Of a DNA stretch of 64,000 bases, positions 1-64,000 are shown in pieces (the stretch's first letter is position 1; every line of letters begins with the position of its first letter). Both the position numbers and the translations under genes were made by a program. The notes beneath the pieces were generated by a model. It saw nothing but the letters and a program-made list of their open reading frames with translations. It did not search any database and was not told the DNA's origin. Source of the DNA: Aeromicrobium chenweiae (GTDB lineage Bacteria; Actinomycetota; Actinomycetes; Propionibacteriales; Nocardioidaceae); NCBI RefSeq assembly GCF_003065605.1, contig NZ_CP026952.1, positions 992,001 to 1,056,000 on the forward strand. The letters run 5' to 3'.

Positions 1-425
1 GCGACCGCGTCGTCGATCTGGTCGCGACCGCGCTGCCCGCCCTCGAGGTCGTCGACGACCTCCGGATCGATGCCGGGAGCCTCGACAAGGCCGACGCCGC
101 GGTCCTCAACTCCACGACGATCACCTTCCCGCCGGGCGTCTCGTACCTCGGGGCCCACGACGGCGTGCCGCTGGCCGCGGTGGCCGACGTCCTGCGCCGC
201 AACGTCGGCGTCACGGTCGAGATCGGCGGGCACTTCGGCCCCAAGGATCCCCGGCAGGGCCAGGTCTTGAGCAAGGCGCGGGCCGCAGCGGTCAAGACGT
301 ACCTCGTGGGCCTCGGCATCGAGCCCGAGCGCGTCTCGACGCGCACCTACGGCTCGGCCCGTGCCGGGATCAGCGCGACCGCCGAGCGGTACCGGCGCGT
401 CGACCTCGTCGTGAAGGAGCGCTGA
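1..425 (+). CDS. OmpA C-terminal domain protein (5' end outside window)
   Basis: The frame is open from base 3 to TGA at 423-425, so about 140 C-terminal residues are visible. They read as an OmpA/MotB-type peptidoglycan-associating domain: a strand-rich first part, then the helix LSKARAAAVKTYLVGLGI and the closing TRTYGSARA...RRVDLVV, which match the family pattern of a run of A/R residues, a GI turn and a final strand ending near the stop. Such domains hold envelope proteins to the cell wall. The N-terminal part (signal, lipobox or BON domain) is outside the window, so the full architecture is unknown. The next gene starts 3 bases after the stop, suggesting an operon. Confidence 0.75.
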   Translation, partial: DRVVDLVATALPALEVVDDLRIDAGSLDKADAAVLNSTTITFPPGVSYLGAHDGVPLAAVADVLRRNVGVTVEIGGHFGPKDPRQGQVLSKARAAAVKTYLVGLGIEPERVSTRTYGSARAGISATAERYRRVDLVVKER

Positions 426-428
426 GCG

Positions 429-956
429 GTGTCGGACTACACGGTCGGCGAGATCGCCGTCTGGCTGGTGCTCACCGCAGTGCTGGCCTTCGTCCTCGGC
501 TGGCTGGTGCGCGAGCTCCAGGTGCGTGCCGGCAGGCGTCGCGCTCCCCGACCCGCGATGAAGGCCGCTCCCACGCCGGATCCCACGGACGTGCCGGCCC
601 CCGAGGAGGTGCCCGCGCCGGAGCCGGAGACCGCGCCGGAGCCGAAACCGGAGCCCGCGCCGGAGCCGAAACCGGAGCCACAGCCGGCGAAGAAGGCCAC
701 GCCGTCGGCACGCCGCGGCGTGGAGCCCCCGTCGGCGGACCACGTGATCAAGGGCAACACGTCCTCGAAGATCTACCACCTCCCGGACAGCTCGTCGTAC
801 GCGCGGACGAAGGCCGGTGTCTGGTTCCGCACCGAGGCCGAGGCCGAGGAGGCCGGCTTCCGCAAGGCCGGCGCGGGACGCCGCGGCGGCAAGAAGGCGC
901 AGGCCCCCCAGGGCTCCGTGCCGAAGAAGCAGCCCGGCAAGCCCTCGGACGGCTGA
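429..956 (+). CDS. Single-pass membrane protein with Pro/Glu repeat linker and sunset-type C-terminal domain
   Basis: 175 residues from GTG. Residues about 8-28 form one hydrophobic segment, followed by basic residues (RAGRRR), so the bulk is probably cytoplasmic. Residues about 48-85 are a low-complexity linker rich in PEPEP/EPKPEP units. The end (about 107-146), with IKGNTSSKIYH, the WFRTEAEAEEAGFRK segment and paired aromatics, resembles the small sunset domain otherwise seen at the ends of secreted or DNA-acting nucleases in actinobacteria and Firmicutes. The tail is Lys/Gly rich. It starts 3 bases after the OmpA-like gene and is probably co-transcribed with it. Function unknown; the assignment of the C-terminal domain is from memory of its motif. 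Confidence 0.7.
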   Translation: MSDYTVGEIAVWLVLTAVLAFVLGWLVRELQVRAGRRRAPRPAMKAAPTPDPTDVPAPEEVPAPEPETAPEPKPEPAPEPKPEPQPAKKATPSARRGVEPPSADHVIKGNTSSKIYHLPDSSSYARTKAGVWFRTEAEAEEAGFRKAGAGRRGGKKAQAPQGSVPKKQPGKPSDG

Positions 957-1005
957 GGCGCCCCACCTCCCCGGACGACAACCTGGCATGGGGCATGCTG
1001 GCGAC

Positions 1006-2037
1006 ATGAACCTGCGTCTCCTGGCCGTGGCGGCTGCCACGTCCCTCGCCCTGGCTGCCTGCAGCTCGTCCTCGGACCCGGCGGAGAAGCCGGCCCCGGG
1101 GGCCAGCAAGGGCACCGCGAAGCCCCTCGTCGAGGTCTCCCCGCTGACCGGCAAGGCCATGAAGAAGGGTCGTCCGGACAATCCCGTCTTCGTCGTCAAG
1201 ATCGAGAACACCGACGGCGGCGCCCCGCAGTACGGCCTCGACCACGCCGACATGGTGATCGAGGAGCTCGTCGAGGGTGGGCTCACCCGTCTTGCGGCGT
1301 TCTACTACTCCTCGCTCCCGTCGAAGGTCGGCCACGTGCGATCGCTGCGCACCAGCGACATCGGCATCGCCGGCCCGGTCGGCGGCCAGATCGTGGCATC
1401 CGGCGGCGCGAGCGGCGCCTACAGGAAGGTCGAGAAGGCCGGGATCCGGGTGTTCTCCGAGGACGGTGGCGCGCCGGGCTTCAGCAGCGACCCGCTCAAG
1501 GTCCGCCCCTACAACCGCCTGATCGACCTCAAGACCGTCAACCGCAAGGCCAAGCGCACACGGATCCCCGGTCCGTACCTGCCGTGGGCGCCCGCGTCCG
1601 GTGCGAAGGCCGCGGCGCCGAAGGCGGGTGCCGCGACCACGCCGGCGCCGAAGAAGGCGACCGCCGCGACCGTGCGCTTCAGCGACTTCACGACGACGTC
1701 CTGGGCGCTCAAGGGCGGCAAGTGGGTCCGCACCAACGGCCACGCCGAGGCCGGCAAGGACTTCAAGGCCGACACCATGATCGTGCTGTCCTGCCGGGTG
1801 GGCGACGCCGGCTACACCGACCCGGCGGGCAACCCCGTGCCGGAGACGGTGTTCGAGGGACGCGGGGAGGCCCGGGTCTTCCACGGTGACGAGGTCACGT
1901 CCGTGACGTGGGTCAAGTCCGGCCTGAAGAAGGGGCTGCGATTCGAGACCGCCGACGGCAAGCCGTACCGGATCAACCCGGGCCACGTGTTCCTCGAGCT
2001 GGTCCCCAAGGACGGCGGCGGGGTCACCCTCGGCTGA
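1006..2037 (+). CDS. DUF3048 (YerB-type) lipoprotein
   Basis: 343 residues. The ATG at 1006 is chosen because it gives a perfect lipoprotein signal (MNLRLLAVAAATSLALAAC, lipobox Cys19 followed by Ser4); the frame stays open further upstream. The N-terminal domain carries the family's LTGK, PVFVVKIENT and YGLDHADMVIEELVEGGLTR motifs and then HVRSLRTSDI. An Ala/Lys-rich insert (about residues 200-225) links to the C-terminal strand-rich half ending in HVFLELV. YerB-like proteins are surface lipoproteins of unknown function in Firmicutes and actinobacteria. It ends immediately against the convergent TetR gene with no base between the two stops. Confidence 0.88.
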   Translation: MNLRLLAVAAATSLALAACSSSSDPAEKPAPGASKGTAKPLVEVSPLTGKAMKKGRPDNPVFVVKIENTDGGAPQYGLDHADMVIEELVEGGLTRLAAFYYSSLPSKVGHVRSLRTSDIGIAGPVGGQIVASGGASGAYRKVEKAGIRVFSEDGGAPGFSSDPLKVRPYNRLIDLKTVNRKAKRTRIPGPYLPWAPASGAKAAAPKAGAATTPAPKKATAATVRFSDFTTTSWALKGGKWVRTNGHAEAGKDFKADTMIVLSCRVGDAGYTDPAGNPVPETVFEGRGEARVFHGDEVTSVTWVKSGLKKGLRFETADGKPYRINPGHVFLELVPKDGGGVTLG

Positions 2038-2697
2038 TCAGGTGACCTTCGGCAGCAGCCGCAGGCCGGCGAGCAGCGCTCCGATGGTGGCCTGCACCTC
2101 GTCGCTCGCGGCGTCCGGGTCCTCGGCGTCGGCCACGTACTCCGAGGCCGAGCGGATCGCTCCGTAGAAGACCGCGGCGAACGCCTCGCCGAGGCCCTCG
2201 GCCCCGCCGAGGTCACTCAGCAGGTCGTCCACGACCCGCTGGACGATGCCGAACGAGGACTCCTTCTCCGCCTCGTGCCAGCGCTCGTGGCCGAGGGCGA
2301 CCGGGCCCTCCTGCATGCAGATGCGACGGAACTGCGGCTCGCGGCAGACCTCGAGGAACTTGTCCAGGCCGATCTGGGCTCGCTCCCAGGGGTCCTTGGA
2401 GGCGTTGATGGCCTTCTCGATGTCCGACGTCGTGGACTCCTGCACCCGCAGGAAGACGTTCTCGAACAGGGCCAGCTTGCTGGGGAAGTGGTGGTACAGC
2501 GCGCCCTTGGTGACCCGGGCGGCGGCGACGACCTCGTCGAGGGACGTGCCCGCGTAGCCGTGGTCGGTGAACAGGATCGTCGCGCTGTCGAGCAGCGCCC
2601 GCTTGGTGCTGGAGGAGTAGTCCTGGCGCCGTGTGGTCTTGGTGGTCTTGCGAGCGGTGCGCAGGACGCTCTTCGTCACGCGTGCGGGATGGGACAT
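2038..2697 (-). CDS. TetR/AcrR family transcriptional regulator
   Basis: 219 residues. A basic N-terminal tail (residues 1-30) precedes a TetR DNA-binding domain: helix at about 32-45, then TSLDEVVAAARVTKGALYHH (about 51-70) as the helix-turn-helix and FPSKLALFENVF after it. The C-terminal all-helical ligand domain contains CREPQFRRICMQEGPVALG, seen in a subgroup of actinobacterial TetR proteins with unknown ligands. It is divergent from the gene at 2841. The 143-base gap holds the three-part palindrome at 2775-2804, a good candidate for its own operator, so autoregulation and control of the neighbour are likely (inference). Confidence 0.9.
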   Translation of the reverse strand: MSHPARVTKSVLRTARKTTKTTRRQDYSSSTKRALLDSATILFTDHGYAGTSLDEVVAAARVTKGALYHHFPSKLALFENVFLRVQESTTSDIEKAINASKDPWERAQIGLDKFLEVCREPQFRRICMQEGPVALGHERWHEAEKESSFGIVQRVVDDLLSDLGGAEGLGEAFAAVFYGAIRSASEYVADAEDPDAASDEVQATIGALLAGLRLLPKVT

Positions 2698-2774
2698 GCC
2701 GACAAGTCTACGGCGGCCCGGCCTCCGTGCCCGGAATCACATCGCCAGGGTTTGTCAGCACCGGACAGCCTGGA

Positions 2775-2804
2775 ACATACTAAGAGTACGTACCGAGAGT
2801 ATGT
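2775..2804. promoter_or_regulatory. Three-part palindrome, candidate TetR operator
   Basis: The 7-bp arms ACATACT (2775-2781) and AGTATGT (2798-2804) are exact reverse complements. They are centred on the self-complementary TACGTA (2787-2792), and the arms and core share the same centre of symmetry. The site lies midway between the divergent TetR gene (start 2697) and the gene at 2841. The A/T-richness stands out from the surrounding high-GC DNA, so the site may also overlap a promoter. Assignment to the adjacent TetR is inferred from position. Confidence 0.6.
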
Positions 2805-2840
2805 AACTCGCGGTTTCGACGGAACAGGAAGGAGCACACC

Positions 2841-3359
2841 ATGACCTGGGATGCTTACAACCGTCGCAAGGAAGCTCTTCGCGCCATGCTCGCCGTCGCC
2901 GACACGCGCCGCGACCTCACTCTCACCGACCTCATCGACTCCGTCGAGGGCGGCCGCCAGGCCTTCCCGGCCGACACCGACGCGCTCTTCGAGCTCCAGA
3001 TGACCTGGTTCCAGCGCCTGAGCGGCCACATGGACCGGGTCCTCGACAACGCGCAGACCGATCCCGAGCTCGTGCCCGTCACCGCCTGGGTCAGGACGGC
3101 CGCCGACCTGCCGGCCGTTCGGTCCCTGCTCGACGCCCACCGGGACGAGCCGGCCCTGCGCAAGGCGTTCGCCAAGGAGCTGGCCTACTTGGCCACCTCG
3201 GCGGGCACACCCACCTACCACCTGGACCTCACGGCCCAGGGCCGGCGGATCCAGGACTCCGCGCGGCAGACCCTCCGGGCCACGCCCGGGGCGGTCGAGC
3301 CGGACGGGACGCACCGCGGCGGGCTCATCGCCCGGCTGCGCAGTGCGATCGCCGCCTGA
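2841..3359 (+). CDS. Hypothetical protein under the TetR operator
   Basis: 172 residues from ATG, with AGGAAGGAG just upstream as a good ribosome-binding site. I do not recognise the family. The sequence is predicted mostly helical: conserved-looking starts are MTWDAYNRRKEALRAML and LTLTDLIDSVEGG, then a LQMTWFQRLSGHMDRVLDN helix. No signal peptide, membrane segment or cysteine is seen. It is transcribed away from the TetR gene, and the gap between them carries the palindrome at 2775-2804, so its expression is probably controlled by that regulator. It is followed by a bidirectional terminator. Confidence 0.7.
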   Translation: MTWDAYNRRKEALRAMLAVADTRRDLTLTDLIDSVEGGRQAFPADTDALFELQMTWFQRLSGHMDRVLDNAQTDPELVPVTAWVRTAADLPAVRSLLDAHRDEPALRKAFAKELAYLATSAGTPTYHLDLTAQGRRIQDSARQTLRATPGAVEPDGTHRGGLIARLRSAIAA

Positions 3360-3383
3360 GTCCTCCCCGCAACCCCCCGATCA

Positions 3384-3427
3384 CCCCGGTCGGCGCCACC
3401 TCCCTCCCTCCGTGGCGCCGGCCGGGG
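3384..3427. terminator. Bidirectional hairpin terminator between convergent genes
   Basis: Arms of 16 bases at 3384-3399 and 3412-3427 (CCCCGGTCGGCGCCAC on the left) pair with a single T-G wobble around a 12-base pyrimidine loop. It lies between the stops of the gene at 2841 and the MerR gene at 3449. There is no long T-run, as is common in high-GC actinobacteria. Confidence 0.65.
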
Positions 3428-3448
3428 TTCGGTGCGTCGTGGGGGAGC

Positions 3449-4195
3449 TCAGTCGGGCTGGCCCGCGATGCCGCTGATCTGCTCGCCGATCTCGGCGTCG
3501 ATCGACTTGCGGAACTCCGAGCGGAAGATGCCCAGCGTCACCTGGCTCGCGATCGGCAGGAGCCCGTCGACGAGGTCGATGACGTTGCGCCAGTCCTGCT
3601 CGGGGAGGCCGGCATCGATGATCGGCTGGATCATCTCGGTGACGACCTCGCGCACGAAGGTGTCCGCGATCGTGCGCAGGTGGGACTGCAGCACCGGGAA
3701 GAGCGCGATGACCGACTCCGGCGGCAGGCCCAGGGTCACGGCCGAGGCGCCCGCGCGGACGGTCGCGGGCTCGACGAGGCGCACGCGGTCGGCGTCGAGC
3801 TTCTCGACGAGGCCGAGGCCCACCATCGACTCGATGAGCGCGTCGTCCCGCTCGACCCCGGCCAGGGCGGCGAGGTCCTCGCGGGACATGATCTCGGCGT
3901 CCTCGTCGGGCAGGTCGAGGATCGTCATCAGGTCCAGGGTGTGGCCCGCGGCGTGGTGGGGCGTGTGCTGGATGGCCTTCTCGATCGCGGCCAGCGTGAA
4001 GCCACGCTCGAGCAGCTGCCGGACGAGCTGCAGCCGTTGCAGGTGCTCGCGGTTGTAGTAACCGGTGCGGCCCGCGAGCCGTGGGGCGTCGATGAGGCCC
4101 CGCGCGGCGTACGCGCGCACGTTGCGCACCGTCATCTGCGCCCGCGCCGCGAGCTCGTCGATCGTGAGCTCCTCGCTGGTGCTCTCCTCAGCCAT
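3449..4195 (-). CDS. MerR family transcriptional regulator
   Basis: 248 residues. The N-terminal winged helix-turn-helix (about 11-80) reads LTIDELAARAQMTVRNVRAY, then AARGLIDAPRLAGRTGYYN and HLQRLQLVRQLLERGFTL, the standard MerR pattern. The rest is an all-helical domain (about 85-248) without the Cys residues of metal-sensing MerR proteins, similar to the long actinobacterial MerR proteins whose ligand is unknown. It is divergent from yqgE with a 62-base gap. No classic 19/20-bp-spaced MerR promoter was recognised in that gap. Confidence 0.88.
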   Translation of the reverse strand: MAEESTSEELTIDELAARAQMTVRNVRAYAARGLIDAPRLAGRTGYYNREHLQRLQLVRQLLERGFTLAAIEKAIQHTPHHAAGHTLDLMTILDLPDEDAEIMSREDLAALAGVERDDALIESMVGLGLVEKLDADRVRLVEPATVRAGASAVTLGLPPESVIALFPVLQSHLRTIADTFVREVVTEMIQPIIDAGLPEQDWRNVIDLVDGLLPIASQVTLGIFRSEFRKSIDAEIGEQISGIAGQPD

Positions 4196-4257
4196 TCCAC
4201 GAGCATAGGGCTTTCGCCAGTGTCGCCGTGGTGCGCGTCGCGGGGCATCATGGAGTC

Positions 4258-4803
4258 ATGGACTCGCTGCGCGGCACGATGCTGGTGGCCACCCCGGCCA
4301 TCGAGGCAGGACCTTTCCTGCGCAGCGTCGTGTTCCTGCTCGACCACGACCAGGACGGCGCGCTCGGCGTCATCGTCAACCGGCCGCTGGAGTCCGAGGT
4401 CGACGAGGTGCTGCCGGACTGGGCCGGTCTGGTGAACGCGCCGGTGTGCCTGTTCCAGGGCGGGCCGGTCGCGATGGACTCCGCCCTGGCCCTGGGCGTC
4501 GTCGCCGACGTCCCGCCGCTCGGCTGGCGTCAGATGGCCGGCCGGGTCGGCCTCATCGACCTCGACGGACCGCTGCCCGCGAACGGCGAGCTGTACGGCC
4601 TGCGGGTGTTCGCGGGCTACGCGGGATGGGGGCCGGGCCAGCTCGAGGAGGAGATCGCGCAGGGTGCCTGGCTCGTCGTCCCTGCCGAGGACGGGGACCT
4701 GATCTCGCCTCGCCCCGAGACGCTGTGGCGCGACGTGCTGCGGCGCCAGGACGACGACGTCCGATTCTGGGCGACATTCCCGGACGACCCGTCGGCGAAC
4801 TAG
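4258..4803 (+). CDS. YqgE/AlgH family protein (UPF0301)
   Basis: 181 residues with ATG at 4258; the upstream in-frame extension is unlikely because family members start with the 'gxLLVATP' strand as here (LRGTMLVATPAIEAGPF). Further signature segments are GALGVIVNRP, FQGGPV, LRVFAGYAGWGPGQLEEE and WLVVPA. The family is widespread and compact, and its biochemical role is not settled. It is divergent from the MerR regulator and precedes the DUF3039 gene. Confidence 0.9.
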   Translation: MDSLRGTMLVATPAIEAGPFLRSVVFLLDHDQDGALGVIVNRPLESEVDEVLPDWAGLVNAPVCLFQGGPVAMDSALALGVVADVPPLGWRQMAGRVGLIDLDGPLPANGELYGLRVFAGYAGWGPGQLEEEIAQGAWLVVPAEDGDLISPRPETLWRDVLRRQDDDVRFWATFPDDPSAN

Positions 4804-4836
4804 GAATCGACGTCGGGCACTCGTTAGACTGGGGCC

Positions 4837-5118
4837 GTGGCTTTCTTCCAGCGTGGTTCGCAGACAGCACTCGACGAGCGCACCGACGAACGTGTCGACC
4901 AGCGCACGGAGGAAGGCGATCACGAGCGCTTCTCGCACTACGTGCCCAAGGACGAGCTGACCGAGGCCATGGTCATGGGCACCCCCGTCATCGCGCTGTG
5001 CGGCAAGGTGTGGACCCCCAGTCGTGATCCACAGCGGTTCCCGGTGTGTCCGGAGTGCAAGGACATCTGGGAAGGTCTCGACAAGGGCGACGAGGGGGAT
5101 CCGTCGGGTGACGCGTAG
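4837..5118 (+). CDS. DUF3039 small zinc-ribbon-like protein
   Basis: 93 residues from GTG at 4837. An acidic N-terminus precedes the conserved block SHYVPKDELTEAMVMGTPVI, then ALCGKVWTP and FPVCPECKDIW. The three cysteines (C-x14-C-x2-C) suggest a metal-binding ribbon. DUF3039 proteins are small actinobacterial proteins of unknown function, commonly adjacent to a superfamily 2 helicase as here: the helicase start (GTG 5108) lies inside this gene and overlaps its end by 11 bases, so translation is probably coupled. Confidence 0.88.
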   Translation: MAFFQRGSQTALDERTDERVDQRTEEGDHERFSHYVPKDELTEAMVMGTPVIALCGKVWTPSRDPQRFPVCPECKDIWEGLDKGDEGDPSGDA

Positions 5119-6805
5119 CCAGCACCTCCGGGTCTGGCAGCGCGAGGCGTTCGAGCTCTACCAACGCACGCAACCGAGCGACTTCCTCACTGTCGCCACG
5201 CCCGGAGCCGGCAAGACCACGTTCGCCCTGACGATCGCCGCCGACCTCCTGTCCAAGGGGATCGTCGAGCGGGTCGTCATCGTGACGCCCACCGACCACC
5301 TCAAGACGCAGTGGGCCATGGCGGCCTCCGGCATCGGCATCGCGATCGACCCGACGCTGCCCAGCCAGGGCGCCCTCGGGTCCGGCTTCCAGGGCTTCGC
5401 GGTCACGTACGCCGGTCTCGCGGTCAACCCCAACGCGTACCGCGCCCGGATCGAGCACCGCTCGACGATGGTCATCATGGACGAGGTGCACCACGCGGGT
5501 GACGCGCTGACGTGGGGCGACGCGGTGCAGGAGGCGTGCGAGCCCGCGGTCCGCCGGCTCTCGCTCACCGGCACACCGTTCCGCTCCGACGACAACCCGA
5601 TCCCGTTCGTCACGTACGCCCCGCAGGTCGACGGGACGGTCACGAGCGTCGCGGACTACTCGTACGGGTACGGCCACGCGCTCAAGGACGGGGTCGTGCG
5701 CCCCGTGCTGTTCATGGCGTACTCCGGTCAGATGCACTGGCGCACCCGGGCCGGCGACGAGGTCGCCGCCCGGCTGGGCGAGCCGCTGGACCGCGCCGCC
5801 ACCGCGCAGGCCCTGCGCACCGCGCTGGACCCGAACGGGTCCTGGATCCCCGAGGTGCTCACGGCCGCGCACACCCGGCTCGTCGAGGTGCGCCGGCACG
5901 TCCCCGACGCGGGCGGCCTGGTGATCGCCAGCGACCAGGACAGCGCCCGCGCGTACGCCTCGGTGCTGACCGAGATCACGGGTCTTAAGCCGACCGTCGT
6001 GCTGTCCGACGAGCCGGGCAGCAGCGCCAAGATCGCGGACTTCTCGGCCGGCATGACCCCGTGGATGGTCGCGGTCCGGATGGTCTCGGAAGGCGTCGAC
6101 ATCCCGCGCCTGTCCGTGGGCGTCTACGCCACCACCACCTCCACACCGCTGTACTTCGCCCAGGCCGTCGGACGATTCGTGCGCGCCCGGCGCAAGGGCG
6201 AGACCGCCTCGATCTTCGTGCCGAGCGTGCCCCGTCTGCTGGAGCTGGCCTCCGACCTGGAGTCCCAGCGCGACCACGTCATCGGGCGTCCGGTCAAGGA
6301 CGAGACGGACCTGTTCGCGGCCGAGGCCGAGCTCATCGCGAAGGCCCAGGAGGACCAGGGCGCGTCCGACCAGCTCGGCGAGTACCGCGCGCTCGCGAGC
6401 GAGGCGTCGTTCGACCGGCTGGTCTACGACGGCGGCGAGTTCGGCTACGACGCGTTGTCGGACGACGACGGCGAGCTCGACTTCCTCGGCATCCCGGGCC
6501 TCCTCGACCCCGACCAGGTCGCCGAGCTGCTGAAGGCGTCCCGTGCCAAGCGGGCCAAGGACAAGGCGGCCAGGGCCGCGCCCGAGGTCGCCGCGGACGT
6601 CGCGTTCTCGCGTCGCAGCGAGCTGCGCCGCGAGCTGCAGGCGCTGGTCGGCGCGTGGCACCACCGCACCGGCGCCCCGCACGGGGTGACCCACAGCCGG
6701 CTGCGCTCGCAGTGCGGCGGCCCCCCGGCGGCGCAGGCCTCGTCCGACCAGCTGCAGGCGCGCATCGACGCGATCCGGGCCTGGGCGCTCAAGGCGTCCG
6801 GATAG
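5108..6805 (+). CDS. DEAD/DEAH-box superfamily 2 helicase
   Basis: 565 residues from GTG 5108 (TRSQHLRVWQREAFELY is the conserved family start; the frame is open further upstream inside DUF3039). Motif I ATPGAGKTT lies at about 30-38, motif II DEVHH at about 125-129, motif III SLTGTPF near 153 and motif VI QAVGRFVRARR near 352. The C-terminal third is charged and unconserved to my eye. It is an ATP-dependent nucleic-acid translocase of the actinobacterial DUF3039-linked helicase family; the substrate is unknown. The 11-base overlap with DUF3039 supports a functional pair. Confidence 0.88.
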   Translation: MTRSQHLRVWQREAFELYQRTQPSDFLTVATPGAGKTTFALTIAADLLSKGIVERVVIVTPTDHLKTQWAMAASGIGIAIDPTLPSQGALGSGFQGFAVTYAGLAVNPNAYRARIEHRSTMVIMDEVHHAGDALTWGDAVQEACEPAVRRLSLTGTPFRSDDNPIPFVTYAPQVDGTVTSVADYSYGYGHALKDGVVRPVLFMAYSGQMHWRTRAGDEVAARLGEPLDRAATAQALRTALDPNGSWIPEVLTAAHTRLVEVRRHVPDAGGLVIASDQDSARAYASVLTEITGLKPTVVLSDEPGSSAKIADFSAGMTPWMVAVRMVSEGVDIPRLSVGVYATTTSTPLYFAQAVGRFVRARRKGETASIFVPSVPRLLELASDLESQRDHVIGRPVKDETDLFAAEAELIAKAQEDQGASDQLGEYRALASEASFDRLVYDGGEFGYDALSDDDGELDFLGIPGLLDPDQVAELLKASRAKRAKDKAARAAPEVAADVAFSRRSELRRELQALVGAWHHRTGAPHGVTHSRLRSQCGGPPAAQASSDQLQARIDAIRAWALKASG

Positions 6806-6855
6806 GGTGTGCGTCCGCACCCCGCGCGACGTGACATGACCGGAAGGACCCGCCC

Positions 6856-7797
6856 GTGAGCAGCATGGCGCCGCGCACCCGGGTCTTCGCCCGGCTCATG
6901 AAGGTGGTCGAGAAGGGGATCGAGGAGGTCGACGACCTCCCGGCCCACCGGGCCAAGCGGCTGCGGCTGCAGCAGTCGGGCCTCGGGCGGCGGATCTTCG
7001 GCCGGGTCGACCGCCGGGCCACCCAGCAGGAGATCACCGTCGGCTCCGGCTCGCGTGCCCTCGTGCACCGGCCGAAGGACGTCGCGGGACCGCTGCCGTG
7101 CGTGGTCAACTTCCACGGCGGGGGCTGGGTCCAGGGCAACCCGGAGCAGTCCGGCTGGCTCTCCGCCCGGATCGCCGTGGGAGCCCGCGCCGTCGTGGTC
7201 TCCCCGTCGTACCGGCTCGCCCCCGACGCGCCGTTCCCCGCCGGTGTGGAGGACTGCTGGGCGGCGCTGACGTGGGTCGTCGACCACGCCGACGAGCTCG
7301 GCATCGATCCCTCGCGCATCGCGGTCATGGGCGACAGCGCCGGCGGCAACCTCGCCGCGGTGATGTCGTTGCTGGCCCGGGACGCGGGCGGCCCCGACCT
7401 CCGGGCGCAGGTGCTGATCTACCCCGGTGTCGAGATGTACGACCGGTGGCCGTCGGAGGACCGCAACGCGGAGGCGCCGGTACTGACGTCCCGGAACATG
7501 CGGGCGTTCGTGCGGCTCTACCTCGGCGCGCAGCACGGCACCGAGGACTTCCGGGCGTCCCCGATCCGCGCCGCCTCCCACGCGGGGCTGCCCAAGGCGT
7601 TCATCCTGACCGCCGAGCACGACCCGTTGCTCGACAACGGCGCGAGGTACCGCGACGCCCTCGTCGCCGCGGGCGTCCCGGTCCGGTACGTCGAGTACGA
7701 CGGCGCGATCCACGGGTTCCTGAGCCTGCCGGGCGTCGTGCCGGTCGCCACGCAGGCCGTCGACGACATCGTCGACTTCCTCCGTGCCACCCTCTAG
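6856..7797 (+). CDS. Alpha/beta hydrolase, hormone-sensitive lipase family
   Basis: 313 residues from GTG 6856, with GGAAGGA eight bases upstream. The oxyanion motif HGGGW starts at His87, the nucleophile elbow GDSAGGN has Ser161, and the remaining triad members are Asp256 (EHDPLLDNG) and His286 (AIHGFLS). This is the HSL/type IV esterase pattern, acting on carboxylic esters of short or medium acyl chains. The first 50 residues are a basic helical cap. It precedes the MpaB-type gene by 39 bases; a perfect palindrome lies in that gap. Confidence 0.9.
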   Translation: MSSMAPRTRVFARLMKVVEKGIEEVDDLPAHRAKRLRLQQSGLGRRIFGRVDRRATQQEITVGSGSRALVHRPKDVAGPLPCVVNFHGGGWVQGNPEQSGWLSARIAVGARAVVVSPSYRLAPDAPFPAGVEDCWAALTWVVDHADELGIDPSRIAVMGDSAGGNLAAVMSLLARDAGGPDLRAQVLIYPGVEMYDRWPSEDRNAEAPVLTSRNMRAFVRLYLGAQHGTEDFRASPIRAASHAGLPKAFILTAEHDPLLDNGARYRDALVAAGVPVRYVEYDGAIHGFLSLPGVVPVATQAVDDIVDFLRATL

Positions 7798-7803
7798 GGC
7801 ATT

Positions 7804-7822
7804 GTGACAGTGCCACTGTCAC
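7804..7822. promoter_or_regulatory. Perfect 19-bp palindrome, candidate operator
   Basis: GTGACAGTG (7804-7812), one central C, CACTGTCAC (7814-7822): a mismatch-free dyad 14 bases before the ATG of the MpaB-type gene. Its size and symmetry fit a TetR-family site. No regulator gene is adjacent, so the cognate protein is encoded elsewhere, or is one of the distant regulators in the window. Confidence 0.6.
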
Positions 7823-7836
7823 GGTAGTGTCCGGTC

Positions 7837-8703
7837 ATGAGGCGTGGTCATTGGCAACGGGAGATCGGTCGGCTCGACCCGGAGACGCAGTACGAGCAGA
7901 TCGTCCGGATCACCGCGATGCACGAGTTCCCGTGGGACTCGCAACAGGCGCTCAGCTTCGCCCTGTTCCGCACCTACGCCGTGCCCTCGATCGGCCGGCT
8001 GCTGCACGACACGGGTGAGTTCACCGGGGCGACGCAGAAACGGCACGACGACACCGCGCTGATCCTCGAGGAGATCGTCGCGGAGGGGCTCGAGTCGCCG
8101 ACCGGACGCGCCGGCGTGCGCCGCATGAACCAGATGCACGGCAGCTACGACATCTCGAACGACGACCTGCGCTACGTGCTGTCGACGTTCGTGGTGACCC
8201 CCGTGCGGTGGATCGAGAGATACGGCTGGCGCGACGGCCTGGACGCCGAGAAGGCCGCGACCGTGCGCTACTACCAGCGGCTCGGCCGCCTCATGGGCAT
8301 CCAGGACGTGCCGGCGGACTATGACGGGTTCGCCGAGCTGATGGACGCGTACGAGCGCGAGACGTACGTGTTCGACGCCAAGGCGCGGGCGGTGGCCGAC
8401 GCGACGCTGGAGCTGTTCGTGGGCTTCTACCCACGCCCCCTGCGCCCGCTCATGCGCCGGTTCAGCATCGCGCTGCTCGACGACCACCTGCGGGCAGCTT
8501 TCGGCTACCCGCGACCGCCCCGGATCGTGCAGGCCCTCGCGCACGGCTCGCTGGTGGTGCGGGGCCGCGTCGTCCGCCTCCTGCCGCCGCGGCGCAGGCC
8601 GGTGCGCGTGCGGGACTCGCACCGCATCCGGTCGTACCCGGGCGGATTCATGATCGAGCGGCTCGGGACGTTCCCGGCGACGATGCCGCAGGACGTGACC
8701 TGA
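7837..8703 (+). CDS. Oxygenase MpaB family (DUF2236) protein
   Basis: 288 residues from ATG 7837. Family motifs are visible: an N-terminal FPWDSQQALSFALFRTYAVP, then RRMNQMHGSYDISNDDLRYV followed by LSTFVVTPVRWIERYGW, which is the signature of the ER-bound oxygenase/MpaB/rubber-oxygenase (Lcp) superfamily that can bind b-type haem. These proteins carry out oxidative cleavage or modification of isoprenoid or fatty chains in characterised members; the substrate here is unknown. The C-terminus is strongly basic. Expression is probably repressor-controlled through the palindrome just upstream. Confidence 0.85.
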   Translation: MRRGHWQREIGRLDPETQYEQIVRITAMHEFPWDSQQALSFALFRTYAVPSIGRLLHDTGEFTGATQKRHDDTALILEEIVAEGLESPTGRAGVRRMNQMHGSYDISNDDLRYVLSTFVVTPVRWIERYGWRDGLDAEKAATVRYYQRLGRLMGIQDVPADYDGFAELMDAYERETYVFDAKARAVADATLELFVGFYPRPLRPLMRRFSIALLDDHLRAAFGYPRPPRIVQALAHGSLVVRGRVVRLLPPRRRPVRVRDSHRIRSYPGGFMIERLGTFPATMPQDVT

Positions 8704-8778
8704 CGTCGGTCGCGTCGGACCCTTGCCCCGGCGGGACGTCGTGTGGAGGATGAGACCTTGGCGACGTCAGGAGAGATC

Positions 8779-9753
8779 ATGACCATGTTCCGTCGGGCGG
8801 TGACGCTGGCCGCGCTGCTGCTGGCCGCCACCACCGTGCCCGCCACCGCCCACGACCGGCACCACGGTCACTCGTGGCACGACCACGGATCCGCGCTGCC
8901 GGACCGGATCGAGCTGCCGAGCGGATGGCTGCCCGAGGGCATCACCACCGACGGCACGAACCTGTACTCCGGCTCCCGTGCTGACGGGGCCATCCTGAAG
9001 ATCAGCCTCCGGTCGGGCCGCACCACCAGGTTCGCCGGCGCGCCCGGCCGGGTGGCCGTCGGCATCGACCACGACCGCCGCCGCGACGTCCTGTGGGTCG
9101 CGGGCGGTCCCGGGCAGGAGGTCCGCGCCCAGGACGCCGACACCGGCCGGGTGCTCGCCACCTACGCGTTCCCCAGCGCGTCCACCCGGTTCGTCAACGA
9201 CCTGACGGTCACCGACCGCGGCGTCTTCGCGACCGACTCGCTGTCCAAGGAGCTGCTGGTCATCCCCTTCGCCCGCGGGCGGGGAGCACGCCTGCCGGAC
9301 CCCGGCCGGGCCACGACCGTGCCCCTCACCGGAGACCTCCAGCTCGCGGCGGGCAACAACCTGAACGGCATCGTGAGCTACGGCCGCACGCTGGTCGCGG
9401 TGCAGAGCAACACCGGCCTGCTGTTCGCGATCGACTCGCGTTCCGGTCGGACGCGCGAGATCGACACCGGCGGGGTGACGTTCGTCAACGGTGACGGGCT
9501 CGAGCGCGGTCGCGGCGTGCTGTACGTCGTGAGGAACCGCGACAACACGATCGTGGTCGTCGACCTGGACAGGGGGCTGCGCACCGCGGAGGTCGTCGAC
9601 ACGATCGACCGGGATGACTTCGCGGCGGCGGTCGACGTCCCGAGCACGGTCGCCCTCGTGAAGGGGTCACTCTTCGCGGTCAACGCCCGCTTCGGGATCG
9701 CCGACCCGCAGACCGCCGACTACTGGATCACGCGGGCGGACGCCCGGCGCTGA
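8779..9753 (+). CDS. Secreted SMP-30/gluconolactonase-like beta-propeller protein
   Basis: 324 residues from ATG 8779 (GGAGAG nine bases upstream); an earlier in-frame GTG at 8743 would spoil the signal peptide. Residues 1-26 are a Sec signal (MFRRAVTLAALLLAATTVPATA, written from the second Met) followed by a His-rich stretch. The mature part has repeating blades such as LPEGITTDGTNLYSGSR, VAVGIDHDRRRDVLWVAGG, FVNDLTVTDRGVFATDS and FVNGDGLERG, typical of six-bladed propellers of the SMP-30/superoxide-dismutase-like group. No catalytic metal set could be confirmed by eye. Its 3' end overlaps the convergent DoxX gene by 34 bases. Confidence 0.82.
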   Translation: MTMFRRAVTLAALLLAATTVPATAHDRHHGHSWHDHGSALPDRIELPSGWLPEGITTDGTNLYSGSRADGAILKISLRSGRTTRFAGAPGRVAVGIDHDRRRDVLWVAGGPGQEVRAQDADTGRVLATYAFPSASTRFVNDLTVTDRGVFATDSLSKELLVIPFARGRGARLPDPGRATTVPLTGDLQLAAGNNLNGIVSYGRTLVAVQSNTGLLFAIDSRSGRTREIDTGGVTFVNGDGLERGRGVLYVVRNRDNTIVVVDLDRGLRTAEVVDTIDRDDFAAAVDVPSTVALVKGSLFAVNARFGIADPQTADYWITRADARR

Positions 9754-10148
9754 CGCCAGGCGCGCCACGCGCCGGTCGACCACAGCGCCCAGACCACGAG
9801 GACGGGCTGGAACAGCAGCCGGACCGCGCGGGCGCGGTCGGAGTCGAGCCCGAAGGCATCCGTGCGGGTGACCAGCTGGGAGATGTTGCCCGGGAAGATC
9901 GCTACGAAGAACGCCGCCACTACCCAGCCCACGGTGGCCCGGTGCCGCTGCGGTGCCGCGACGAGCGCCCCTCCGAGGGTCAGCTCCGCCACTCCGGACG
10001 CGAGGACGACGAGGTCGGTGTCGGCGGGGAACCACGGCGGCACCTGCGCGGCGAACTCCTTGCGGGCGAAGGTCAGGTGGCTGGTGCCGGCGAACAGGAG
10101 CATCGCGCCGAGCGCGATCCGGCCGGTCGTGCGAGCGGGGGAGGACAT
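9720..10148 (-). CDS. DoxX family membrane protein
   Basis: 142 residues with ATG at 10146-10148 (MSSPARTTGRIALGAMLLFA); the longer open frame upstream is not conserved-looking. Four membrane segments are seen, at about 9-28, 47-65, 73-93 and 105-125, with FAGTSHLTFA, ASGVAELTLGGAL and FPGNISQ typical of the DoxX/DoxD-like group. Members act as small quinone-linked membrane proteins in redox stress; the role here is unknown. It is convergent with and overlaps the beta-propeller gene, and divergent from the luciferase-like gene with an 82-base gap. Confidence 0.8.
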   Translation of the reverse strand: MSSPARTTGRIALGAMLLFAGTSHLTFARKEFAAQVPPWFPADTDLVVLASGVAELTLGGALVAAPQRHRATVGWVVAAFFVAIFPGNISQLVTRTDAFGLDSDRARAVRLLFQPVLVVWALWSTGAWRAWRQRRASARVIQ

Positions 10149-10230
10149 GTGCACCAGCGTCCTCCACCGCGGGCGAACCCGCACGGCGTGAGGTGGGAAG
10201 CATCCGTCCGCGGGCCGCGTTGGGACTGAC

Positions 10231-11268
10231 GTGAGACTCTCCGTGCTGGACCTCGTGCCCGTCCGTACCGACCAGACGACGAGCGACGCCCTCGCGGCCA
10301 CCGTCTCGCTCGCGCAGGTCGCCGATCGTGCCGGCTTCACCCGGTTCTGGGTGGCCGAGCACCACAACATGCCGGCCGTCGCGGCGACTTCGCCGCCGGT
10401 CCTGATCGGCATTCTCGGGGCGCACACGGAACGGATCCGGCTCGGATCGGGCGGCGTCATGCTGCCGAACCACGCGCCGCTCGCGGTGGCCGAGCAGTTC
10501 GCGCTGCTCGAGGCGGCGACCCCGGGTCGCGTCGACCTCGGGATCGGCCGCGCGCCCGGCTCGGACCCCGTCACGTCCATGGCCCTGCGGGGCGCCGCCG
10601 GACGCGACGACACGGACATCGAGAACTTCCCGCAGTACCTCGACGACGTCGTCGCACTCATGTCGGCCGACGGCGTGCGCGTCGCGGTCCCGCGCCAGAA
10701 CTACGTCCTCAAGGCCACGCCGGCGGCGGCGAGCGAGCCCAGGATGTGGCTGCTCGGCTCGTCGATGTACTCCGCGCACCTCGCCGCGGCCAAGGGCCTG
10801 CCGTACGTGTTCGCGCACCACTTCTCCGGCCAGGGGACGGCCGAGGCGCTCGCGGTCTACCGCCGCGAGTTCCGGCCGAGCGACCTGGCGTCCGAGCCCG
10901 TCACGTTCCTGACCGTCAACGCCTCCGTCGCCGAGACCGACGAGGAGGCGGCAGCGCTGATGCTGCCCAACCTGCACATGATGGCCAAGCTGCGCACCGG
11001 CCAGCCCCTGACGCCGCTCGACCTCGTCGAGGACGCCGAGGCGATCGAGCTGCACCCGCAGGCGCAGGCGATGGTGGAGTCGGCGTTCGGCAAGGCCGTC
11101 GTCGGCTCACCGGCGTCTGCCGCGGCGCAGGTGCGCGCGCTGGCTGAGCAGTTCGACGTCGACGAGGTCATGATCAACCCGGTCGCCTCGGCCCGCCGAG
11201 GCACCGATCCGCGCAGCGCACCGGGACGTGAGCGGACCCTCGAGCTGCTCGCCAAAGAGCTGTTCTGA
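10231..11268 (+). CDS. LLM class flavin-dependent oxidoreductase (MsnO8-type)
   Basis: 345 residues from GTG 10231. The family start LSVLDLVPVR is followed by RFWVAEHHNMPAVAATSPPV and RIRLGSGGVMLPNHAPL, with ALLEAATPGRVDLGIGRAPG, which are diagnostic of bacterial luciferase-like monooxygenases of the MsnO8 subgroup. These use reduced flavin (FMN or F420) and O2; the substrate cannot be read from sequence. The full-length protein appears intact, ending with the conserved RTLELLA helix. It is followed 13 bases later by a strong hairpin. Confidence 0.9.
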   Translation: MRLSVLDLVPVRTDQTTSDALAATVSLAQVADRAGFTRFWVAEHHNMPAVAATSPPVLIGILGAHTERIRLGSGGVMLPNHAPLAVAEQFALLEAATPGRVDLGIGRAPGSDPVTSMALRGAAGRDDTDIENFPQYLDDVVALMSADGVRVAVPRQNYVLKATPAAASEPRMWLLGSSMYSAHLAAAKGLPYVFAHHFSGQGTAEALAVYRREFRPSDLASEPVTFLTVNASVAETDEEAAALMLPNLHMMAKLRTGQPLTPLDLVEDAEAIELHPQAQAMVESAFGKAVVGSPASAAAQVRALAEQFDVDEVMINPVASARRGTDPRSAPGRERTLELLAKELF

Positions 11269-11281
11269 GCCGCACCCCACC

Positions 11282-11333
11282 CGGGACGTCATCCCGCGCG
11301 GCGCGCAGACGGCGCGCTCGGGATGACGTCCCG
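11282..11333. terminator. Long hairpin, copy 1 of a related pair
   Basis: 15-bp perfect arms at 11282-11296 (CGGGACGTCATCCCG) and 11319-11333; the 22-base middle can fold again (GCGCGC pairs with GCGCGC). It begins 13 bases after the luciferase-like stop, so it is a likely terminator. The arm core GGACGTCATCCCG recurs at 14354-14401. Confidence 0.65.
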
Positions 11334-11410
11334 AAGTCTTCCGCCGCGCGTCGCCGGACGTTCACCTGAGGGTGGGGGTGCGGTCGGGCGGGGCGGACAG
11401 CCTCTGAGGC

Positions 11411-14347
11411 ATGTCACACCACCCCCTGCCCGCGCGCCCGTCGCGCCTGTCCCTGATGGTGCGCTCGATCAGCCGTCCTGCCCTGGTCGGCGTCGCCGCC
11501 GGAGCGCTCGCCGCGGCCGTCGTGCCGGCGACCAGCGCCTCCGCCGCGCCGGACCCCGGCACGAGCCAGAGCTTCCACCGCACCGCGACCTACCCGGTCT
11601 ACAAGAACCTGCCGAAGGACCTGCCGGCCTCGTCCGCGACGGTCGCCGAGATCTCGGACGTCTCCAAGGACGGCAAGACCCTCGTCTACACCGATGCCCT
11701 GGGCAAGCGGATCGGCTTCCTGGACATCTCCGACCCGGACCGGCCGGTGGGCGCGGGCAGCCTCTCGCTCGCGCAGCTCGGCGACACCGATGACCAGCCC
11801 ACCTCGGTCGCGGTCGTCGGCAAGTACGTGCTCGTCGTCGTCGACACCAGCGAGAGCTTCACGAAGCCCTCGGGACGGCTCGACGTCGTACGCCTCTCGG
11901 ACTCCAAGCGAATCCGCAGCATCGACCTCGAGGGTCAGCCGGACTCGATCGACGTCAGCGCCGGCGAGGACTACGCGGCGATCGCGATCGAGAACCAGCG
12001 CGACGAGGAGGCCAAGCCCGCGGGCAGGGCCAAGGGCGACCTCCCGCAGCTGCCACCCGGGTTCGTCCAGGTCATCGACCTCGACGGAGCCCCCGCCGAC
12101 TGGAAGGCCCATCGGATCGACCTGGTGGGCCCGGACGGCGCGGCGCTGCCCTCGTTCGTCGACGCGGGCCTCGCCGAGCCCACCGACCCCGAGCCCGAGT
12201 ACGTCTCGATCAACGGCAAGGACCGGCTGGCCCTGACGCTGCAGGAGAACAACGGCATCGTCATCATCGACCTGGCGACACGCCGGATCGAGAAGGTCTT
12301 CTCCGCCGGACGCGTGTCCGCCTTGGGCTTCGACACCAAGAAGGACGGCAAGATCTCGCTCACCGACTCGCTGACCGACGTGGTGCGCGAGCCCGACGCG
12401 ATCGGCTGGGTCGACGACACGCACGTCGCGACGGCCAACGAGGGCGACTGGAAGGGCGGCTCGCGTGGCTGGACCGTCTTCGACGCGACCGACGGCAGCG
12501 TGACGTGGGACGCGGGCAGCTCGTTCGAGCGGCTCGCGGTGCAGCACGGTCTCTACAACGACGACCGCGCCGCCAAGAAGGGCGCCGAGCCCGAGGGCCT
12601 CGCGATCTCGACGATCGACGGCGTCCGGTACGCGTTCGTCGGCTCCGAGCGCAGCAACTTCGTGGCGGTGTACGACATCAGCGACCCGGCCGCGCCACGG
12701 TTCCGCCAGGTGCTGCCGGCCACGAACGGGCCGGAGGGGATCCTGCCGATCCCCGGGCGCAACCTGCTGGCGGTGTCGAGCGAGACCGACGACGCCGCCG
12801 TCAACGTCCGCGCCAGCGTGAGCCTGTACGAGCTCGGCGACGGCCCCGCCGCGTTCCCGTCGATCGTCTCGGACGACGTCGCCGGCAACCCGGTCGGGTG
12901 GAGCGCGCTGGGCGCCCTCAGCGCCAAGCCGGGCGACGCCGGAACGATCTACGCCGCGGCCGACACGGTGCTGAAGCCCGCGCAGGTCTTCACCGTCGAC
13001 GTCACGCGCTCGACGGCGCACATCACCTCTGCGCTGACGATCAGCCAGGACGGTGCACCCGCCACCCTCGACGTCGAGGGCCTGTACGCGCGACCGGACG
13101 GTGGCTTCTGGCTGGCGTCCGAGGGTGCGACCGGCGCGGCCAACACGATCTACCGCACGAACGCCGCCGGCGAGATCCAGGAGAGCGTGTCGCTGCCGAC
13201 CGAGATCAGCGACCACGTCAAGAACTGGGGTCTCGAGGGCGTCACGGCGACGCAGGACGCCGACGGCGAGCACGTCTGGACCGTCATCCAGCGCCAGCTC
13301 TGGACGGACGTCAAGGACCAGACCGAGGCCCTGGACGGCGACGACGTGGCCCGCATCGGCCGGTACGACGTGAAGGACCGGACGTGGCACTGGTACGGCT
13401 ACCGGCTCGACAGCCCCAAGCGCGACGGTGGTGACTGGGTCGGCCTGTCCGAGATCACGGCGGTCGACAACGACACGTTCGCGGTCATCGAGCGCGACAA
13501 GCTGAACGGACCGCAGGCCCGCAACAAGCGGATCTACGCCGTGGACATCCCCGCCGACGACCCGGTCGGCGACGAGCTGCCGATCCTGGACAAGAAGCCC
13601 GCGATCGACGTCCTGCCCGAGCTCCGGGCCACGAACGGCTGGACGCAGGAGAAGCTCGAGGGATTCACGATCGCCGCGGACGGATCGCTCTACGGGGTCA
13701 CGGACAACGACGGGCTCAAGGACTCGACCGGCGAGACGGTGTTCCTGCGTCTCGGCCAGGCGCGGGACGTGTTCGCGGACGCGCTGAGGAGCTCGACGAC
13801 GCTGTCGCTGCCGCGGCGCACCACGGCGTACGGCCAGAAGCTCACCGCGACGGTCACCGTGACCGGTGGCGCCGGGGTGACGCCGACCGGCACCGTGACG
13901 GTCAAGGACGGGTCCACGACGGTGGGTCGCGGCACGGTCCGGAACGGCGCCGCGAAGGTGACGCTGTCAGGCCTGCGGGTCGGCGCCCGCCAGCTGGTCG
14001 CCGAGTACGGCGGCGACGCCCGTACGGTTCGCGGCACCAGCGAGCCGTTCGCGATCACGGTGGCCAAGGGTGCCACCCGGACGTCCCTGTCGATCGCCGG
14101 CAAGGCCCGCAAGGGCAAGGCCAAGACCGCGAAGGTCACGGTCTCCGCGGAGGGCTTCGCCCCGACCGGCACGGTCACGATCAAGAACGGGTCGAAGGTG
14201 CTCAAGACGGTGCACGTGAGCGGGGGCACGCGATCGGTCACGATCAAGCTGGACGCGACCGGCCGGCGCAGCCTGAAGGCGTACTACGCCGGATCGTCGG
14301 TCGCCAAGCCGTCGGCGTCGGGCACCGTGAAGGTGCGCGTCCGGTAG
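11411..14347 (+). CDS. Secreted esterase-like/phytase-family protein with two C-terminal Ig-like domains
   Basis: 978 residues from ATG 11411. Residues 1-46 form a long signal peptide with a basic start and cleavage near ASAAP. About 50-480 is a propeller region (choice-of-anchor-I-like, EISDVSKDGKTLVYTDALG, GFLDISDPDRP, TLQENNGIVIIDL, GPEGILPIP). About 480-790 matches the esterase-like-activity-of-phytase family (ATLDVEGLYARPDGGFWLASE, NWGLEGVTA, LEGFTIAADGSLYGVTDNDG). The last 180 residues are two bacterial Ig-like repeats (TPTGTVTVKDG... and APTGTVTIKNG...). There is no LPXTG sorting signal, so it is probably released or loosely wall-bound. It is flanked by two copies of the same hairpin. 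Confidence 0.85.
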   Translation: MSHHPLPARPSRLSLMVRSISRPALVGVAAGALAAAVVPATSASAAPDPGTSQSFHRTATYPVYKNLPKDLPASSATVAEISDVSKDGKTLVYTDALGKRIGFLDISDPDRPVGAGSLSLAQLGDTDDQPTSVAVVGKYVLVVVDTSESFTKPSGRLDVVRLSDSKRIRSIDLEGQPDSIDVSAGEDYAAIAIENQRDEEAKPAGRAKGDLPQLPPGFVQVIDLDGAPADWKAHRIDLVGPDGAALPSFVDAGLAEPTDPEPEYVSINGKDRLALTLQENNGIVIIDLATRRIEKVFSAGRVSALGFDTKKDGKISLTDSLTDVVREPDAIGWVDDTHVATANEGDWKGGSRGWTVFDATDGSVTWDAGSSFERLAVQHGLYNDDRAAKKGAEPEGLAISTIDGVRYAFVGSERSNFVAVYDISDPAAPRFRQVLPATNGPEGILPIPGRNLLAVSSETDDAAVNVRASVSLYELGDGPAAFPSIVSDDVAGNPVGWSALGALSAKPGDAGTIYAAADTVLKPAQVFTVDVTRSTAHITSALTISQDGAPATLDVEGLYARPDGGFWLASEGATGAANTIYRTNAAGEIQESVSLPTEISDHVKNWGLEGVTATQDADGEHVWTVIQRQLWTDVKDQTEALDGDDVARIGRYDVKDRTWHWYGYRLDSPKRDGGDWVGLSEITAVDNDTFAVIERDKLNGPQARNKRIYAVDIPADDPVGDELPILDKKPAIDVLPELRATNGWTQEKLEGFTIAADGSLYGVTDNDGLKDSTGETVFLRLGQARDVFADALRSSTTLSLPRRTTAYGQKLTATVTVTGGAGVTPTGTVTVKDGSTTVGRGTVRNGAAKVTLSGLRVGARQLVAEYGGDARTVRGTSEPFAITVAKGATRTSLSIAGKARKGKAKTAKVTVSAEGFAPTGTVTIKNGSKVLKTVHVSGGTRSVTIKLDATGRRSLKAYYAGSSVAKPSASGTVKVRVR

Positions 14348-14353
14348 CCCCGG

Positions 14354-14401
14354 GGACGTCATCCCGCGCGGCCCGTCGGGCGTACGCGCGGGATGACGTC
14401 C
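14354..14401. terminator. Long hairpin, copy 2, between convergent genes
   Basis: 16-bp perfect arms at 14354-14369 (GGACGTCATCCCGCGC) and 14386-14401 with a 16-base loop. It sits 6 bases after the phytase-like stop and 7 bases before the stop of the convergent acetyltransferase, so it can serve both as terminator. It shares its arm sequence with 11282-11333. Confidence 0.7.
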
Positions 14402-14408
14402 GAGCGGG

Positions 14409-15704
14409 TCAGAACCAGATGCTGAGGTACGGCTCGACCGGGGCGCGGAAGAACCGGTCGAGCCGTTCGGCGTCCCCGGTGAGCAGCCCGGCGGCCGCGA
14501 GGGTGCGGGCCGGGACCCCGCCCAGGTACAGCGAGCCGAGCGCGTTCACGCTCATCGAGGCGTCGGCGGGATCGTCCGTCGCCCTCACGGTGGCCTCGCC
14601 GGTGTCGGCCACGTCGACGGCCCACGTGCCGGCCGCGAAGCCGAGGGGATCGTCGATCGCGATGACCAGACGACCCGGCGCGCCGTAGGTGCGCGCGGCG
14701 AGGGCGGCCGGGACGTCGAGCACCCGCACCCAGAGGTGGTCGAGCTCGTTGACCCGCACGGCGCGGAAGTCGTCGATCATCCATCGCAGGGGCTCGTCGA
14801 CCGGCCGCAGGTGCGCCGTGACGGTCGCGACGAGGTCCATCTCCAGCACGTACCGCCACAGGCCGGCGTACGCGTCGGTGGTCGCCGCGACGAGCGTGTG
14901 GAGCTTGAGCTCGTGGTCGGCGTAGTCGGCCGGGTCCTCGACCAGCTCGTAGACCGCGAACCCCTGCGGGACGCCGTCGGGGTCGTCGTAGCGGACGATC
15001 TGCAGCTTCCGCGAGTCGGCGTCGCCCGGGGCCAGCCCGAGCTGGCGGGTCCAGAGGTGCCCGGAGTACGACATCTCGCCGGGCCGGCCGAGCCGCACCC
15101 GCTCCACGATCGCGAGCCCGTCCTCGCGCAGCTGCTCGCCGGTGACGAGCTGCACGCGACCACGGGGCTCCGGTCCGGTCCAGCGGACCCGGCGGGTGGA
15201 GATCGTCAGGTCGCGGGCGAACGCCGCGGGGGAGTAGCCGAACCGCGAGTAGATCGTCGACTCCGACACCGTCAGCATCGCGACGGGGAGGTCCTGCGCG
15301 AGCGCGGTGCGCAGCTCGGCCTCCACGAGGGCGCGGGCGATGCCGCGACGGCGGTGGGTCTGCGCGACCGTGACGCCGCTGACCGCCCACGCGGGGACCG
15401 CCCGCCGTCCGGGCACGGTCAGGTCGGCGGGCCAGCAGATCGTGGTGGCGACGGGCTGCTCGGGGATGCCCGCGGTGTCGTCGAAGACCCCGACGAGACG
15501 GCGGTCCTTCCCCAGCAGCCGGTGCCGCGTGGCGATCGTCTCCGGCGTCGGGGTGGCGTTGTGGAAGCCGCGGGTCTCGGCCCGGAACCAGGCCTCGTAC
15601 GCCGCCGCGTCGGTGCCGTCGACGACGGCCAGCCGCAGCCCTTGGGCGGCGAGTCGGGCCCGCGACGTCTCGTCGATCGGGAGGTCTGCAGATCGGGTGC
15701 TCAC
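14409..15704 (-). CDS. Eis-type GNAT family N-acetyltransferase
   Basis: 431 residues from GTG. The layout follows the Eis family: an N-terminal GNAT fold (about 20-160) with VSGVTVAQTHRRRGIARALV as the acetyl-CoA-binding RRxGIA loop, ESTIYSRFGYSPA after it, a second degenerate GNAT fold, and a sterol-carrier-like C-terminal domain ending in the aromatic SIWF that reaches the active site in Eis. Characterised Eis proteins acetylate multiple amines of aminoglycosides and other substrates; whether this one acts on drugs is not known. Convergent with the phytase-like gene. Confidence 0.87.
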   Translation of the reverse strand: MSTRSADLPIDETSRARLAAQGLRLAVVDGTDAAAYEAWFRAETRGFHNATPTPETIATRHRLLGKDRRLVGVFDDTAGIPEQPVATTICWPADLTVPGRRAVPAWAVSGVTVAQTHRRRGIARALVEAELRTALAQDLPVAMLTVSESTIYSRFGYSPAAFARDLTISTRRVRWTGPEPRGRVQLVTGEQLREDGLAIVERVRLGRPGEMSYSGHLWTRQLGLAPGDADSRKLQIVRYDDPDGVPQGFAVYELVEDPADYADHELKLHTLVAATTDAYAGLWRYVLEMDLVATVTAHLRPVDEPLRWMIDDFRAVRVNELDHLWVRVLDVPAALAARTYGAPGRLVIAIDDPLGFAAGTWAVDVADTGEATVRATDDPADASMSVNALGSLYLGGVPARTLAAAGLLTGDAERLDRFFRAPVEPYLSIWF

Positions 15705-15741
15705 GGTTCCAACGTAACGCCGCCGGACGCGGGCGGGTGGC

Positions 15742-16293
15742 TCAGGCGGTCGCCACCCCGGCCGCGACCCACTCGTCGCGCACCCGCGGCAGGGTGTCGG
15801 GCGAGACCGCGGCGGTCAGCCCCTCCAGGACGCGCACGGTGAAGCCCTCCCGCGCGGCGTCCAGGGCGGTGGCGCGGACGCAGTAATCGGTCGCGATCCC
15901 GCAGACGTCCACGGCGTCGATCCCCTCGGCGCGCAGCCAGTCGGCAAGCATCACGCCGGACACCGAGGAGCCCTCGAAGCCCGAGTACGCCGCGGCGTAC
16001 TCGCCCTTGAAGAACGTCTCGGCGAACATCTCCGGCGTCAGCGGGGCGTGCAGGAGCTCGCCCTCGGTGCCGACGACGCAGTGCCGGGGCCACGAGTCGA
16101 CGAAGTCCGGCGTGTCCGAGAAGTGGCCGCCGGGATCGATGTGGTGGTCGCGGGTCGCGACGACCGTGGCGTACGAGCCTGTGCCAAGGAGGTCGGCGAC
16201 GTCCTGCGCGACCTGGGCGCCACCCGTGACGGCGAGCGAGCCGCCCTCGCAGAAGTCGTTCTGGACGTCGACGACGATCAGGGCCGTGGTCAT
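15742..16293 (-). CDS. pncA: Nicotinamidase
   Basis: 183 residues with ATG at 16293 ([20 protein letters not shown]). The catalytic triad Asp9, Lys96 (FFKGEYAAAYSGF) and Cys138 (CGIATDYCVRATA) and the metal ligands Asp49, His51, His57 and His71 fall at almost the same numbers as in mycobacterial PncA. It hydrolyses nicotinamide to nicotinate in NAD salvage, feeding the adjacent pncB product. Its start overlaps the pncB stop as ATGA, so the two are a translationally coupled operon. Such enzymes also hydrolyse pyrazinamide. Confidence 0.95.
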   Translation of the reverse strand: MTTALIVVDVQNDFCEGGSLAVTGGAQVAQDVADLLGTGSYATVVATRDHHIDPGGHFSDTPDFVDSWPRHCVVGTEGELLHAPLTPEMFAETFFKGEYAAAYSGFEGSSVSGVMLADWLRAEGIDAVDVCGIATDYCVRATALDAAREGFTVRVLEGLTAAVSPDTLPRVRDEWVAAGVATA

Positions 16294-17594
16294 GAGGCGT
16301 TCTCCTCGTAGACCGTCTCGAGCACGGGATCGGACTTGGACAGCTGACGGGCCGACGCGGGCAGCTCGGCGAGGGACGAGCGCAGCCGGGCCCGCGAGTC
16401 CTCGAGGGACTCGTGGTGGATCCGCTTGCCGTCCCGGACGAGCTCGACCAGGAGCGACCGGTCGTTCTCGTCGTGGACGGGTGTCCCGTCGACGCCGATG
16501 ACCTCGGCCTGCGCGCGACCGTTCGGCCCGAGGCGGCGCAGGGCGTACTTGCGGCCGCCGACCGAGACCTTGTCCTGGCTCCTCTTCGCGACCGAGACCA
16601 TCCGGCCGTCGTCGTCGGCACGGGACACGAGCTTGTAGACGAATCCGCTCGTGGGGACGCCGGATCCGGTCACGAGCGAGGTGCCGACGCCGTAGCCGTC
16701 GACGGGGGCCACCGCGAGCGCCGCGATCGCGTACTCGTCGAGATCGCTGGTCACGGTGATGCGGGTCTGCTCGGCCCCGAGCTCGTCGAGCTGCTGGCGG
16801 ACGGTCCTGGCCAGCGACACGAGGTCGCCGGAGTCCAGGCGCACCCCGCCGAGCTCGTCCCCGGCCAGGTCGACCGCGGTGCGGATCGCCTCCGGGATGT
16901 CGTACGTGTCGACCAGCAGCGTCGTGCCGGGCCCGAGCGACCGGACCTGCGCCTCGAAGGCCTCCCGCTCGGTGTCGTGCAGGAGCGTGAACGAGTGCGC
17001 GCTGGTGCCGGTCGTCGGGATGCCGAACGTCCGGCCCGCCTCGAGGTTCGACGTCGCGGCGAACCCGGCGATGTAGGCGGCCCGGGCCGCCGCCACGGCA
17101 GCGGCCTCGTGGGTGCGGCGCGAGCCCATCTCGATGCACGGCCGGTCACCGGCGGCCGTGATCATGCGGGAGGCCGCGGTCGCGATCGCCGCGTCGTGGT
17201 TGAGCACCGACAGCAGGAGCGTCTCCAGGACGACGCTCTCGGCGAACGTGCCCTCCACGATCATGACGGGGGAGTGCGGGAAGTAGACCTCCCCGTCGGG
17301 ATAGCCCCAGATCGAGCCGGTGAACTGGTAGTCCGCGAGCCAGTCGAGCGTGGCGTCGTCGACGACCTCGGCCTCACGGAGCCAGGCGAGCTCGTCCTCG
17401 CCGAACCGGAACTCGGCGAGAGCGTCCAGCGCGCGGCCCACGCCGGCGACGACGCCGTAACGGCGTCCCCCGGACAGGCGGCGCGCGAACAGCTCGAACA
17501 CGGAGCGGCGCTGGGCCGTCCCGTTGCGCAGGGTCGCCTGCAGCATCGTGAGCTCGTAGCGATCGGTCAGCAGGGCGGTGCTGGGTGTGGTCAC
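16290..17594 (-). CDS. pncB: Nicotinate phosphoribosyltransferase
   Basis: 434 residues from GTG. It starts with [15 protein letters not shown], typical of the family, and carries [21 protein letters not shown], then [12 protein letters not shown] (the region with the conserved active-site His), VDTYDI and GVRLDSGDL. It converts nicotinate and PRPP to nicotinate mononucleotide with ATP. The gene is divergent from clpS, as pncB1 is beside Rv1331 in M. tuberculosis, and the downstream pncA overlaps it by 4 bases. The 65-base gap to clpS shows no NAD-regulator palindrome that I recognise. Confidence 0.95.
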
Positions 17595-17659
17595 GGGTCC
17601 AGCCTAGGACCGAAGTGCCGTGGTTTCGCGTCGTCAGGTCCCTGCGACACAATGGGGGC

Positions 17660-17956
17660 GTGACCACCCCGAGCCCCGTCGAGATCGCCGAGCCCGACGC
17701 AGACATCGTCATCGAGCTCGAGGACCCGTGGGTCACGATCGTGTGGAACGACCCGGTCAACCTGATGTCCTACGTCGCGTACGTCTTTCGCAACTACTTC
17801 GGCTACACCGAGGAAAAGGCCCACGAGCTCATGTTGAAGGTGCACCACGACGGCAAGGCGGTCGTCTCCAGCGGCAGCCGCGAGCAGATGGAGCGGCACG
17901 TGCAGGCGATGCACGAGTACGGGCTGTGGGCCACGCTCGAGCGGCAGGACGCATGA
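17660..17956 (+). CDS. clpS: ATP-dependent Clp protease adapter ClpS
   Basis: 98 residues from GTG 17660. The core DDP-like start is [20 protein letters not shown], followed by [20 protein letters not shown] and the closing [15 protein letters not shown]. These segments form the ClpA/ClpC-binding and N-degron-binding surfaces (the ND dipeptide in WNDPVN and the hydrophobic pocket). ClpS delivers N-end-rule substrates to the Clp protease. It is divergent from pncB and upstream of the DUF2017 gene, with an unusual 106-base hairpin-rich gap between. Confidence 0.93.
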
Positions 17957-17985
17957 GGCGCCCGGCTCGCTGCGCTCCCCGGTCC

Positions 17986-18041
17986 CGCGACTGCGTCGCG
18001 GCCGGGCTGCGCCCGGAGCGCCCTGCCGAGCTTCGCTCGGC
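17986..18041. repeat. Three consecutive small hairpins with 3-base loops
   Basis: CGCGAC-TGC-GTCGCG (17986-18000), CCGGGC-TGC-GCCCGG (18002-18016) and GCCGAGC-TTC-GCTCGGC (18025-18041): arms of 6, 6 and 7 bases, all perfect, all with trinucleotide loops. They fill the gap between clpS and DUF2017. They could modulate termination or mRNA processing inside the operon; there is no evidence of mobility apart from their regularity. Confidence 0.6.
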
Positions 18042-18062
18042 CAGTGGCCGCGAGGAGCGGGC

Positions 18063-18647
18063 ATGAAGCCGTTCCGCAAGCGGCGTCGCGGCGGCATCAC
18101 GGCGACGTTCGAGATCGGTGAGGCGCACCTGCTCGCCAACCTCGCCGGCCAGGTCATCGAGCTGCTGCGCGACCGCAACGGCGTCGACGAGTCCGACGCG
18201 GACCCGCTCGCCGCGCAGCTCGGCATGGGCGGGCCCTCGCTCCCGCCGGAGGACCCGGTGCTGCAGCGGCTGCTCCCGGACGCCTACCGCGGTGACCCCG
18301 AGGACGCAGGGGAGTTCCGCCGGTTCACCGAGCGGGGTCTGACGTCGGTGAAGGTGCAGAACGCCGAGACGCTCATCGGCTCGCTCGTCGACGGCGGGCT
18401 GACGTTCGAGGAGGTCCCCGACGAGCACGGCGACCCGGTCGAGGTCGAGCTCGACCCCGACGAGGTGCAGGCCTGGCTGCGGGCGCTGACCGACGTACGC
18501 CTGGCGCTGGCCGTCCGGCTGGGCATCGAGACCGACGAGGACACGGTGCTCGTGGCCGAGTCCGAGGACGACGCCGTCGCCGCGATGTCCGACATCTTCG
18601 ACTGGCTCGGCTACGTGCAGGAGACCCTCATCGCCGCGCTCGACTGA
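18063..18647 (+). CDS. DUF2017 domain protein
   Basis: 194 residues from ATG 18063 with GAGGAGCG just upstream. Family segments: a basic start (MKPFRKRRRGGITATFE), HLLANLAGQVIELLRDR, then DPVLQRLLPDAY and FRRFTERGLTSVKVQNAETL, and the LRALTDVRLALAVRLGIE helix. DUF2017 is an actinobacterial family almost always beside clpS and the mec/cysO genes; it corresponds by position to Rv1332. Its function is unknown. Confidence 0.9.
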   Translation: MKPFRKRRRGGITATFEIGEAHLLANLAGQVIELLRDRNGVDESDADPLAAQLGMGGPSLPPEDPVLQRLLPDAYRGDPEDAGEFRRFTERGLTSVKVQNAETLIGSLVDGGLTFEEVPDEHGDPVEVELDPDEVQAWLRALTDVRLALAVRLGIETDEDTVLVAESEDDAVAAMSDIFDWLGYVQETLIAALD

Positions 18648-18711
18648 GGCGCATCGTCTCGGCGGGCGGTCGCCCTGCGCGGGCCGTGGGGGCAGTCGAT
18701 AAACTCACCCG

Positions 18712-19181
18712 GTGCTGACCATCGACCAGGCCACCCATGACGCGATCATCGCGCATGCCCGCTGCGACCACCCCGACGAGGCCTGCGGCGTCGTGGCCGG
18801 CCCGATCGGCTCCGACGTCCCGGCCCGCCTCATCCCGATGCTCAACGCCGCGATGTCGCCGACGTTCTACGAGTTCGACTCCGGCGACCTGCTGCGCCTC
18901 TACCGCGAGATGGACGACAACGACGAGGAGCCGGTCGTCATCTACCACTCGCACACCGCGACCGAGGCGTACCCGTCGCGCACCGACGTCAACCTCGCCG
19001 GGGAGCCCGGCGCCCACTACGTCCTCGTCTCGACCCGCGACGGCGCCCACGAGGGCGGACCGGTCGACTTCCGGTCGTACCGGATCGTCGACGGCGAGGT
19101 CACCGAGGAAGAAGTTCGCGTCGTCGCGGCTTATACAGATGTAGCCCCCACCGAAACGTCACAACAGAAGGCAGAGCACTG

Positions 19182-19182
<1 letters not shown>
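18712..19182 (+). CDS. mec: Mec-type JAMM metallopeptidase (CysO-cysteine hydrolase)
   Basis: 156 residues from GTG 18712. The JAMM zinc site is complete: Glu23 in PDEACGVV, His79 and His81 in YHSHT, Ser89 and Asp92 in YPSRTD. In M. tuberculosis the homologue (Rv1334) releases cysteine from the C-terminus of the sulfur carrier CysO after CysM has added it. Its stop overlaps the ATG of cysO at a shared A, and cysM follows, so the three genes form the pathway operon. Here the protease may have an extra job, because CysO carries residues beyond its Gly-Gly end. Confidence 0.92.
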
Positions 19183-20427
<1,245 letters not shown>

Positions 20428-20446
20428 CGCGTTCTGGGCGTATCGC

Positions 20447-21469
20447 TCAGGCGTCGACCCGCTCGTGCCGGCCCGGACGGCTCCGGACGACCAGCAGCGC
20501 GAGACCGACCAGGAGCCACGCGAGGAGCACCAGCACTGGTCCGCGCACACCGGAGCTGTCGAAGTAGACGATCCCGCGGATCGCGCTGGTGCCGGCACCC
20601 GGGGGCAGCCACGGACCGATCGCCCTGAAGAACGGGGGCAGCAGGTCGCTCGGGAATGCCCCACCGGCGCTCGGGTTGCCGAGAACCACGAACAGGACGA
20701 TCGCCACCCCGATGCCGATCACCCCGAGCCACGCCTCGCACGCGAGCGTGAACACGCTGACCGCGAGCACCAGAAGGGTGCCGAACGCCGCCAGCGACCA
20801 GTAGCCGTGGTCGAGCGCGTCGAGCCAGGGCCCGACGATCCAGGCGCCCCCGAGCCCCGACAGCACCGAGTAGACCACGATGCTCGCCAGCCGGAGGGCC
20901 AGGCGGCGAAGGCTCGACACCCGCTCGCCGCCGGTGATGCCGATGAGCGACGCCACCAGGTAGCCACCGACGACCCACCCGACCGCGAGGTAGAACGGAC
21001 TGAGGCCGTGGGCGTCGCCGCTGTTCGCCGGGATCACGTCGGACGTCTTGAGCGGCCGCTGCTGCTGGGCGGCCACCTTCTTGACCACGGTCTCGATCGC
21101 CTCGGACTCGGCTGAGCCATCAGCGCTCGCGACGAGCAGCTGGTCGTCCTGCTGGCCCAGGACCAGGACGCCGCCGACCGTCCGGTCCCGCAGCTTGTCG
21201 CGGCCGGCCGCCTCGTCCTTCGCGACGGTCGCCTTGAGCGGCTTGCCGTCCAGCCCGTTGAGGGTGCGGGTTATCTCGCGGGCGAGCTCGCTCGGTGCGC
21301 CGGGCGGGGGGACGACCACGACGGGGACCTCGTGGGGCTTCGGCGAGTGGAACGCACCGACGTAGCTCGCGGTGAACCCCAGCTGGATCAGCAGGACGCC
21401 GACCAGCAGGACGACGGGATTGAGCGGGCGGCGCGACGTCGAGGACGAGGTGGTGGCGGACTCGGACAC
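20447..21469 (-). CDS. DUF3533/YhgE-Pip-like integral membrane protein
   Basis: 340 residues from GTG. One membrane helix near the N-terminus (about 15-37) is followed by an extracytoplasmic domain of about 130 residues (VPVVVVPPPGAP, TVGGVLVLGQQDDQLLVASADG). About five further helices lie between 165 and 330 (FYLAVGWVVGGYLVASLIG, VFTLACEAWLGVIGIGVAIV and a final VLVLLAWLLVGLALLVV). This is the layout of ABC-2-like YhgE/Pip/DUF3533 proteins, some of which are linked to export or phage receptors; the role here is unknown. It interrupts the otherwise conserved cysM-murI order. Confidence 0.75.
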   Translation of the reverse strand: MSESATTSSSTSRRPLNPVVLLVGVLLIQLGFTASYVGAFHSPKPHEVPVVVVPPPGAPSELAREITRTLNGLDGKPLKATVAKDEAAGRDKLRDRTVGGVLVLGQQDDQLLVASADGSAESEAIETVVKKVAAQQQRPLKTSDVIPANSGDAHGLSPFYLAVGWVVGGYLVASLIGITGGERVSSLRRLALRLASIVVYSVLSGLGGAWIVGPWLDALDHGYWSLAAFGTLLVLAVSVFTLACEAWLGVIGIGVAIVLFVVLGNPSAGGAFPSDLLPPFFRAIGPWLPPGAGTSAIRGIVYFDSSGVRGPVLVLLAWLLVGLALLVVRSRPGRHERVDA

Positions 21470-21578
21470 AGGCGATCCTCCGTTGGGGCCCTAGGTGCCT
21501 GGCACGTTACCGACCGATCGGCGGTTCCACCCGGGACCAAGGTCGGGACAGCGACGGGGCGTCTCCGTCGTCGTCCCC

Positions 21579-21612
21579 GGCGGGCGCGGTGCATCTGCCA
21601 CCGTCTGAGCGC
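21579..21612. repeat. Half copy of dispersed palindromic repeat
   Basis: This 34-base stretch matches the left half of the adjacent full repeat (21622-21689), with GGGCGCGGTG, ATCTGCCACCGT and TGAGCGC in the same order. The right half is missing, so it looks like a tandem partial duplication. Confidence 0.6.
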
Positions 21613-21621
21613 AGGTCCGGC

Positions 21622-21689
21622 GGGCGCGGTGGATCTGCCACCGTATGAGCGCGATTTCGGGCCTATTCGGTGGCAGAAGCACCGCGCCC
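21622..21689. repeat. Dispersed palindromic repeat, copy A
   Basis: 22-base arms at 21622-21643 and 21668-21689 pair with two mismatches: outer GGGCGCGGTG with CACCGCGCCC and inner TCTGCCACCG with CGGTGGCAGA, around a 24-base centre (ATGAGCGCGATTTCGGGC). The same plan recurs at 46847-46910 and 59126-59189. It lies between the divergent membrane-protein and PRPP-synthetase genes. No coding potential is convincing. Confidence 0.7.
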
Positions 21690-21723
21690 CCGGGAAACGG
21701 CCGCCTCGGCTACCCTCGTGCAG

Positions 21724-22701
21724 GTGAGCCAGATCGTGGTGTTCTCCGGAAGTGCCCACCGCCCCCTCGCCGAGAAGATCTGTTCCGAGCTCGGACAGCC
21801 GTTGTCGCCGTCCCAGACCGTGCGGTTCAGCAACGACTGCCTGCAGGTGCAGCTCCTGGCCAACTGCCGCCGCAGGGACGTCTACATCATCCAGCCGTTG
21901 GTCCCGCCGACCCAGGACCACCTGATGGAGCTGCTGTTGATGATCGACGCGGCCCGCGGGGCGAGCGCCGACTCCGTCACGGCCGTCATCCCGCACTACG
22001 CGTACGCCCGCTCGGACAAGAAGGACGCGTCGCGCATCTCGATCGGCGGCCGGCTCGTGGCCGACATGCTGACCACGGCGGGCGCCGACCGGGTGGTGAC
22101 CATGACGTTGCACGCCCCGCAGGTGCACGGCTTCTTCAGCGTCCCGGTCGACCACCTGACCGCGATCGGCGAGCTCGCCGACCACTACCGCAGCCGCGAC
22201 CTCACCGACACGGTCGTCGTCTCGCCCGACCTCGGCAACGCCAAGACCGCCTCGCTGTTCGCCCGGCTGCTCGGCATCCCCGTCGCCGCGGGCAGCAAGC
22301 AGCGCCAGGCGGACGACAAGGTCGTCATCGACGCGATCGTGGGTGACGTCGCCGGCAAGAAGGCGATCGTCCTCGACGACGAGATCGCGACCGGGGGATC
22401 GATCATCGAGCTCATGAACAAGCTCGAGGAGGAGGGCTGCACGGAGGCGTCCGTCGCGTGCACCCACGGCCTGTTCACCGGCAAGGCCGTCGAGCGGTTG
22501 CGCGACCATCCCTCGATCACCGAGGTCGTCACGACCGACACCGTCCCGGCCCCCTCGGACTGGCCGGACCTGCAGGTGCGATCCGTCGCCGGGCTGTTCG
22601 CGGAGGCGATCGCGCGGATCCACGCGGGCGAGTCCGTCTCGTCGCTGTTCGACGGGGTCGACCCCGCGCACGCCCCACCTCAGCCGAAGCTCCCGCTCTA
22701 G
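21724..22701 (+). CDS. Ribose-phosphate diphosphokinase, divergent second type
   Basis: 325 residues from GTG 21724. Typical PRPP synthetase segments are present: VVFSGSAHRPLAEKICSELG, FSNDCLQVQL, LMELLLMIDAARGASADSVT, IPHYAYARSDKKDASRISI, TLHAPQVHGFF, and the PRPP loop VLDDEIATGGSI (canonical bacterial enzymes have VDDMIDTGGT). The catalytic basic loop is represented by GSKQRQADDKV. It makes PRPP from ribose 5-phosphate and ATP. The differences from the standard Prs suggest a second isoform; the canonical copy is expected elsewhere in the genome. It sits just upstream of murI. Confidence 0.82.
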   Translation: MSQIVVFSGSAHRPLAEKICSELGQPLSPSQTVRFSNDCLQVQLLANCRRRDVYIIQPLVPPTQDHLMELLLMIDAARGASADSVTAVIPHYAYARSDKKDASRISIGGRLVADMLTTAGADRVVTMTLHAPQVHGFFSVPVDHLTAIGELADHYRSRDLTDTVVVSPDLGNAKTASLFARLLGIPVAAGSKQRQADDKVVIDAIVGDVAGKKAIVLDDEIATGGSIIELMNKLEEEGCTEASVACTHGLFTGKAVERLRDHPSITEVVTTDTVPAPSDWPDLQVRSVAGLFAEAIARIHAGESVSSLFDGVDPAHAPPQPKLPL

Positions 22702-22788
22702 CCGCGAGGGCGTACGGCAGTGGAACGCGGGTCACATGTGATCTCGGGCCCGTTCACTTTGCCGACACCCACCACGGCCGTACGCTTC

Positions 22789-23604
22789 ATGGTTGTGAGC
22801 GACGCACCGATAGGCATCTTCGACTCAGGCTTCGGAGGCCTCACGGTGGCCCGCGCCGTGCTCGACCAGCTGCCGCACGAGCCGGTCCTCTACCTCGGCG
22901 ACACCGCCCGCCAGCCCTACGGCCCCAAGCCGATCTCCGAGGTCCGCGAGTACGCCCTCGAGTGCCTCGACCACCTCGTCGCCCAGGGCGTCAAGGCCCT
23001 CGTCATCGCGTGCAACTCCGCGAGCGCCGCGGTGCTGCGTGACGCCCGCGAGCGGTACGACGTGCCGGTCGTCGAGGTCATCGTCCCGGCCACCCGGCGC
23101 GCGGTCAGCGCCACCCGCAACGGCATCGTCGGCGTCATCTGCACCCAGGCCACCGCGACCTCGCAGGCGTACGACGACGCGTTCGCGGCGAACCCCGGCA
23201 TCACCCTCCACACGCAGGCCTGCCCCCGTTTCGTCGAGCTGGTGGAGCAGGGGGTGACGAGCGGGCCCGAGCTGCTCGCGGTCGCGCAGGACTACCTGCA
23301 GCCGCTGATCGACCTCGACGTCGACACCCTGGTTCTCGGTTGCACCCACTACCCGCTGCTGACCGGCGTACTGTCCTACGTCATGGGTGATGGGGTCACG
23401 CTCGTCTCGAGCGCGGAGGAGACGGCCAAGGACGTCTACGCGCTGCTCGTGCGCGAAGGCCTCGAGCGCGACCCCGCGCTGCCCGCGCCCACCCACGGCT
23501 TCGTGACCACCGGCCGGCCCGAGGATTTCGCCGTGCTCGCGCGGCGCTTCCTCGGTCCCGAGATCGAGTCCGCGACCCAGCTCTCGTGGGTCGGTGCGGC
23601 ATGA
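22789..23604 (+). CDS. murI: Glutamate racemase
   Basis: 271 residues from ATG 22789 (a GTG two codons later is an alternative start). Signature segments are [45 protein letters not shown] with the first catalytic Cys, and [10 protein letters not shown] with the second. It makes D-glutamate for peptidoglycan. The 3' end overlaps the next gene as ATGA. murI-Rv1339-rph-rdgB order is conserved with M. tuberculosis Rv1338-Rv1341. Confidence 0.94.
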
Positions 23605-24362
23605 AGCTGACGGTCATCGGCTGCGCCGGGTCCTTCGCCGGCCCCGAGTCGCCCGCGAGCTGCTACCTCCTCGAGGCACCGTTCGAGGGCCGCACGTACC
23701 GGCTCCTGGTCGACCTCGGCAGCGGGGCGTTCGGACCGCTGCAGCGTTACAGCACGATCCGGGACATCGACGCGATCGCCCTGTCCCACCTGCATGCCGA
23801 CCACTGCTTCGACATGTCCGGCTTCTACGTCGTCAGCCGCTACCACCCCGAGGGCGCGTTCGCGCAGATCCCGGTGCACGCTCCCGAGGGAGCCGACGAG
23901 TTCCTCGTCTCGGCGTACGGCGTCGAGGAGAACACCGGTATGCGCGAGCAGTTCGCGTTCAGCCCGTGGGAGGACGGCGGAACGGTGCAGCTCGGACCGT
24001 TCACGGTCACGTCCGCCCGCGTCAACCACCCGGTGCCGGCCTTCGCCTTCCGGATCTCGACCGACACCCGCTCGCTCGCGTACTCGGGTGACACCGGCCC
24101 CACCGACGCGCTGATCGACCTGGTCGACGGCGTGGACGTGTTCCTGTGCGAGGCGTCGTTCGTGGAGTCCGGGACGAACCCGCCCAACCTGCACCTGACC
24201 GGTGCGGAGGCCGGGCGGTACGCGACGGACGGCAAGGTCGGCCGGCTCCTCGTCACCCACATCCCCACCTGGACCGACCGGGCCGAGGTGGAGTCGGACG
24301 TCAAGACCACGTGGGACGGCCGCTACGAGCTCGTGACCGCCGGCGCCACCTACGAGCTCTGA
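23601..24362 (+). CDS. MBL-fold metallo-hydrolase, Rv1339-like
   Basis: 253 residues from ATG 23601, overlapping the murI stop. The metal motif HLHADH lies at 63-68 ([12 protein letters not shown]), further ligands are expected at His in NHPVPAF, Asp in YSGDTGP and the His of LVTHIPTW. The start [21 protein letters not shown] is typical of this group. The M. tuberculosis gene at the same position, Rv1339, has been reported as an atypical cyclic-AMP phosphodiesterase, so a nucleotide-related role is possible here. Inferred from position and family. Confidence 0.88.
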
Positions 24363-24404
24363 CCGTCCCCGGCAGCGGTGCACGGCCCCGATAGGCTCGA
24401 GGTC

Positions 24405-25124
24405 ATGACCCGCGAAGATGGCCGCCAGGCCGATCAGCTCCGTCCCGTGACCATCACCCGCAACTGGCTCGACCACGCGCAGGGCTCGTGCCTCATCGAG
24501 TTCGGCAAGACCAAGGTGCTGTGCGCCGCGAGCGCGAGCGAGGGCGTCCCGCGCTGGCGCAAGGGCTCGGGGCTCGGCTGGGTCACCGCGGAGTACGCGA
24601 TGCTGCCGCAGGCCACGCACGACCGCTCGGCGCGCGAGTCGGTCAAGGGCCGCATCGGCGGACGCACGCACGAGATCTCCCGCCTCGTGGGGCGGTCGCT
24701 GCGGATGGCGATCGACTACAAGGCGCTGGGCGAGAACACCATCACGATCGACTGCGACGTGCTGCAGGCCGACGGCGGCACCCGCACCGCCGCGATCACC
24801 GGTGCGTACATCGCGCTGGCCGACGCCGTCGAGCACCTGCGTCGCCAGGGAGCACTCGTGGGTGAGCCGCTCGTGGAGTCCGTCGCCGCCATCAGCGTCG
24901 GCATCATCGACGGCGTCCCGCTGCTCGACCTGCCGTACGTCGAGGACGTCCGCGCCGAGACCGACATGAACGTCGTGATGACCGGCTCGGGCAAGTTCGT
25001 CGAGGTGCAGGGCACGGCCGAGGGCGCCCCGTTCGACAAGGCCGAGCTCGACGCGCTGCTCGAGCTCGCCGCCGCCGGCTGCGCGGACCTGACCCGCCTG
25101 CAGAACGAGGCCCTCGGACGATGA
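24405..25124 (+). CDS. rph: Ribonuclease PH
   Basis: 239 residues from ATG 24405. The family hallmarks are [70 protein letters not shown] and the phosphate-binding [10 protein letters not shown]. RNase PH trims tRNA 3' ends phosphorolytically. Its stop overlaps the rdgB start as ATGA, giving a coupled rph-rdgB pair. Confidence 0.95.
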
Positions 25125-25735
25125 GCAGGGTCGTCCTGGCGTCCAACAACGCCAAGAAGCTGGCCGAGCTGCGTCGCATCCTCGAGCCGCTCGTCCCGGG
25201 CATCGAGGTGCTGGGCCTGGCCGACTTCCCGGCGTACGACGAGCCGGCCGAGACCGAGCCGACCTTCGAGGGCAACGCCCTCATCAAGGCGCGGGCCGCG
25301 CTCCAGGCCACCGGCCTGCCGTCGCTCGCCGACGACTCGGGGCTGTGCGTCGACGCCCTCAACGGCATGCCCGGGGTGCTGTCCGCCCGCTGGTCCGGCG
25401 TGCCCAAGAGCGAGGGCGGCGACGCCGCCAACAACCGGCTGCTGCTGAGCCAGCTGTCCGACGTGCCGCCGGAGCGGCGCACGGCCCAGTTCCGGTGCGC
25501 GATGGCCCTGTGCACCCCTGACGGGCGCGAGCTCGTCGAGCACGGCGAGATGGCCGGGCGGATCCTCGCGGCCGAGCACGGCGGGGGCGGCTTCGGCTAC
25601 GACCCGCTGTTCGCCGCCGACGGCTACGACGTCTCGACGGCCGAGCTCGAGCCGGCCGAGAAGGACCGCATCAGCCACCGCGGCAAGGCGCTGGCGGCGA
25701 TCGCACCGGCCGTGGTGGCCGCCCTCACGGCCTGA
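25121..25735 (+). CDS. rdgB: dITP/XTP pyrophosphatase (Ham1/RdgB)
   Basis: 204 residues from ATG 25121. [51 protein letters not shown] and GFGYDPLF are the expected substrate and metal motifs. It removes inosine and xanthosine triphosphates from the nucleotide pool. Last gene of the murI-rph-rdgB run; the convergent SGNH gene ends 3 bases after its stop. Confidence 0.95.
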
Positions 25736-25738
25736 GGG

Positions 25739-26437
25739 TCACTCCAGCGCCCGGATGACCCGTCGGGCGATCGCGGCGCTGCCGTGGCGGTTGGGGTGCA
25801 CGCCGTCGACCACGCGCGCTGCGGTCAGGGCGCCGGCGGTGCTGATGAACTGGAAGCCGTGGGACTCGGCCTGGGCTCGCACGATGCGGGTGATCCGCAC
25901 ACCGGTCGTCGGGTCGAGCGGACCCCACGGCGGGCCGAGCACGATGACCCGTGTCGTGGCCGGCACGAACGTCTGCAACGTGTCGAGGTAGGTGTCGACG
26001 GCGTGGTGGATCTCGGCGTCGGTCGAGGGGACGAACATGCCGTCGACGCAGCGGGCCCAGTCGTTGCGACCGCCCTCGACGAACAGGATCGACGGCGCCG
26101 GGCCGGAGTAGACCTGCGTGCGGTCGATGAAGCGGTTGCCCTCGCACCGGTGCCCGGGACGCAGGTAGCCCGAGCCGGATTGCGCGTACGTCCGGACCTG
26201 CGCGCCGAAGCGGTGACCGACGATGCTCCACCAGCCCTGGTCGTCGTCGCCGGGGGAGTCGTTGTAGCGCGCGGTGATCGAGTCGCCCACGACCACGATC
26301 CCCTGGGGTGCGAGCGCCGAGACCTCGTGGGTCTGGCCGCCCTGGGCGCCCTGCCAGGCCACGAACGGCCCCAGGACCAGGGCGAGCACGAAGGCGATGG
26401 CGACCGGCCGGCGTGCGGCGGTCCTGGTGACGGTCAT
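25739..26437 (-). CDS. SGNH/GDSL hydrolase with N-terminal signal or anchor
   Basis: 232 residues from ATG 26437. A hydrophobic segment at about 10-29 is a signal peptide or anchor. Block I GDSITAR has Ser53, block III GGRNDW has Asn126 and block V DGVHPN has Asp211 and His214, completing the SGNH catalytic set. Substrates of such extracytoplasmic enzymes are often acyl or acetyl groups on cell-surface polymers or lipids; not determined here. A 21-codon open frame overlaps the start as ATGA (see rejected items). Confidence 0.87.
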   Translation of the reverse strand: MTVTRTAARRPVAIAFVLALVLGPFVAWQGAQGGQTHEVSALAPQGIVVVGDSITARYNDSPGDDDQGWWSIVGHRFGAQVRTYAQSGSGYLRPGHRCEGNRFIDRTQVYSGPAPSILFVEGGRNDWARCVDGMFVPSTDAEIHHAVDTYLDTLQTFVPATTRVIVLGPPWGPLDPTTGVRITRIVRAQAESHGFQFISTAGALTAARVVDGVHPNRHGSAAIARRVIRALE

Positions 26438-26564
26438 GATGTGCTTTCTGTTTCCCGAGAGACCGTAACTGTACGTCCGCTCGCGGCCTGGACCTGCATG
26501 GTTGCGCCGATCCGGGCCGAAAGTGGTCGAAGATTATCCGAAAGGACCAGTCCCAACCCGCGCC

Positions 26565-27029
26565 TCACTCCGGCAGCCGGAAACCCTGCTGCCGCCAGGC
26601 CTCGAACACCGCGACCGACGCGGTGTTGGCCAGGTTCATCGAGCGACGCCCGGGGAGCATCGGGAGCCGGACGCGCGCCTCGACGCGCGGGTCGTCCAGG
26701 ACCTCCGGCGGCAGGCCGGTCGGCTCGGGACCGAACAGCAGGACGTCCCCCGGCTCGTACGCGACGTCGGTGTAGACCTGCTCCCCGCGCGCGGTGAAGG
26801 CGAAGACTCGTCCGGGGGCCAGCGCCTCGAGCGCGGCGTCGAGGTTCGGGTGGACCGTCATGACGGCGAGGTCGTGGTAGTCCAGCCCCGCCCGCCGCAG
26901 CTTGGACTCCTCGAGGTCGAAGCCGAGCGGCTCGACGAGGTGCAGCTCGGCCCCCGTCACGGCGGCAAGTCGGATCGCGGCGCCGGTGTTGCCGGCGATG
27001 CGAGGTTCGAAGAACAGGATGCGGAACAT
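26565..27029 (-). CDS. trmL: tRNA (cytidine/uridine-34-2'-O)-methyltransferase
   Basis: 154 residues, the usual length for TrmL. SPOUT-fold signatures: FFEPRIAGNTGAAIRLAA at the start, LHLVEPLGFD, LLFGPEPTGLP, and the knot motif LPMLPGRRSMNLANTASVAV near the end, which binds S-adenosylmethionine. It methylates the wobble nucleotide of some leucine tRNAs in characterised bacteria. Its start overlaps the stop of the BenE gene by one base, so the two are co-transcribed. Confidence 0.92.
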   Translation of the reverse strand: MFRILFFEPRIAGNTGAAIRLAAVTGAELHLVEPLGFDLEESKLRRAGLDYHDLAVMTVHPNLDAALEALAPGRVFAFTARGEQVYTDVAYEPGDVLLFGPEPTGLPPEVLDDPRVEARVRLPMLPGRRSMNLANTASVAVFEAWRQQGFRLPE

Positions 27030-28216
27030 CAGTGGGGCCTCCGGTGGAGCACGAGGTGGACGACGAGGCCGGCGACCAGTGCCCAGAACGCCGAGCCGAT
27101 GCCCAGCGCCGAGACGCCGGACGCGGCGACGAGGAAGGTGATGACAGCGGCCTCACGGCCGGAACGGTCCGAGAGCGCGCCCTCGAGGGCGTCCGCGAGC
27201 GTGCCGAGCAGCGCGAGGCCCGCGACGGTCGCGATGACCCCGGCTGGCGCGACCGCGACGAGGGCGGCGAGGGCGGCCGACGCGACGGCCAGCACGACGT
27301 ACGTGCTCGCGGCGGCCTGCGCGGCGATCCACCGTCGCCGGGGATCGGGTCCCGCCGGGGGACCGGCGGCGAGGGCGGCGCTGATCGCGGCGAGGTTCAC
27401 CGAGTGCCCGCCGGCCGGCGCACCGACCATCGTGGCGACACCCGCGGTCACGACCGATCCGCGCCACGGCACGTCGTACCCGAGGGACTTCATGATCGCG
27501 ACGCCTGGCACGTTCTGCGACGCCATCGTCACGACGTACAGGGGGACGGCGATGCCGATCATCGCGGCCCAGCTCCAGGCGGGCGTCGTGAAGGACAGCT
27601 CGGGCAGCAGGGACGACCCCGGGATCGAGGTGCCGTGGCGGACCATGTCGGCACCGATGACGACACCGGCCGCGAGGAACGCCGCCGGCACGGCCCAGCG
27701 CGGCGCGAACCGCACGCCGAGGAGCCAGACGAGCGCGATCGGCAGGATCGCCCCGGGGTTGTCCCGCAGCGCGGTCACCGGCTGGAGGCAGAGCTCGAGC
27801 ACCACGCCTGCCAGCATCGCCTGGGCGATCGGGGCCGGGATCCGCGAGATGAGCCGGCCGAGGGCGGGCCACAGGCCGGTGACGACGTACGCGGCGCCGG
27901 CGACGAGAAATGCGCCGACCGCGACCGGCCAGCCGCCGTCCAGCGCCTCGGTGCCGGCCAGCAGGGCCACGCCGGGCGTGGACCAGACCAGGATCAACGG
28001 CATCCGGTACCGGGCACTGAGCCAGAACATCCCGATCGCCTGCGTCAGGCAGAGCGCGAGCAGGCCGGACGCGGCCTGGGCGGGCGTCGCACCGACCGCG
28101 TGCAGCCCGGTCAGCACGACGGCGAACGAGCTGGTGTAGCCGACGAGGGCCGCGACCACGCCCGCGCTGATCGGCTGCTGCAGGTCGCCGCCCGTCGTCG
28201 TCCGCGCCCGCTTCAT
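27029..28216 (-). CDS. BenE-type benzoate/H+ symporter
   Basis: 395 residues from ATG 28216 with about 11-12 hydrophobic segments. BenE-type features: QPISAGVVAALVGYTSSFAV, LVWSTPGVALLAGTEAL, VTMASQNVPGVAIMKSLGYD and GAPAGGHSVNLAAISAAL. BenE proteins import benzoate with protons. No benzoate catabolic genes are nearby, so the true substrate could be another aromatic acid. The gene is divergent from the SRPBCC gene with a 26-base gap. Confidence 0.85.
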   Translation of the reverse strand: MKRARTTTGGDLQQPISAGVVAALVGYTSSFAVVLTGLHAVGATPAQAASGLLALCLTQAIGMFWLSARYRMPLILVWSTPGVALLAGTEALDGGWPVAVGAFLVAGAAYVVTGLWPALGRLISRIPAPIAQAMLAGVVLELCLQPVTALRDNPGAILPIALVWLLGVRFAPRWAVPAAFLAAGVVIGADMVRHGTSIPGSSLLPELSFTTPAWSWAAMIGIAVPLYVVTMASQNVPGVAIMKSLGYDVPWRGSVVTAGVATMVGAPAGGHSVNLAAISAALAAGPPAGPDPRRRWIAAQAAASTYVVLAVASAALAALVAVAPAGVIATVAGLALLGTLADALEGALSDRSGREAAVITFLVAASGVSALGIGSAFWALVAGLVVHLVLHRRPH

Positions 28217-28242
28217 GGTGATTCACCCTAGACTCCTCGACC

Positions 28243-28668
28243 ATGCCCACTCCCCAGCGCGTCCACGTCACGCACACGTACCGGTCCGATCCCGCCACGG
28301 TCTTCGCGAAGCTCTCCGAGCACGAGAACCTCGGGCCCGTCCTGGGTGCGAAGATCGACCGGGTCAAGGACGGTGACACGTCGCGCAACGGCGTCGGCTC
28401 GACGCGCAGCCTGAAGATCGGCCCGCTCCCGGCCTTCCACGAGACCACGACGGTCTCGGAGCCGAACACCCTGATCGAGTACGCGATCTCCCAGGGCAGC
28501 CCGCTGAAGGGGCACTGGGGTCGTCAGGTGCTCACGCAGACCACCGACGGTGGCACGCTGCTCGACTACACGATCGGCTTCGACGCACCGGTGCCCGGCC
28601 TCGCGGCCCTGGTCGGCAAGATCCTGCAGAAGAACATCGCCAAGGGCATCGGCCGGCTCGCACCGTAG
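28243..28668 (+). CDS. SRPBCC (START-like) family protein
   Basis: 141 residues from ATG 28243. The pattern is that of actinobacterial SRPBCC polyketide-cyclase-like proteins: an initial strand HVTHTYRSDPATVFAKLSEH, central VGSTRSLKIGPLPAFHETTTV, WGRQVLTQTTDGGTLLDYTI and a long C-terminal helix. Such folds bind hydrophobic ligands; the ligand is unknown. Convergent with the small gene at 28672 with 3 bases between the stops. Confidence 0.82.
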   Translation: MPTPQRVHVTHTYRSDPATVFAKLSEHENLGPVLGAKIDRVKDGDTSRNGVGSTRSLKIGPLPAFHETTTVSEPNTLIEYAISQGSPLKGHWGRQVLTQTTDGGTLLDYTIGFDAPVPGLAALVGKILQKNIAKGIGRLAP

Positions 28669-28671
28669 GCC

Positions 28672-29091
28672 CTAGTCGCCGAGCAGGTCCCAGACCCGCG
28701 CGGTCGCGGCCTCCACGTCGCCGGGGTGGATCTGCTGGAAGTTGCGGCCACCCCGGCTGAACGTCTGCGTCACGGCGGCCGGCACGAGGGCCGGGTCGAC
28801 CTCGACCCATGTGCAGTCGCGCACGTGGACGAGGTCGACCTCCGCACCGTCGTCGTCGCGGCGCCAGGGGCCGGCCAGCCGGCCGACGTACGTCCCACCG
28901 CCCGGGACGCGCGTCCAGACGAAGGATCCGTCCGGCGCGTCGACGAGCCGTCGCAGCCGCCGCTCGGCCCGCTCGTCGGTCGCCTCACCCATGCCGCACA
29001 GGCCGAGGCGGAGCGCCCGCTCGAGGGTCGCCGCGTGCGGCACGTCGTCACGACGCGAGCGCATGGGCGCGCGGTAGACCGGCGACGTCAC
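28672..29091 (-). CDS. Hypothetical protein, possibly PUA/EVE-like
   Basis: 139 residues. I do not recognise a named family. The middle (FVWTRVPGGGTYVGRLAGPW, then VDLVHVRDCTWVEV and VPAAVTQTFSRGGRNFQ) recalls the strand order and spacing of EVE/PUA-like nucleic-acid-binding barrels (a GxYxxGRxxGP turn, then an RxxxW strand and VPxxV helix). This is a low-confidence resemblance. There is no signal or membrane segment. It is followed on the same strand by nothing close; the AIM24 gene lies upstream. Confidence 0.6.
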   Translation of the reverse strand: MTSPVYRAPMRSRRDDVPHAATLERALRLGLCGMGEATDERAERRLRRLVDAPDGSFVWTRVPGGGTYVGRLAGPWRRDDDGAEVDLVHVRDCTWVEVDPALVPAAVTQTFSRGGRNFQQIHPGDVEAATARVWDLLGD

Positions 29092-29110
29092 CGGTCCGTC
29101 CCGGCACGCA

Positions 29111-29845
29111 TCAGCTCAGGATGCCGCCGAGGATGCCGCCGCCGACCGCAGCCGCGGCGACGTTGCCGCCCTGGCCTCCGCCGCCCTGGTTGTAGGCGGG
29201 ACCCTCGGAGGGCTGGACGACCACGAAGCCGGGTCCCTGGAAGGCGTACTGGAACGCCTCGCCCGAGCCGCCCCGCAGCGTCGACCGCATGTTCATGCTG
29301 TTGTGCAGCTGCGGCGTGAGGTTCGCCGACCAGCACACGGCGGCGTTGATGTCGACGTACGTCGGCTGCTGCGAGCAGTCGAGGATCATCGGGTCGCCGT
29401 CGGCCACCAGCGCGACCTGGCCGTGACCGGTGACGATCGTGTTGAACAGGCCGCCGGCCGCGATGCCGACGCCCTTGACCCGTCGGATGTCGTGGTCGAG
29501 GGTCGCGTCGAACGCGAGCAGGTTACGGCCGTTGATCGAGATGCCGTCACCCTCGAGGTTCAGGATGAAGACGTTCTTGGCGGTGTCCGCGAAGAACACC
29601 TCACCCTGGCCGGCGACCGTCATCAGCGGGTTGTCCTCGCTGGTCACGACCTTCTTCATGAGCTTGCCGATGCTGCCCGCCGACTTGTGCTCGAACGTGA
29701 CCTGGCCCTGGTAGGCGACCATCACGCCCTTGGTCGCGAGCACCGGGGCGCCCAGGGTGACCTTGAGCATGCGGGGATTCTGCAGGACGAACCGTTCCGA
29801 GGTCTGGACCTCGAGATTCGCCTGCGCGAACAGATCGGACTTCAT
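29111..29845 (-). CDS. AIM24 family protein
   Basis: 244 residues from ATG 29845. Family pattern: NPRMLKVTLGAPVLATKGVMVAYQG as the first strands, GQGEVFFADTAKNVFILNLEGD, and GHGQVALVADGDPM, followed by FQYAFQGPGFVVVQPSE. A Gly-rich tail ends GGGILGGIL. AIM24-type (TRAP-like beta-barrel) proteins are named after a yeast mitochondrial inner-membrane protein; bacterial members are of unknown function and are often linked to membrane or tellurium-type stress genes. Confidence 0.88.
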   Translation of the reverse strand: MKSDLFAQANLEVQTSERFVLQNPRMLKVTLGAPVLATKGVMVAYQGQVTFEHKSAGSIGKLMKKVVTSEDNPLMTVAGQGEVFFADTAKNVFILNLEGDGISINGRNLLAFDATLDHDIRRVKGVGIAAGGLFNTIVTGHGQVALVADGDPMILDCSQQPTYVDINAAVCWSANLTPQLHNSMNMRSTLRGGSGEAFQYAFQGPGFVVVQPSEGPAYNQGGGGQGGNVAAAAVGGGILGGILS

Positions 29846-29922
29846 GCCGTGCCCTTCTCCTGATGGATCAACGTGCTGTCACCAGCACAACGTACGGGAG
29901 GGGCGGGAAGTGCCGGGCAGGT

Positions 29923-30084
29923 TCAGCGCAGCGGACGCTCGCCGGCGACGGCCGCGGACTGGCTCTCCGCGTCGTGCCAGTTGTCCTGCTCGTCGAACCA
30001 GCCCTCCCGGCGGTGCCGGGGCTCGGTCGGATCGGTGGTGGGGTGCTTCTTCTTGCGCAGGAAGGGGGTGACGACGTTGGGCAT
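29923..30084 (-). CDS. Small basic-acidic protein, 53 residues
   Basis: ATG at 30082-30084, stop TGA at 29923-29925; GGAG sits about 7 bases before the start. The product begins MPNVVTPFLRKKKHPTTDP, continues HRREGWFDEQDNWHDAESQS and ends GERPLR. It is charged, without cysteine or membrane segment. The codon usage has the G/C third positions of its neighbours, and the gene fills an otherwise empty interval between AIM24 and tRNA-Leu. Function unknown; real coding status is likely but unproven. Confidence 0.5.
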   Translation of the reverse strand: MPNVVTPFLRKKKHPTTDPTEPRHRREGWFDEQDNWHDAESQSAAVAGERPLR

Positions 30085-30187
30085 GAGGTTCTCCGGACGT
30101 GACCGTGTTCCCGTGGAGGAACCGGACGGACGATGTACCCGTTTGCGGCACGGTCAAACATCGCGGTGCCGATCGCGGTGCCCTGAG

Positions 30188-30269
30188 TGTCGGTGACAGG
30201 ACTTGAACCTGCACGCTCGAAAGCACAGGAACCTAAATCCTGCGTGTCTACCAGTTCCACCACACCGAC
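30188..30269 (-). tRNA. tRNA-Leu (anticodon TAG)
   Basis: Acceptor stem GTCGGTG/CACCGAC, D-arm with TGGTAGAC, anticodon arm CAGGA-TTTAGGT-TCCTG with a perfect 5-bp stem and anticodon TAG (reads CUA/CUG), a class II variable arm, and T-arm GGTTCAAGTCC. Discriminator A; CCA is not encoded. 82 bases. Confidence 0.95.
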
Positions 30270-30293
30270 TCGGGACCAAGAATAGGCCCTCGG

Positions 30294-30761
30294 TCAGGCG
30301 CCGAGCCCCAGGTCCTTGCGCAGCTTGGCGACGTGGCCGGTGGCCTTGACGTTGTACTGGGCCAGCGTGATCGTGCCGTCCTCCACGACGAACGTGGAAC
30401 GGATCACGCCCTGGACGACCTTGCCGTAGAGCTTCTTCTCGCCGAAGGCGCCCCACTGGGTCAGGACCTCCTTGTCGGGGTCGGACAGCAGCTGGATCGT
30501 GAGCCCGTCCCGCTCCCGGAACGCCGCGAGCTTCTCCGGCTTGTCCGGCGAGATGCCCAGGACGGTGTAGCCCTCGGCCTGCAGACGGTCGATCGAGTCG
30601 CTGAAGTCGCAGGCCTGCTTCGTGCAGCCCGGCGTCATCGCGGCGGGGTAGAAGTACACGATGACCTTGCCCGGCTGGGCCGACAGCGAGACGGGTTCTC
30701 CGGCGTCGTTCGTCAGCGTGAAGTCGGGTGCGGTGTCTCCGGGCTGCAGGCGGGTCGTCAT
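30294..30761 (-). CDS. bcp: Thioredoxin-dependent peroxiredoxin, BCP type
   Basis: 155 residues with ATG at 30761 (MTTRLQPGDTAPDFTLTND). The open frame upstream is a shadow. The peroxidatic Cys46 lies in TPGCTKQACDF with a second Cys51 five residues on, the arrangement of alpha-2/BCP peroxiredoxins that form an intramolecular disulfide. It reduces hydrogen peroxide and organic peroxides with thioredoxin. It lies upstream of tRNA-Leu on the same strand and divergent from the DUF3618 gene. Confidence 0.93.
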   Translation of the reverse strand: MTTRLQPGDTAPDFTLTNDAGEPVSLSAQPGKVIVYFYPAAMTPGCTKQACDFSDSIDRLQAEGYTVLGISPDKPEKLAAFRERDGLTIQLLSDPDKEVLTQWGAFGEKKLYGKVVQGVIRSTFVVEDGTITLAQYNVKATGHVAKLRKDLGLGA

Positions 30762-30834
30762 ACGTCCTATCCTTGCGTACGTGTGCGGGCCGACGGTCCG
30801 CAGTCCGCAGGTTCCCGAGTGAGCGAGGCACGAC

Positions 30835-31083
30835 GTGGCAAACGCCAGATCCGATGAGCTTGTCGACGAGATCGACGTGATCCGCGAACGTCTGGCGGTC
30901 ACCGTCGACGCGCTGGTCGACCGGTCGAACCCCAAGAACATCGCCCGTCGCGGACTCGAGAACCTCAAGGGGCGGTTCATCGACGAGACCGGTTCGCCCC
31001 GGATGGAGACGATCGTCCCGGTCGTGGGCGGCGCGATCGCCGTCATCGCCGGCATCGTCGTCATCCGCCGGTTGCTCCGCTGA
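30835..31083 (+). CDS. DUF3618 small membrane protein
   Basis: 82 residues from GTG 30835. The N-terminal family motif is SDELVDEIDVIRERLAVTVD, then ALVDRSNPKNIARRGLEN, and one C-terminal membrane helix (about 60-77, IVPVVGGAIAVIAGIVVI) ending in RRLLR. DUF3618 proteins are small actinobacterial membrane proteins often next to phage-shock or cell-envelope genes; unknown role. It is followed after 2 bases by a GroES-like gene and is divergent from bcp, an arrangement commonly seen in actinobacteria. Confidence 0.88.
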   Translation: MANARSDELVDEIDVIRERLAVTVDALVDRSNPKNIARRGLENLKGRFIDETGSPRMETIVPVVGGAIAVIAGIVVIRRLLR

Positions 31084-31085
31084 CC

Positions 31086-31406
31086 ATGAGCGGCAAGCTC
31101 CCGATCCGCATGCTGGCCGACCGGCTCCTGGTGTCGCTCGACGACGAGGCCGGGGACCGTCGCTCGACCGGCGGCATCGTCATCCCCGCGACTGCGACGC
31201 TGGGCAAGCGGCTGTCGTGGGCGCGCGTCCAGGCCATCGGCGCGCACGTCCGGTCCGTCGAGGTGGGCGACCGGGTGCTGTTCGACCCCGACGACCGGTC
31301 CGAGGTCGAGGTACGGGGCGAGGACTTCGTCCTCCTGCGCGAGCGCGACCTGCACGCCGTCGCGTCCGAGCGCATCGAGGAAGGCCAGACAGGCCTGTAC
31401 CTGTGA
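31086..31406 (+). CDS. GroES-like co-chaperone paralogue
   Basis: 106 residues from ATG 31086. It has a GroES/chaperonin-10 beta-barrel: PIRMLADRLLVSLDDEAGD, RRSTGGIVIPATA (the mobile-loop position), GDRVLFDPDD and EVEVRGEDFVLLRERDLHAV. The mobile loop is not identical to canonical GroES and the protein is longer at the end (RIEEGQTGLYL), so this is a paralogue rather than the main groES, which is normally beside groEL. It lies between DUF3618 and FUSC genes. Confidence 0.82.
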   Translation: MSGKLPIRMLADRLLVSLDDEAGDRRSTGGIVIPATATLGKRLSWARVQAIGAHVRSVEVGDRVLFDPDDRSEVEVRGEDFVLLRERDLHAVASERIEEGQTGLYL

Positions 31407-31422
31407 GCGCCGCGGTGACGTC

Positions 31423-32541
31423 GTGAGCCCGTCGCGCGACGTCCCGCTGCGACGGGTCCGGCTGCCGCGACCGCAGCTGACCTGGAACGACCGGCTGCGC
31501 ATGCTGCGCAAGCGCTGGCGGCTGCTGCTGCGCCTCGCCGGCGCCACCGCTGCGGCGTTCTTCATCTCCACCCACGTGCTGGGGCACACCCAGGCATTCT
31601 TCGCGCCGGTCTCGGCGGTCATCGTCATCATCGCCGGGGCCGGCCTGCGCGCTCGCACGCTGTTCGAGCTCGTGGTCGGTGTGGCGCTCGGGGTCCTGGT
31701 CGGCGAGCTGCTGATCCTGTCCATCGGGCGTGGGACGTGGCAGATCGCGCTCGTCGTGGCGCTGACGGTCGTGGCGTGCACCCTGCTCGGCATCAAGGGT
31801 CTCGCGATGACGCAGGCGGCCAACTCCTCGGTCCTCCTGGCCGCCGTGGTCCCGGTCGCCAACGCCGGCAACCCCGCGGTCACCCGCTTCATCGACGCGC
31901 TGATCGGCGGGTGCGCCGGGCTCGCGATGATCCTGCTGGTGCCCCGCAACGCGGTCCGGGACATCGACATGGAGGTGCAGTCGCTGCTGAAGCGTCTCGG
32001 GGGCGTGCTGGGCCGGATCTCGGACGCCATGCGGCTGCAGGACACCGCGCTGGCCGAGCGCGCGCTGGACGAGGCGCGCGACATGCAGCCGGGACTCCAG
32101 GCGCTGGAGACCACCGCGGCCAGCGTCTCGGAGATCACCCGCATGTCACCCATGCGGTGGAAGCAGCGCGAGCACGTCGGGATGTACGTGGGCGCCATCC
32201 GCGACTTCGACAACGCGATCCGGGACGCCCGGGTGCTGGCGCGTCGCACCGCTGCGATGCTGCGCCACCGCGAGGACGCCCCGGCCGGGATGGACCTCGC
32301 GGTGAAGTCGCTGTCGACCGCGGTCGCGATCCTCGCCGACGACCTGTCCGAGCAGGACGACTTCGAGGCTGCGCGGCGCGAGCTCGTCGAGGCGGCCCGG
32401 ATCGCGGTCATGGCCCTGCCGGGCGCGATGACGATGAACACAGCGGCGATCGCCGCCCAGGTCCGGTCGTTGGCGGCGGACCTGTTGTACGCCAGCGGCT
32501 CGACCCGCGACGAGATCGACGAGCGCCTGGACTTCGACTGA
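31423..32541 (+). CDS. FUSC/aromatic-acid-exporter family membrane protein
   Basis: 372 residues from GTG 31423. About five or six hydrophobic segments lie in the first 180 residues ([77 protein letters not shown] and a last one ending [10 protein letters not shown]). The C-terminal half is cytoplasmic and helical ([26 protein letters not shown]). This is the half-size FUSC layout seen in aromatic-acid efflux proteins; the substrate is unknown. Confidence 0.82.
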
Positions 32542-32593
32542 CGTCCGCCCGGCCCCGCGGCGGCGGGCTCATTTCCGCACGACGTGGTGTGGT

Positions 32594-32615
32594 GTTCGTC
32601 CTGTGTTCACCCGCG
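32594..32615 (+). promoter_or_regulatory. Candidate PHO box (two 11-base direct repeat units)
   Basis: Two consecutive 11-base units, GTTCGTCCTGT (32594-32604) and GTTCACCCGCG (32605-32615), match the actinobacterial PhoP direct-repeat pattern in which GTTCACC-like heptamers recur every 11 bases. They lie 17 bases before the ATG of the alkaline phosphatase gene, the expected target. Match recognised by eye from the Streptomyces consensus. Confidence 0.55.
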
Positions 32616-32632
32616 TCGGGTGGGCTCGCACC

Positions 32633-34048
32633 ATGAACTCATCCACGAGAAAGAACAGCAAGCGCACCGCTGTCAGCCTCGCCGTCGCGGCAGTCGTCGT
32701 CGGCGTGGGCACCGCGGGCGCCATCGGGGCGGGCCAGGATCTCTCGAAGCACGGGGGAGCGACGCGCCTGTCGGGCGACCAGACCAAGCAGGTCAAGAAG
32801 GCCGTCAAGGGCGGTCACCCGGACAACGTCATCCTCCTCATCGGCGACGGCATGGGCGACTCCGAGATCACCTCGGCGCGCGACTACGAGCACGGTGCCG
32901 GCGGGCGGTTCCCGGGCATCGACGCGCTGCCGCTGACCGGGCAGTACACGACGTACTCGCTGACCAAGGACGGCAAGGCCGACTACGTGCCGGACTCGGC
33001 CGCCACGGGCAGCGCCTGGGCCACGGGCACCAAGACGTACGACAACGCGATCTCGGTCGACATCCGCGGCAAGGCCCAGCCGACGCTCCTCGAGCTCGCC
33101 AAGAGGCGCGGGCTCAAGACCGGCAACGTGAGCACCGCAGAGCTCCAGGACGCGACGCCCGCGGTGCAGGTCGCGCACATCTCCGCCCGCTCCTGCTACG
33201 GACCGGTCAAGACGACCGCGACGTGCCCCGAGGCCGCCCGCGAGAACGGCGGCCGGGGCTCGATCGCCGAGCAGCTGCTCGACACCCGCCCCGACGTGAC
33301 GCTGGGTGGCGGTGCGGCGACGTTCGCGGAGAAGGCCACGGCCGGCACCTGGAAGAACCTGTCCCTGCTCGACCAGGCGGAGCGTCGCGGCTACCAGCTG
33401 CCGACCGACCTGGGCGCGCTGGACAAGATCACCAAGGCTGACCAGAAGCGTCCCGTGCTGGGCCTTTTCGCGCCGGGCAACTTCCCGGTGCGCTGGACCG
33501 GTCCGGCGGCCACCCCCGACGGCGGCAAGAAGGCCCCGGCCCGCTGCGCGGCCAACCCGGCCCGGACGTCCACGCTGCCGTCGCTCGCGGCGATGACGAA
33601 GAAGTCGATCAAGCTGCTCGACATCCCCGGGTCCAAGGGCTTCTTCCTGCAGGTCGAGGGAGCCAGCATCGACAAGCAGGACCACGCCGCCGACGCGTGC
33701 GGCCAGATCGGCGAGACCGTCGACCTGGACGAGGCGGTCAAGGCCGCTCTCGACTTCGCCAAGAAGGACGGCCACACCACGGTCATCGTGACCGCGGACC
33801 ACGCCCACACGAGCCAGATCGTGGAGGCCGGCAGCACGACTCCCGGCCTGACCACGAACCTGCTCACGAACGAGGGCAGCCCGTTGACGATCAACTACGG
33901 CACGGCCGCGGCGGGTGGCTCGCAGCAGCACACCGGCAGCCAGCTGCGCATCGCCGCGTACGGGCCGCAGGCGGCCAACGTGGTCGGGCTGACCGACCAG
34001 ACCGACCTGTTCTTCACCATCTCGCGGGCGCTCCGGCTCTCGAGGTAG
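32633..34048 (+). CDS. Secreted alkaline phosphatase (PhoA superfamily)
   Basis: 471 residues with ATG at 32633. Residues 1-33 are a signal peptide (basic [12 protein letters not shown] then [13 protein letters not shown]). Metal site Asp72 lies in [12 protein letters not shown], nucleophile Ser122 in DSAATGSAW, and later metal ligands in [11 protein letters not shown] and [10 protein letters not shown], with the final His in QQHTGSQ. It hydrolyses phosphomonoesters outside the membrane to supply phosphate. The direct repeats just upstream suggest PhoP control under phosphate limitation (inference). Confidence 0.93.
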
Positions 34049-34096
34049 CAGCACCGCGCCCGCGGCCGTCGTTCGTGGCGGCCGCAGGCTTGGGTG

Positions 34097-34125
34097 TTGG
34101 ACAGATCACACCGACGTGCGATAGT
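34097..34125 (+). promoter_or_regulatory. Promoter for the 35-residue small gene
   Basis: TTGGAC (34097-34102), a spacer of exactly 17 bases and GATAGT (34120-34125) form a housekeeping-sigma-like promoter. Transcription would start near 34132, about 45 bases before the GTG at 34177. This is the clearest -35/-10 pair I found in the window. Confidence 0.55.
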
Positions 34126-34176
34126 TTGCTGCGATTGCTCCAGCCGAGCAGCAGCACCGATGAAGGAGGTGGACCC

Positions 34177-34284
34177 GTGAAGACGTTCAACCCGATGACC
34201 GAGGCCTCGATCACCCGCGTGACGCACCGTGATGCCGTCACGACCTTTGCCGGTTCGACCTCCGGAGCAGTGCACCTGAAGTAG
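34177..34284 (+). CDS. Small protein or leader peptide, 35 residues
   Basis: GTG at 34177, preceded by AAGGAGG with ideal spacing. The peptide begins MKTFNPMTEASITRVTHRD and ends TSGAVHLK; 7 of 35 residues are threonine. It has its own promoter (34097-34125) and is followed 22 bases after the stop by a strong intrinsic terminator, so the unit is transcribed on its own. I do not recognise it. It may be a genuine small protein or a leader peptide whose terminator controls the downstream 85-residue gene. Confidence 0.55.
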   Translation: MKTFNPMTEASITRVTHRDAVTTFAGSTSGAVHLK

Positions 34285-34306
34285 CCCACACCTGTCGGCA
34301 CTTCCG

Positions 34307-34341
34307 CCGCTTCGGATCCTTCGATCCGGAGCGGTTTTTTT
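34307..34341 (+). terminator. Strong intrinsic terminator
   Basis: A 12-bp stem (34307-34318 with 34323-34334, one G-T pair) closed by a CTTC tetraloop and followed directly by seven T residues. It is the only textbook T-tailed terminator in the window and lies between two small genes. Confidence 0.92.
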
Positions 34342-34357
34342 GTTGTACCCGCACCCC

Positions 34358-34377
34358 GTCGCCCGTCACCGGGCGAC
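34358..34377 (+). promoter_or_regulatory. Hairpin in the leader of the 85-residue gene
   Basis: GTCGCCCG (34358-34365), loop TCAC, CGGGCGAC (34370-34377): perfect 8-bp arms, 17 bases after the T-run of the preceding terminator and about 38 bases before the next ATG. It could be a second regulatory stem in an attenuation-like arrangement. Confidence 0.4.
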
Positions 34378-34415
34378 CTGTCCATCCAGCCACATCATCC
34401 GAAAGGAGGCGCGCT

Positions 34416-34673
34416 ATGACCACGTCGATCGACAACCGAACCCAGCCCGCACAGAACCCCACCGAATCCATCTTCCCGACCAGGACACATGGAGAGGGGG
34501 TGAAGGCAGTGGCACTCTTCGAGTCCCGTCGGGCCCGCGGCACGCGCGCCTGGGACGAGCTGTCCGAGATCGATCGTCAAGTGCTCCTGGAGGAGGTGCG
34601 TCAGCGCCGCAAGTACCAGGCGATGAAGACGCAGATCTACTCCGAGCTCTACGGCATGCGCAACAACAAGTAG
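34416..34673 (+). CDS. Small helical protein, 85 residues, unknown
   Basis: ATG at 34416 with AAAGGAGG seven bases upstream. The first 28 residues are Thr/Asn/Gln rich (TTSIDNRTQPAQNPTES). The rest is charged and helical: VALFESRRARGTRAWDELSE, then RQVLLEEVRQRRKYQAMKTQ and IYSELYGMRNNK. A second start context (GAGAGGGGGTGAAGG, GTG at 34500) lies inside the frame, so a shorter 57-residue form is possible. No family recognised. A 18-bp perfect hairpin follows the stop. Confidence 0.6.
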   Translation: MTTSIDNRTQPAQNPTESIFPTRTHGEGVKAVALFESRRARGTRAWDELSEIDRQVLLEEVRQRRKYQAMKTQIYSELYGMRNNK

Positions 34674-34675
34674 AC

Positions 34676-34718
34676 GATGAGGGGTCGTCGCCCCGTGAAC
34701 GGGCGACGACCCCTCATC
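34676..34718. terminator. 18-bp perfect hairpin, bidirectional terminator
   Basis: Arms 34676-34693 (GATGAGGGGTCGTCGCCC) and 34701-34718 are exact reverse complements around a 7-base loop. It separates the 85-residue gene from the convergent CoA-ester lyase; a smaller GCCGCC-GTGA-GGCGGC hairpin follows at 34721-34736. Confidence 0.8.
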
Positions 34719-34742
34719 ATGCCGCCGTGAGGCGGCGTCGCC

Positions 34743-35618
34743 TCAGCGAGAGGCGATCGCGTCGGCGAACGCGAGGATGCGCTTGGCGTCGCGGACGTGG
34801 AGCTCCTCGACCATGCGACCGTTGAACGTGACGACTCCCTGGCCGGCGGCCGTGGCCTCCTCGAACGTCGAGATCATGTCGCGGGCGTGCGCGATGTCGT
34901 CCTCGGAGGGGGCGAACGCGATGTTCGCGGGCTCGACCTGACCGGGGTGGATCAGCGTCTTGCCGTCGAAGCCCATCTCGCGGCCCTGACGCGCCTCGGC
35001 GTCGAACCCCTCGAGGTTCTTCACGTCGTTGAACACGCCGTCGATGATGACCTTGCCCGCGGCGCGGGCTGCGAGCAGCGACAGCGACAGGGCGGTCAGC
35101 ACGAGCGGGTTGCGACCCGGCACGTGCAGTCCGTACGTCTCGTTGACGACGTCGTTGGTGCCCATCACCACCACGGTGAGCCGGTCGTGGGCGGCACAGA
35201 TCTCCTCGGCGTGCAGGAGCGCGACGGGCGTCTCGATCATCGCCCACAGCTTGGTCTTCTCCGGGGCGCCGGCCCGCTCGAGCGCGGCGACGAGCTCGAC
35301 GACCTCGTGCGCGGAGTTGACCTTGGGCACCAGCACCGCATCCGGTCCGGCGGCGGCCGCGGCGGCGATGTCGGCGTCGTGCCACTCGGTGCCGATGCCG
35401 TTGACGCGGATCGCGAGCTCGCGGTGGCCGTAGTCACCGGACTGCACCGCGGCGCAGACCCGTTCGCGGGCCTCCACCTTGGCGTCGGGGGAGACGGCGT
35501 CCTCGAGGTCGAGGATCAACGCGTCGGCGTCGATGCCCTTGGCCTTCTCGAGCGCGCGCTCGTTGGCGCCGGGCATGTAGAGGACGGAACGGCGGGGACG
35601 AAGGGTCGTGCTGGTCAT
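34743..35618 (-). CDS. HpcH/HpaI aldolase/citrate-lyase-beta family CoA-ester lyase
   Basis: 291 residues with ATG at 35618 (MTSTTLRPRRSVLYMPGAN). Family segments: LYMPGANERALEKAKGIDAD, LILDLEDAVSPDAKVEARE, REL-AIRVNGIGTEW, VLVPKVNSA with the PEP-type Lys strand, WAMIETP and GTNDVV, and a final GFDGKTLIHPGQV. CitE-like proteins cleave or condense short acyl-CoAs such as malyl-CoA or methylmalyl-CoA, or act as thioesterases. It lies 11 bases downstream of a second, malyl-CoA-lyase-type gene on the same strand, so both probably act on related CoA esters. Confidence 0.88.
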   Translation of the reverse strand: MTSTTLRPRRSVLYMPGANERALEKAKGIDADALILDLEDAVSPDAKVEARERVCAAVQSGDYGHRELAIRVNGIGTEWHDADIAAAAAAGPDAVLVPKVNSAHEVVELVAALERAGAPEKTKLWAMIETPVALLHAEEICAAHDRLTVVVMGTNDVVNETYGLHVPGRNPLVLTALSLSLLAARAAGKVIIDGVFNDVKNLEGFDAEARQGREMGFDGKTLIHPGQVEPANIAFAPSEDDIAHARDMISTFEEATAAGQGVVTFNGRMVEELHVRDAKRILAFADAIASR

Positions 35619-35629
35619 GTCCGGTCTCC

Positions 35630-36679
35630 TCAGAGGTCGTAGGCGGCGGCGAGCTCGGGATCGCGCTCGGCGAGGGCCTTGGCGAGGTCGAGCATGACCA
35701 GGCACTGCTTGCAGGACGCGTCGTCCTCCATCTTGCCGTTGATCATGACCGCGCCGGAGCCGTCACCCATCGCCTCGACGACCTCCTTGGCGTGCGCCAC
35801 GTCGGCCGGGTCGGGGGAGAAGACCCGCTTGGCGATGTCGATCTGCACGGGGTGCAGGCTCCAGGCGCCGACGCACCCGAGGAGGAACGCGTTGCGGAAC
35901 TGGTCCTCGCACGCGACGACGTCCTTGATGTCGCCGAACGGTCCGTAGAACGGGAGCACGTCGTTGGCGGCGCACGCGTCGACCATGCGCGCGATCGTGT
36001 AGTGCCAAAGATCCTGCTGGTAGGTCGCGCGGCCCTCGGTGAGGTCCTCGCCCGTGGGGTCCTGGCGCACGAGGTAGCCGGGGTGGCCGCCACCGACGCG
36101 GGTCGTCTTCATGCGCCGGCTCGCGGCCAGATCGGCCGGGCCGAGGGAGATGCCCTGCATGCGGGGGCTCGCCGCGGCGATCTCCTCGACGTTCGTCATG
36201 CCTTCGGCGGTCTCGAGGATCGCGTGGACGAGGATCGGGCGGGTGAGGCCGGCGCGTGCCTCGAGCTGGGCGAGGAGCCGATCGACGTAGTGGATGTCCT
36301 GGGCGCCCTCGACCTTGGGCACCATGACGACGTCGAGCTTGTCGCCGATCTCGGTGACGAGGGTGATCAGGTCGTCCAGCGCCCAGGGGGAGTCGAGGCT
36401 GTTGATGCGCGTCCAGAGCTGCGTCGGCCCGAAGTCGGTCTGCTTGGCGATGTCGACCAGGCCCTGACGTGCGGCCTCCTTGTTCTCGGTCTTGATCGCG
36501 TCCTCGAGGTTGCCCAGGATGATGTCGACCTTCGGCGCGATGTCCGGCACCTTCGCGGCCATCTTGGGGTTGCTCGGGTCGAAGAAGTGGATCATCCGGC
36601 TCGGTCGGAACGGGATGTCGGCGACCGGCGTCGGCGCACCGACGGCGAGAGGGCGGAGGAAGGCTCGGGGATTGCGCAC
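35630..36679 (-). CDS. Malyl-CoA/beta-methylmalyl-CoA lyase family protein
   Basis: 349 residues from GTG 36679, chosen because AAGAGAAG lies at good distance; a GTG three codons upstream (36688) is too close to it. Features shared with bacterial Mcl1: [73 protein letters not shown] and [20 protein letters not shown], with [13 protein letters not shown] near the end. Such enzymes split malyl-CoA or methylmalyl-CoA into glyoxylate and acetyl- or propionyl-CoA in the ethylmalonyl-CoA and related routes. Other genes of that route are not in the window. Confidence 0.87.
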
Positions 36680-36811
36680 GCGGCTCACTTCTCTTGATGG
36701 ACAGAGTCTGCGGGGGACAAAACTATCGGTCAGTATGTCCGCCGCCATTCGGCCGCGGATAGGGCGGGGGTCACACCCAGCGGACGTGCCGGTGGGCCGC
36801 CGGACCCGTGG

Positions 36812-38050
36812 TCAGGCGGCTCGGCGGTAGCCGGTTCGTCGTCGACGGCGGATCGGTCGCTGGTACCGGTCGGTGAACACGAACCCGTCCACGGCGTTGC
36901 CGGCGATGTGCAGCAGGCCCCGATGGACCAAGTGATGGCACCTGACGCACAACCCGACCAGCTGGTCGAGATCGGTTGAGCCGCCCAGTGACCACCAGAC
37001 ACTGTGGTGGACTTCCAGGTGGGTGTGGTTGCAGCCCGGCGCGGCGCAGATGCCCTTCTGCCGGGCCAGGACCGCCTTGCGCTGCTTGAGGTTCGGTTCG
37101 TACTTGGTCCGCCCGACGTTCAGGACCTGGTCCTGGTCACGGACGAAGCCGGTGATCCCGGACATGCAGAACAGGAACATCAACAAGTGGGGGCCGATCG
37201 CACCGTGACCCGCGAGGGTGGCCGGCTCCGTCACAGGCATCGGGTCGGGGATGAAGTTGGGCTGTTCAGTCTCCTGCCGGACCCGCTCTGCGGCCGCTTC
37301 GACGGTCTCGGCGTCCACGAACACCGACATGTGCGGGCGCACACCCTTGTCGGATGGCAGCCCGTTTCCGAGGATCGAGGAGAGCAGGTCGTCCAGGCCC
37401 TGCACCCGTCGCTGCGCACCGGTGCGGGTGTCCTCGGCATCGTGGGGTGCGGAGACGGAGTCCAGCACCTTCTTCAGCTTGAGCCCGGTCAGGGCGTTCA
37501 GGAACCCGCTGATGTGCCAGCCCTCGGGCAGGGCGTCGACGGCGAAGTCCTCCTTCTCCATCCCACCCCTCCACGCGTCGTCCAGATCCTCGGGATGCGT
37601 GCGGTCCTTGAGTCGCTTCACCGTGTCGAACAGCTCGTCCGGGTCGCGCTCACAGGCGATCGTCACCAGCGCTTCCTCGTACTCCCGCATGGGATCGAGC
37701 CCCACGTGGGCGAGTCCGTAGACGAACACCTGCACGTGCGCGGCACTGATCTGCCCGGTGGTCGCGGCCTCAGCCACCAAAGGCAGGTCACGCAGTGCGT
37801 TCACGTTGCGCACCAGCCGCGTCGCCTGGCCCGCGTTGAGCCGCAGCTGGTTGCGCACCCACGTGTTCAGCGTCGAGGCGCCGTCGAGCTCGAACTCCCG
37901 TGCGGCCTGCAGCTCGGCCAGCAGCACCGCCTTCGCCGCGTCCAACGCGTCCTGAGCGGCCTGCACCGCGTGGAGCTTCTCACGGGTGTCACCCGACGAG
38001 AGCGTCTGCGCGGCGGTGCGCATCGCGTCGATCGTGGGCTCCGGGTTCAT
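36812..38050 (-). CDS. DUF222-HNH endonuclease family protein (13E12-like)
   Basis: 412 residues from ATG 38050. The N-terminal DUF222 domain (about 1-290) includes LNTWVRNQLRLNAGQATRLV and GQISAAHVQVFVYGLAHV. The C-terminal HNH nuclease domain (about 330-395) reads KGICAAPGCNHTHLEVHHSV, then GGSTDLDQLVGLCVRCHHLVH, with the His and Cys needed for metal binding. These are the 13E12 repeat family of actinobacteria, several M. tuberculosis members of which belong to the LexA regulon. A near-consensus LexA box lies 13 bases upstream. Confidence 0.9.
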   Translation of the reverse strand: MNPEPTIDAMRTAAQTLSSGDTREKLHAVQAAQDALDAAKAVLLAELQAAREFELDGASTLNTWVRNQLRLNAGQATRLVRNVNALRDLPLVAEAATTGQISAAHVQVFVYGLAHVGLDPMREYEEALVTIACERDPDELFDTVKRLKDRTHPEDLDDAWRGGMEKEDFAVDALPEGWHISGFLNALTGLKLKKVLDSVSAPHDAEDTRTGAQRRVQGLDDLLSSILGNGLPSDKGVRPHMSVFVDAETVEAAAERVRQETEQPNFIPDPMPVTEPATLAGHGAIGPHLLMFLFCMSGITGFVRDQDQVLNVGRTKYEPNLKQRKAVLARQKGICAAPGCNHTHLEVHHSVWWSLGGSTDLDQLVGLCVRCHHLVHRGLLHIAGNAVDGFVFTDRYQRPIRRRRRTGYRRAA

Positions 38051-38063
38051 GCCTTCAGACTAC

Positions 38064-38079
38064 TCGAATGTGTGTTCGA
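38064..38079 (-). promoter_or_regulatory. LexA (SOS) box upstream of DUF222-HNH gene
   Basis: TCGAATGTGTGTTCGA matches the actinobacterial SOS box TCGAAC-N4-GTTCGA at 11 of its 12 fixed positions. It lies 14 bases before the ATG of the minus-strand HNH gene, a position suited to repression by LexA. Consensus from general knowledge of Mycobacterium and Bacillus-type LexA. Confidence 0.75.
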
Positions 38080-38107
38080 TCACAAGACCTTGTGAACACT
38101 CTTTCAC

Positions 38108-38127
38108 TGATATAACAGGAAATATCA
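38108..38127. promoter_or_regulatory. Inverted repeat upstream of kdpF
   Basis: TGATAT (38108-38113) and ATATCA (38122-38127) are perfect 6-bp arms with an 8-base spacer, in an unusually A/T-rich patch. A second dyad, GTGAA-N6-TTCAC, lies at 38092-38107. Both are between the divergent HNH and kdp genes and could hold the kdp promoter or a KdpE site. Confidence 0.4.
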
Positions 38128-38258
38128 CGTGTCTGACCGTCGTGCAACGATGGGCTCACGAGCACCGTGCCGGCAGCCCGCGTCAAGATCGCGTCAAGGG
38201 CCGCTAGCGCTGCGTCAAGGCGGGCCGATCTCGGCGTCACGGGGTGTTGGCTCCTGAC

Positions 38259-38348
38259 ATGACCTTCGAATCCGTGGCCGCCATCGTCTTCGTGACCGGC
38301 CTCCTCGTGTACCTCGTCGCCGCGCTCCTGCGACCCGAGAGGTTCTGA
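38259..38348 (+). CDS. kdpF: K+-transporting ATPase small subunit KdpF
   Basis: 29 residues (MTFESVAAIVFVTGLLVYLV, then AALLRPERF), one membrane helix with the LLVYLVAALLRPE pattern of KdpF, which stabilises the KdpFABC complex in the membrane. It is too small for routine gene callers. It begins the kdp operon, with 6 bases to kdpA. Confidence 0.92.
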   Translation: MTFESVAAIVFVTGLLVYLVAALLRPERF

Positions 38349-38354
38349 GCGCCG

Positions 38355-40013
38355 ATGAACGACACCATCTCCGGCCTGCTCACCATCACTGTCCTCATCC
38401 TGCTGCTGGCCGCCGTCCACGTCCCGCTGGGCGACTACATGGCGCGGGTCTTCACCTCGCCGTCCCACTGGCGCGTCGAGAAGCGCCTCTACCGCCTCGT
38501 GGGGGTGAACCCCGACGCCGAGCAGAGCGCCCGGTCGTACGCGCTCAGCGTGCTGGGGTTCTCGCTCGTGGGCATCGTCTCGCTGTTCACGATCCTCGTG
38601 GGCCAGAGCGCCCTGCCGTACGACCGGGGACTTCCCGGGATGCCGGCGGACATGGCGCTCAACACGGCCGTCTCGTTCGTGACCAACACCAACTGGCAGT
38701 CGTACGCCGGTGAGTCCACGCTCGGTCTCGCCGCCCAGGCCGGCGGGCTCGCGGTGCAGAACTTCGTGTCCGCCGCGGTGGGCCTGGCGGTCGCGATCGC
38801 CGTGATCCGCGGCTTCGTCCGCACCCGCAGCGACTGGCTCGGCAACTTCTGGGTCGATCTGGTCCGCGGCACGGTGCGCATTCTGCTGCCCATCGCGTTC
38901 GTCGGGGCCGTCCTGCTCGTGGGCCAGGGCGTGGTCCAGGACTTCGCCGACCACACCGTCCGGACCCTGGCCGGGGGGTCGCAGACGATCCCGGGCGGTC
39001 CGGTCGCGAGCCAGGAGGCGATCAAGGAGCTCGGCACCAACGGCGGCGGCTTCTTCAACGCCAACTCGGCGCACCCGTTCGAGAACCCGACCCCACTGGC
39101 CAACCTGCTGCAGCTGTTCCTGATCCTCGTCATCCCCGTCAGCCTCACCCGCACGTTCGGGACGATGATCGGTCACCGCCGCCAGGGGCTCGCCGTGCTC
39201 GGCGCCATGACGGTGATGCTGGGTGCCGCCCTCGCGGTCGCCACGTGGGCCGAGGTCGGCGGGCACTCCCAGGCCGCGCAGCTCGCCGGCGGGGCGATGG
39301 AGGGCAAGGAGGCGCGCTTCGGCACCTGGGCGTCCTCGCTGTTCGCCGTCGTCACGACCGGGACGTCGACCGGGGCCGTCAACTCCGCGCACGACTCCAT
39401 GACCCCCGTCGGGGGCGGCGTGACGATGCTCAACATGATGCTCGGCGAGGTGTCTCCCGGCGGCGTCGGGGCGGGGCTGTACGGCATCCTCGTCATGGCG
39501 ATCCTCGCGGTGTTCGTCGCGGGTCTCATGGTCGGCCGGACGCCCGAGCTCTTGGGCAAGAAGATCGGCACCCGCGAGATGACGTTCGTCGCCCTCTACA
39601 CGCTCAGCGTCCCAGCGATCGTGCTCGTCGGCGTCGGGACGGCGATCGCCCTGCCCGGCACGCCGGACGTCATGGGCAATCCGGGAGGCCACGGCTTCAG
39701 CGAGGTCGTGTACGCGTTCACGTCCGCCGCCAACAACAACGGCAGCGCGTTCGGCGGCATCACCGTGACGTCCACGTTCTTCCAGATCGCGCTGGCCCTC
39801 GCGATGCTGCTCGGCCGGTTCGTCCCGATCGTGCTCGTCCTGGCCCTGGCCGGGTCGCTCGCGAAGCAGGGTCGGGTGCCGGTCACCGCCGGCACCCTGC
39901 CCACCCACACCCCCTTGTTCGCCGGTCTGCTCGTCGGCGTGATCCTCCTGGTCACGGGCCTGACGTTCTTCCCGGCACTCGCCCTCGGACCCCTCGCGGA
40001 GGCTCTCGCATGA
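38355..40013 (+). CDS. kdpA: K+-transporting ATPase subunit A
   Basis: 552 residues from ATG 38355. The ten-helix channel-like subunit carries the four selectivity-filter loops: [50 protein letters not shown] and [10 protein letters not shown]. KdpA binds and conducts K+ for the P-type pump. The stop overlaps the kdpB start as ATGA. Confidence 0.97.
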
Positions 40014-42007
40014 CCCCGAACGTTCTCGTCGCCCAGCTCCCGGCGGCGCTCCTCAAGCTCGACCCCCGCCACCTCTGGCGCAGCCCGGTGATGTTCATCG
40101 TCTGGATCGGGTCGCTCGTCACCACCGTGATCGCGATCGCGGACCCCAGCGTCTTCGCCTGGGTCGTCACGATCTGGCTGTGGCTGACGGTCGTCTTCGG
40201 CAACCTGGCCGAGGCCGTCGCCGAAGGACGGGGCAAGGCGCAGGCCGCCTCGCTCCGCGCCGCCCGCACCGACGTCTCGGCCCGTCGGGTCAGGCCCGAC
40301 GGGGGCGAGGAGACGGTCGCCGGCACGGAGCTGGCCATCGGTGATCTCGTGCGGGTCAGGGCCGGCGAGGTCATCCCGGGCGACGGCGACGTCGTCGAAG
40401 GGGTCGCGGCCGTCGACGAGTCGGCGATCACCGGCGAGTCCGCTCCCGTGATCCGGGAGGCCGGTGGCGACCGCTCGGCCGTCACCGGCGGCACGAAGGT
40501 GCTGTCGGACGAGGTCACGATCAAGATCACCTCCGCGCCGGGACAGACGTTCCTCGACCGGATGATCGCCCTCGTGGAGGGCGCGTCGAGACGCAAGACC
40601 CCGAACGAGGTGGCGTTGTCCATCCTGCTCGTCAGCCTGACGATCGTGTTCGTCCTCGCGGTGGCCACGCTGCAGCCGATGGCGGACTACGCGGGCGCCC
40701 CGCAGAGCACGCTGGTGCTCGTCGCCCTCCTGGTGTGCCTCATCCCGACGACGATCGGCGCGCTGCTCAGCGCGATCGGCATCGCGGGGATGGACCGCCT
40801 CGTACGTGTCAACGTGCTCGCGATGTCGGGGCGGGCCGTCGAGGCCGCCGGAGACGTCAGCACCTTGCTGCTCGACAAGACCGGCACCATCACCTACGGC
40901 AACCGGCGGGCGTCCCGGTTCGTCCCCGCGCCGGGGGTCAGCGCCGAGGAGATGCGGGACGCCTCCCGGCTCTCGAGCCTCGCGGACCGGACGCCGGAGG
41001 GCAGGTCGATCGTCGAGCTGGCCGTCGAGCAGGGCGCCGTGGAGGCGGACCTGCCGGCGGATGCGAGCTTCGTGGAGTTCACCGCCCAGACCCGGATGTC
41101 CGGCGTCGACCTCGCCGACGGCCGGGTCGTCCGCAAGGGCGCGGGAGCGTCCGTCGCGGCGTGGGCGGGTGGCGACCTGGGGCCGGACGTGCGGGCCTCG
41201 ATCGACGAGATCAGCGGATCGGGCGGGACACCGCTCGTGGTGGCGGAGGCCCGCGACGGGGTGACCCGGGTGCTGGGCGTCGTGCACCTCAAGGACGTCG
41301 TCAAGGAGGGAATGGTCGAGCGGTTCGCCCAGCTGCGTCGCATGGGCATCCGCACCGTGATGATCACCGGCGACAACCCGCGGACCGCCGCGGCGATCGC
41401 GGGGGAGGCGGGGGTCGACGACTTCCTCGCCGAGGCCACCCCGGAGGACAAGATGCAGCTCATCCGCAAGGAGCAGCAGGGCGGGCGCCTCGTCGCGATG
41501 ACCGGCGACGGCACGAACGACGCGCCGGCGCTCGCCGCGGCCGACGTCGGCGTCGCGATGAGCTCGGGCACGTCGGCGGCCAAGGAGGCCGGCAACATGG
41601 TCGACCTCGACTCCGACCCGACCAAGCTCATCGACATCGTGGGCATCGGCAAGCAGCTGCTCATCACCCGCGGCGCGCTGACCACGTTCTCGATCGCCAA
41701 CGACGTCGCGAAGTACTTCGCGATCATCCCGGCGATGTTCGTGGTGGCCTATCCGTCGCTCGACCGGTTGAACGTCATGCACCTGGCCACGCCGCAGTCC
41801 GCGATCGTCTCGGCGGTCATCTTCAACGCGCTCGTCATCGTGGCGCTCATCCCGCTGGCGCTGCGGGGCGTCGCCTACCGCGCCGCGTCCGCCGCGTCGG
41901 TGCTGCGCCGCAACATCCTCGTCTACGGCGTCGGCGGGCTGGTCGCACCGTTCGTCGGCATCAAGCTCATCGACCTCATCGTCTCCACCATCCCAGGAAT
42001 CGGGTAG
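40010..42007 (+). CDS. kdpB: K+-transporting ATPase ATP-binding subunit B
   Basis: 665 residues from ATG 40010. P-type ATPase motifs: actuator [11 protein letters not shown], phosphorylation Asp289 in [18 protein letters not shown] in the nucleotide domain, [14 protein letters not shown] and [20 protein letters not shown] hinge segments. It hydrolyses ATP to drive K+ uptake through KdpA. Overlaps kdpA by 4 bases and is followed 4 bases later by kdpC. Confidence 0.97.
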
Positions 42008-42011
42008 CACC

Positions 42012-42590
42012 ATGTCTGCAGACTTCTTCCGCCAGAGCCTCGTCGGCCTCAAGGTCATGCTCGTCATGACGCTGCTGCTGGGCGTCGTCTACCCGGCCGC
42101 CGTGTGGGGCGTGGGACAGATCGCCTGGAACGACCGCGCGAGTGGCCAGATCGTCTCCCGTGCGGGCCAGGACGTCGGCTCACGCATCATCGGACAGGAC
42201 TTCCCCGTGGACGGCGACGGCTGGTTCCACGGCCGGCCGTCGGCCGCGGGGTACGACGGCCTCGCGTCGGCGGCGTCCAACCTCGGCCCGTCCAACCCCG
42301 ACCTGCTCGAGACCATCCGGAAGCGTCAGGCCGAGATCGCCCGCGTCGAGGGGGTGGCGGTGTCCGCCGTCCCCGCCGACGCGGTCACGGCGTCCGCGTC
42401 CGGCCTCGACCCGCACATCTCCCCGGCGTACGCCGCCCTGCAGGTCGAGCGGGTGGCCCGCGAGCGCGGGCTGCCGGTGCAGAAGGTGCGGGCCCTCGTG
42501 GAGGGTGCGACGGACGGCCGCCAGCTCGGCTTCCTCGGCCGGCCGACGGTCAACGTGCTCGAGCTCAACCTCGCTCTCGCCCGCGAGTGA
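42012..42590 (+). CDS. kdpC: K+-transporting ATPase subunit C
   Basis: 192 residues from ATG 42012. One N-terminal helix (LVGLKVMLVMTLLLGVVYPA) is followed by the periplasm-facing domain with RIIGQDFPVDGDGWFHGRPS, SASGLDPHISPAYAALQVER and VNVLELNLAL, the standard KdpC pattern. It stabilises the complex and increases its affinity. kdpD starts 23 bases downstream. Confidence 0.96.
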   Translation: MSADFFRQSLVGLKVMLVMTLLLGVVYPAAVWGVGQIAWNDRASGQIVSRAGQDVGSRIIGQDFPVDGDGWFHGRPSAAGYDGLASAASNLGPSNPDLLETIRKRQAEIARVEGVAVSAVPADAVTASASGLDPHISPAYAALQVERVARERGLPVQKVRALVEGATDGRQLGFLGRPTVNVLELNLALARE

Positions 42591-42613
42591 GCCGGGGGGT
42601 GCACACTGGGGGC

Positions 42614-45112
42614 GTGGAGTCCGCCGTGCCCGCGAGGGGCATCCTCCGGGTGTACCTCGGTGCGTCCCCCGGCGTCGGCAAGACGTACGCGATGCTCGAC
42701 GAGGGACGTCGGCGCGCCGAGCGGGGCACCGACGTGGTGGTCGGGTTCGTGGAGACCCACGGCCGCGCCCGCACCGCGGAGCAGATCGGCGACCTCGAGG
42801 TGCTGCCCCGGCTCGAGGTCGAGCACCGCGGCACGGTGCAGCAGGAGCTCGACCTCGCCGGGCTCCTGGCCCGGGCGCCCCAGGTCGCGCTAGTCGACGA
42901 GCTCGCCCACACCAACGTCCCGGGGGCCGGTCACGAGAAGCGCTGGCAGGACGTCGAGGACCTCCTCGCCGCGGGCATCTGCGTCATCACCACCGTGAAC
43001 ATCCAGCACCTCGAGTCGCTCAACGACGTCGTCGAGTCGATCACCGGCATCCGGCAGCGCGAGACCGTGCCCGACACCGTGGTGCGCCAGGCCGATGCCG
43101 TCGAGCTCGTGGACATGAGCCCGCAGGCCCTGCGGCGACGCATGGCGCACGGCAACATCTACGCGCCCGACAAGGTCGACCCGGCGCTGTCCCACTTCTT
43201 CCGCGAGGGCAACCTGACCGCACTGCGTGAGCTCGCGCTGCTGTGGCTCGCGGACCGGGTCGACGAGGGCATGGAGCGCTACCGGTCCGAGCACGAGATC
43301 GCCTCGAGGTGGGCGACCCGCGAGCGGGTCGTGGTCGCCGTGACCGGCGGCCCGGAGTCGGAGGGCCTCCTGCGCCGTGCCGCCCGGATCGCGTCCCGCA
43401 CCGGCGGAGGGGAGTGGCTCGCGCTGTACGTGAGCCGGGGCGACGGGCTGGTGCAGGTCGACCCCACGCGCCTGCACCGCCTGCACACCGTGACCGAGGA
43501 CATGGGTGGCACGTTCCACGCGGTCGTCGGCGACGACGCCGCCACCGCGATCCTCGACTTCGCCCGGGCCGAGAACGCGACCCAGGTCCTGATCGGCGCG
43601 AGCAGACGCGGCCGGTTGTCGACCCTGGTCAACCCCGGCGTCGGCGAGACCGTCATCGCCGAGTCCGGCGACATCGACGTCCACATCGTCACCCACGAGG
43701 AGGCACGGCGGGCCACGGGGCACCGGCGGACGTCGACGGGGCTCGGCCGTCGCCGCGAGGTCGCCGGGCACCTCGTCGGCGTGCTCGGGCCCTTCGCCCT
43801 GTCGGCGCTGCTCCTGGTCACGCAGGACCTGCACGGGCTGCAGACCGAGGCCATGACGTTCATGGCGCTCGTCGTCGCGACCGCCATCGTCGGGGGGCGC
43901 TGGCCCGCGATCGCGTGCTCGCTCATCAGCGGCTTCGCGCTCAACTTCTTCTTCACCCCGCCGCTGCGGACGATCTCGATCGCGAGCGGCGACAACGCGG
44001 TCGCGGTGGTGCTGTTCGTCGCCGTGGGCATCGCGGTGTCGTCGGTCGTGGGTCTCGCGGCGCGGCGGACCGCCGAGGCGGACCGGTCGTCCACCGAGGC
44101 GGAAGCGCTCGCGGTGCTGGCGCACAGCCTCCTGCACGCGGGGGACGAGCAGAGCCTGCTGGCCGGGGCGTGCGAGCTGTTCGGGATGCGCGGGGCTGCC
44201 ATCGTCCGGACCGTCGGCGGCGAGGTGGTGGCGGCGTACGGCGAGCCGACCCCGCCGTGGAGCGAGGCGGACGCCGCGGTGCCGATCGACGACGAGACCA
44301 CCCTCGTCCTGACGGGACGACCCCCGGCCGCGGCCGACCAGCGTCTGCTCAAGGCGTACGCCGCGCACGCCTCGGTGCTCGCGGAGCGTCGCCGCGCCGC
44401 CCAGCAGAGCGACGAACGACGGGTGCTGGCCGAGACGGACCAGACCAGGACCGCGCTTCTCGCCGCGGTCTCGCACGACCTGCGGTCGCCGTTGTCGGCG
44501 GTCAAGGCCGCCGTCGGCAGCCTGCGCAACAGCGACATCGACTGGTCGCCCGCGGACGAGGAGGCGCTGCTCGCCACGATCGAGGAGGGCGCGGACCGCC
44601 TCGACGACCTCGTCGCCAACCTGCTGGACATGAGCCGGCTCCGGCTCGGGTCCGTCACGGCACACGTGGACGAGGTCGAGCTCGAGGGCACGATCGCGTC
44701 CGCCGTGAGATCGCTGCCCGGCCGGGACCGCGTGACGGTGAGCGTCGATCCCGCGGTGGCCGTCGTGGCCGCCGATGCGGGGCTGCTCGAGCGCGTGCTG
44801 GCCAACGTCGTCGCCAACGCGTTGAGCTACGCCCCGGCGGCCACCGAGGTCGTGGTCGACGCGACCGTCGTGGCCGGCCGAGCAGTGGTCCGGGTCGTGG
44901 ACACCGGCCCGGGCGTGCCGGCGGCCGAGCGTGGTCGGCTGTTCGAGCCGTTCCAGCGGCTGGGCGACGTCCCCCGTGGCGAGGGGGTGGGCCTCGGCCT
45001 GGCCGTGGCCCGCGGGCTGACCGAGGCGATGGGCGGTACGTTGACCGCCGAGGACACGCCCGGCGGCGGGCTCACGTTCGTCCTCGACCTGCCCCCGACA
45101 GGAGAGCTGTGA
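42614..45112 (+). CDS. kdpD: Osmosensitive K+ channel sensor histidine kinase KdpD
   Basis: 832 residues from GTG 42614. The N-terminal KdpD domain has a Walker A (LGASPGVGKTYAML, 15-28) and VALVDELAHTNVPG; a USP-like domain follows (about 235-360); DUF4118 gives four membrane helices (about 390-490); a GAF-like part follows; the HisKA box has His621 in AVSHDLRSPLSAVK; and the ATPase domain has NVVANALSYAP and GLGLAVARGLTEAMGG. It senses K+ limitation and phosphorylates KdpE. Its stop overlaps the kdpE start (GTGA). Confidence 0.95.
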   Translation: MESAVPARGILRVYLGASPGVGKTYAMLDEGRRRAERGTDVVVGFVETHGRARTAEQIGDLEVLPRLEVEHRGTVQQELDLAGLLARAPQVALVDELAHTNVPGAGHEKRWQDVEDLLAAGICVITTVNIQHLESLNDVVESITGIRQRETVPDTVVRQADAVELVDMSPQALRRRMAHGNIYAPDKVDPALSHFFREGNLTALRELALLWLADRVDEGMERYRSEHEIASRWATRERVVVAVTGGPESEGLLRRAARIASRTGGGEWLALYVSRGDGLVQVDPTRLHRLHTVTEDMGGTFHAVVGDDAATAILDFARAENATQVLIGASRRGRLSTLVNPGVGETVIAESGDIDVHIVTHEEARRATGHRRTSTGLGRRREVAGHLVGVLGPFALSALLLVTQDLHGLQTEAMTFMALVVATAIVGGRWPAIACSLISGFALNFFFTPPLRTISIASGDNAVAVVLFVAVGIAVSSVVGLAARRTAEADRSSTEAEALAVLAHSLLHAGDEQSLLAGACELFGMRGAAIVRTVGGEVVAAYGEPTPPWSEADAAVPIDDETTLVLTGRPPAAADQRLLKAYAAHASVLAERRRAAQQSDERRVLAETDQTRTALLAAVSHDLRSPLSAVKAAVGSLRNSDIDWSPADEEALLATIEEGADRLDDLVANLLDMSRLRLGSVTAHVDEVELEGTIASAVRSLPGRDRVTVSVDPAVAVVAADAGLLERVLANVVANALSYAPAATEVVVDATVVAGRAVVRVVDTGPGVPAAERGRLFEPFQRLGDVPRGEGVGLGLAVARGLTEAMGGTLTAEDTPGGGLTFVLDLPPTGEL

Positions 45113-45783
45113 CGTACGTGCTCGCGGTCGACGACGACCCGGCCATCCTGCGGACCCTGACGATCAACCTGCGGGCGCGCGACTACGAGGTGGTACGGGC
45201 GGCGGACGGGCGCTCGGCCCTGCAGGTCGTCGACGAGCGCATGCCGGACGTCATCATCCTCGACCTCGGCCTCCCGGACCTCGACGGCGTGACGGTCCTG
45301 CGGCGGCTGCGTGCCTTCAGCCAGGTGCCGGTGGTCGTCCTGTCGGCCCGCCACGACTCCGACGACAAGGTGGAGGCGCTCGACGCCGGGGCGGACGACT
45401 ACGTGACCAAGCCGTTCGACATGGCTGAGCTGCTGGCGCGCGTCCGGGCCGCCGTCCGTCGCAGTGGTGCCACCGACGCACCGCTCGTCATCGAGTCCGG
45501 CGACGTCCGGCTGGACGTCACCGAGCGCCGGGCGACCCGGGCGGGCCAGGAGGTGCGGCTGACGCCGACCGAGTGGCACATCGTGGAGGTGCTCGGACGC
45601 CGTCAGGGCCGCCTGGTGCGCCAGGCCGAGCTGCTGCACGAGGTGTGGGGGCCCGGCTACGACCGGGAGACCAACTACCTGCGCGTCTATCTCGCGCAGC
45701 TGCGTCGCAAGCTCGAGGCGGATCCGGCCCGCCCGCAGATGTTCCTGACCGACCCGGGCATCGGCTACCGGCTGGTGACCTGA
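45109..45783 (+). CDS. kdpE: DNA-binding response regulator KdpE
   Basis: 224 residues from GTG 45109. Receiver domain with acidic pair in VDDDPAILR, phosphoacceptor Asp52 in ILDLGLPDLDG and Lys101 in TKPFD; OmpR/PhoB winged-helix domain from about 125 with LTPTEWHIVEVLGRRQGRLV and NYLRVYLAQLRRKLE. It activates the kdp genes when phosphorylated by KdpD. It closes the six-gene kdp operon. Confidence 0.96.
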   Translation: MTYVLAVDDDPAILRTLTINLRARDYEVVRAADGRSALQVVDERMPDVIILDLGLPDLDGVTVLRRLRAFSQVPVVVLSARHDSDDKVEALDAGADDYVTKPFDMAELLARVRAAVRRSGATDAPLVIESGDVRLDVTERRATRAGQEVRLTPTEWHIVEVLGRRQGRLVRQAELLHEVWGPGYDRETNYLRVYLAQLRRKLEADPARPQMFLTDPGIGYRLVT

Positions 45784-45788
45784 CGACG

Positions 45789-46082
45789 TCAGTCGCGGCT
45801 GTTGGCCAGCCCCCGGTGCGCCGACAGCAGGTCCACCTCGGGGCGCTGGGCGACGAACTCCTCGACCTTGTCCAGCACGTCGATCACGTGCCGGCTGTCG
45901 GCGGCGACGATCCCGATCCCCACGCCGGCGCGCCGGTACAGGTCGAGGCTGCCGGTCTCGGCTGCGGACACGATGAACGTCCGCCGCAGGTCCGCGACCA
46001 GCGGGCGGACGACCGACCGCTTCTCCTTGAGGGTGTGGACGTCGCCCAGCAGGATGTCGAGCTCGAGCCAGCCGATCCACAT
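45789..46082 (-). CDS. DUF503 family protein
   Basis: 97 residues with ATG at 46082 (MWIGWLELDILLGDVHTLKEK). The family pattern continues with KRSVVRPLVADLRRTFIVSA and GIGIVAADSRHVIDVLDKVE. DUF503 proteins (YlxP-like in Bacillus, next to rbfA there) are small ferredoxin-like-fold proteins of unknown function, sometimes linked to ribosome maturation. It is convergent with kdpE with 5 bases between the stops and downstream of a zinc-finger gene by 1 base. Confidence 0.9.
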   Translation of the reverse strand: MWIGWLELDILLGDVHTLKEKRSVVRPLVADLRRTFIVSAAETGSLDLYRRAGVGIGIVAADSRHVIDVLDKVEEFVAQRPEVDLLSAHRGLANSRD

Positions 46083-46083
46083 C

Positions 46084-46365
46084 TCAGTCGAACAGCTCGG
46101 AGAGCCAGTGCTCCTTGCGCTTCTTGCGGTAGGGCTGCTGGTCGCCACGTCGACGGTCGTCGTACCGCGGCTCGGAGTGGCGGGACTCCGGGTGCTGCTG
46201 CTGGGGGACCGGCGCCGCGGGGGCGATGTCGGACGCCGCGCGGTCGATGATCTTGTCGAGCTCGCCGCGGTCGAGCCAGACGCCTCGGCAGTCGGGGCAG
46301 TAGTCGATCTCGATGCCGGAACGCTCGCTCATCACGAGGGTGGCACCGTCGGTCGGACACTTCAT
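46084..46365 (-). CDS. zf-TFIIB domain protein
   Basis: 93 residues from ATG 46365. CPTDGATLVM and CPDCRGVWLDRGELDKIID form the TFIIB-type zinc knuckle (Cys3, Cys pair at 23/26), followed by a hydrophilic Gln/Pro/Arg linker (about 50-80) and the basic-aromatic end KKRKEHWLSELFD. Such proteins are common and uncharacterised. It is probably co-transcribed with the DUF503 gene. Confidence 0.88.
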   Translation of the reverse strand: MKCPTDGATLVMSERSGIEIDYCPDCRGVWLDRGELDKIIDRAASDIAPAAPVPQQQHPESRHSEPRYDDRRRGDQQPYRKKRKEHWLSELFD

Positions 46366-46426
46366 GTGGGGTTCCTCCTTGCCTGTCCAACTGGATCCGG
46401 GGCCCGAGAGTTCCCCGATGGGCAGC

Positions 46427-46756
46427 TCAGCTGCACGCGACGCAGGTCACGGCGACCGGCCGGGCCGCGAGCCGCTCGGCCGCGATCGGCTTCCCGCAGA
46501 CCGCGCACACGCCGTACGTGCCGTCGTCGAGACGGTCCAGCGCGGCGTCGATCTCGGCCAGGTGCTTCTCCGCCTGCTGCACGAGCGCGCCCACCTGGGA
46601 CCGCTCGAACGCGATCGTGGCGCCCTCGGGATCGTGCTCGTCGTCGGCGTTGGAACCCTCCGAGGCGGCGATGATGCCGGCGACGTCGCGCTGCAGGAGG
46701 CTGAGCCGCGACTGCGTCGCCGCACGGTCGGACTCGAGCCGTGACCTCGCGTCCAT
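46427..46756 (-). CDS. DksA/TraR-type C4 zinc-finger protein
   Basis: 109 residues from ATG 46756. A coiled-coil N-terminal half (MDARSRLESDRAATQSRLSL and ALVQQAEKHLAEIDAALDRL) precedes GTYGVCAVCGKPIAAERLAA and VTCVACS, the C4 finger of the TraR/DksA family. Family members bind the RNA polymerase secondary channel; in actinobacteria such short forms are of uncertain role. A copy of the dispersed palindromic repeat lies upstream. Confidence 0.88.
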   Translation of the reverse strand: MDARSRLESDRAATQSRLSLLQRDVAGIIAASEGSNADDEHDPEGATIAFERSQVGALVQQAEKHLAEIDAALDRLDDGTYGVCAVCGKPIAAERLAARPVAVTCVACS

Positions 46757-46846
46757 GGTGCCTCCTGGTTGGGTGGGGGATCGGTTGCGAGGACCGACTG
46801 TACTGGGGATGCGGTGGCCCGGCCCCGTGCGCGCGTCAGCCTGGGT

Positions 46847-46910
46847 GCGCGGTGTCTACGCCACCGTATGAGGGCCGATCTGGGCTCAGACGGTGGCGGA
46901 TCCACCGCGC
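46847..46910. repeat. Dispersed palindromic repeat, copy B
   Basis: Outer arms GCGCGGTG (46847-46854) and CACCGCGC (46903-46910), inner arms CGCCACCGT (46859-46867) and ACGGTGGCG (46890-46898), and the inner pair continues with one mismatch into TATGAG/CTCAGA. Same plan and sequence as 21622-21689 and 59126-59189. It lies between the TraR-type gene and tRNA-Lys. Confidence 0.7.
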
Positions 46911-46935
46911 GCGGCGGATGCGTCGGAGAACGACG

Positions 46936-46973
46936 AAGGCCCCGGTTCGCATCTCTGCGGACCGGGGCCTTTT
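46936..46973. terminator. Terminator of tRNA-Lys
   Basis: Arms 46936-46950 and 46957-46971 pair over 15 bases with one G-T wobble (AAGGCCCCGGT outermost) around a 6-base loop. It lies 8 bases beyond the 3' end of tRNA-Lys on the minus strand; the plus side ends in TTTT. Confidence 0.75.
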
Positions 46974-46980
46974 GCGCTGG

Positions 46981-47053
<73 letters not shown>

Positions 47054-47066
47054 GCGGGAAGAAACA

Positions 47067-48605
47067 CTAGCAGGACCCTTGCCGAAGCTTGTAATCGAGT
47101 ACCGCATGAGCTGCGTTGTGGCCCCCGATCCCGCTCACCGCGCCGCCCCGGCGGGCGCCGCTGCCGCACATCAGGACGCGCGGGTGACCGGTCGCGACCC
47201 CCCATTTCTCCCCGGGATGGTGGGCCTTCTCGCCCTCCTCGAGCCACGGCCACTGCAGGTCGCCGTGGAAGATGTGTCCGCCGGGCATGCCGAGCGCCAC
47301 CTCGATCTGCGCAGGCGTCTTGAGCTCGACCCCCATGATGAGCGGGCCGATCGGCTCGGCGAGGTGCTCGTCGAGCGCGGTGATCACCCGGGTGTACGCC
47401 GCCTCCGTGGCCGCGTCGTCGGTGAGCACCTCGCTGGGGGTGTGCAGACCGAAGTAGGTGAGCGTCTGCGCCTCGGTGCCGGCCAGCTCGGGACCGAGGA
47501 TCGAACGGTCGGTGAGGGTGTGGCAGTACAGCTCGCCGGCCGCCCGGGCGGGCAGGGTGCCCGAGGCGGCCTGCTCGTGCGCCGTCTCGAGCTCGCTCAT
47601 CGACTCGCCGAGGTGGAAGGTCCCCGCGAACGCGACCGCCGGGTCGATGCCCGACCGCAGCCGGGGCAGCCGCGACAGGAGGAGGTTGATCTTGAGCTGT
47701 GAGCCCGAGGGCTTGGCCGGCAGGGGCTCGCCGAGCAGTCCCGCCAGGACGTACGGGGCGACGCCGCTGAGCAGCCAGCCGGCCTCGACCGTGAAGCCCT
47801 CGCCGTGGACGCTCACGCCGTCGTCGCTGGCCTCGGCGGACGTGACCTCGGCGTCCGTGCGGATCTGCACGCCCGCCTCGCGGGCGACCCGCTCGAGCTC
47901 GCCGGTGACGGCCCCCATGCCGCCGACCGGCACGCGCCACTCGCCCGTGCCGTTGCCGATCAGGTGGTAGAGGAAGCAGCGGTTCTGGACCAGGGTCGAG
48001 TCGTGCAGGGACGCGAACGTGCCGATCAGCGCGTCGGTGCCGACGACGCCGCGCACCAGGTCGTGCGTGAAGCGCCGCTCGATCGCGGTGCCGATCGGCT
48101 CGTCGACCAGGTCGGTCCAGATGGCCATCTCCACCTGGTCGCGGATCTGGCCGATGTGCGGCAGCGGCGCCAGCAGGGTGGGTGCGAGGGCCTCGGCGAC
48201 GGTCGCCACCTCGGCGTAGAAGCGCCGCCACGCCGTGAGCTCCTCGTCGGAGCCGGTCAGGGCTCGGAAGGACTCCTCGGTGGCCGGGCCGGGGTCGGTC
48301 TCGACGAGCAGCCCGCCGCCCGCGTACGGCGTGTAGGACGCGGTGTCCCGCGAGCGCAGCTCGAGGCGGAGGCCCAGGTCGTCGATCAGCTGCTGGGGCA
48401 TCAGGCTCACCAGGTAGGAGTAGCGCGACAGTCGTGCGTCCACCCCCTCGAAAGCGCGTGCGCTGACCGCCGCGCCGCCGACGTGCGGCAGGCGCTCGAG
48501 CACCGTGACGTCCAGGCCCGCACGGGCGAGGTAGATCGAGGCGACCAGCGCGTTGTGCCCGCCTCCCACGATGACGACGTCCGTGGACGTGTGCTCAGCC
48601 GACAT
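47067..48605 (-). CDS. FAD-dependent oxidoreductase, phytoene-desaturase/PYROXD2-like
   Basis: 512 residues from ATG 48605. The dinucleotide-binding start is VVIVGGGHNALVASIYLARA with LERLPHVGGAA after it, typical of the carotenoid-desaturase-like NAD(P)/FAD oxidoreductases. GNGTGEWRVPVGGMGAVTGE, SGVAPYVLAGLL and the C-terminal FAD-closing RRGGAVSGIGGHNAAHAVLD are further family marks. The substrate is unknown; no carotenoid genes are nearby. Its start overlaps the stop of the DNA alkylation repair gene by 11 bases. Confidence 0.85.
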   Translation of the reverse strand: MSAEHTSTDVVIVGGGHNALVASIYLARAGLDVTVLERLPHVGGAAVSARAFEGVDARLSRYSYLVSLMPQQLIDDLGLRLELRSRDTASYTPYAGGGLLVETDPGPATEESFRALTGSDEELTAWRRFYAEVATVAEALAPTLLAPLPHIGQIRDQVEMAIWTDLVDEPIGTAIERRFTHDLVRGVVGTDALIGTFASLHDSTLVQNRCFLYHLIGNGTGEWRVPVGGMGAVTGELERVAREAGVQIRTDAEVTSAEASDDGVSVHGEGFTVEAGWLLSGVAPYVLAGLLGEPLPAKPSGSQLKINLLLSRLPRLRSGIDPAVAFAGTFHLGESMSELETAHEQAASGTLPARAAGELYCHTLTDRSILGPELAGTEAQTLTYFGLHTPSEVLTDDAATEAAYTRVITALDEHLAEPIGPLIMGVELKTPAQIEVALGMPGGHIFHGDLQWPWLEEGEKAHHPGEKWGVATGHPRVLMCGSGARRGGAVSGIGGHNAAHAVLDYKLRQGSC

Positions 48606-49275
48606 GCTTCAGGGCCTCTCTCTGGCTCAGTGCGCTCATGCGGTCCGCGTGTGACGCCACGAACGTGCGTACCCAGTGCGGGTCCACCCGGGCATGGTCC
48701 CGCAACGCCCACCCGATGGCCTTGCGGATGAAGAACTCCGTGTCGTCGAGATTGGGCTCGATGACCGCCGCCAGCAGGTCGTGGTCGGCGCGCTCGCGAC
48801 GGCCCAGCTGGCTGATGATCGCGAGACGTCGCAGCCACATGTCGTCGCCGGTGCTCCAGGCGCGGACGAGTGCTGCGGTCTCCTGCGGGTGCGCGTCGTG
48901 GAGCGCCGCGAGGTGGCGGGCGAGGTCGTCGACGTGGTCCCACCAGGCGCCCGTCGTGGCGAGGTGGATGTAGAGCGGGACGAGCTCGAGCGCGCCGTCG
49001 GTCATCGGCCGGCGCAGGAGCGCTGCTGCGGCGTAGCGCTCCTCGCGGAACTCCGCGTGGTCCCATAGCTCCTCCACGACGTGCACGAGCTCGGCGAGCG
49101 TGCGCGGCGGGTGCTCACGTGCGGCCGCGGTCGCCACCTTCCGGACGGTCGGCAGCGGCACTCCCAGGAAGGGCGTCTCGGACTTCATGTACGCCTGCAT
49201 CTGCGGTGCGCGCTCCGGGTCGGCCTCCGCGCGCAGCGCCGACCTGATCGAGTCGACGAGGGGAGCTGCGCTCAT
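48595..49275 (-). CDS. DNA alkylation repair protein (AlkD-like HEAT repeat)
   Basis: 226 residues from ATG 49275. All-helical repeats with YMKSETPFLGVPLPTVRKVA, EELWDHAEFREERYAAAAL, TTGAWWDHVDDLARH, DDMWLRRLAIISQLGRRERA and FFIRKAIGWALRDHARVDP, matching AlkC/AlkD-type DNA glycosylases (the Trp-Asp of WWDHVD and the Arg of MWLRRLA are the usual active-site positions). It removes alkylated bases without base flipping in characterised members. Confidence 0.9.
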   Translation of the reverse strand: MSAAPLVDSIRSALRAEADPERAPQMQAYMKSETPFLGVPLPTVRKVATAAAREHPPRTLAELVHVVEELWDHAEFREERYAAAALLRRPMTDGALELVPLYIHLATTGAWWDHVDDLARHLAALHDAHPQETAALVRAWSTGDDMWLRRLAIISQLGRRERADHDLLAAVIEPNLDDTEFFIRKAIGWALRDHARVDPHWVRTFVASHADRMSALSQREALKHVG

Positions 49276-49303
49276 GCGGCGATCATACGGGAACCGTTGC
49301 GAG

Positions 49304-49321
49304 TAGTTGAATATTGAACTA
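49304..49321. promoter_or_regulatory. A/T-rich palindrome upstream of pirin gene
   Basis: TAGTT-G-AATATT-G-AACTA: an 18-bp dyad with one symmetric mismatch (G opposite G), 29 bases before the pirin ATG and 28 bases before the start of the divergent alkylation-repair gene. The size and composition fit a MarR-family site; no MarR gene is in the window. Confidence 0.45.
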
Positions 49322-49350
49322 CATTAGGAGTCCCGACCGAGGAGCTGACC

Positions 49351-50337
49351 ATGCCTGCTGTGAGCGTGACCGACTGGACCGTCCTTCCCCGCGTGGGGGC
49401 GCTCCCCACGCAGCGCGAGGACCGAGCTCCGATCAGCGTGACCACAGCGCCCGTGGGGTACGAGGGCGAGGGCTTTCCGGTGCACCGCGCGTTCGCGGGC
49501 GTCGACCCGGCCAGGCTCGACCCGTTCATCCACATGGACCAGATGGGTGAGGTGGACTACGCCCCGGGGGAGCCCAAGGGGACGCCGTGGCACCCGCACC
49601 GCGGCTTCGAGACCGTGACGTACATGATCGACGGCGTCATGGACCACCAGGACACGCACGGTGGCGGCGGGTCGATCTCCGACGGCGACACGCAGTGGAT
49701 GACCGCCGGGAGCGGGCTGCTGCACATCGAGACACCGCCGGAGTGGCTCGTCACGAGCGGTGGGCTGTTCCACGGGCTCCAGCTCTGGGTCAACCTCCCG
49801 CGCGCCGACAAGTGGCTGCCGCCGCACTACCAGGACATCCGCGGAGGCGACGTGGGCCTGGCCTCCACGGCGGACGCCGGCGCGCTCCTGCGGGTCATCG
49901 CCGGGGAGGTCGACGGGGTGAAGGGCCCGGGATCGACGCACACGCCGATGGCGATGGTGCACGCGACGCTCCTGCCCGGAGCGGAGATGACCGTGCCGTG
50001 GCGAACGGACTTCAACGCCCTCGTCTACGTCATGGCCGGATCCGGCCACGTGGGCGGCGAGCGGCGTCCGATCCGGGCGGGGCAGCTCGCCGTCCTCGAC
50101 CACGGCGAGACCATCACGGTGGGCGCCGACCAGCAGCAGGACGGCCGGACCCCCGCGCTCGAGGTGGTGCTGCTCGGTGGGCTGCCCATCCGGGAGCCGA
50201 TCGCCTGGGCCGGCCCGTTCGTCATGAACACCAAGGCGGAGGTCGTGCAGGCGTTCGAGGACTTCCGCAAGGGGCGCCTCGGCACCATCCCGACGGTCCC
50301 GCACGCGGACCTGCACGGGGAGATGCTGCAGGACTAG
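49351..50337 (+). CDS. Pirin family protein
   Basis: 328 residues from ATG 49351. Pirin N-terminal cupin signatures: DPFIHMDQMGEVDYAPGEPK, GTPWHPHRGFETVTYMIDG (His-x-His metal ligands), MDHQDTHGGGGSISDGDTQW and MTAGSGLLHIETP. The C-terminal cupin follows from about 195. Bacterial pirins bind Fe or Mn and can act as quercetin 2,3-dioxygenases or redox regulators. Its stop overlaps the stop of the convergent Ser-repeat gene (CTAG). Confidence 0.9.
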   Translation: MPAVSVTDWTVLPRVGALPTQREDRAPISVTTAPVGYEGEGFPVHRAFAGVDPARLDPFIHMDQMGEVDYAPGEPKGTPWHPHRGFETVTYMIDGVMDHQDTHGGGGSISDGDTQWMTAGSGLLHIETPPEWLVTSGGLFHGLQLWVNLPRADKWLPPHYQDIRGGDVGLASTADAGALLRVIAGEVDGVKGPGSTHTPMAMVHATLLPGAEMTVPWRTDFNALVYVMAGSGHVGGERRPIRAGQLAVLDHGETITVGADQQQDGRTPALEVVLLGGLPIREPIAWAGPFVMNTKAEVVQAFEDFRKGRLGTIPTVPHADLHGEMLQD

Positions 50338-50585
50338 CGGCGCGTCCCCGCCGCGAACCGGCCGCCGCGTGAGCGCCACGAGAACGCAGACCTCACGCTC
50401 ACGGCGCTGAAGGCCGAGAGCACCGAGGCGAACGAGGCGAACGACAGCACCGAGGCGAACGAGGCCGCGGAGCCGATCGAGAGCACCGAGCGGCTCGACC
50501 CGATCGACAGGATCGAGCGGTCGGACCCGATCGACAGGATCGACCCGGTCGACCGGTAGGACAGGATCGACCGCTCGGCCCTCAT
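50334..50585 (-). CDS. Ser-x-x triplet-repeat small protein
   Basis: 83 residues from ATG 50585. After MRAER, residues 6-74 are 23 consecutive triplets that each begin with serine (SIL SYR STG SIL SIG SDR and so on, ending SAF SWR SRG), then GRFAAGTRR. Positions 2 and 3 of each triplet are mostly hydrophobic (I, L, V, F, A) or G. At DNA level part of it repeats with a 27-base period. Its start overlaps the stop of the histidine phosphatase as ATGA, so it is translated with that gene. A three-residue period suggests a regular rod or ladder structure rather than a globular fold. No function known to me. Confidence 0.72.
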   Translation of the reverse strand: MRAERSILSYRSTGSILSIGSDRSILSIGSSRSVLSIGSAASFASVLSFASFASVLSAFSAVSVRSAFSWRSRGGRFAAGTRR

Positions 50586-51247
50586 GCGTCCTCCCGCTCG
50601 ACCGCGGGGCTGTGGTCGGAGGCGACGCCCCTGGCGGCGGCTTCGCTGACCGACTCGCCCAGCCACGCGGTGACCTCCCAGCCGTCCTTGCTCGAGCCCT
50701 CGACGACGACGATCCCCGTGTTGACGACGTAGTGCGTGCTGACGAACTCGAGGTCGACGTTGAGGGTTCGCGCGGCGCACCAGGCCCGGATGATCGCGCC
50801 GTGGCTCACCAGCGCCACGCTGCCCACCCCGAGCTCCTCGGCCTCGGCGACGACCTCGTCGAACCGGGCGATGACCTCCTCGCCGGTCTCGCCTCCCGGC
50901 ATTCGGACGTCCAGGTGGCCGCCGCACCAGGTCAGCAACGTCGAGACGTACTGGTGGACCGAGGCCTCGTCGGTGTTGCCCTCCACGTCCCCGGCCGAGA
51001 TCTCCTGCAGCCCGGGGCGCACGATCGGCTCGAGGCCGCGGTCGGCGGCCAGGGGAGCGGCCGTCAGGTGGGTGCGCACCATGGACGAGACGAACAGGGC
51101 GTCGATCGTGTCGCCGGACAGGGCGTCGACCAGCTCCTCGGCCTGCTCGTGCCCCAGCTCGGTGAGGCCGGGCCCAGGGACGGTGGACTCGAGGATGCCC
51201 TCGACGTTGGCCGGTGTCTGGCCGTGACGGATGAGGATCAGGCGCAT
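50582..51247 (-). CDS. Histidine phosphatase family protein
   Basis: 221 residues from ATG 51247. LILIRHGQTPANVEGIL is the phosphoglycerate-mutase/phosphatase signature with the phospho-accepting His of RHG; the second His lies in LVSHGAIIRAW. GPGLTELGHEQAEELVDAL and FVSSMVRTHLTAAPLA are typical. The substrate is unknown. It is the upstream partner of the Ser-x-x repeat gene (4-base overlap) and divergent from the glycerol-kinase-like gene. Confidence 0.9.
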   Translation of the reverse strand: MRLILIRHGQTPANVEGILESTVPGPGLTELGHEQAEELVDALSGDTIDALFVSSMVRTHLTAAPLAADRGLEPIVRPGLQEISAGDVEGNTDEASVHQYVSTLLTWCGGHLDVRMPGGETGEEVIARFDEVVAEAEELGVGSVALVSHGAIIRAWCAARTLNVDLEFVSTHYVVNTGIVVVEGSSKDGWEVTAWLGESVSEAAARGVASDHSPAVEREDA

Positions 51248-51310
51248 GACCCGAGCCTAGGTGGAGTCGCCGCCCGGCCCGAGCCAGGCCTCGGTCGCTA
51301 GGGTGCGGCC

Positions 51311-52450
51311 ATGGCGAAGTTCGTGGGCGCGATCGACCAGGGCACGACCAGCACGCGGTTCATGATCTTCGACCACGACGGGCACGAGGTGGCGCGCCAC
51401 CAGCTCGGGCACGAGCAGATCCGGCCGCAGGACGGCTGGGTCGAGCACGATCCGCACGAGATCTGGGAGGCGACCCAGGACGTCGTCGAGGGCGCGCTCG
51501 GACGGGCCGGGATCACCGCGGACGACCTGGCGGCCGTCGGCATCACGAACCAGCGGGAGACCGTCGTCGTGTGGGACCGGCGCACCGGCGAGCCCTACTG
51601 CCACGCGATCGTGTGGCAGGACACCCGCACGGAGGCCACGGTCGCAGGCAGGATCCGGTGGGTCCTCGACAACGTCGAGGACGTCCGTCCCGATGCGAAC
51701 GCCGGCCACGCGATCCTCGGGACGATGGACAGCTGGCTCATCTGGTGGCTGACGGGCGGTCCCGACGGCGGTCGGCACGTCACGGACGTGACGAACGCCG
51801 CCCGCACGATGCTGATGGACCTCGAGACGCTGGACTGGGACGACGACCTGCTCGCGCGGCTCGAGATCCCCCGGTCGATGCTGCCGGAGGTCCGCTCGTC
51901 GTCGGAGGTGTACGGCACGACCAGCGCGGACAGCCCGTTCGGCGGGGAGGTGCCCGTCGCGGGGGACCTGGCCGACCGGCAGGCGGCACTGGTCGGCCAG
52001 GTGTGCTTCCGGCCCGGTGACCTCCGGAGCAGCCGCGGCGCCGAGGACCTCCTGGTGCTCAACACCGGCACGGACGTCGTCCGGTCGAGCACCGGGTCGG
52101 CGACGACCGTGGCGTACCGGCTGGGCGACGCGCCTGCGGTCTACGCGCTCGAGGCGGTCGGTGGCGGTCCGGACGCCATCGACGCGATGGTCGCCGCTGC
52201 GGGCCTGGACCTTGCCGTGCTCCGCGTCGACGGGACAGCGACGTCCGACGATCAGTCGATGCAGGTGCTCGCCGACGTCCTCGGCGTCCCGGTCAGCCGT
52301 CCCGTCGTCGGAGAGACCGCGACGCTCGGCGCCGCGTACGCCGCGGGACTGGCCGTGGGGTTCTGGTCCGGCACCGACGAGCTGGTCGCCCGGTGGAAGG
52401 AGTCGAGGCGTTGGGAGCCGGCGGCCGGCCAGGGGAAGAGGGTCGACTGA
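51311..52450 (+). CDS. Shortened glycerol-kinase-like FGGY protein, probably not a normal kinase
   Basis: 379 residues from ATG 51311; GlpK is about 500. The start ([19 protein letters not shown]) and [40 protein letters not shown] and [20 protein letters not shown] follow GlpK closely. About 27 residues are missing after [16 protein letters not shown], and about 95 after YALEAVGGG, where GlpK has the domain-2 ATP-site region. GDQQAALFGQ is [10 protein letters not shown] and the NTYGTGCF phosphate loop is SSRGAEDL. The frame is intact and the end ([21 protein letters not shown]) is conserved, so it is an expressed paralogue with damaged catalytic parts rather than a frameshifted gene. glpD follows. 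Confidence 0.85.
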
Positions 52451-52529
52451 GGCGGCGTCGGCGCGTCTGCTCGGTCACACACCGCCTCGGACGTTAGCCG
52501 CTTCAGCCCCGTACTGATTGACTGAGCCC

Positions 52530-54278
52530 ATGCGTCCTGTCGCCCTCTCACCCGAGAATCGCCAAGCTGCGCTCGACGCGATGGCGTCCGCGCACCTCGA
52601 CGTCCTGGTCATCGGCGGCGGGGTGGTCGGCGGCGGTGTGGCCCTCGACGCCGCGACCCGCGGGCTCACGGTGGGACTGGTCGAGGCACGGGACTTCGCG
52701 TCCGGCACGTCGAGCCGCTCCAGCAAGCTGATGCACGGTGGGCTGCGGTACCTGGAGATGCTGGACTTCCGCCTCGTCGCCGAGGCGTTGAAGGAGCGCG
52801 GGCTCAGCCTGCAGAAGCTCGCGCCCCACCTCGTCCGCGAGGTCGGCTTCCTCTACCCCTTGACGCACCGGGTCTGGGAACGGTTCTACGCCGGCTCCGG
52901 GGTGGCGCTGTACGACGCGATGAGCAAGGCCTCCGGCTACGGCCAGGACGTTCCGCTGCACCGCCACCTGACGCGTCGCGGCGCCCGGCGCATGATGCCC
53001 GCGCTCAAGAAGGACGCCCTCGTGGGCGCGCTCCACTACTACGACGGCCAGGTCGACGACGCCCGCCACACGATGTTCCTGTCGCGGACCGCCGCGGCGT
53101 ACGGGGCGCACGTCGCGAGCCGCACGCGTGTCATCGACCTGCTCCGCGAGGGCGACCGGGTCGTCGGCGCGCGCGTCAAGGACCTGGAGTCCGGCGCTGA
53201 GCTCGACATCCGGGCCAAGCAGGTCGTCAACGCCAGCGGCGTCTGGACCGACGAGACCCAGTCGTTCGCGGGGGAGCGCGGTCAGTTCCACGTCCGCGCC
53301 AGCAAGGGCGTGCACCTCGTGGTGCCGCGCGACCGCATCCGCGGTGAGTCCGGCCTGATCCTGCGCACCGAGAAGTCCGTGCTCTTCGTCATCCCGTGGG
53401 GCCGGCACTGGATCATCGGCACCACCGACACCGACTGGTCGCTGTCCAAGGACCACCCGGCCGCGAGCCGCAGCGACATCGACTACCTGCTCGACCACGT
53501 CAACCGGGTCCTGGTCGAGCCGCTGACCCACGACGACGTCGAGGGCGTCTACGCGGGCCTTCGCCCCCTCCTGGCCGGCGAGGACGAGGCCACCAGCAAG
53601 CTGTCGCGCGAGCACGCGGTCGGCACGGCGGTGAAGGGCCTGGTCGTGGTCGCGGGCGGCAAGTACACGACGTACCGGATCATGGCCAAGGACGCCGTCG
53701 ACGCCGCCGCCCACGGCCTCTCCACCCAGCTGGACCGTCACGTGCCGGAGTCCGTCACCGAGGACGTCCCGCTGCTGGGCGCCGACGGCTACCAGGCACT
53801 GTGGAACCAACGGCACGTGCTGGCCGGCACCAGCGGGCTCGGCGTGGGCCGCATCGAGCACCTGCTGCACCGCTACGGGTCGCTCATCGGCGAGCTGCTC
53901 GACCTGGTCGCCGAGCGGCCCGACCTGGGCCGCCCGCTGACCGGAGCCGACGACTACCTGCGGGCCGAGATCGTCTACGCCGCCTCGCACGAGGGCGCCC
54001 GGCACCTGGACGACGCGCTCGCCCGCCGCACGCGCATCTCCATCGAGACGTTCGACCGGGGCACCGCGTGCGCCGAGGAGGCCGCCGAGCTGATGGGCGA
54101 GACGCTCGGATGGACCCAGACCCAGCGCGACAACGAGATCGACCACTACCTGAAACGAGTGGCAGCCGAGAGGGAGAGCCAGACCATGCCCGACGACGAG
54201 ACGGCCGACGCAGCCCGCATGGGCGCGGAGGACGTCGTGCCGGTGTCCACCCGTACGACCGAGGAGACCACTTCATGA
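52530..54278 (+). CDS. glpD: Aerobic glycerol-3-phosphate dehydrogenase
   Basis: 582 residues from ATG 52530; a TTG at 52518 is possible. FAD-binding VLVIGGGVVGGGVALDAATR is followed by SGTSSRSSKLMHGGLRYLEM, the GlpD signature, then NASGVWTDETQ, PWGRHWIIGTTDTDW and GGKYTTYRIMAKDAVD. The C-terminal helical domain is present (RAEIVYAASHEGARHLDDAL). It oxidises glycerol 3-phosphate to dihydroxyacetone phosphate at the membrane, passing electrons to quinone. It is 79 bases downstream of the degenerate kinase and overlaps the DUF4097 gene by 4 bases. Confidence 0.94.
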   Translation: MRPVALSPENRQAALDAMASAHLDVLVIGGGVVGGGVALDAATRGLTVGLVEARDFASGTSSRSSKLMHGGLRYLEMLDFRLVAEALKERGLSLQKLAPHLVREVGFLYPLTHRVWERFYAGSGVALYDAMSKASGYGQDVPLHRHLTRRGARRMMPALKKDALVGALHYYDGQVDDARHTMFLSRTAAAYGAHVASRTRVIDLLREGDRVVGARVKDLESGAELDIRAKQVVNASGVWTDETQSFAGERGQFHVRASKGVHLVVPRDRIRGESGLILRTEKSVLFVIPWGRHWIIGTTDTDWSLSKDHPAASRSDIDYLLDHVNRVLVEPLTHDDVEGVYAGLRPLLAGEDEATSKLSREHAVGTAVKGLVVVAGGKYTTYRIMAKDAVDAAAHGLSTQLDRHVPESVTEDVPLLGADGYQALWNQRHVLAGTSGLGVGRIEHLLHRYGSLIGELLDLVAERPDLGRPLTGADDYLRAEIVYAASHEGARHLDDALARRTRISIETFDRGTACAEEAAELMGETLGWTQTQRDNEIDHYLKRVAAERESQTMPDDETADAARMGAEDVVPVSTRTTEETTS

Positions 54279-55027
54279 CCGACCAGGAGGTCATCGCGGA
54301 CTACGACGTCCGCTCACCCGCGTCGCGGACGCTGCTGACCGTCGTAGGGACCATCGTGTTCGTCGCCGTCGTCGGCGGGCTCGTGCTGGGCGCATCGGTC
54401 CTGAGCCGCGACACCAAGGTCTCGACCAGCGTCGTCGAGATCGGGGACTCCGCACAGATCGTCATCGACGCCGGATCGGCCGACGTGCGCATCGTGCAGG
54501 GCGGCCCGGACGTCGTCCGCGTGAAGGCGCGCATCACGAGCGGGCTGCTGAAGACCGACTTCGAGATCGGTCGCCGCGGTGACGACATCAAGATCGCGTC
54601 CGGCTGCAAGACCTGGCTCAACCCCGGCTGTGGCGTCGAGACCACGGTCGCGATCCCCAAGGGGTTCCCGGTGGTGGTCAAGACCGGCTCCGGCGACGTG
54701 GCAGCCGCCGGCATCGACGAGGGCGTCCTCACGGTCCGCACCGGCAGCGGCAACATCTCCGGCACCGCGCTGGACGTCGACGAGCTCGCCGCCGACACGG
54801 TCTCCGGCGACATCTCCGCGGACTTCCGCACGCAACCCTTCGCGCTGAAGGCGAGCACGCGCGACGGCAACATCTCCGCCTCCCTCCCGCAGGGCGACCG
54901 GACGTATGGGGTCGAGGCGAAGTCGACCTCCGGCGACGTGTCCTACGCGATCACCCCCGACGAGGACGGCAAGGGCTTCATCCGGGCGATCACCAAGAGC
55001 GGCGACATCTCGCTGCGGCTGAAGTGA
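54275..55027 (+). CDS. DUF4097 membrane-anchored beta-strand repeat protein
   Basis: 250 residues from ATG 54275, overlapping the glpD stop. One membrane helix at about 20-43 (LLTVVGTIVFVAVVGGLVLG) is followed by a right-handed beta-helix-like region with repeating GSGDVAAAGIDEGVLTVRTG, SGNISGT, TVSGDISADF, STRDGNISASLPQGD and SGDISLRLK. This is the DUF4097 pattern, proteins usually found at the cell surface near sigma or anti-sigma genes; unknown function. Its link to glpD by overlap is unusual. Confidence 0.87.
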   Translation: MTDQEVIADYDVRSPASRTLLTVVGTIVFVAVVGGLVLGASVLSRDTKVSTSVVEIGDSAQIVIDAGSADVRIVQGGPDVVRVKARITSGLLKTDFEIGRRGDDIKIASGCKTWLNPGCGVETTVAIPKGFPVVVKTGSGDVAAAGIDEGVLTVRTGSGNISGTALDVDELAADTVSGDISADFRTQPFALKASTRDGNISASLPQGDRTYGVEAKSTSGDVSYAITPDEDGKGFIRAITKSGDISLRLK

Positions 55028-55053
55028 GCCCCGCGACGACCCCCTGACACGGC

Positions 55054-55085
55054 AAGACCCCCGCACCAGGAGGTGCGGGGGTCTT
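55054..55085. terminator. Bidirectional terminator, DUF4097 gene and tRNA-His
   Basis: Perfect 14-bp arms 55054-55067 (AAGACCCCCGCACC) and 55072-55085 with loop AGGA. It sits 26 bases after the DUF4097 stop and 2 bases beyond the 3' end of tRNA-His on the other strand. Confidence 0.85.
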
Positions 55086-55087
55086 CG

Positions 55088-55164
55088 TGGGGTGGACGAC
55101 GGGACTTGAACCCGCGGCCACCGGCACCACAAGCCGGTGCTCTACCAACTGAGCTACGCCCACC
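55088..55164 (-). tRNA. tRNA-His (anticodon GTG), CCA encoded
   Basis: Acceptor (G)GTGGGCG paired with CGTCCAC(C) including the extra G at -1 opposite C73 that identifies tRNA-His; anticodon arm CCGGC-TTGTGGT-GCCGG with GTG; T-arm GGGTTCAAGTCCC. The 3' CCA (55088-55090) is encoded. Confidence 0.95.
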
Positions 55165-55235
55165 ACGCGTACGGGGCATGCGCCCCGCACGGCGTTGAGA
55201 AGTCTAACGCAGGCCCTGGCGTGGTGTGGACCGGG

Positions 55236-55856
55236 TCAGGACCTTCCGGTGACGGAGCCCGAGACCTCGGCCGCGATGGCCTTGGCCGTGTCCGAGTCGA
55301 TGCCCGGCTCAGGGGTGAAGACCGCGCGGCGGTAGTAGCGCAGCTCCTCGATGCTCTCCTGGATGTCGACGAGCGCGCGGTGCTCGCCGCCCTTGGCCGG
55401 CGCGGCGAAGTACGCCCGCGGGAACCACTGGCGCGAGAGCTCCTTGATCGAGGAGACGTCGATGACCCGGTAGTGCAGCCAGCCCTCCAGCTCGGCCATG
55501 TCCCGGGCCAGGAAGGACCGGTCGGTGCCGATCGTGTTGCCGGCCATCGGGGCCTTGCGGGGCTCCTTGACGAACTCGCGGACGTACGTGAGGACCTGCT
55601 CCTCGGCCTCGCGGAGGCTCAGACCCTGCTCGAGCTCGGTGATGAGACCGGACGTCGTGTGCATCTGCGTGACGAAGTCGTTCATCTGGTCGAGCGCGGC
55701 CTGCGGGGGCTTGATCACGAGGTCGACGCCGTCGCCCAGGACGTTGAGGTCGTAGTCGGTCACGAGCGCCGCCACCTCGACCAACGCATCGGTCTCCAGG
55801 GAGAGTCCGGTCATCTCGCAGTCGATCCACACCAGCTTGTCATTCACGTCCAGCAC
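55236..55856 (-). CDS. orn: Oligoribonuclease
   Basis: 206 residues from ATG 55856. DEDDh exonuclease motifs: LVWIDCEMTGLSLETDALVE (Exo I), TIGTDRSFLARDMAELEGWL (Exo II), and HRALVDIQESIEELRYYRR with the Exo III His and Asp. It degrades 2-5-base RNAs and pGpG to mononucleotides. Single gene, divergent from the DsbA-like gene. Confidence 0.95.
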   Translation of the reverse strand: MLDVNDKLVWIDCEMTGLSLETDALVEVAALVTDYDLNVLGDGVDLVIKPPQAALDQMNDFVTQMHTTSGLITELEQGLSLREAEEQVLTYVREFVKEPRKAPMAGNTIGTDRSFLARDMAELEGWLHYRVIDVSSIKELSRQWFPRAYFAAPAKGGEHRALVDIQESIEELRYYRRAVFTPEPGIDSDTAKAIAAEVSGSVTGRS

Positions 55857-56022
55857 ACTACTGCGAGGGGCGTCAGGACACCGAGGACGGGCCGGTAGGC
55901 TCGCGTGGAACCATCCACGGCAGTGCCGCGTTGGTCAGTGTGGTGACCGGCCGGACGTCGTGCCGCCCCACATCCCCGAACAGATGTCGCGACCCCTGCG
56001 GCAGAACAGACTGAGGAAGCAC

Positions 56023-56808
56023 ATGGCGAACGATCGACAGGAACGGGCTGCGCGCGCGGAGAAGATGCGCAAGGAGCGGGAGAAGGCCGACCGCAAGCAG
56101 CGCAACCTCATCACGGTGGGCATCGTGGTGATCGTCATCGCGCTCATCGCCGTGGCCGGCGTCGCGATCAAGAGCATCAGCGACGACAACAAGAAGAACG
56201 AGGCGCTCGTCAACCCGGCCAACGCCAACAAGGACTACGGCATCCTCTACACGCCGGAGGATGCGACCGGCAAGGCGCCGGCGGCCGGAGCCAAGCCGGT
56301 CCGCGTCGCCCTCTACGAGGACTTCCTGTGCCCCGGCTGTGGCGCCCTGGAGCAGACCGCCGGCTCATTCCTGAACCAGCAGGTCGCTGCCGGCAACATC
56401 GAGATCGAGTACCGCCCGTACGCGTTCCTGACGCAGCAGAGCACCAACGAGTACTCGCAGCGCGCCTGGAACGCCGCGGTCTGCGTCGCCGACAAGGGCG
56501 GGGCGAAGGCGTTCAAGGCGTACCACGACATCCTGTTCGCCAACCAGCCCGCCGAGGGCGGTCCCGGCCCCGACAACAAGCAGCTCATCGCGTGGGCCAA
56601 GGAGGCCGGCGTGACCGGCATCGACAGCTGCGTGAACAAGCAGACCTTCACGCCGTGGGTCGAGGACGCGCTCGAGCAGGGCAAGGACGACGGCGTCTCG
56701 GGCACCCCGACGATGCGCATCGGTGGCAAGGACGTCAGCGGCAAGGACAACACGATCCCGTCCGTCGCCGACATCCAGAAGGCGATCGACGCGGCCAAGA
56801 AGGCCTAA
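56023..56808 (+). CDS. Membrane-anchored DsbA-family thiol-disulfide protein
   Basis: 261 residues from ATG 56023. The N-terminus is strongly charged (RQERAARAEKMRKEREKADR), with one membrane helix at about 29-49. The external thioredoxin/DsbA-like domain has active-site Cys103 and Cys106 in DFLCPGCGALEQ, a second conserved Cys pair is suggested by AAVCVADKGG and DSCVNKQTF, and cis-Pro lies in SGTPTMRIGG. It is likely to form or isomerise disulfides in exported proteins, like the mycobacterial Rv2969c group. It is convergent with crcB, whose stop overlaps by 4 bases. Confidence 0.9.
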   Translation: MANDRQERAARAEKMRKEREKADRKQRNLITVGIVVIVIALIAVAGVAIKSISDDNKKNEALVNPANANKDYGILYTPEDATGKAPAAGAKPVRVALYEDFLCPGCGALEQTAGSFLNQQVAAGNIEIEYRPYAFLTQQSTNEYSQRAWNAAVCVADKGGAKAFKAYHDILFANQPAEGGPGPDNKQLIAWAKEAGVTGIDSCVNKQTFTPWVEDALEQGKDDGVSGTPTMRIGGKDVSGKDNTIPSVADIQKAIDAAKKA

Positions 56809-57155
56809 CGCACCAGGATCCATCCGCAGGCAGCCGCCGCGACGCTCAGCACCAGCATCACGAGAGCGTTGGCGGCGGCTGCTGCGTACCTGCGGCCGAT
56901 CGCCAGCTGGACGGTCTCCACGCTCGCGGTGCTGAACGTGGTGTAGCCGCCGAGGAAGCCGGTGCCGAGGATCGTCAGCCAGGTGCTGTCGGTGGCCAGG
57001 CCCACGAGCAGCCCCAGCAGGAACGAGCCGGTGACGTTGATGAGCAGCGTGGGCCACGGCAGCCGGCCCGAGACGCGGGGGCGTAGCCAGGCGTCGACCG
57101 ACCAGCGGCTGCCGGCGCCGAGGCCTCCGGCGAGCGCCATGAGCAGCGTCGTCAT
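56805..57155 (-). CDS. crcB: Fluoride ion transporter CrcB/Fluc, second subunit
   Basis: 116 residues from ATG 57155. Four membrane helices and the Fluc motifs LLMALAGGLGAGSRWSVDAW, LLINVTGSFLLGLLVGL (pore Asn) and GTGFLGGYTTFSTASVETVQ (central Na+ site and Phe). Gram-positive Fluc channels are often heterodimers of two adjacent genes, as here. It exports fluoride. Its start overlaps the preceding crcB as ATGA-type coupling. Confidence 0.93.
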   Translation of the reverse strand: MTTLLMALAGGLGAGSRWSVDAWLRPRVSGRLPWPTLLINVTGSFLLGLLVGLATDSTWLTILGTGFLGGYTTFSTASVETVQLAIGRRYAAAAANALVMLVLSVAAAACGWILVR

Positions 57156-57535
57156 CGCAGGACCGTCCGGGCCGCGGCGATGCCGGCGCCGGCGGCGCCG
57201 AGGCCGGCCAGCACGGACCCCACGGCGTACGCCAGCCCGAGGGCGACGTGGTCGTCCCGCAGCAGGGTGTGGGTCTGGACAGCGAGGGCGCTGTACGTCG
57301 TGAAGCCGCCGAGGAACCCGGTGCCCAGCAGCAGGCGCAGGGTCCGGCGGCCCCCGCTGTCGTCACCGCGCAGGACGAGTGCCGTCAGCAGCGCCCCCAG
57401 GACGAACGACCCGGCGACGTTGACGCCGAACGTCCCCGCCGGGAGCAGGCGCCCGTCGTCCAGCGGATGACTGATGCCGTACCGGGTCAGGGTGCCCGCG
57501 GCGCCTCCCAGCGCGACCAGCGCGAACGACCTCAC
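57152..57535 (-). CDS. crcB: Fluoride ion transporter CrcB/Fluc, first subunit
   Basis: 127 residues from GTG 57535. Motifs: FALVALGGAAGTLTRYGIS, TFGVNVAGSFVLGALLTALV and GTGFLGGFTTYSALAVQTHT, with four helices. It pairs with the downstream paralogue. The start overlaps the LysE-family stop (GTGA), so the three genes are one operon, an unusual partner for a fluoride channel. No fluoride riboswitch is visible upstream of the operon. Confidence 0.93.
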   Translation of the reverse strand: MRSFALVALGGAAGTLTRYGISHPLDDGRLLPAGTFGVNVAGSFVLGALLTALVLRGDDSGGRRTLRLLLGTGFLGGFTTYSALAVQTHTLLRDDHVALGLAYAVGSVLAGLGAAGAGIAAARTVLR

Positions 57536-58158
57536 CGGTCCATCAGACCACGCAGGAGGGTGAGGGCGATCGCGACCATCACGATTGCGATGAGGGCGTC
57601 CAGCACCCGCCATGCGGACGGGCGCGCGAACACGGGCCTCAGCAACCGCGCGCCGTAGCCGAGGGCGGTGAACCACACGATGCTGCCGAGGGTCGCCCCG
57701 ACGCCGAACCACCACCGCTCGTCGCCGTGGGTCCCGGCTACCGAGCCGAGCAGGACGACCGTGTCGAGGTAGACGTGCGGGTTGAGCCATGTCAGCGCTG
57801 CCGTCGTCGTGACGACCGCCCACAGGGGGGTGGCCGATCCGGTGTCCTCGGTGTCCAGCGCGGCCGGTCGCCATGCCCGCCTCGCTGCCAGGAAGGCGTA
57901 AGAGAGCAGGAACACCGCGCCGCCCACGCGCATGACGTCCACCAGCCACGGGGCGAGGTCGAGCAACGAGCCGAGGCCCCCGATCCCGAGAAGGATCAGC
58001 ACGGCGTCCGAGATGGCGCAGACCGCCACCACGGTGAGGACGTGCTCGCGACGCAGGCCCTGGCGCAGGACGTACGCGTTCTGGGCCCCGATCGCGACGA
58101 TGAGCGAGAGCCCGAAGCCGAATCCCGAGGAGGCGGCAAGGAAGGCGGGGGAGCTCAT
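57532..58158 (-). CDS. LysE/ArgO-family amino-acid exporter
   Basis: 208 residues from ATG 58158. About six helices with FGFGLSLIVAIGAQNAYVLR, QGLRREHVLTVVAVCAISDA, LTWLNPHVYLDTVVLLGSVA and WWFGVGATLGSIVWFTALGY, the LysE pattern. It exports lysine and/or arginine. It is divergent from an ArgP/LysG-type regulator with a 70-base gap, the arrangement known from Corynebacterium lysG-lysE, and leads the operon into the two crcB genes. Confidence 0.92.
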   Translation of the reverse strand: MSSPAFLAASSGFGFGLSLIVAIGAQNAYVLRQGLRREHVLTVVAVCAISDAVLILLGIGGLGSLLDLAPWLVDVMRVGGAVFLLSYAFLAARRAWRPAALDTEDTGSATPLWAVVTTTAALTWLNPHVYLDTVVLLGSVAGTHGDERWWFGVGATLGSIVWFTALGYGARLLRPVFARPSAWRVLDALIAIVMVAIALTLLRGLMDR

Positions 58159-58228
58159 GGGCTCGACGCTACGGGCGGCAGTGGATGAAGTCCAACGAAA
58201 GTTATGACAGGACCATTAGCATCGCTTC

Positions 58229-59095
58229 ATGGATCTGCCCCAGCTGGAAGCGCTCGCGGCCGTGATCGACGAGGGCTCGTTCGACGCCGCTGCCGCCGCG
58301 CTCCACCTCACCCCGTCCGCGGTCAGCCAGCGCATCAAGGCGCTGGAGGCGTCGGCCGGCCAGGTCCTCGTCCGCCGCGCGCGGCCCACGTCGGCCACCG
58401 AGGCGGGTGCCGCGTACGTGCGGCTCGCCCGCCAGGTCGAGGCGCTGGTCCACGAGACGCAGACGCAGGTCGGCGTCGACTCCGTCGTGACCGTGCCGAT
58501 CGCGGTGAACGCCGACTCGATGGCCACCTGGCTGCTGCCCGCACTCGCGACCCTGCCGCCGACGATCTCCTTCGACCTGCGGCGCGACGACCAGGCCCAC
58601 ACCGCCGAGCTCCTGCGGTCGGGCACCGTGATGGGCGCGATCACGTCGGACGACCAGCCGGTGCAGGGCTGCCGCTCGGAACGCCTGGGCGCGATGCGCT
58701 ACCGGCCGATGGCCACGCCCCAGCTGGTGGAGCGGTGGTTCGCCGGGGGCGTCGACGCGGCCTCGCTCGCGCTCGCGCCGGTGGTCGTCTTCGACCGGCG
58801 GGACGACCTGCAGGACCGGTACCTGCGCGGGCGCTCCCGCTCACCGTTGTCGCCGCCGCGCCACCACGTCCCGGCCTCGGCCGACTTCGCCCAGGCGGTC
58901 CTGCTGGGTCTCGGCTGGGGGATGCTGCCCGACGAGCAGAGCCTCGAGCTCGAGCGGCAGGGGAGGCTGGTCGAGCTCGATCCCGGCCGGCACGTCGACG
59001 TCACCCTGCACTGGCAGCAGTGGACGCTGCGCACCCCGGCTCTGGACGCCGTCGCCGGCGCGATCCGCGAGGCGGCCGCCCGGCACCTGCGATGA
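58229..59095 (+). CDS. LysR-type regulator, ArgP/LysG group
   Basis: 288 residues from ATG 58229. The N-terminal winged helix (1-60) reads LPQLEALAAVIDEGSFDAAA, then ALHLTPSAVSQRIKALEASA with GQVLVRRARP. The effector domain has VPIAVNADSMATWLLPALA and ADFAQAVLLGLGWGMLP. The ArgP/LysG pattern and the divergent lysE strongly suggest that it activates the exporter in response to basic amino acids. The gap at 58159-58228 should hold its binding site (a T-N11-A type motif was not resolved). Confidence 0.92.
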   Translation: MDLPQLEALAAVIDEGSFDAAAAALHLTPSAVSQRIKALEASAGQVLVRRARPTSATEAGAAYVRLARQVEALVHETQTQVGVDSVVTVPIAVNADSMATWLLPALATLPPTISFDLRRDDQAHTAELLRSGTVMGAITSDDQPVQGCRSERLGAMRYRPMATPQLVERWFAGGVDAASLALAPVVVFDRRDDLQDRYLRGRSRSPLSPPRHHVPASADFAQAVLLGLGWGMLPDEQSLELERQGRLVELDPGRHVDVTLHWQQWTLRTPALDAVAGAIREAAARHLR

Positions 59096-59125
59096 GGGGC
59101 TGCGTCGTGCGGGCGCGCCCGGGGC

Positions 59126-59189
59126 GCGCGGTGCGTACGCCACCGTATGAGCGCGAATTTCGGCTCATACGGTGGCAGAAACACCGCGC
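59126..59189. repeat. Dispersed palindromic repeat, copy C (best conserved)
   Basis: Outer arms GCGCGGTG (59126-59133) and CACCGCGC (59182-59189); inner arms GCCACCGTATGAGC (59139-59152) and GCTCATACGGTGGC (59163-59176), 14 bases with no mismatch; centre GCGAATTTCG. Same as 21622-21689 and 46847-46910. It lies in the 197-base gap after the LysR gene. Confidence 0.75.
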
Positions 59190-59292
59190 CCGGCGAGATG
59201 TGCCGGACCGGTCCACATGGAGTACCCGGCTTGGCTCGGCATGCGCCGGAATTGCGGTGTGAACGTCACGGCACTACCTCTGAGGAGTGGCC

Positions 59293-59598
59293 ATGGACCT
59301 CGACGAGCTGTTGGACAGTCTTCTCGAGCCCCACGCGGTCACGGCCGCGGACGACGGCGACCGTCTCGTGGCGATGCGTCTGGCCAACGACTGGGGCGTC
59401 GGGGTGCGGCTCCATCAGCGCGGCAGCCAGCGGCGGTGGGACGTCCGCGAGGTCACGCTGCGGCTGCTCGACCAGGATGCCAGCATCAGTGGCAGCGACG
59501 TCCGCGACCTACCCCTCGGGACGCTTCTCGCGGAGGCCAGGCGGCTGGCTACCAGGAGTGCGGCCCTCGACGCCGCACCAGGAGCGCAACCCGCGTAG
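59293..59598 (+). CDS. Hypothetical protein, 101 residues
   Basis: ATG at 59293 with GAGGAG six bases upstream (a GTG at 59287 is also possible). The product starts [20 protein letters not shown], contains [20 protein letters not shown], then [20 protein letters not shown] and [17 protein letters not shown]. It is acidic, predicted mixed alpha/beta, without cysteine or membrane segment. Family not recognised. Its stop codon lies inside the 27-bp palindrome in front of rpmG. Confidence 0.65.
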
Positions 59599-59620
59599 GT
59601 GGGAATCATTCCCACCTACG
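59594..59620. promoter_or_regulatory. Perfect 27-bp palindrome, candidate Zur operator
   Basis: Arms 59594-59606 and 59608-59620 (CGTAGGTGGGAAT and its exact complement) meet at a single C. The centre GGGAATCATTCCC has the AATCATT core and symmetry of actinobacterial Zur boxes. It lies 53 bases before a cysteine-free L33 gene, a classic Zur target. It could instead be the terminator of the preceding gene, but the one-base loop argues against a simple hairpin. Confidence 0.55.
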
Positions 59621-59634
59621 TGTCGTTGAGGAGG

Positions 59635-59655
59635 GTGCGCGGCTTTCCCGCGCAC
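59635..59655 (+). promoter_or_regulatory. Hairpin just upstream of the L33 ribosome-binding site
   Basis: GTGCGCGG (59635-59642), loop CTTTC, CCGCGCAC (59648-59655); AAGGAG follows at 59661 and the ATG at 59673. A perfect 8-bp stem in the 5' leader, possibly affecting mRNA stability. Confidence 0.4.
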
Positions 59656-59672
59656 GACCCAAGGAGTTCCCC

Positions 59673-59840
59673 ATGGCACGCAAGAGCGACATCCGACCCA
59701 TCGTGACGCTCCGGTCGACCGCAGGCACCGGCTCGACGTACGTCACGCGCAAGAACCGCCGCAACGACCCCGACCGTCTGGTGCTGCGCAAGTTCGACCC
59801 GGTGCTGCGCGAGCACGTGGAGTTCCGCGAGACCCGCTGA
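59673..59840 (+). CDS. rpmG: 50S ribosomal protein L33, cysteine-free type
   Basis: 55 residues from ATG 59673 ([20 protein letters not shown], then [20 protein letters not shown] and [15 protein letters not shown]). It has no cysteine at all, so it is the zinc-independent C-minus form. In actinobacteria such L33 copies replace the zinc-ribbon form under zinc starvation and are repressed by Zur. The palindrome at 59594-59620 suits that control. The zinc-binding L33 is expected elsewhere in the genome. Confidence 0.93.
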
Positions 59841-59868
59841 CGGCAGCTGCGCGGGCTAGGGTCCTGGC

Positions 59869-60231
59869 ATGCTCGCAGTCACCAGGGAGAACATCGCACT
59901 GACCGTCGTGGCGGTCACCGTGAGTGTCGCGCTGGCGGGGTTTTCGGGCCACGGGCCCGCACACAGCGCGTTCGCCGCGCTGTGCGGAGTGCTGGTGTGG
60001 GTGGCGGTGCTGTTGCTTGCCGCCACGGTCAGTGAGCGGGCCGCAGGCTCCCTGCCCGAGCCAGTAGCCATGGTTGCGCGAATCATCGCCGCGGTGCTGT
60101 GGCCGTTCCTCGTCGTCGGGTCGATCCTCTCGGCGCAAGAGGGTGACTACTCGGTCTTGCCGTTACCGATCGTCTGGTTCGGGGTCTACGCCGGAGTCGT
60201 CATCTACCAGGCCCGCCGTCCGGCCCTGTAG
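59869..60231 (+). CDS. Small hypothetical membrane protein, 120 residues
   Basis: ATG 59869. Three or four hydrophobic segments at about 10-25, 33-52, 67-86 and 96-113 (IALTVVAVTVSVALAG, ALCGVLVWVAVLLLAAT, IIAAVLWPFLVVGSIL and PLPIVWFGVYAGVVI). Family not recognised. It follows rpmG by 28 bases and precedes tRNA-Arg on the opposite strand. Confidence 0.65.
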   Translation: MLAVTRENIALTVVAVTVSVALAGFSGHGPAHSAFAALCGVLVWVAVLLLAATVSERAAGSLPEPVAMVARIIAAVLWPFLVVGSILSAQEGDYSVLPLPIVWFGVYAGVVIYQARRPAL

Positions 60232-60265
60232 GCCCAGGTCCCGCGGACGTGATCCAGCGAACGAG

Positions 60266-60339
60266 TGCGCCCGGCAGGACTCGAACCTGCGACCTAGAGA
60301 TTAGAAGGCTCTTGCTCTATCCAGCTGAGCTACGGGCGC
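60266..60339 (-). tRNA. tRNA-Arg (anticodon TCT)
   Basis: Acceptor GCGCCCG/CGGGCGC, D-arm GCTCAGCTGGATAGAGC, anticodon loop CTTCTAA with TCT, T-arm CAGGTTCGAGTCCTG. The anticodon stem AGAGC/TCTCT has a C-T mismatch at the loop-closing position. Discriminator A, no CCA encoded. 74 bases. Confidence 0.93.
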
Positions 60340-60357
60340 GCTGAGGCCACACTATCG

Positions 60358-60391
60358 ACGCCGGTCACCTGTCATGTCAGGTGACCGGCGT
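60358..60391. promoter_or_regulatory. 14-bp perfect inverted repeat upstream of PrsW gene
   Basis: Arms 60358-60371 (ACGCCGGTCACCTG) and 60378-60391 with a 6-base centre. It lies between tRNA-Arg (divergent) and the PrsW start at 60422. It cannot terminate either gene in the usual sense, so it may be an operator or leader hairpin. Confidence 0.45.
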
Positions 60392-60421
60392 TCTGCCCTG
60401 CGATGCCCTACGATCTGACGG

Positions 60422-61606
60422 GTGACTGACGTGACGGCCAGCCCATTTCCGAGCCGGCTGCCGCGATACCGCGAGCCTGTCCGCCAACGTGGACGGACGG
60501 CACTGATCGTCCTGTTCGTCGCGATCGCGATCGCCGGGGTCGTCGGAGGCGTCGCGCTGTCGCTCTCGGCGGGTGACTCGGAGGGGACGGGCCTGTCGCT
60601 GTTCTACGCGATGATCCCGCTCCCGCTGCTGTGGCTCGTCTACTGGTGGCTCGACCGGTACGAGCCCGAGCCGCGCCGCTACAAGTTCGCGGGCTTCGTC
60701 TGGGGCGGCGTGGTCGCGGTCGCCATCGCGTTGGCCCTCGAGGTCTGGCTGCAGAAGGCGTTCGACCTGAGCGACGACGTGACGGCGTCCGTCGTCGCAC
60801 CGCTCGTGGAGGAGCCGGCCAAGTGCCTGTTCCTGCTGCTGACGTTCGTGCGGGCTCGCCGCGTCATCGACGGCGTGCTGGACGGGCTGGTCTACGCGGG
60901 CATCGTCGGCATCGGCTTCGCGTTCATCGAGAACATCGGCTACTACGCGAGCAGCTACACCGGGTCGGCCGACTACCAGCTGGCCGGCGCGGACGGTGCC
61001 ACCAGCACGTTCGTCGTGCGCGGCCTGTTCAGCCCGTTGGCCCACCCGTTGTTCACGTCCGCGTTCGGCATCGCGATCGGTCTCGCGGTCTCGCAGAAGT
61101 CGAAGATCGCACGCGTCCTCACCGCCATCCTGGGCCTCGCCGTGAGCGTCGGTCTGCACGCCCTGTGGAACGGGTCGCTCAGCTACGACGACACCGGGGT
61201 CGCGTTCGTCCTGGCGTACCTCTCGCTCGGTGTGCTCCTGCTGGGCATCGCCATCCTGGCGATCGTCGTGCGCGTCCGGCAGGTCCGGATCCTCGAGCGC
61301 TCGCTGTCGTACGTGGCGCAGCGCGGCTGGATCCACCCCGCCGAGATCCCGTACCTGTCCCGGTTCAGCTACCGCAAGGCGGCCCGACGGTACGCCAAGC
61401 AGAACTACGGCAAGGTGGCCGCCGATGCGGTCGCCCGGTACCAGCGGCTCGCCGGCGAGATGGCGTTCCTGCACGACGCGCTGATGAAGGGGCGAACCAA
61501 GCCCGACGGGGTCGAGCGGACGTACGCCCTGCTCGACGAGATGTACGCATTGCGGCCTCTGCTGCGGTTCCCGCCGGCGCTGCGGAGCATCGCGCGTCCC
61601 TTCTGA
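60422..61606 (+). CDS. PrsW-family intramembrane metalloprotease
   Basis: 394 residues from GTG 60422. About eight to nine helices; the PrsW active-site motifs are present: EEPAK at about 130-134, GFAFIENIGYY at about 165-175, and SPLAHPLFTSAFG and HALWNGSL with the third and fourth motif His. PrsW proteases cut anti-sigma factors or membrane proteins in response to envelope signals. The C-terminal 100 residues are cytoplasmic and basic (RFSYRKAARRYAKQNYG). The GTPase genes follow on the same strand. Confidence 0.9.
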   Translation: MTDVTASPFPSRLPRYREPVRQRGRTALIVLFVAIAIAGVVGGVALSLSAGDSEGTGLSLFYAMIPLPLLWLVYWWLDRYEPEPRRYKFAGFVWGGVVAVAIALALEVWLQKAFDLSDDVTASVVAPLVEEPAKCLFLLLTFVRARRVIDGVLDGLVYAGIVGIGFAFIENIGYYASSYTGSADYQLAGADGATSTFVVRGLFSPLAHPLFTSAFGIAIGLAVSQKSKIARVLTAILGLAVSVGLHALWNGSLSYDDTGVAFVLAYLSLGVLLLGIAILAIVVRVRQVRILERSLSYVAQRGWIHPAEIPYLSRFSYRKAARRYAKQNYGKVAADAVARYQRLAGEMAFLHDALMKGRTKPDGVERTYALLDEMYALRPLLRFPPALRSIARPF

Positions 61607-61706
61607 CCCCTGCGTCGCAGACGCGGTGGGTACCAACTGCTCCCGTGTCGACTAATCTGGTCGTACACCCACCCATGCAGACCCGTGTCGACGAGAGGAG
61701 CAGCCC

Positions 61707-63413
61707 GTGCCCGGCGACCACGCACCGGCCGAGCTCCTCGCGGCGATGAGCTCGGTGCTCCTGAACGTCCGTGACCTCCCGTTGCGTCTCGACACCCCCG
61801 GTGTCGACGAGGCGCGACGCACCCAGGCGGCGTTGACCGATCAGCTCTCCGACTACGTGCTGCCGCGACTGGTGCAGCTCGACGCCCCGCTGCTGGTCGT
61901 CGTCGGCGGCTCGACGGGAGCCGGCAAGTCCACCCTCGTCAACTCGCTGGTGGGGGAGCAGGTCACGGAGTCCGGCGTCCTGCGCCCCACGACGCGCTCG
62001 CCGGTGCTGGTGCACCACCCGGACGACGCGGAGTGGTTCCGCCCCGATCGCATCCTGCCCGACCTGCCGCGCACGTTCGCGGTGGGCAACGACTCGTACG
62101 CGCTGCGGCTGGCCAGCTCGACCAAGATCCCGCCGGGACTCGCGATCCTGGACGCTCCGGACGTCGACTCGATCGACCAGGGCAACCGCGACCTCGCCGC
62201 CCAGCTGCTCGCTGCCGCGGACCTGTGGCTGTTCGTCACGTCCGCCGCGCGCTACGCCGACCAGGTCCCGTGGGACTACCTGCGCCAGGCCGCCGAGCGC
62301 AGCACCTCGGTCGCCGTGGTGCTCGACCGCACGAGCGATGAGGCCGTCAGCGAGGTCCGCGGGCACCTGGCACGCATGATGACCTCACGGGGCCTGTCCG
62401 ACTCGCCTCTGTTCACGGTGTCCGAGTCCGGCCTGGACGCCGAGGGGCTCCTGCCCCCGGACACGGTCGCGCCCATCGTCGGCTGGCTCCACGACCTCGC
62501 CGCCGACCCCAAGGCCCGGCAGATGGTCGTCCGCCGGACGCTTGACGGTGCGGTCCGGCACGTGGTCATGCGGGCGCACGACGTCGCGGACGCGCTCGAC
62601 GCCCAGATCGAGGTCGCCGAGTCGTTCTACCGCGAGGCCGAGACGGTCCAGCGCAAGGCGCTCGACGAGATCTCGACGCGGACCTCGGACGGCACGTTGC
62701 TGCGCGGCGAGGTGCTGGCCAGCTGGCAGGAGTTCGTCGGCACCGGCGAGCTGCTGAAGTCCGTCGAGGAGAAGGTCAGCCGTATCCGCGACCGGTTCGT
62801 CGACGGCATGACCGGCAAGCGCACCCGCGCCGCCGAGGTGCTCGAGGCGATCGAGACCGGCATCCACATGCTGCTGGTCGAGCACGCGGAGTCCGCGGCC
62901 GAGCAGATCTCGCGTGCGTGGACGTCCACGCGCCCCGGCCGGCACCTGCTCGACTCGCAGCGCGGCTTCGACCGCGCGTCCCAGGACTTCCGGGTGCGTG
63001 CCGAGCGCATGGTGCACGACTGGCGCCAGTCGGTGCTCGACCTCGTGCGCGTCGAGGGCGCCGACAAGCGGATGACCGCCCGGTTCCTCGCCTTCGGCGT
63101 CAACGGCATCGGCGTCGCCTTGATGGTCACGATGCTCGCCCGCACGTCCGACGGCCCCGGTGCCGCGGCCCCCGGTCGCAAGCTGCTCGACGCGATCTTC
63201 GGCGAGGCCGCCGTCGACGACATGATCGAGCGTGCCCATGCGGACCTCGACTCCCGGGTCGCGGCGCTCTTCGAGGCCGAGCTGACCCGGTTCAACGCCC
63301 TGCTGGACTCGCCCGAGACCCTCAAGACCGTCCAGGCCGGTCTGCGCGAGTCGGCGCGTCGCGCCGAGTACGCCCGCCACGCCGACTTCCTCGACACAGA
63401 AACGACCTCATGA
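61707..63413 (+). CDS. Dynamin-type GTPase, first of a pair
   Basis: 568 residues from GTG 61707. G1 GGSTGAGKST at 67-76, switch Thr in RPTTRSP, G3 DAPDVDS at about 149-155 and LDRTSDE as a G4-like motif. A long helical region follows (VKEKVSRIRDRFVDGMTGK and LDSQRGFDRASQDF), with a hydrophobic segment FGVNGIGVALMVTMLA at about 465-480 that may touch the membrane, as in dynamin-like proteins. Its stop overlaps the start of a second GTPase (ATGA), so the two are coupled and may form a heteromer. Confidence 0.85.
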   Translation: MPGDHAPAELLAAMSSVLLNVRDLPLRLDTPGVDEARRTQAALTDQLSDYVLPRLVQLDAPLLVVVGGSTGAGKSTLVNSLVGEQVTESGVLRPTTRSPVLVHHPDDAEWFRPDRILPDLPRTFAVGNDSYALRLASSTKIPPGLAILDAPDVDSIDQGNRDLAAQLLAAADLWLFVTSAARYADQVPWDYLRQAAERSTSVAVVLDRTSDEAVSEVRGHLARMMTSRGLSDSPLFTVSESGLDAEGLLPPDTVAPIVGWLHDLAADPKARQMVVRRTLDGAVRHVVMRAHDVADALDAQIEVAESFYREAETVQRKALDEISTRTSDGTLLRGEVLASWQEFVGTGELLKSVEEKVSRIRDRFVDGMTGKRTRAAEVLEAIETGIHMLLVEHAESAAEQISRAWTSTRPGRHLLDSQRGFDRASQDFRVRAERMVHDWRQSVLDLVRVEGADKRMTARFLAFGVNGIGVALMVTMLARTSDGPGAAAPGRKLLDAIFGEAAVDDMIERAHADLDSRVAALFEAELTRFNALLDSPETLKTVQAGLRESARRAEYARHADFLDTETTS

Positions 63414-64000
63414 CCGACACCGTCAGCGCCGTCACCACCGCCGACGCCTCGTTCGACGGAGTGCGCAACGACGTCGCCACCCGCCTCGACGGGCTGACCC
63501 ACGCGGTCGAGGCGGCCCGTGGGCGCATCGACGAGGAGATCCTCGCACCGGCCGAGACGTTGTCCGGCCGTGCCGCCGAGCGACTGACGCTGTCGGGGGA
63601 GCACACGATCGTGGCGCTCGCCGGCGCCACCGGCTCGGGCAAGTCCTCGCTGTTCAACGCGCTGACCGACCTCGAGCTCGCCGGTGTCGGCGTCCGACGC
63701 CCCACGACGTCCTGGGCGCTCGCCTGCGCGTGGGGGCCCGACGGTGCGCAGGGCCTGCTCGAGTGGATGGGCATCCCGGCGCGGCACCAGGTCTCGCGCA
63801 TGAGCATGCTCGACCACTCCTCGGAGGACACCAAGCTCGAGGGGCTCGTCCTGCTCGACCTGCCCGACCACGACTCCACCGAGGTGTCCCACCACCTCGA
63901 GATGGACCGCCTGGTCAAGTACGCGGACCTGCTCGTGTGGGTGCTGGACCCGCAGAAGTACGCCGACGCCGCGATCCACGACCGCTACATCCGGCCCATG
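63410..64000 (+). CDS. YfjP/dynamin-type GTPase, second of a pair (3' end outside window)
   Basis: ATG 63410, open to the end of the window (197 codons seen). An N-terminal helix region is followed by G1 GATGSGKSS at about 72-80, RRPTTSWAL as the switch Thr, G3 DLPDHDS at about 150-156 and VWVLDPQKYAD, as in YfjP/EngA-like GTPases of actinobacteria. It is paired with and coupled to the preceding GTPase. C-terminal membrane or helical parts cannot be judged. Confidence 0.87.
   Translation, partial: MTDTVSAVTTADASFDGVRNDVATRLDGLTHAVEAARGRIDEEILAPAETLSGRAAERLTLSGEHTIVALAGATGSGKSSLFNALTDLELAGVGVRRPTTSWALACAWGPDGAQGLLEWMGIPARHQVSRMSMLDHSSEDTKLEGLVLLDLPDHDSTEVSHHLEMDRLVKYADLLVWVLDPQKYADAAIHDRYIRPM

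Follow-up and report, generated by a model that had tools for sequence, protein, structure and literature searches.

The RTX nonapeptide β-roll is built from a GGxGxDxUx unit in which GGxGxD forms a calcium-binding turn. Collagen-like proteins repeat Gly-x-y with a strict period of three and are rich in proline, and left-handed β-helix hexapeptide proteins and pentapeptide repeat proteins have periods of six and five. Short repeats also serve as substrates for modification: TvgA, the precursor of poly-cyclopropylglycine, has a TVGG unit and is encoded, along with a dedicated radical-SAM enzyme, in a cluster of five genes (PMC9062424). A small serine-rich protein from Aeromicrobium chenweiae, encoded in the 64,000-nucleotide stretch of DNA analyzed here (the window), and its relatives resemble each of these systems in part. 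They share with RTX proteins a nine-residue unit with a putative short strand and a Gly-containing turn, a likeness that suggests two repeats per coil, but their consensus, S-h-h-S-h-G-S-h-G, lacks the GGxGxD calcium motif and has a serine lattice instead; the RTX family was absent from the Pfam and NCBIfam matches of the serine proteins. Collagen has the same strict period of three, whereas the serine family has Ser in place of Gly and almost no Pro. The left-handed β-helix and pentapeptide proteins are likewise short-period solenoids with aliphatic core positions, but the period of the serine family is nine and neither group appeared among its Pfam matches. TvgA is also a small peptide with short Val-containing repeats, but no comparable radical-SAM cluster was seen at the serine loci. 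The nearest family by profile is HxsA4 (NCBIfam NF038313), which, judged by its name, has Ser at each third residue; its His-Xaa-Ser pattern does not occur in the serine-lattice family. The features of the locus are as follows.

50334..50585, (-) strand: gene for the serine-lattice protein, 83 aa, stop codon within the coordinates; assigned from the ORF, its homologs, and purifying selection
50364..50570, (-) strand: 23 unbroken Ser-x-x triplets, residues 6-74, from a six-frame scan; the nonapeptide period comes from the family
50586..50599, (-) strand: Shine-Dalgarno-like GGGAGGA stretch upstream of the ATG, within the end of the phosphatase gene
50582..51247, (-) strand: histidine phosphatase (branch 1) gene, Pfam PF00300 with E 7e-41, its stop codon overlapping the start of the serine gene as ATGA; the adjacency is probably incidental
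49351..50337, (+) strand: gene for a pirin-like protein (Pfam Pirin and Pirin_C), convergent with the serine gene, whose 3' end it overlaps by 4 bases (gap -4)

The reverse-strand ORF at 50334-50585 encodes MRAERSILSYRSTGSILSIGSDRSILSIGSSRSVLSIGSAASFASVLSFASFASVLSAFSAVSVRSAFSWRSRGGRFAAGTRR. It starts with ATG behind the Shine-Dalgarno-like GGGAGGA and overlaps the stop codon of the phosphatase gene as ATGA. Serine occupies 23/23 positions 6, 9 ... 72, and this one phase holds 23 of the 24 serines in the protein. The sequence-only reading had described serine at every third residue from 6 to 74 without exception, and this is correct: among 100,000 shuffles of the protein's own composition, the in-phase run never exceeded 10, and a six-frame scan of the window found no second run of at least seven Ser-x-x triplets. 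The same reading had filled the other two positions with I, L, V, F, A, and G; these do occur there, but so do R, Y, T, D, S, and W. The first half of the protein consists of nonapeptides of the form S-[IVF]-L-S-I-G-S-x-G, the second half is richer in A, F, and L and reaches a Kyte-Doolittle value of 1.85, and the C-terminal end is short, basic, and of the WRxR type.

By its codons, substitution pattern, and frames, the ORF is a genuine protein-coding gene, and on this sequence evidence the earlier expectation of real translation is upheld. The in-phase serines include 263 AGY (AGC or AGT) codons among 2372, and 95 of 105 distinct homologs have at least one, which argues for selection on the amino acid serine itself. 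Each of the five other reading frames is interrupted in 31-88 of the 105 homologs. Nei-Gojobori omega, computed for 17 of 19 listed homolog pairs, ranged from 0.03 to 0.45 with a median of 0.115 among these close pairs; all 17 indicate purifying selection, and the value for the window gene and its counterpart in the Aeromicrobium genome G038, 0.415, is among the highest. An alternative is that no such protein exists and that the ORF is either a 9-bp DNA repeat or the reverse of an acidic antisense frame. The DNA does show tandem periodicity of 9, 18, and 27 bases, and an antisense frame with Asp or Glu at each third residue is open across most of the window repeat; a TCN every nine bases yields such acidic residues. 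Against the AGY serines, the low omega values, the frames broken in many homologs, and promoter-like boxes whose distance to the start is fixed, the chance that this alternative is correct is practically negligible.

These boxes precede many of the family's genes. A -10-like [TC]A...T box lies at -11 to -14 from the start of 51/83 non-Nocardia genes (mean 2.3 in windows further upstream), a count inflated by the choice of start codons with a score that favors TA...T boxes; the form [TC]A[GC][AG][AC]T, which is less affected by that scoring, was found at 25/63 ATG starts against 0.2 in the background. In many homologs the box, some 6-7 bases ahead of the start, is often not TANNNT but CAGRAT or CACAAT. 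None of 46 Nocardia genes has the box at -11 to -14, and 38/46 have GTGGTARAC beginning at -16 or -17. Leaderless mRNAs are common in actinobacteria, and the spacing of the boxes suggests that many members of the family have leaderless starts. An SVG repeat (L174) was left out of the codon, frame, and upstream-box counts, and the upstream set also omits a duplicate (L183) and four loci with a broken frame or SVG/SAG simple repeats (L196, L202, L210, and L211).

The protein belongs to a widespread actinobacterial repeat family with no catalogued family behind it. The serine protein was matched in 10 of 49 Aeromicrobium genomes, its own included (E <= 1e-3), in 49 of 197 genomes of the family sample (E <= 1e-6, with the ten Aeromicrobium carriers counted), and in 34 of 396 genomes of the phylum sample, a number that may be too high, since three of the positives are SVG/SAG simple repeats (L202, L210, and L211) and the loci of four were not fetched. 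A scan of named genomes gave 116 pattern matches and 103 relatives, of which 80 loci were kept (47 from Nocardia and 33 others). These span 23 named genera, all actinobacterial, including Aeromicrobium, Nocardia, Rhodococcus, Streptomyces, Actinoplanes, Salinispora, Janibacter, Terrabacter, Nocardioides, and Blastococcus. The impression that similar proteins occur in other actinobacteria was thus borne out, and the triplet phase, whose conservation had been proposed as a check, is kept in the homologs. The 72 non-redundant members are 79-143 aa long. When 20 of 30 phylum-sample loci were added, all 92 members had 21-32 triplets (median 25) with at least 85% Ser, although members were collected by such runs. 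The loci from more distant actinobacterial lineages (L198, L200, and L203-L209) contain near-perfect SIGSAGSIL nonapeptide arrays, and some of them have a C-terminal membrane-like segment.

Two hand-picked sets hold 38 (A2) and 16 (A3) of the 72 non-redundant members, and a profile of A2 served to assess homology beyond shared composition. Against this profile, with itself left out and near relatives kept, the window protein scored 126.7 bits without composition correction, compared to a maximum of 101.4 in 300 triplet shuffles. Of the members outside the profile, scored with the correction, 45/54 beat all 100 of their own triplet shuffles and 9/54 did not. That the real order of triplets outscores shuffled orders indicates position-specific conservation and not composition alone. 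Four proteins did not rise above their best own triplet shuffle when scored without composition correction, namely those of L203 and L206, which exceed their shuffles once the correction is applied, a Streptomyces plasmid protein, and a protein from Gloeothece verrucosa (WP_013334591.1; plasmid, L213 2447-2743). The last is a 98-aa hypothetical protein with SILSIGSVG nonapeptides like those of the family, but it is cyanobacterial, and given its profile score the resemblance could be convergent.

Searches of other collections returned little. Phage sequences gave no match to the serine protein, and on viral contigs 86 stretches fit the peptide patterns but none was confirmed by tblastn, whose low-complexity filter may mask relatives. 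Plasmids yielded seven weak records (best E 0.06); a longer repeat protein used as query found none at E 0.001, and the Gloeothece protein matched itself alone. The two plasmid-borne examples inspected are annotated solely as hypothetical proteins. No Pfam or NCBIfam family exceeded its cut-off for the serine proteins scanned, and PDB sequences gave 17 weak matches, of which the one to kinesin light chain constructs was best, with E 0.0027. Within the open-access literature searched with repeat strings and descriptive terms, no description of the family was recognized. In PMC2275737, which is not on this family, a repeat string falls inside a signal peptide.

The repeat unit of the family is nine residues, not three. 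In the 72 members, the identity of triplets three apart is 0.214 compared to 0.040 in shuffles (z 34) and that of triplets six apart is 0.094 (z 10), whereas identity lies under expectation at lags of one, two, five, eight, and nine triplets. The strict period of three that had been proposed therefore holds for the serine phase but is incomplete, as it sits inside a nine-residue repeat. At lag nine the value is below the shuffles (z -2.6), which indicates a gradual loss of this order over the length of the block; it is clearest in the N-terminal half, and the C-terminal half is less regular. The family consensus is S-[IVFA]-L-S-[IV]-G-S-[VA]-G, with G, N, or D at position 9. The register was fitted with a score that favors L at position 3 and G, R, or Q at position 6; in it, hydrophobic residues make up 86, 73, 80, and 66% of positions 2, 3, 5, and 8, and Gly about half of positions 6 and 9. 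Only 2 prolines occur among the 4744 non-phase residues of the runs.

Polarity was compared with triplet shuffles after removal of the triplet mean. Power is raised at 160 degrees (1.64 vs. 0.68) and at 40 degrees (2.77 vs. 1.35), reduced at 100 degrees (0.39 vs. 0.96) and at 80 degrees (0.69 vs. 1.12), and without excess at 170 degrees (0.66 vs. 0.66). An amphipathic helix is disfavored by the deficit at 100 degrees. The raised value at 160 degrees fits β-strands, yet this angle is a harmonic of nine and so is not independent of the nine-residue period. Mean Chou-Fasman preference is slightly in favor of β (1.02 vs. 0.94).

The hydrophobicity of the run raises another explanation, in which the Ser-rich run is itself inserted in the membrane, as a small membrane protein or hairpin, with its polar ends and the WRxR tail at the interface. 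The best Kyte-Doolittle window in the run is mostly 1.1-1.85 across the family (lowest 0.69), with the window protein at the top of this range, polar residues gather near both ends of the run, and the basic WRxR end would suit such a placement, as would the additional C-terminal membrane-like segment of some relatives. However, with one residue in three a serine and Gly frequent, insertion as a helix is predicted to be unfavorable: the best 19-residue window has a median summed insertion energy of +3.85 on a simplified scale, with 0/92 members below 0 and 13/92 below 2.5. Helical polarity is below its shuffles, and a period of nine residues that includes a turn-like S-x-G does not mark a helix. 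We consider membrane insertion of the run doubtful.

The ends of the proteins are more varied than the runs. The N-terminal cap is short and often contains Trp or Arg. C-terminal ends are of three kinds: short and mostly basic; an acidic tail in Nocardia and its relatives; and a hydrophobic, helix-like tail. Among the 92 members, 53 have a short basic or other end, 20 a Nocardia-type tail, and 19 a membrane-like C-terminal segment, a class defined by an arbitrary cut-off on a membrane-insertion scale; several of the other ends look hydrophobic too. Lys and Arg are about evenly distributed on the two flanks of the membrane-like segment. Nocardia-type tails have a median net charge of -4, and many end in CHCQT or a similar sequence; this conserved acidic tail, carried for example by the serine-lattice protein at L104 5932-6291, is a possible metal- or protein-binding end.

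A different role would be that of a precursor or substrate peptide whose Ser/Ile/Val repeats would be modified by a radical-SAM enzyme, as in HxsA or the poly-cyclopropylglycine (TVGG) peptides. HxsA4 weakly matched 15/16 A3 members (best E 5.7e-4, 20.7 bits vs. a cut-off of 55 bits), and 4/20 carrier genomes have a SPASM-type radical-SAM match; A. chenweiae is one of the four, its match lying about 2.1 Mb away from the serine gene. There is also precedent for a radical-SAM enzyme acting on precursors with repeats that contain Val (PMC9062424). On the other hand, the window protein did not match HxsA4 up to E 0.1, the radical-SAM partner HxsB (TIGR03978) was not found in its own genome, the one genome searched, and 16/20 carrier genomes had no match in a search that covered the SPASM type. 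No neighbor keeps a fixed place at the serine loci across lineages. A modified-peptide role for the family is unlikely, and we leave it only a slim chance.

The sequence-only reading had also coupled the protein to the adjacent histidine phosphatase and raised the idea of phospho-regulation, in which the serine protein would be a phospho-regulated partner of that enzyme. The ATGA overlap is found in three Aeromicrobium genomes (A. chenweiae, G038, and G036), and in these the phosphatase gene lies immediately upstream of the serine gene. Adjacency is nevertheless absent in seven of the ten Aeromicrobium carriers, and a six-frame scan of 21 Aeromicrobium phosphatase loci found a serine run in 3 and none in 18. 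Of the 14 loci that were read directly downstream, 11 lack the serine gene. One of these is in G048, where a phosphatase 92% identical to that of the window runs straight into the end of the pirin gene; the clean absence there shows that the serine gene is dispensable in that lineage, in keeping with the patchy distribution of the family, and that the tie to the phosphatase is not general. In a fourth genome of the same family (L173, G070) a member of the phosphatase cluster lies five genes away on the opposite strand. The proposed coupling thus did not survive the comparison, phospho-regulation by the neighboring enzyme found no support, and a partnership of the two proteins is highly improbable. 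The phosphatase looks like an incidental neighbor.

Comparison of loci across families found no gene in a fixed place beside the serine gene, although settings are stable within lineages: in 46/47 Nocardia loci, with a setting mostly common to two Rhodococcus and one Antrihabitans loci; in four Hoyosella/Lolliginicoccus loci; and in three Winogradskya/Nucisporomicrobium loci. In five Nocardioides-type loci a single small gene on the same strand lies shortly upstream of the serine gene, directly adjacent to it in four. In two genomes (G033 and G021) the serine gene stands just before a gene for a carotenoid-type oxidoreductase, whose homolog in the window is three genes downstream (a weak, sub-cut-off assignment). 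The neighbors in a Nocardia example are a GT87 glycosyltransferase and an Rv2525c-like hydrolase, which offer a faint hint of a role in the envelope. Two linked gene clusters, which we take to be ECF-sigma-like and YCII-like, recur no more than five genes away from the serine gene; this holds for seven loci (L101, L103, L146, and L169-L172) from two lineages, at varying distance and on varying strands. This recurrence runs against the absence of a partner but may be a coincidence of multi-copy genes. Elsewhere in the window, a glycerol kinase gene at 51311-52450 (+) encodes 379 aa compared to 503-509 aa in three relatives, with a fourth relative of 249 aa situated close to the end of its contig. 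Its matches to the family models fall into separate stretches; the gene appears to be internally deleted and is perhaps a decaying or altered copy.

The reading that we prefer, with a probability of about 0.4, is that the family comprises small self-assembling or scaffolding proteins that form a β-roll or cross-β rod, which some members would anchor to the membrane. The repeats would fold as a compact β-solenoid of the β-roll type, in which each nonapeptide contributes a strand of five to six residues (ILSIG) and a turn (S-x-G) and the serines stack in ladders. The solenoid could then stack into a short rod or a cross-β filament that is either cytoplasmic or located at the membrane, to which the C-terminal helix would tether it in some lineages. 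Its job would most likely be structural or scaffolding and not catalytic, and the serine gene would act on its own rather than as a partner of the phosphatase. A rod or ladder with a serine face had been proposed before; it is still the best guess from the periodicity, which is suggestive of a fold and does not define one. Nothing turned up in favor of the ice binding that had been suggested along with it.

This rod draws on several lines of evidence. A nonapeptide with a short strand and an S-x-G turn, the scarcity of Pro, and the limited length together fit a β-roll or cross-β structure with serine ladders; a collagen-like helix, a membrane helix, or a disordered target of phosphorylation would suit them less well. 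The polarity excess at 160 degrees, the deficit at 100 degrees, and the frequency of Gly at positions 6 and 9 are further β-favoring signs, and the narrow size range (21-32 triplets) and order-specific conservation (45/54 members) argue for a defined structure. Other observations point the other way: the matches to PDB sequences are weak, the order of the nonapeptides weakens along the run, power is raised at 40 degrees as well but not at 170 degrees, and the Chou-Fasman preference for β is slight. In addition, residues facing outward from such a roll would make a fairly hydrophobic surface for a soluble protein, and the second half of the window protein, given its Kyte-Doolittle value, would suit a membrane segment.

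A bolder and decidedly tentative proposal is that the family has a repeat fold of a class not seen before, in which nine-residue units build a serine-laddered β structure that would form a tiny rod or filament in many actinobacteria, often from leaderless mRNAs, with membrane tethering in some lineages and a possibly independent appearance in cyanobacteria. One possible form of the laddered structure is an oligomer, intertwined or stacked, in which each repeat supplies three Ser columns. The fixation of one residue at each third position over roughly 60-95 residues is an extreme constraint, and small size and low complexity may explain why the family is absent from annotation. The family poses a simple sequence-to-structure problem. 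If these proteins assemble, they would offer a minimal self-assembling building block; if the proposal is true, they would be an unrecognized structural element of the actinobacterial cell.
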